Source of the DNA: an uncultured Erysipelotrichaceae bacterium
Lineage (GTDB): Bacteria > Bacillota_I > Bacilli_A > Erysipelotrichales > Erysipelotrichaceae
DNA: 10,491 nucleotides
Direction: 5' to 3'
NCBI GenBank assembly: GCA_900319505.1
Contig: ONOV01000048.1
Coordinates: forward strand, 1-10,491
Part shown: positions 1 to 10,491 of the stretch, one piece after another
Position numbering within the stretch: the stretch's first letter is position 1
How the letters are laid out: every line of letters starts with the position of its first letter
Program-made: the position numbers and the translations under genes
Notes under the pieces: model-generated
Databases searched by the model: none
What the model was told of the DNA's origin: nothing
Seen by the model: the letters and a program-made list of their open reading frames with translations, nothing else

Positions 1-49
1 CTTTTTGGACAAGTGAAAGTTCTGACGCAGAGATGGTATCTTTCCTTCC

Positions 50-78
50 TTGCAAAAATACCATAAAGAAAGTAGTAT
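50..78 (+). promoter_or_regulatory. candidate sigma-A promoter for ymdB
   Basis: TTGCAA (50-55) and TAGTAT (73-78) are separated by 17 bp, each matching 4 of 6 consensus positions. Transcription would start near 85 and leave a leader of about 47 nt before the chosen ymdB start. An AT-rich inverted repeat, AAAAATAC (54-61) with GTATTTTT (75-82), lies across the promoter. Nothing else in 1-131 could be assigned, and no upstream gene end was recognised in it. Confidence 0.35.
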
Positions 79-131
79 TTTTGGGAATATAGGGCGCCAT
101 GGTTTCTGACGTCCGGAAAGGCCTTTTTTTC

Positions 132-914
132 ATGAATATTCTTTTTCTGGGCGATGTTGTCGCAGACTGCGGCATTAGAGCCGTTACTTCTGTTCTGCCA
201 GATTTAAAAAAGCAGTATCAGATCGACTTCACGATTGTCAATGGTGAAAATGCTGCGGAGGGCAAGGGCATTACCTACCCCATCTACCAGCAGCTGATCG
301 ATGCCGGGGCAGATGTGATTACCCTGGGCAATCACGCCTTTTCCAAACGTGAAGTGCTTGGTGATCTGAAAAATATGAAGCGACTTATCCGGCCGGATAA
401 TATGGAACCATTCAACAGGGGACAGTCGTATCTCATCTGTGAATGCCGGGGAAAGAAGGTTGCGGTAGCCAATATTCTCGGTTCTGCTTTCATGCGTGCT
501 TCTACCGGGGATCCGTATCTGTGTGCGGAAAGACTGCTGCAGCGCATTCATGCGGATATCATCATCATTGATTTCCATGCGGAAGCGACAAGTGAAAAGC
601 AAGCCATGCTGGAGATTGTGAAAGATAAGGCCGCTGCTCTGATCGGTACACATACCCATGTACAGACAGCTGATGAAAAAATACGGGATGGCTGTGCCTT
701 CATCTGTGATGTCGGCATGTGCGGACCGTATGATTCGATTCTCGGCCGGGACAGGGATGAAGTGCTGTCCAAGATGATGACTGGACAGTTTACCCGCTAT
801 CGGCCGGCCATGGGAGAACCGGTAATCTGCGGGGCGGTAATCGAGATTGATGATCTGTCCAACCGGGCAGTTCATATCAGACGGATTCAGAAACGCCCGC
901 GGGAAGATGTATGA
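132..914 (+). CDS. ymdB: YmdB-family metallophosphoesterase (TIGR00282)
   Basis: This is a cytosolic binuclear metal phosphodiesterase of the YmdB family. In B. subtilis the family member hydrolyses cyclic nucleotides and affects RNA turnover and biofilm/sporulation decisions. From the start at 132 the protein has 260 residues, close to the family norm. Metal-ligand motifs are intact: D8 in ILFLGD, E39-N40 in NGEN, N67-H68 in LGNH, H149 in DFHAEATSEKQA, and H174/H176 in GTHTHVQTAD. The DVGMCGPYDSILG segment (193-205) is also typical. An ATG at 99 would add 11 residues, but family members begin at the M-x-I-L-F-x-G-D strand, and GGAAAGG (115-121) sits 10 nt before ATG 132, so 132 is preferred. 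The usual upstream neighbour rny is not visible here. The same strand continues to a ferredoxin gene with its own promoter. Confidence 0.93.
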   Translation: MNILFLGDVVADCGIRAVTSVLPDLKKQYQIDFTIVNGENAAEGKGITYPIYQQLIDAGADVITLGNHAFSKREVLGDLKNMKRLIRPDNMEPFNRGQSYLICECRGKKVAVANILGSAFMRASTGDPYLCAERLLQRIHADIIIIDFHAEATSEKQAMLEIVKDKAAALIGTHTHVQTADEKIRDGCAFICDVGMCGPYDSILGRDRDEVLSKMMTGQFTRYRPAMGEPVICGAVIEIDDLSNRAVHIRRIQKRPREDV

Positions 915-923
915 GTATTCGGA

Positions 924-952
924 TTGAAACGGATTCTTATCAATGTTAGAAT
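924..952 (+). promoter_or_regulatory. sigma-A promoter for the ferredoxin gene
   Basis: TTGAAA (924-929) and TAGAAT (947-952) are separated by exactly 17 bp, each matching 5 of 6 consensus positions. Transcription would start near 959, just before the AGGAGG site at 961-966, giving a very short leader. CGGATT occurs at 920-925 and again at 930-935, and its complement AATCCG lies at 953-958, so the promoter is bracketed by an inverted repeat that could be an operator. Confidence 0.6.
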
Positions 953-976
953 AATCCGGAAGGAGGCGTTGACAAC

Positions 977-1153
977 ATGCCAGTTACAGTTGATAAGGAC
1001 CTTTGCATCGGCTGCGGTGCGTGCACAGGTGTCTGCCCGGTATCTGCACTTTCTCTCGATGAAGATGGAAAGTCTCAGTGCAACGAAGATGTATGCATCT
1101 CCTGCCTGACCTGCGTCGGCACATGCCCGGTATCTGCGATCAGTGCTAAGTAA
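977..1153 (+). CDS. 2[4Fe-4S] bacterial ferredoxin (58 aa)
   Basis: This is a small soluble electron carrier with two [4Fe-4S] clusters. The translation (begins MPVTVDKDLC, ends PVSAISAK) has two CxxCxxCxxxCP motifs: C10, C13, C16, C20-P21 and C40, C43, C46, C50-P51. These are related by the internal two-fold repeat (both end in CPVSAxS) typical of clostridial-type ferredoxins, whose usual length is 55-60 residues. An extra cysteine, C35, lies between the motifs. The start is supported by AGGAGG at 961-966, 10 nt upstream. It has its own promoter (924-952) and a hairpin 25 nt after its stop, so it is probably a single-gene transcript. The next gene is miaB, a radical-SAM enzyme that needs low-potential electrons. 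A donor role there, or for NrdG, is inference from position and chemistry. Confidence 0.95.
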   Translation: MPVTVDKDLCIGCGACTGVCPVSALSLDEDGKSQCNEDVCISCLTCVGTCPVSAISAK

Positions 1154-1178
1154 GCATTGGCAGATCACAAGGATTTGT

Positions 1179-1210
1179 AAGAAAGACCAGCAGCGATGCT
1201 GGTCTTTCTT
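1179..1210 (+). terminator. hairpin terminator after the ferredoxin gene
   Basis: AAGAAAGACCAGCA (1179-1192) pairs perfectly over 14 bp with TGCTGGTCTTTCTT (1197-1210) around a GCGA loop. The 3' arm is U-rich, but no long T tract follows. It separates the ferredoxin transcript from miaB, whose candidate -35 box overlaps its last two bases. Confidence 0.7.
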
Positions 1211-1237
1211 GTGAAATGGCTGTTGTTGAAATATAAA
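1209..1237 (+). promoter_or_regulatory. candidate sigma-A promoter for miaB
   Basis: TTGTGA (1209-1214) and TATAAA (1232-1237) are separated by 17 bp. Transcription would start near 1244. That leaves the ATG at 1242 without a leader and supports translation from the ATG at 1266, which has AGGA at 1255-1258. Confidence 0.5.
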
Positions 1238-1265
1238 GCGCATGAAAAACATACAGGAAAATGCC

Positions 1266-2672
1266 ATGCCGGACCTCAGGGCGGCGGCAAAACGGACAAA
1301 AGGGGAAGTACAGTACCGTACTTTTGCGATGCCTGAAGAAGCGAAACATCTGGGTACGGGGAAAAAATACCATATTTACACCTATGGCTGCCAGGCCAAT
1401 GTCAGGGATTCTGAAACATTATCCGGCCTGCTGGAACAGATGGATTATACAAAAGCAGAGACAGGGGAAGAGGCTGATCTTGTCATCTTCAATACATGTG
1501 CGGTGCGCCGCAATGCGGAAGAACATGTCTTCGGCAATCTCGGTGAGCTGAAATCATGGCGCAGGAGCCATCCGGATGCGATCATCTGTGTCTGCGGCTG
1601 CATGGTGCAGGAAGAAGCAGTGGTCAATGAACTGCTCAGGAGCTATCCGCAGGTGGATCTGATTTTCGGCACCCATAACATCTATCGTCTGCCGTATCTG
1701 CTGATGGATTATGACAAGACAAAGGAAAAGACTGTGGAAGTATTCTCCGGCCAGGGTGATGTCATGGAAAATATGCCGGTCAGAAGATCTGATCCTTACA
1801 AGGGCTATGTCAACATCATGTATGGCTGCAACAAGTTCTGTACGTACTGCATTGTGCCCTATACAAGAGGAAAGGAACGCAGCCGCCATCAGGAAGATAT
1901 CATTCGTGAAGTGGAAGAGCTGAAGGAACAGGGCTGTCATGAGGTGATTCTGCTGGGCCAGAATGTCAATGCCTATGGCAAGGATCTCGGCATGGAGGAT
2001 GGTTTTACACAATTGCTTGAAGCCGTAGCAGAAACCGGTATTGAGCGGATCCGCTTCTATACGTCCCATCCGCGGGACTACAGCTTCTCGACAATTCTGG
2101 CCATGAAGAAATACCCCAATATCATGAAAGCCCTGCATCTGCCGGTACAGTCCGGTTCTACGGCTGTATTGAAGCGGATGAACCGCGGCTATACGGCGGA
2201 AAGCTATCTGAAGCTGGTGGCAGATATGAAGCGGGAGATTCCGGATATCACCTTTACGACGGATCTGATTGTCGGCTTCCCGGATGAAACGGATGAGGAT
2301 TTCCAGAAGACGCTGGATCTTGTGGATGCGTGCGCGTTTGACGGTGCCTTCACCTTCATCTATTCGCCGCGTGAAGGTACGCCGGCAGCCAGGTTTGAAG
2401 ATCATATCCCGATGCACGTGAAGAAGGAAAGACTTTCTCTGCTCAATGAGAAGATTGCCTACTATGGCCATCTCAACAACCAGAAGTACATGGATCAGAC
2501 GCTCAGAGTATTATGTGAAGGACCTTCCAAGAAGAATCCGGCAGTCTATACCGGCTACAGTGAAGAGAACAAACTGGTCAACTTCACCGGGCCGGCCGGA
2601 CTGGATGGAAAGATCGTGGATGTCAGGATCACTAAGACATTAAGTTTCTCTCTTAACGGTATGGCATTGTGA
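1266..2672 (+). CDS. miaB: tRNA-2-methylthio-N6-dimethylallyladenosine synthase MiaB
   Basis: MiaB is a radical-SAM methylthiotransferase that converts i6A37 to ms2i6A37 in tRNAs reading UNN codons. From 1266 the protein has 468 residues. It shows the N-terminal UPF0004 domain with cluster cysteines C42 (YGCQAN), C78 (NTCAVR) and C112 (CGCM). The radical-SAM CxxxCxxC is C188, C192, C195 in YGCNKFCTYCIVPYTRGKER. Downstream are LLGQNVNAYG, HLPVQSGS and VGFPDETDEDF, then a C-terminal TRAM-like region from about 400 that ends in NKLVNF and SLNG. An in-frame ATG at 1242 would add 8 residues. The start at 1266 is preferred because AGGA (1255-1258) lies 7 nt upstream, the promoter's start point falls near 1244, and conserved family sequence begins at MPDLRAAAKR. 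In B. subtilis, miaB also lies downstream of ymdB. Confidence 0.96.
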   Translation: MPDLRAAAKRTKGEVQYRTFAMPEEAKHLGTGKKYHIYTYGCQANVRDSETLSGLLEQMDYTKAETGEEADLVIFNTCAVRRNAEEHVFGNLGELKSWRRSHPDAIICVCGCMVQEEAVVNELLRSYPQVDLIFGTHNIYRLPYLLMDYDKTKEKTVEVFSGQGDVMENMPVRRSDPYKGYVNIMYGCNKFCTYCIVPYTRGKERSRHQEDIIREVEELKEQGCHEVILLGQNVNAYGKDLGMEDGFTQLLEAVAETGIERIRFYTSHPRDYSFSTILAMKKYPNIMKALHLPVQSGSTAVLKRMNRGYTAESYLKLVADMKREIPDITFTTDLIVGFPDETDEDFQKTLDLVDACAFDGAFTFIYSPREGTPAARFEDHIPMHVKKERLSLLNEKIAYYGHLNNQKYMDQTLRVLCEGPSKKNPAVYTGYSEENKLVNFTGPAGLDGKIVDVRITKTLSFSLNGMAL

Positions 2673-2696
2673 AACAGAGGTTTTCTGCCTTATAAT
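2667..2696 (+). promoter_or_regulatory. sigma-A promoter for the RNase J - ftsK transcript
   Basis: A perfect TATAAT (2691-2696) is preceded by TTGTGA (2667-2672) with an 18-bp spacer; the -35 box overlaps the miaB stop codon. Transcription would start near 2703, giving a leader of about 35 nt that contains GGAGG (2724-2728), 9 nt before the ATG at 2738. It probably serves both the RNase J gene and ftsK, which are 14 nt apart. Confidence 0.6.
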
Positions 2697-2737
2697 AGAA
2701 ATATCGGAAAGCTTTTAGAAACTGGAGGAATCATAAT

Positions 2738-4411
2738 ATGAGCAAAGTACGCATTTTTGCGTTAGGCGGTCTGGATGAAGACGGCAAGAATATGTACGTT
2801 GTGGAAAACAACGATGATATTTTTGTTCTGGAATGCGGACTGAAATATCCGGATGGGGAGCAGTACGGTGTGCAGATGATCATACCGGATTTTACCTATC
2901 TGAAGGAGAATAAGGACAGAATCAGAGGTGTTTTCATCACCCATGGTCATGATGATGTCATGGCGGCTCTGCCCAGCCTTCTCAAGGAAATCCCGGATGT
3001 GCCGGTCTATACGGCACCTTTGACAGCTGCCATGTTTGAGCGCAAGGCAAAGAAGGCCGGCATCAAGCATGTCAACATCCACCGGATCAGACGCAATGCC
3101 CGCTTCAAGATCGGTGATACGAAGATCCGTACGTTCGGTACAACCCAGTCCATTGCGGATGGGTTCGGCGTTGCCATTGAGACGGCGGATGGTTATGTGG
3201 TATACAGCAGTGAGTTCATTGTGGACTATGATACCAAGAATGAAGCATTTGACTTTGACCTGACCAACATCACGGATCTTGCCAGTGAAGGCGTTCTGTT
3301 ACTGATGGCAGAGTCAGTCGGCTGTACCAGAGCCGGTCATTCTTCTCCATACCACCGTATCACCCCGCAGATTGAACATTTCTTTGAAGACAGCAACAGC
3401 AGGATGTTCATCACTCTGTTCAACCAGAATATCTACCGGGTCATCGAAGTTATTGAACTGGCCAATAAGTATAACCGCAGGGTGTTCATCTATGATGAAG
3501 AACTGCGTCAATTGATGAAGGATATGGCTTCTCTTGGCTATTACCGTATTCCGGCAGGCCTTGAAGTACCGCCGGATGATTTCTCCAATGATATGGAGAA
3601 TGTACTTGTCATCATTGCCGGCAATGGCGCCAACATCTTCAAGAAAGTACACAAGATTGCCAACAAGGAAGATGAGAATGTGGAATTCCGCAATACGGAT
3701 ACCGTCATCATCGCATCTCCTGCGGTTCCCGGTACGGAAAGAGAAGAAGCAGGCATGGAAGATGATCTGTACAGAGAAGCGGGCCGGGTGGCAGCGGTTG
3801 ATGCCAAGCGCGCCTTTACCATGCATGCCTCCCGTGAAGATCTCAAGATGATGATGTATCTGATGAAGCCCAAGTACTATATGCCGGTCAAAGGCGAGTA
3901 CAGACAGCTCATTGCCAATGCCAATATTGCGCTGGATATGGGCTTCAGAGCAGACTATATCATCGTCATGGACAACGGCCAGGTGGCGGAAATCGATGAT
4001 GGAAAGCTGCAGAGAAACTTCAACCGTATTGACCACGCGGAGGATGTACTGGTAGACGGTGATGAGAATCTGGACGCTTCCGGCATGGTGCTGAAGGACA
4101 GAGAAACGCTGTCAACCGACGGTGCTATAATTGTCGGTGTCGTGGTGAATCACAAGACCAAGGAGATTATCGGCGGTCCGGATGTACAGAGCCGCGGCGT
4201 CATCTATCTGAAAGATGCTGATTATATTATTCAGGAAATCGGCAATATCATGGAAAAGACAATCAACGAAGCCGTCAAGAACAACACGTATGACAATCTG
4301 GAATGCCGGGCCGATGCCAGAGACCGCATTGCCCGCTATGTCATCCGTGAAACGGGCAAGCGTCCGATGATTCTTCCGGCAATCGTTGAAATCAACACGA
4401 AAGACGAATAA
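2738..4411 (+). CDS. rnj: RNase J-family protein with degenerate active site (RNase J2-like)
   Basis: The 557-residue protein has the full RNase J layout: metallo-beta-lactamase core, inserted beta-CASP domain (about 205-350) and C-terminal oligomerisation domain (about 440-557). Active members are 5'-3' exo/endoribonucleases in mRNA decay and rRNA maturation. The family is clear from FALGGLDEDGKNMYVVE, PDFTYLKENKDRIRG, DTVIIASPAVPG and KRPMILPAIVEI. Several metal-site residues are replaced: HxHxDH reads HGHDDV (H69, H71, D73, then V74), the HSIPD histidine is Q137, TGDF reads SSEF (E159), and PVHGEYR reads PVKGEYR (K385). The family TGSQGE segment reads AGNGAN. Only H363 of HAS stays. It is therefore probably inactive or very weak. 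B. subtilis RNase J2 also departs at the first and last of these sites, and its gene also lies near spoIIIE, so a J2 (RnjB) role as partner of an active RNase J1 is likely. Strong promoter and GGAGG site; ftsK follows. Confidence 0.9.
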   Translation: MSKVRIFALGGLDEDGKNMYVVENNDDIFVLECGLKYPDGEQYGVQMIIPDFTYLKENKDRIRGVFITHGHDDVMAALPSLLKEIPDVPVYTAPLTAAMFERKAKKAGIKHVNIHRIRRNARFKIGDTKIRTFGTTQSIADGFGVAIETADGYVVYSSEFIVDYDTKNEAFDFDLTNITDLASEGVLLLMAESVGCTRAGHSSPYHRITPQIEHFFEDSNSRMFITLFNQNIYRVIEVIELANKYNRRVFIYDEELRQLMKDMASLGYYRIPAGLEVPPDDFSNDMENVLVIIAGNGANIFKKVHKIANKEDENVEFRNTDTVIIASPAVPGTEREEAGMEDDLYREAGRVAAVDAKRAFTMHASREDLKMMMYLMKPKYYMPVKGEYRQLIANANIALDMGFRADYIIVMDNGQVAEIDDGKLQRNFNRIDHAEDVLVDGDENLDASGMVLKDRETLSTDGAIIVGVVVNHKTKEIIGGPDVQSRGVIYLKDADYIIQEIGNIMEKTINEAVKNNTYDNLECRADARDRIARYVIRETGKRPMILPAIVEINTKDE

Positions 4412-4425
4412 CCCGGGGGAAATGC

Positions 4426-7014
4426 GTGAGCACGGATAAGAAAAAGAATAAGGGCAGAAAACAGTCAGCGGAAGAAAAGCTGGCGGTCAGAAATGAAACA
4501 AGACAATGGATCACAATCGTGATCCTTGTTGCTTTTTGCGCAATCGGTTTAATGCGCGCAGGTAAGGCAGGTACATTTATCTATAATGTACTGCGTTACC
4601 TTTTTGGCGGTGTATTCTGGCTGATCCTGCTGTTAATGGCCTTATGGCAGCTGATCAGTATTGCTTCCACGCATAAGGATGAAGAAGATGCCCGCAATCC
4701 GCTGCCGATTATTCTGATCATTCTGGATATTGAACTGCTGGCGGCCTGGCTTTCGGCCGGTACCGTCACCGGTTTTGCGGCTTTGACGCCGTTTCTGGGA
4801 AAATTCTCTTCCTACTTTACAAATGCAGAGATACAGGCCGGCGGCGGGATCGTCGGCGCCCTGTTGTACAGCTGTCTGTCCATCCTGTTCGGGCGCAGCG
4901 GCTGTGTTGTGCTGATGATTGCACTTGTTATTATCGCTACGGTTCTGATGGGCTTTATGGACAGCTATAAGAATGCTTTTTCTTTTATTGCGGACTTCTT
5001 CAGAGTGCCTGAGGATGAGGAAGAAAAGAAGGAAGAAAAAGAAGAAGTACAGGCAGAAAAAGAGCGTCCCAACTTATGGAAGATGCGTGAAGAACATAAG
5101 CAGAAGCACGCTTCTTTCATCAATGCGGATGAGCCGGTCAGAAAGCAGAATATCCGTAAGGTCAATAAGGCACTGCAGGATGGGGAAGAGGTCGTCATCC
5201 GCATGAAACCGACCCCGATCAAACAGAAAAACCTCCATCCCTTTGACATCCGCGTGGATGAAGATGACGGGGATACGAACAATCTGAAACTGTTAAATGA
5301 ATCGGATGACATGGGAAAAGAGAATACCATGAAACTGCAGCGGCCGCTTTCTGAATCAGAACATGTATTCATCAATCTTGATGAGCTGCAGGACAGAGTG
5401 AAGCCGCAGGAAACAAAAGAAGAGAAACAGGCAGTGCCTGAACCGGAACCGGTAAAGGAAGTCAAACCTGTTTCTGAGCCGGTACATGCCCAGTCTGAAA
5501 CAGAAGAAGAGCCTGTCTTTCACTTTCCTGAATCAAACGGTAAAAACCGGCAGACATGCGACTACTCCCATTACCGCAAGCCGGATCCCAATAAAGTGCT
5601 TGATCCCATTCCCCCTCATAACGGACGCAATGTGAATGAACTCAATGCCCAGAAGAAGGGTGAACAGCTGATCAGCGTATTGAGTACATTTGATATTCCG
5701 GCCAAGGTAAAGGGTGTGCATATCGGACCGAGTGTCACCCAGTTTGAAGTGCAGCCGGACGCCAATGTCAAGATCTCAAGAATTGTCAGTATTACCGACA
5801 ATATCAAGATGCAGCTGGAAGCCAGGGATATTCGTATTGAAGCACCGATTCCCGGCAAGAATGCGGTCGGTATAGAAATTCCGAATGAGCAGAGCACCCC
5901 GGTCAAGATGAGAGAACTTGTCTCTCGTACAAACCCAAAAGACAAGAACAGACCGCTTCTGTTCTACCTTGGCAAAGACCTTTCCGGTTCTACTGTGACA
6001 TGCCGCATTGATAAAATGCCGCATCTGCTCATTGCCGGTGCTACCGGTTCCGGTAAGTCAGTCTGTATGAACTCCATCATCTGTTCCATTCTGTTAAGAG
6101 CCAGACCGGATGAAGTGAAGATGCTGCTGATTGACCCGAAGAAGGTTGAATTCACTCCATATCAGAAGATACCGCATCTCATCGGTCCGGTCATCAATGA
6201 TCCGACCCAGGCATCCAACGCCCTGCAGGTCATTGTCAGAATCATGGATGAGCGCTATGACCTGTTTGCGGCAAGCGGTGTCAGAAACATTGCCGGATAT
6301 CATGAAATGCTGGCCAAGATGCCGCCAGAAGAAAGAAAACATACGGCCGATATGCCGTACATTGTTGTCATCATCGATGAGCTGGCGGATCTGATGATCA
6401 CCGCCGGCAAGGAAGTTGAAGCTTCCATTCAGCGTATTACCCAGCTGGCCCGTGCTGCCGGCATTCATCTGATTGTGGCAACCCAGCGTCCTTCCACCGA
6501 TGTCATCACCGGTGTCATCAAGGCCAATATTCCTAGCCGTATTGCTTTCTCCGTTTCCAGTTCTACTGATTCCCGTGTCATTCTGGACCATGTCGGGGCG
6601 GAACGGCTCTTAGGCAATGGCGATATGCTGTATCTGCCGATCGGCCAGAACAGTGCTACCCGTATTCAGGGTGTATTCATCACAGATGAAGAAGTAGAGC
6701 GGATCACCGACGCATTAAGTCCCTGGGGACCGCACTATGATGATTCATTTGTCATGCTGGAAGGCGTAGAAAGCGGTGAATTTACCGGGAATAACGGTGT
6801 CAGTGATGATCCGCTCTTCCAGGAAGTCAAAGACTATGTCATAGAAGCACAGAAAGCATCCACATCTTTACTGCAGAGAAGATTCGGCATCGGCTATAAC
6901 CGGGCAGCCCGTATGATCGATGAGCTGGAAGCGACCGGCATTATCGGTCCGGCCAATGGTTCCAAGCCTAGAGATGTCTTTGCAAAGAAGAAAGAGGATA
7001 CTTCACAGGATTAA
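4426..7014 (+). CDS. ftsK: DNA translocase FtsK/SpoIIIE
   Basis: This is a membrane-anchored, ATP-driven DNA pump that clears chromosomes from the closing division septum. Its 862 residues form a basic N-terminus, four predicted membrane segments (about 28-46, 56-80, 94-120, 141-177), and a long charged linker rich in E, K and P (about 195-395). The motor has Walker A GATGSGKS (538-545), Walker B IVVIIDELADLM (646-657) and the TQLARAAGIHLIVATQRPS segment. The C-terminal gamma winged helix (about 797-850, with LLQRRFGIGYNRAARMIDEL) reads polar DNA motifs in the family. Translation starts at GTG 4426, preceded by GGGGGAAA (4415-4422). The gene lies 14 nt after the RNase J gene, so the two are probably cotranscribed, as rnjB and spoIIIE are neighbours in B. 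subtilis. Without sporulation genes in view, a vegetative FtsK role is the safer call. Confidence 0.97.
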   Translation: MSTDKKKNKGRKQSAEEKLAVRNETRQWITIVILVAFCAIGLMRAGKAGTFIYNVLRYLFGGVFWLILLLMALWQLISIASTHKDEEDARNPLPIILIILDIELLAAWLSAGTVTGFAALTPFLGKFSSYFTNAEIQAGGGIVGALLYSCLSILFGRSGCVVLMIALVIIATVLMGFMDSYKNAFSFIADFFRVPEDEEEKKEEKEEVQAEKERPNLWKMREEHKQKHASFINADEPVRKQNIRKVNKALQDGEEVVIRMKPTPIKQKNLHPFDIRVDEDDGDTNNLKLLNESDDMGKENTMKLQRPLSESEHVFINLDELQDRVKPQETKEEKQAVPEPEPVKEVKPVSEPVHAQSETEEEPVFHFPESNGKNRQTCDYSHYRKPDPNKVLDPIPPHNGRNVNELNAQKKGEQLISVLSTFDIPAKVKGVHIGPSVTQFEVQPDANVKISRIVSITDNIKMQLEARDIRIEAPIPGKNAVGIEIPNEQSTPVKMRELVSRTNPKDKNRPLLFYLGKDLSGSTVTCRIDKMPHLLIAGATGSGKSVCMNSIICSILLRARPDEVKMLLIDPKKVEFTPYQKIPHLIGPVINDPTQASNALQVIVRIMDERYDLFAASGVRNIAGYHEMLAKMPPEERKHTADMPYIVVIIDELADLMITAGKEVEASIQRITQLARAAGIHLIVATQRPSTDVITGVIKANIPSRIAFSVSSSTDSRVILDHVGAERLLGNGDMLYLPIGQNSATRIQGVFITDEEVERITDALSPWGPHYDDSFVMLEGVESGEFTGNNGVSDDPLFQEVKDYVIEAQKASTSLLQRRFGIGYNRAARMIDELEATGIIGPANGSKPRDVFAKKKEDTSQD

Positions 7015-7045
7015 AACAGCCATTTTACACAGAATGACTGTTTTT
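7013..7045 (+). terminator. hairpin terminator after ftsK
   Basis: AAAACAG (7013-7019) pairs with CTGTTTT (7038-7044), and CATT/AATG extends the stem inward past one C-A mismatch. The 3' arm ends in a T5 run (7041-7045). The stem is AT-rich, so termination may be leaky and the next gene could be partly transcribed from the ftsK promoter. Confidence 0.55.
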
Positions 7046-7078
7046 CCGTTAAAATAGCTGTTAAAAGGGGGTTCAGGT

Positions 7079-7891
7079 ATGGCACAGCAGACACAGAAAC
7101 AGAATGATACAGATTGGACGGATCATCTGCAGGAAAGTGCAGATGAAGGCATGAGCGATGCCCGGGAAGACCGCCTGAATGATGACCTGGATGCTTTTGA
7201 AGCAGATCGTGCCATTCAGAAAGAGAAAAAACACAGAAAAACAGGAACAGCTGTTGCTGTGGTCATTGTCTTAGCAGCTGCCGGTGTCATTACGGCCGGT
7301 ATCGTCGCTGCAACAAACAGCGGCACTAATTACGATACCTACCGTTCCTCCAGTACTGATAAACAGGTTGCCGGCTCCTATTCCTCCAATCCATTCACAT
7401 CCTTTGAAATGGAAGGAGAAACCATTGCCATGCCGACAAAAGTGCAGGATCTGCAGGATGCGGGCTGGACGATCTCATCCGTCAATTCAGATGAACCGCT
7501 GCCTGAAATCATCAGTAAAGATGACTATGGGGTGAATATCAATGCTACTAGGAACGGTATCCGTCTTTTCTATATCAGTGTGGAAAATCTCAGTGATTCA
7601 GATGAAGTGCCGCTGAATGAAGCATATATAACTGATTATTCTTTCTATTCTTCCAGAGATAACGGACTTGATCTTTCCATGCCGTATGATGTGACATTCT
7701 ATGAATCAAGCGATGATGTGACTGCAGCGCTGAAAAAGGAAGGTGCACCCTACCGGATCTATTACTATGATTCTGAAATCTCAAGCATTCATATGGATTA
7801 TCAGGAAGAGAATCATACCTATGATTATGAAATCAGTTTCAATAATGATGGAGAAGTAGACGGAATCAATCTGTATTATTACAGTTATTGA
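7079..7891 (+). CDS. membrane-anchored extracytoplasmic protein of unknown function
   Basis: I do not recognise a named family. The 270-residue protein has an acidic, charged cytosolic N-terminus (1-55, with EKEKKHRK just before the membrane) and one membrane span (about 56-79, Ala/Val/Ile-rich). A Ser/Thr-rich spacer (80-105) follows, then a Tyr- and Asp-rich extracellular region (106-270). Within it, FEMEGETIAMPTKVQDLQDAGW (split at G113: FEMEG, then ETIAMPTKVQDLQDAGW) and the segment from MPYDVTFYESSDDV to the C-terminus resemble Firmicute surface proteins with a helix followed by an antiparallel sheet, of the SmpA/BLIP type. This is a weak, by-eye impression. The orientation N-in, C-out is inferred from the flanking basic residues. 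Translation has a strong site, AAAAGGGGG (7063-7071), 7 nt before the ATG. No convincing promoter was found after the ftsK terminator; read-through is possible. The protein is very acidic apart from the membrane-proximal cluster. Confidence 0.85.
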   Translation: MAQQTQKQNDTDWTDHLQESADEGMSDAREDRLNDDLDAFEADRAIQKEKKHRKTGTAVAVVIVLAAAGVITAGIVAATNSGTNYDTYRSSSTDKQVAGSYSSNPFTSFEMEGETIAMPTKVQDLQDAGWTISSVNSDEPLPEIISKDDYGVNINATRNGIRLFYISVENLSDSDEVPLNEAYITDYSFYSSRDNGLDLSMPYDVTFYESSDDVTAALKKEGAPYRIYYYDSEISSIHMDYQEENHTYDYEISFNNDGEVDGINLYYYSY

Positions 7892-7907
7892 AAATTGTGT
7901 AAAAACA

Positions 7908-7950
7908 TGGTCAAATCTGCTCTTCTTCTTTAACTGAGCAGATTTGACCA
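7908..7950 (-). terminator. 15-bp perfect inverted repeat, best read as a minus-strand terminator
   Basis: TGGTCAAATCTGCTC (7908-7922) and GAGCAGATTTGACCA (7936-7950) are perfect inverted arms around a 13-nt loop. On the + strand the next bases (GGCAGTATC) hold no T run. On the minus strand the stem is followed by TGTTTTTAC, a plausible U tract. It may still stabilise the 3' end of the upstream + strand mRNA. Confidence 0.5.
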
Positions 7951-7991
7951 GGCAGTATCTGCATCACAGTCTGAAAAACACCTGATTTGAC

Positions 7992-8041
7992 GGTTTGAAA
8001 CCTGCTTCTGTTTTCGATACAGTACAGAAAACAGAAGGAGG
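7992..8041 (+). promoter_or_regulatory. ssb promoter/operator: nested dyads over -35, -10 and Shine-Dalgarno
   Basis: TTGAAA (7995-8000) and TACAGT (8018-8023), 17 bp apart, form a moderate promoter. The -35 box sits inside the palindrome GGTTTGAAACC (7992-8002). The -10 box sits in the 11-nt centre of a perfect 11-bp inverted repeat, CTTCTGTTTTC (8005-8015) with GAAAACAGAAG (8027-8037). The right arm runs into the AAGGAGG ribosome site (8035-8041). As DNA this resembles an operator. If transcription starts further upstream, the RNA hairpin would partly mask the ribosome site. Confidence 0.45.
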
Positions 8042-8049
8042 TTATGAAT

Positions 8050-8367
8050 ATGTTCACCAATTTTGCATTAGTCGGAACAGTCAAGGAAATGCCAGGGGCG
8101 CAGACAGGAAAAGATGGATCAGAAAGCGCATATATCACCATTGCCTGTGAGAGATCCTTTCCGGAAGCAGATGGTTCATATGGGTTTGATGCCTTCCGTA
8201 TTGCCTTATGGAAAGGTGTGGCAGGAGAGTGCCGGGATTCATGCCGCATCGGCAGCGTTGTCGGGTTCAAGGGGAGAATTGAAAGCATCTGCGTCAGGGA
8301 TGAAGCCGGGGGAGTTCATCTCTGTCCGATGCTGATTGCGGAAAGAGTCAAGATCATCCGGGCATAG
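8050..8367 (+). CDS. ssb: short single-stranded DNA-binding protein lacking the acidic C-tail
   Basis: This is a 105-residue OB-fold protein of the SSB family, which coats single-stranded DNA in replication, repair or uptake. The N-terminal MFTNFALVGTVKEMP matches the family's M-x-N-x-x-L-V-G-R-L strand. The FDAFRIALWKGVAGEC segment matches D-F-I-x-C-V-x-W-x-x-x-A, including W54. The IGSVVGFKGRIES segment matches the G-x-L-x-x-V-x-G-R-L strand. The protein ends right after the OB fold (ERVKIIRA), without the Gly/Gln linker and D-D-x-I-P-F tip that recruit partners in housekeeping SSBs. In this it resembles the competence paralogue SsbB. Five cysteines (C33, C61, C65, C81, C92) are unusual for SSB. 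An in-frame ATG at 8044 lies only 2 nt from AAGGAGG (8035-8041); ATG 8050 is 8 nt away and gives the typical N-terminus. It is a lone gene, not in an rpsF-ssb-rpsR operon. Confidence 0.83.
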   Translation: MFTNFALVGTVKEMPGAQTGKDGSESAYITIACERSFPEADGSYGFDAFRIALWKGVAGECRDSCRIGSVVGFKGRIESICVRDEAGGVHLCPMLIAERVKIIRA

Positions 8368-8369
8368 AA

Positions 8370-8433
8370 AAGAGCACAGGGCTCATCGTCTGACATCATA
8401 CAGAACGATCTGACCCTGTGCTCTTGTTTTTTT
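8370..8433 (+). terminator. ssb terminator overlapping the 3' end of nrdG
   Basis: AAGAGCACAGGG (8370-8381) pairs perfectly over 12 bp with CCCTGTGCTCTT (8414-8425), followed by G and T7 (8427-8433). Within the 32-nt loop ATCGT (8385-8389) can pair with ACGAT (8405-8409). The 3' arm and T tract lie inside nrdG, encoding residues 160-166. On the minus strand the stem is followed only by a short T run, so it would terminate nrdG less well. Confidence 0.7.
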
Positions 8434-8910
8434 AAGATCAATCACACGCTGGTTTTCACTGCCGCGGAAAGACAGCGCAATATTCTTTTTCTCCAATACA
8501 AACGGTCCATCCACTAATACATCAATATAACTGAGCATTTCATCAGTGACTTCAGTATGCTTACGCTGTCCTGCCAGGAGATCCTGATCATACACAAAAC
8601 CGGTATAGCTCCAGATATCCTTGTCAGGATATGTTTCCCGGATTTTCTTCAGCAGTTGAACCAGAACCCTCTGGTTCTCCGGCTCAAACGGTTCCCCGCC
8701 GAGTACTGTAAAGCCCTGAATGTATTCATGATTCAGCGCATCCAGAATTTCCTTTTCCGTTTCTTCTGTAAATGGTTTTCCATAATGAAAATCCCATGTT
8801 TCAGACTGGAAACAGCCTTTGCAGTGGTTGGTACAGCCGGACACAAACAGACTGACTCTTACCCCAAGCCCATCCGCGATGTCATATTTCTTGATATTGC
8901 CGTAATACAT
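8383..8910 (-). CDS. nrdG: anaerobic ribonucleoside-triphosphate reductase activating protein NrdG
   Basis: NrdG is a radical-SAM activase that installs the glycyl radical on class III ribonucleotide reductase NrdD, allowing deoxynucleotide synthesis without oxygen. The 175-residue protein shows the class-typical CxxxCxxC (C26, C30, C33 in SGCTNHCKGC) binding [4Fe-4S]. It also has GGEP (71-74), WSYTGF (100-105), VDGPF (133-137) and FRGSENQRVIDL (148-159), all of which favour NrdG over other activases. The length is normal. Its partner nrdD, usually just upstream in the same operon, is absent; the upstream DNA is a divergent promoter region, so nrdD must lie elsewhere. The start ATG (8908-8910) is preceded by a purine-rich GAAAGAAAGAGATGAGAT leader with only a weak ribosome site. 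It converges on ssb, with the two stop codons 15 bp apart and a shared hairpin. Confidence 0.94.
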   Translation of the reverse strand: MYYGNIKKYDIADGLGVRVSLFVSGCTNHCKGCFQSETWDFHYGKPFTEETEKEILDALNHEYIQGFTVLGGEPFEPENQRVLVQLLKKIRETYPDKDIWSYTGFVYDQDLLAGQRKHTEVTDEMLSYIDVLVDGPFVLEKKNIALSFRGSENQRVIDLKKTRAQGQIVLYDVRR

Positions 8911-8938
8911 ATCTCATCTCTTTCTTTCTGTAAATGCA

Positions 8939-8947
8939 AGTATACCA
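8939..8947 (-). promoter_or_regulatory. extended -10 promoter for nrdG
   Basis: Read on the minus strand this is TGGTATACT, an extended -10 element (TG-N-TATACT). No good -35 box lies 16-18 bp upstream. Transcription would start near 8932, about 22 nt before the nrdG start codon. No NrdR-box pair was seen. Confidence 0.4.
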
Positions 8948-8969
8948 TAGACATTCTCATGCAGCCTAT

Positions 8970-9015
8970 TTGTTCATCTGAAACAATGCGGCATAATCCG
9001 GATTCATTGTATAAT
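8970..9015 (+). promoter_or_regulatory. candidate promoter(s) and palindrome upstream of the lysozyme gene
   Basis: A perfect TATAAT (9010-9015) lies 45 nt before the ATG at 9060, but no clear -35 box precedes it. A second, weaker option is TTGTTC (8970-8975) with CATAAT (8992-8997), 16 bp apart. The 10-bp perfect palindrome AATCCGGATT (8995-9004) sits between the two -10 boxes and may be a regulator site. The 149-bp gap 8911-9059 is thus a divergent promoter region shared with nrdG. Confidence 0.4.
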
Positions 9016-9059
9016 GGTCGGGTACAACCTGTTTAACAGCAGGAATATGAGGAAAAGCG

Positions 9060-9995
9060 ATGAAACGAAACACATTTTTGAATATGATTCTGGCTGCCGG
9101 ACTCATTCTGACAGTCATTCCCCAGGGCATTGTCCAAATCCACGCATCTGACAGCATCATTCCTGTCTATCGTGTCTATAATCCCAACAGCGGTGAGCAC
9201 TTCTTCACGACTAATGCAAAAGAACAGGCCTATCTGGTCTCGATCGGCTGGAATGATGAAGGCATCGGCTTTTATGAACACAGTGAAACAGGCGATGCGG
9301 TCTACCGTCTTTATAACCCCAATGCCGGTGAACACCACTATACGGATGATAAGAAGGAAAAGGAAGATCTGGTCGATCTAGGCTGGAATGATGAAGGGAT
9401 TGCTTTCTATTCTGATGCTGATCAGGAGATTGAAATCTATCGTGCCTATAATCCCAATGCCCCTGCAAATAATCATAACTACACCGCCAGCATGGCAGAA
9501 CAGAGCAATCTGGTGAACTATGGCTGGAATGATGAAGACATCGCCTGGTACTCCTGCAGCGCGTCGGCTGGCAGTGTTTCGGAAAGAAGAAGTACAATCT
9601 ATCAGCTTTTAACCAGTACCTGCAAGCTCAACAAAGCAGCTGCCTGCGGCATTCTGGCCAATATCCAGCTTGAATCAACCTATAATCCCCGTGCGGTCAA
9701 CGACATTGACAATGGCTATTATGGCCTCTGTCAATGGGATGGAAAGTACAGATGGACAGATTTGATCACTTACTGCCGAAAGACAAATACCGGTCGTTAT
9801 TCAATCGAAGGCCAGGTAGATTTCATGATCTATGATCTGGGACAGAGAGGACAGCTTGAGAACCTGAAAAAGGTGGAAGACAGTGAGGATGGTGCTAAGG
9901 AAGCTGCCATCTACTTCTGTGAAAAATATGAAGTAAGAGAAGATCACTATGACTGTGACAAGCTGGCCGCTGAACTATACCGCAGTCTGAAATAA
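9060..9995 (+). CDS. secreted DUF5648-repeat protein with phage-tail-type lysozyme domain
   Basis: This is a putative exported peptidoglycan hydrolase of 311 residues. A signal peptide covers residues 1-29 (basic MKR, hydrophobic core, cleavage likely after IHA). Three tandem repeats follow at about 37-72, 81-117 and 127-164. Each has the pattern Y-R-x-Y-N-P-N-x-G-E-H, then L-V-x-x-G-W-N-D-E-x-I-x-x-Y, typical of DUF5648 (PF18885), which occurs in secreted Firmicute and actinobacterial proteins next to wall hydrolases. The C-terminal region (about 175-311) resembles the phage tail lysozyme domain (PF18013), with AAACGILANIQLESTYNP, where E205 is the likely catalytic acid, and GYYGLCQWDG (219-228). 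There is no LPXTG motif, transmembrane anchor or SH3 domain, so it is probably free or held by the repeats. GAGG (9049-9052) lies 7 nt before the ATG. Autolysin, toxin and phage-derived origins are all possible. The domain calls are by eye. Confidence 0.85.
   Translation: MKRNTFLNMILAAGLILTVIPQGIVQIHASDSIIPVYRVYNPNSGEHFFTTNAKEQAYLVSIGWNDEGIGFYEHSETGDAVYRLYNPNAGEHHYTDDKKEKEDLVDLGWNDEGIAFYSDADQEIEIYRAYNPNAPANNHNYTASMAEQSNLVNYGWNDEDIAWYSCSASAGSVSERRSTIYQLLTSTCKLNKAAACGILANIQLESTYNPRAVNDIDNGYYGLCQWDGKYRWTDLITYCRKTNTGRYSIEGQVDFMIYDLGQRGQLENLKKVEDSEDGAKEAAIYFCEKYEVREDHYDCDKLAAELYRSLK
9168..9551 (+). repeat. three tandem DUF5648-type coding repeats
   Basis: Units at about 9168-9275, 9300-9410 and 9438-9551 each encode one 36-38 residue repeat. 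They share near-identical DNA at GGCTGGAATGATGAA and at TATAAYCCCAA. The third unit carries a small insertion (PANNHN) in its middle. The similarity points to internal duplication and makes the tract a candidate for copy-number change. Confidence 0.75.
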
Positions 9996-10001
9996 AGGCA
10001 T

Positions 10002-10217
10002 ATGTTCTTTTACAGACAGAAGAAAACAAAGTCCTGTCATCATGAAACAGAGATTCCCTGTATCCGTGTCAGCATTTGTACCGGTGAAGAAACAGCCGGC
10101 TTCCGTGATAAGGATACAGGCCGGTTCAAAGAAGTCATGTTAATTCAAAGTGAAGAGGATCTTGAAGCATTCCGTAAAGAATACGGCATAGAAGAAGAGA
10201 TAAAGAAATTCTACTGA
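10002..10217 (+). CDS. small conserved-looking protein of unknown function (71 aa)
   Basis: I do not recognise this protein. It has 71 residues, no signal peptide or membrane span, a basic N-terminus (FFYRQKKTK), and a middle segment with three cysteines (C12, C20, C26) and two histidines. A charged, probably helical C-terminal half follows (QSEEDLEAFRKEYGIEEEIKKF). The gene starts 6 nt after the lysozyme-domain gene stops, so the two are likely cotranscribed and share the terminator at 10238-10277. AAAGG (9994-9998) is only 3 nt from the ATG, which is tight; no better in-frame start exists before M46. Codon choice is like that of its neighbours, and there is no competing frame, which supports it being real. 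A role linked to the secreted hydrolase is only a guess from position. Confidence 0.65.
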   Translation: MFFYRQKKTKSCHHETEIPCIRVSICTGEETAGFRDKDTGRFKEVMLIQSEEDLEAFRKEYGIEEEIKKFY

Positions 10218-10237
10218 AAGCTTTTAGACAGTAATCC

Positions 10238-10277
10238 AAAACAAAGAAGCCTGTGCGTGCACAGGCTTCTTTGTTTT
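10238..10277. terminator. strong bidirectional terminator
   Basis: AAAACAAAGAAGCCTGTG (10238-10255) pairs perfectly over 18 bp with CACAGGCTTCTTTGTTTT (10260-10277) around a CGTG loop. The A-rich 5' end and T-rich 3' end let it terminate both the + strand lysozyme-small protein transcript and the minus-strand gene that ends at 10290. Confidence 0.88.
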
Positions 10278-10289
10278 GCTCTGGAATGA

Positions 10290-10409
10290 TCAGAGAATAA
10301 ATGCAAGCAGCGTAAATCCGATGCCCAGGGCAAGACAGGTCAGAGACAGCTTGCCAGAATCATGAGCGAAGCTGATGAATTTGTCTGAGTTCCAGCCCGC
10401 TTTTTCCAT
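10290..10409 (-). CDS. 39-residue single-span membrane protein, unknown function
   Basis: This is a very short minus-strand gene. The protein begins MEKAGWNSDKFISFAHDSGK and ends LSLTCLALGIGFTLLAFIL. Residues 1-20 are polar and charged; residues 21-39 form one hydrophobic helix reaching the C-terminus, so it looks like a small tail-anchored membrane protein with its N-terminus in the cytosol. Support for a real gene comes from AAAGGA (10413-10418) a few bases before the ATG, a candidate promoter about 50 nt upstream, and a strong terminator starting 12 bp beyond its stop. I do not recognise a family. Small regulators of membrane enzymes, type I toxin peptides and holin-like peptides are all of this size, and none can be chosen from sequence alone. 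It converges on the lysozyme-small protein pair. Confidence 0.6.
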   Translation of the reverse strand: MEKAGWNSDKFISFAHDSGKLSLTCLALGIGFTLLAFIL

Positions 10410-10457
10410 TCTTTCCTTTGTTGATATAAACTGTCACCTCTTTCTACTTGAAGTATG

Positions 10458-10485
10458 GCTATAAAGACATATGCAATTTAGTCAA
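10458..10485 (-). promoter_or_regulatory. candidate promoter for the 39-residue membrane protein
   Basis: Read on the minus strand, TTGACT (10485-10480) and TATAGC (10463-10458) are separated by 16 bp. The start point would be near 10451, giving a leader of about 40 nt. A short palindrome, TACTTGAAGTA (10445-10455), lies at the start point. Nothing else was seen between 10410 and the window edge. Confidence 0.4.
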
Positions 10486-10491
10486 TTACTC

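Follow-up and report, generated by a model that had tools for sequence, protein, structure and literature searches.

Gene content of the window

The window, meaning the whole analysed stretch of 10,491 nucleotides, carries an intact open reading frame for an RNase J2 (rnjB-type) protein of 557 amino acids at positions 2738-4411 on the forward strand. Pfam domain search of the translation gave PF17770, PF22505, PF07521 and PF00753, an arrangement of MBL, beta-CASP and RNase J C-terminal domains. The beta-CASP domain (PF22505) covers residues 221-336 (3398-3745, forward strand) and the C-terminal domain (PF17770, 89.1 bits) covers residues 451-552 (4088-4393, forward strand). The general RNase J model of NCBIfam, TIGR00649, was passed with 427.8 bits (cut-off 400), and membership of the RNase J family was also backed by PDB fold matches. 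The RNase J1 model NF047419 was failed with 428.1 bits against a cut-off of 820. The C-terminal region had been described as well kept in the initial annotation, and the example given, KRPMILPAIVEI, was located in the C-terminal part of the translation; this was the best conserved region in both J1 and J2. Among the matches listed (120 of 6250), the closest named proteins were from Lactimicrobium massiliense and a Stecheria/Grylomicrobium entry at 82% identity, and the genome is assigned to the Erysipelotrichaceae. A promoter scan 5' of the gene gave six promoter-like sites, where 4.7 (sd 2.5) were expected.

The gene order is ymdB-miaB-J2-ftsK, all on the forward strand. A metallophosphoesterase gene of the TIGR00282 type, which we take to be ymdB, lies at 99-914, miaB lies at 1242-2672, immediately 5' of the J2 gene with a gap of 65 nt, and a translocase gene of the ftsK/spoIIIE type follows 14 nt 3' of it at 4426-7014. 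An ftsK/spoIIIE gene after the RNase J gene was used as the neighbourhood mark of J2, and was found after J2 also in 74 of 80 loci of the GTDB family, 10/10 long loci of the genus (contigs partly shared) and 18/20 loci of the sister family f2. In B. subtilis, too, rnjB neighbours spoIIIE. At 7079-7891 the window encodes a protein of 270 amino acids with no Pfam or NCBIfam match, apparently consisting of one membrane helix (as judged by eye) and an extracytoplasmic part. A short SSB-like protein of 107 amino acids (PF00436) is encoded after ftsK at 8044-8367, an order seen in 21 of 80 GTDB family loci, many of which end earlier. The predicted protein at 9060-9995 combines DUF5648 and Phage_lysozyme2 domains and is possibly secreted and wall-active.

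Among loci whose upstream sequence spans 4.3 kb or more, the RNase Y gene, rny, precedes J2 in the same orientation in all six long genus loci and in 38 of 55 loci of the GTDB family (contigs partly shared); in the remaining 17/55 no RNase Y was found within 5 kb. The resulting cluster, rny-(ymdB)-miaB-rnjB-ftsK, extends across window positions 99-7014 and loci L072-L161, and suggests that two proteins of RNA decay are co-expressed. In genomes G003 and G020 rny lies about 10 kb from J2, and in G037, G041 and G050, the three f2 genomes in which a single large contig carries the two genes, it lies hundreds of kb away. A search for RNase Y in the window's own genome gave no match over the cut-off, whereas 45 of 50 relatives had one. 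The contig begins just upstream of ymdB, which is the site of rny in relatives, and the missing gene is likely due to this contig edge.

Active-site residues of J2 and the intact J1 of the same genome

Eight positions were read by B. subtilis J1 numbering: H74, H76, D78, H79, H142, D164, H368 and H390. The motif HGHDDV (codons 69-74; 2942-2959, forward strand) retains H69, H71 and D73, and has V74 in place of the J1 metal-2 ligand His79. Further along the same strand, the metal-1 ligand His142 is replaced with Q137 (3146-3148), the bridging ligand Asp164 with E159 in the motif SSEF (3212-3214), and the metal-2 ligand His390 with K385 in the motif VKGEYR (3890-3892). H363 (3824-3826, forward strand) corresponds to His368 in the 5'-phosphate pocket of J1, and AGNGAN is found at residue 294. 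The altered motifs and residues were thus all at the positions claimed in the initial annotation. The accompanying claim that most metal ligands had been lost is overstated; three of the seven ligands of the two-metal J1 site (H74, H76, D78, H79, H142, D164 and H390) are present as H69, H71 and D73, and at E159 a carboxylate has been swapped for a carboxylate. Judged from the replacement of H79 by V and of H390 by K, metal site 2 of the protein is gone.

The assembly of the window (1.56 Mb, 239 contigs, 92% complete) contained two proteins over the cut-off of the RNase J family search, together with one weak match of 24.4 bits. The second full RNase J is encoded on contig C167, adjoins a def-like gene according to the open reading frames, and has the motifs HGHEDH, HSIPDS, TGDF, TGSQGE, TTGHA and HGEY. 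The intact J1 that the initial annotation had proposed to look for is therefore present in the same genome.

RNase J matches were found in all 60 nearby genomes, with a single match in seven; in the genus sample a J2-like match was absent from the drafts G001 (92% complete) and G027 (80% complete). All 149 genomes sampled from the class contained RNase J, and 146 of them had at least two matches, the second being typed as J1 or J2 in part of the genomes. The single match was J2-like in G069 and G140 (98% and 96% complete) and J1-like in G200, those of G140 and G200 being typed outside the tree described below. The lone RNase J of these three genomes may reflect assembly gaps or true loss.

Residue states and selection across the J2 proteins

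In a tree of 225 proteins, three of them PDB references and 222 taken from fetched loci, 54 J1s were parted from 171 J2s with a support of 1.0, and the window protein fell with the J2 of S. epidermidis, the only J2 reference. The backbone inside the J2 part was weakly supported at several nodes. All eight positions were intact in 54/54 J1s, versus 0/171 J2s. H390 was lost in 168/171 J2s (K in 130, I in 19, others in the rest), H79 in 147/171 and H142 in 107/171; at position D164, 122 J2s carried E and 42 still had D; H74 and H76 were retained in 157/171 and 156/171. In the phylum search, each of the 120 genomes came from the same class as the window, and the K390 frequencies thus describe that class. 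In one group of families, represented by 26 J2s, most metallo-lactamase ligands were present and mainly H390 was changed, to I in 17. K390 was found together with H79 in 0/130 J2s and I390 together with H79 in 18/19; no significance is claimed for the K390/H79 pattern because the independent events are few.

Another set of families, to which the window family f1 and its sister family f2 belong, combines K390 with an absent H79. In f1, the pattern over the eight positions was HHDVQEHK in 84 of 99 J2s. K385 was shared by 93/99, E159 by 98/99, and D73 and H363 by 99/99, and the His142 position was Q in 88/99. The sister family f2 had HHDVHEHK (14/20) or HHDAHEHK (6/20), with K at the K385 position, His142 and the equivalent of H363 in all 20. 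Orthologues thus share the substitutions V74, Q137, E159 and K385 and do not retain the canonical residues, which had been another suggested check. The changes are not due to chance or sequencing error, since orthologues from many separate assemblies carry the same states. Three f1 J2s (L158, L169 and L174) have His at 390 without His79, an apparent re-gain or independent retention. Internal stops in f2 J2s were considered and rejected; the 20 f2 frames are open to their ends, which align near residue 552 or 555 of the window J2, and the listed stop was taken as terminal.

By parsimony, H390 was lost a single time, at the base of J2, and K390 arose on the same branch on which H79 disappeared; D164E came later, and H142Q arose inside the window family. 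Support was only 0.10 for the K390 branch and 0.59 for the D164E branch. In the TGA=Trp families f5, f16, f23 and f24, which were taken as mollicutes, J2 patterns such as NSYNSDHK and DKESGNRQ were seen. In the nine mollicute genomes read for both proteins, J1 was intact in 9/9 and J2 was without H74, H76, H79, H142 and H390 in 9/9. Three more mollicute J2s, from genomes in which J2 alone was read, were alike in ligand loss.

Retained ligands and replacements differed in their conservation within f1. By column entropy, H69, H71, D73, E159 and H363 were at the 0 to 18th percentile and rank with the best conserved columns of the family, and V74, K385 and Q137 were at the 23rd, 28th and 37th. With 33 representatives under 75% identity the latter three were at the 31st, 36th and 53rd percentile, and Q137 is accordingly kept no better than an average position. 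The same positions showed ordinary conservation in 12 mollicute J2s (25th to 74th percentile). The window J2 therefore represents an intermediate stage, in which the changed pocket is still selected.

K385, E159, D73, H69 and H71 could also form a new catalytic or sensory centre, such as a sensor of 5'-ends or nucleotides that works without metal. The high conservation of K385, E159, D73 and H363 in f1, the lysine in every f2 J2 and the strict absence of H79 beside K390 would fit such a centre. V74, K385 and Q137 are, however, less conserved than the retained ligands, and His is found at 385 in three f1 J2s. We regard a new centre as improbable.

Purifying selection on J2 is clear. The median dN/dS was 0.158 for J2 (49 family sequences, 152/1176 pairs) and 0.086 for J1 (14 genus sequences, 11/91 pairs), figures that come from non-independent pairs, many of them near synonymous saturation, and from unmatched J1 and J2 sets. 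In matched genomes, the identity was 0.73 for J2 versus 0.83 for J1 within the genus, and 0.38 versus 0.57 between the two families. The lower conservation of J2 is what a decaying paralogue heading for loss would show. However, the frames are intact, dN/dS is well under 1, the same residues recur in separate assemblies and a second RNase J match accompanies the first in nearly all genomes of the class, subject to the partial typing mentioned above. Decay or an assembly artefact is consequently very hard to credit, and an assembly error or pseudogene at this locus was rejected on the recurrence of the same states and the low dN/dS.

Proposed role of J2 beside J1

The gene encodes the RNase J2 of an Erysipelotrichaceae bacterium, and its product most likely accompanies the intact J1 as a partner with no catalytic activity or very little. 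The reading builds on orthology, the intact J1, the fixed changes and purifying selection, all of which were observed; pairing with J1, lack of activity and binding of RNA ends are predicted. A non-catalytic J2-type subunit had been put forward in the initial annotation, and of that proposal the J2 identity, the intact J1 and the fixed substitutions were borne out, whereas non-catalysis is what we infer. The window J2 would pair with J1, probably via its C-terminal region, and J1 would do the cutting of RNA. J2 would add RNA binding or 5'-end positioning via the conserved channel and His363. The remnant of site 1 (H69, H71, D73 and E159), still under selection, may hold one metal; alternatively, K385 could stand in for the second metal and hold this remnant together. 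Because these four residues and H363 rank with the best conserved of the family, a pocket with one metal or a charge network may still have some function.

Reports on other J2s bear on this reading. The J2 of S. epidermidis is described as mainly monomeric, with endonuclease activity and one Mn bound via H76, H78, H80, H144 and E166 (PMC7864078). In its structure (PDB 6k6w) His142 is present, with H at D78, A at H79, Q at H390 and one Mn; the window J2, in contrast, keeps D78 and has V74, Q137 and K385. The window copy had been called more degenerate than B. subtilis J2 in the initial annotation; measured against the S. epidermidis protein this is too strong, as by count that J2 equally retains three of seven ligands (H74, H76 and H142). 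Nor is E159 special to the window copy; S. epidermidis J2 has TGEF, and the change of D to E is common to both.

The window J2 could alternatively be a one-metal nuclease of low activity like that of S. epidermidis, with H69, H71, E159 and D73, and perhaps Q137, supporting a slow endonuclease of importance to the cell. In favour of this, the family hardly varies at four candidate ligands, the S. epidermidis enzyme offers a precedent (PMC7864078), and His142 is retained throughout f2. Against this, the His142 position is Q in most f1 J2s, H79 and H390 are both replaced, and TGA=Trp genomes retain the orthologue with none of the five histidine ligands. The window J2 does not have the S. epidermidis-type ligand set; at the five places it has H69, H71, D73, Q137 and E159, three of them identical. 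We consider such an enzyme unlikely; residual one-metal activity is nevertheless the main doubt on the non-catalytic reading.

In S. aureus, a J2 active-site mutant is reported to grow as wild type, deletion causes strong growth defects, and a structural role was proposed by the authors (PMC3937233). The motif there is HGHEHA, and the protein is needed while its active site is dispensable under the tested conditions; this dispensability is experimental for S. aureus and predicted for the window J2. E. faecalis J2 is reported as a weak exonuclease whose activity depends on H69 and H71; the H69A and H71A variants kept J1 binding and did not restore pilus expression, and second-metal residues are stated to be not conserved in J2s (PMC5383250). 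Weak activity and binding of J1 independently of the active site resemble what is proposed for the window J2; the measurable exonuclease activity that requires H69 and H71 is a difference. These variants fail in pilus rescue, and for S. mutans a potent J2 is reported (PMC6759994), so that J2 catalysis can matter, which counts against the partner reading. Further points against it are the retention of H69, H71, D73 and E159, the lower conservation of J2 than of J1, the pairing that is not absolute in drafts and, by analogy, the endonuclease activity reported for S. epidermidis J2 with its comparably altered site.

A pairing of this sort occurs in eukaryotes with CPSF100 beside CPSF73 and INTS9 beside INTS11. 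The comparison is one of working principle only, these proteins belonging to another family and acting in 3'-end processing. That J2 instead needs RNase Y as its partner was considered, given the gene cluster in many f1 loci, and rejected. Among the TGA=Trp genomes RNase Y was over the cut-off in 6/12 (f5 5/5, f24 1/1, f16 0/4, with two f23 genomes below the cut-off), and 4/4 f16 genomes hold a ligandless J2 without RNase Y over the cut-off; J1 is therefore more likely the necessary partner. The J2s of the TGA=Trp families are orthologous to the window J2 and likewise stand beside an intact J1, but nearly all of their ligands are lost and the site is no longer specially conserved, unlike the remodelled and conserved site of the window family.

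The purpose of J2 is unsettled: some species use it as an active nuclease, others as a structural partner. A literature search on the titles and abstract openings of open-access journal papers gave no report from Erysipelotrichia or Mollicutes of a J2 with missing catalytic residues. J2 function independent of the active site has been described before; in the literature covered, neither the K390 form nor the near-complete mollicute erosion nor the graded series was found. The finding also matters for annotation, since all Mollicutes are credited with J1 and J2 in a 2014 survey of their translation genes, which assumes nuclease roles conditionally, "if this also applies" (PMC4014445).

The J2 of the window has thus lost its second metal site, has a remodelled and conserved pocket, and most likely serves J1 as a partner with little or no catalysis of its own. 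In the sampled phylum J1 was intact in every protein read, while J2 has lost from one to nearly all ligands and yet is usually kept; this argues that selection there acts on the pairing of J1 with J2 rather than on catalysis by J2. A more tentative extension, which we hold to be possible rather than probable, is that in a large J2 clade Lys390 replaced the second metal ion upon loss of His79, giving a conserved, non-cutting pocket that reads RNA 5'-ends and steers J1, and that the Mollicutes then erased the site, leaving J2 as a pure partner of J1. If this is true, the lineage would be a natural dissection series of the role of J2 without catalysis.
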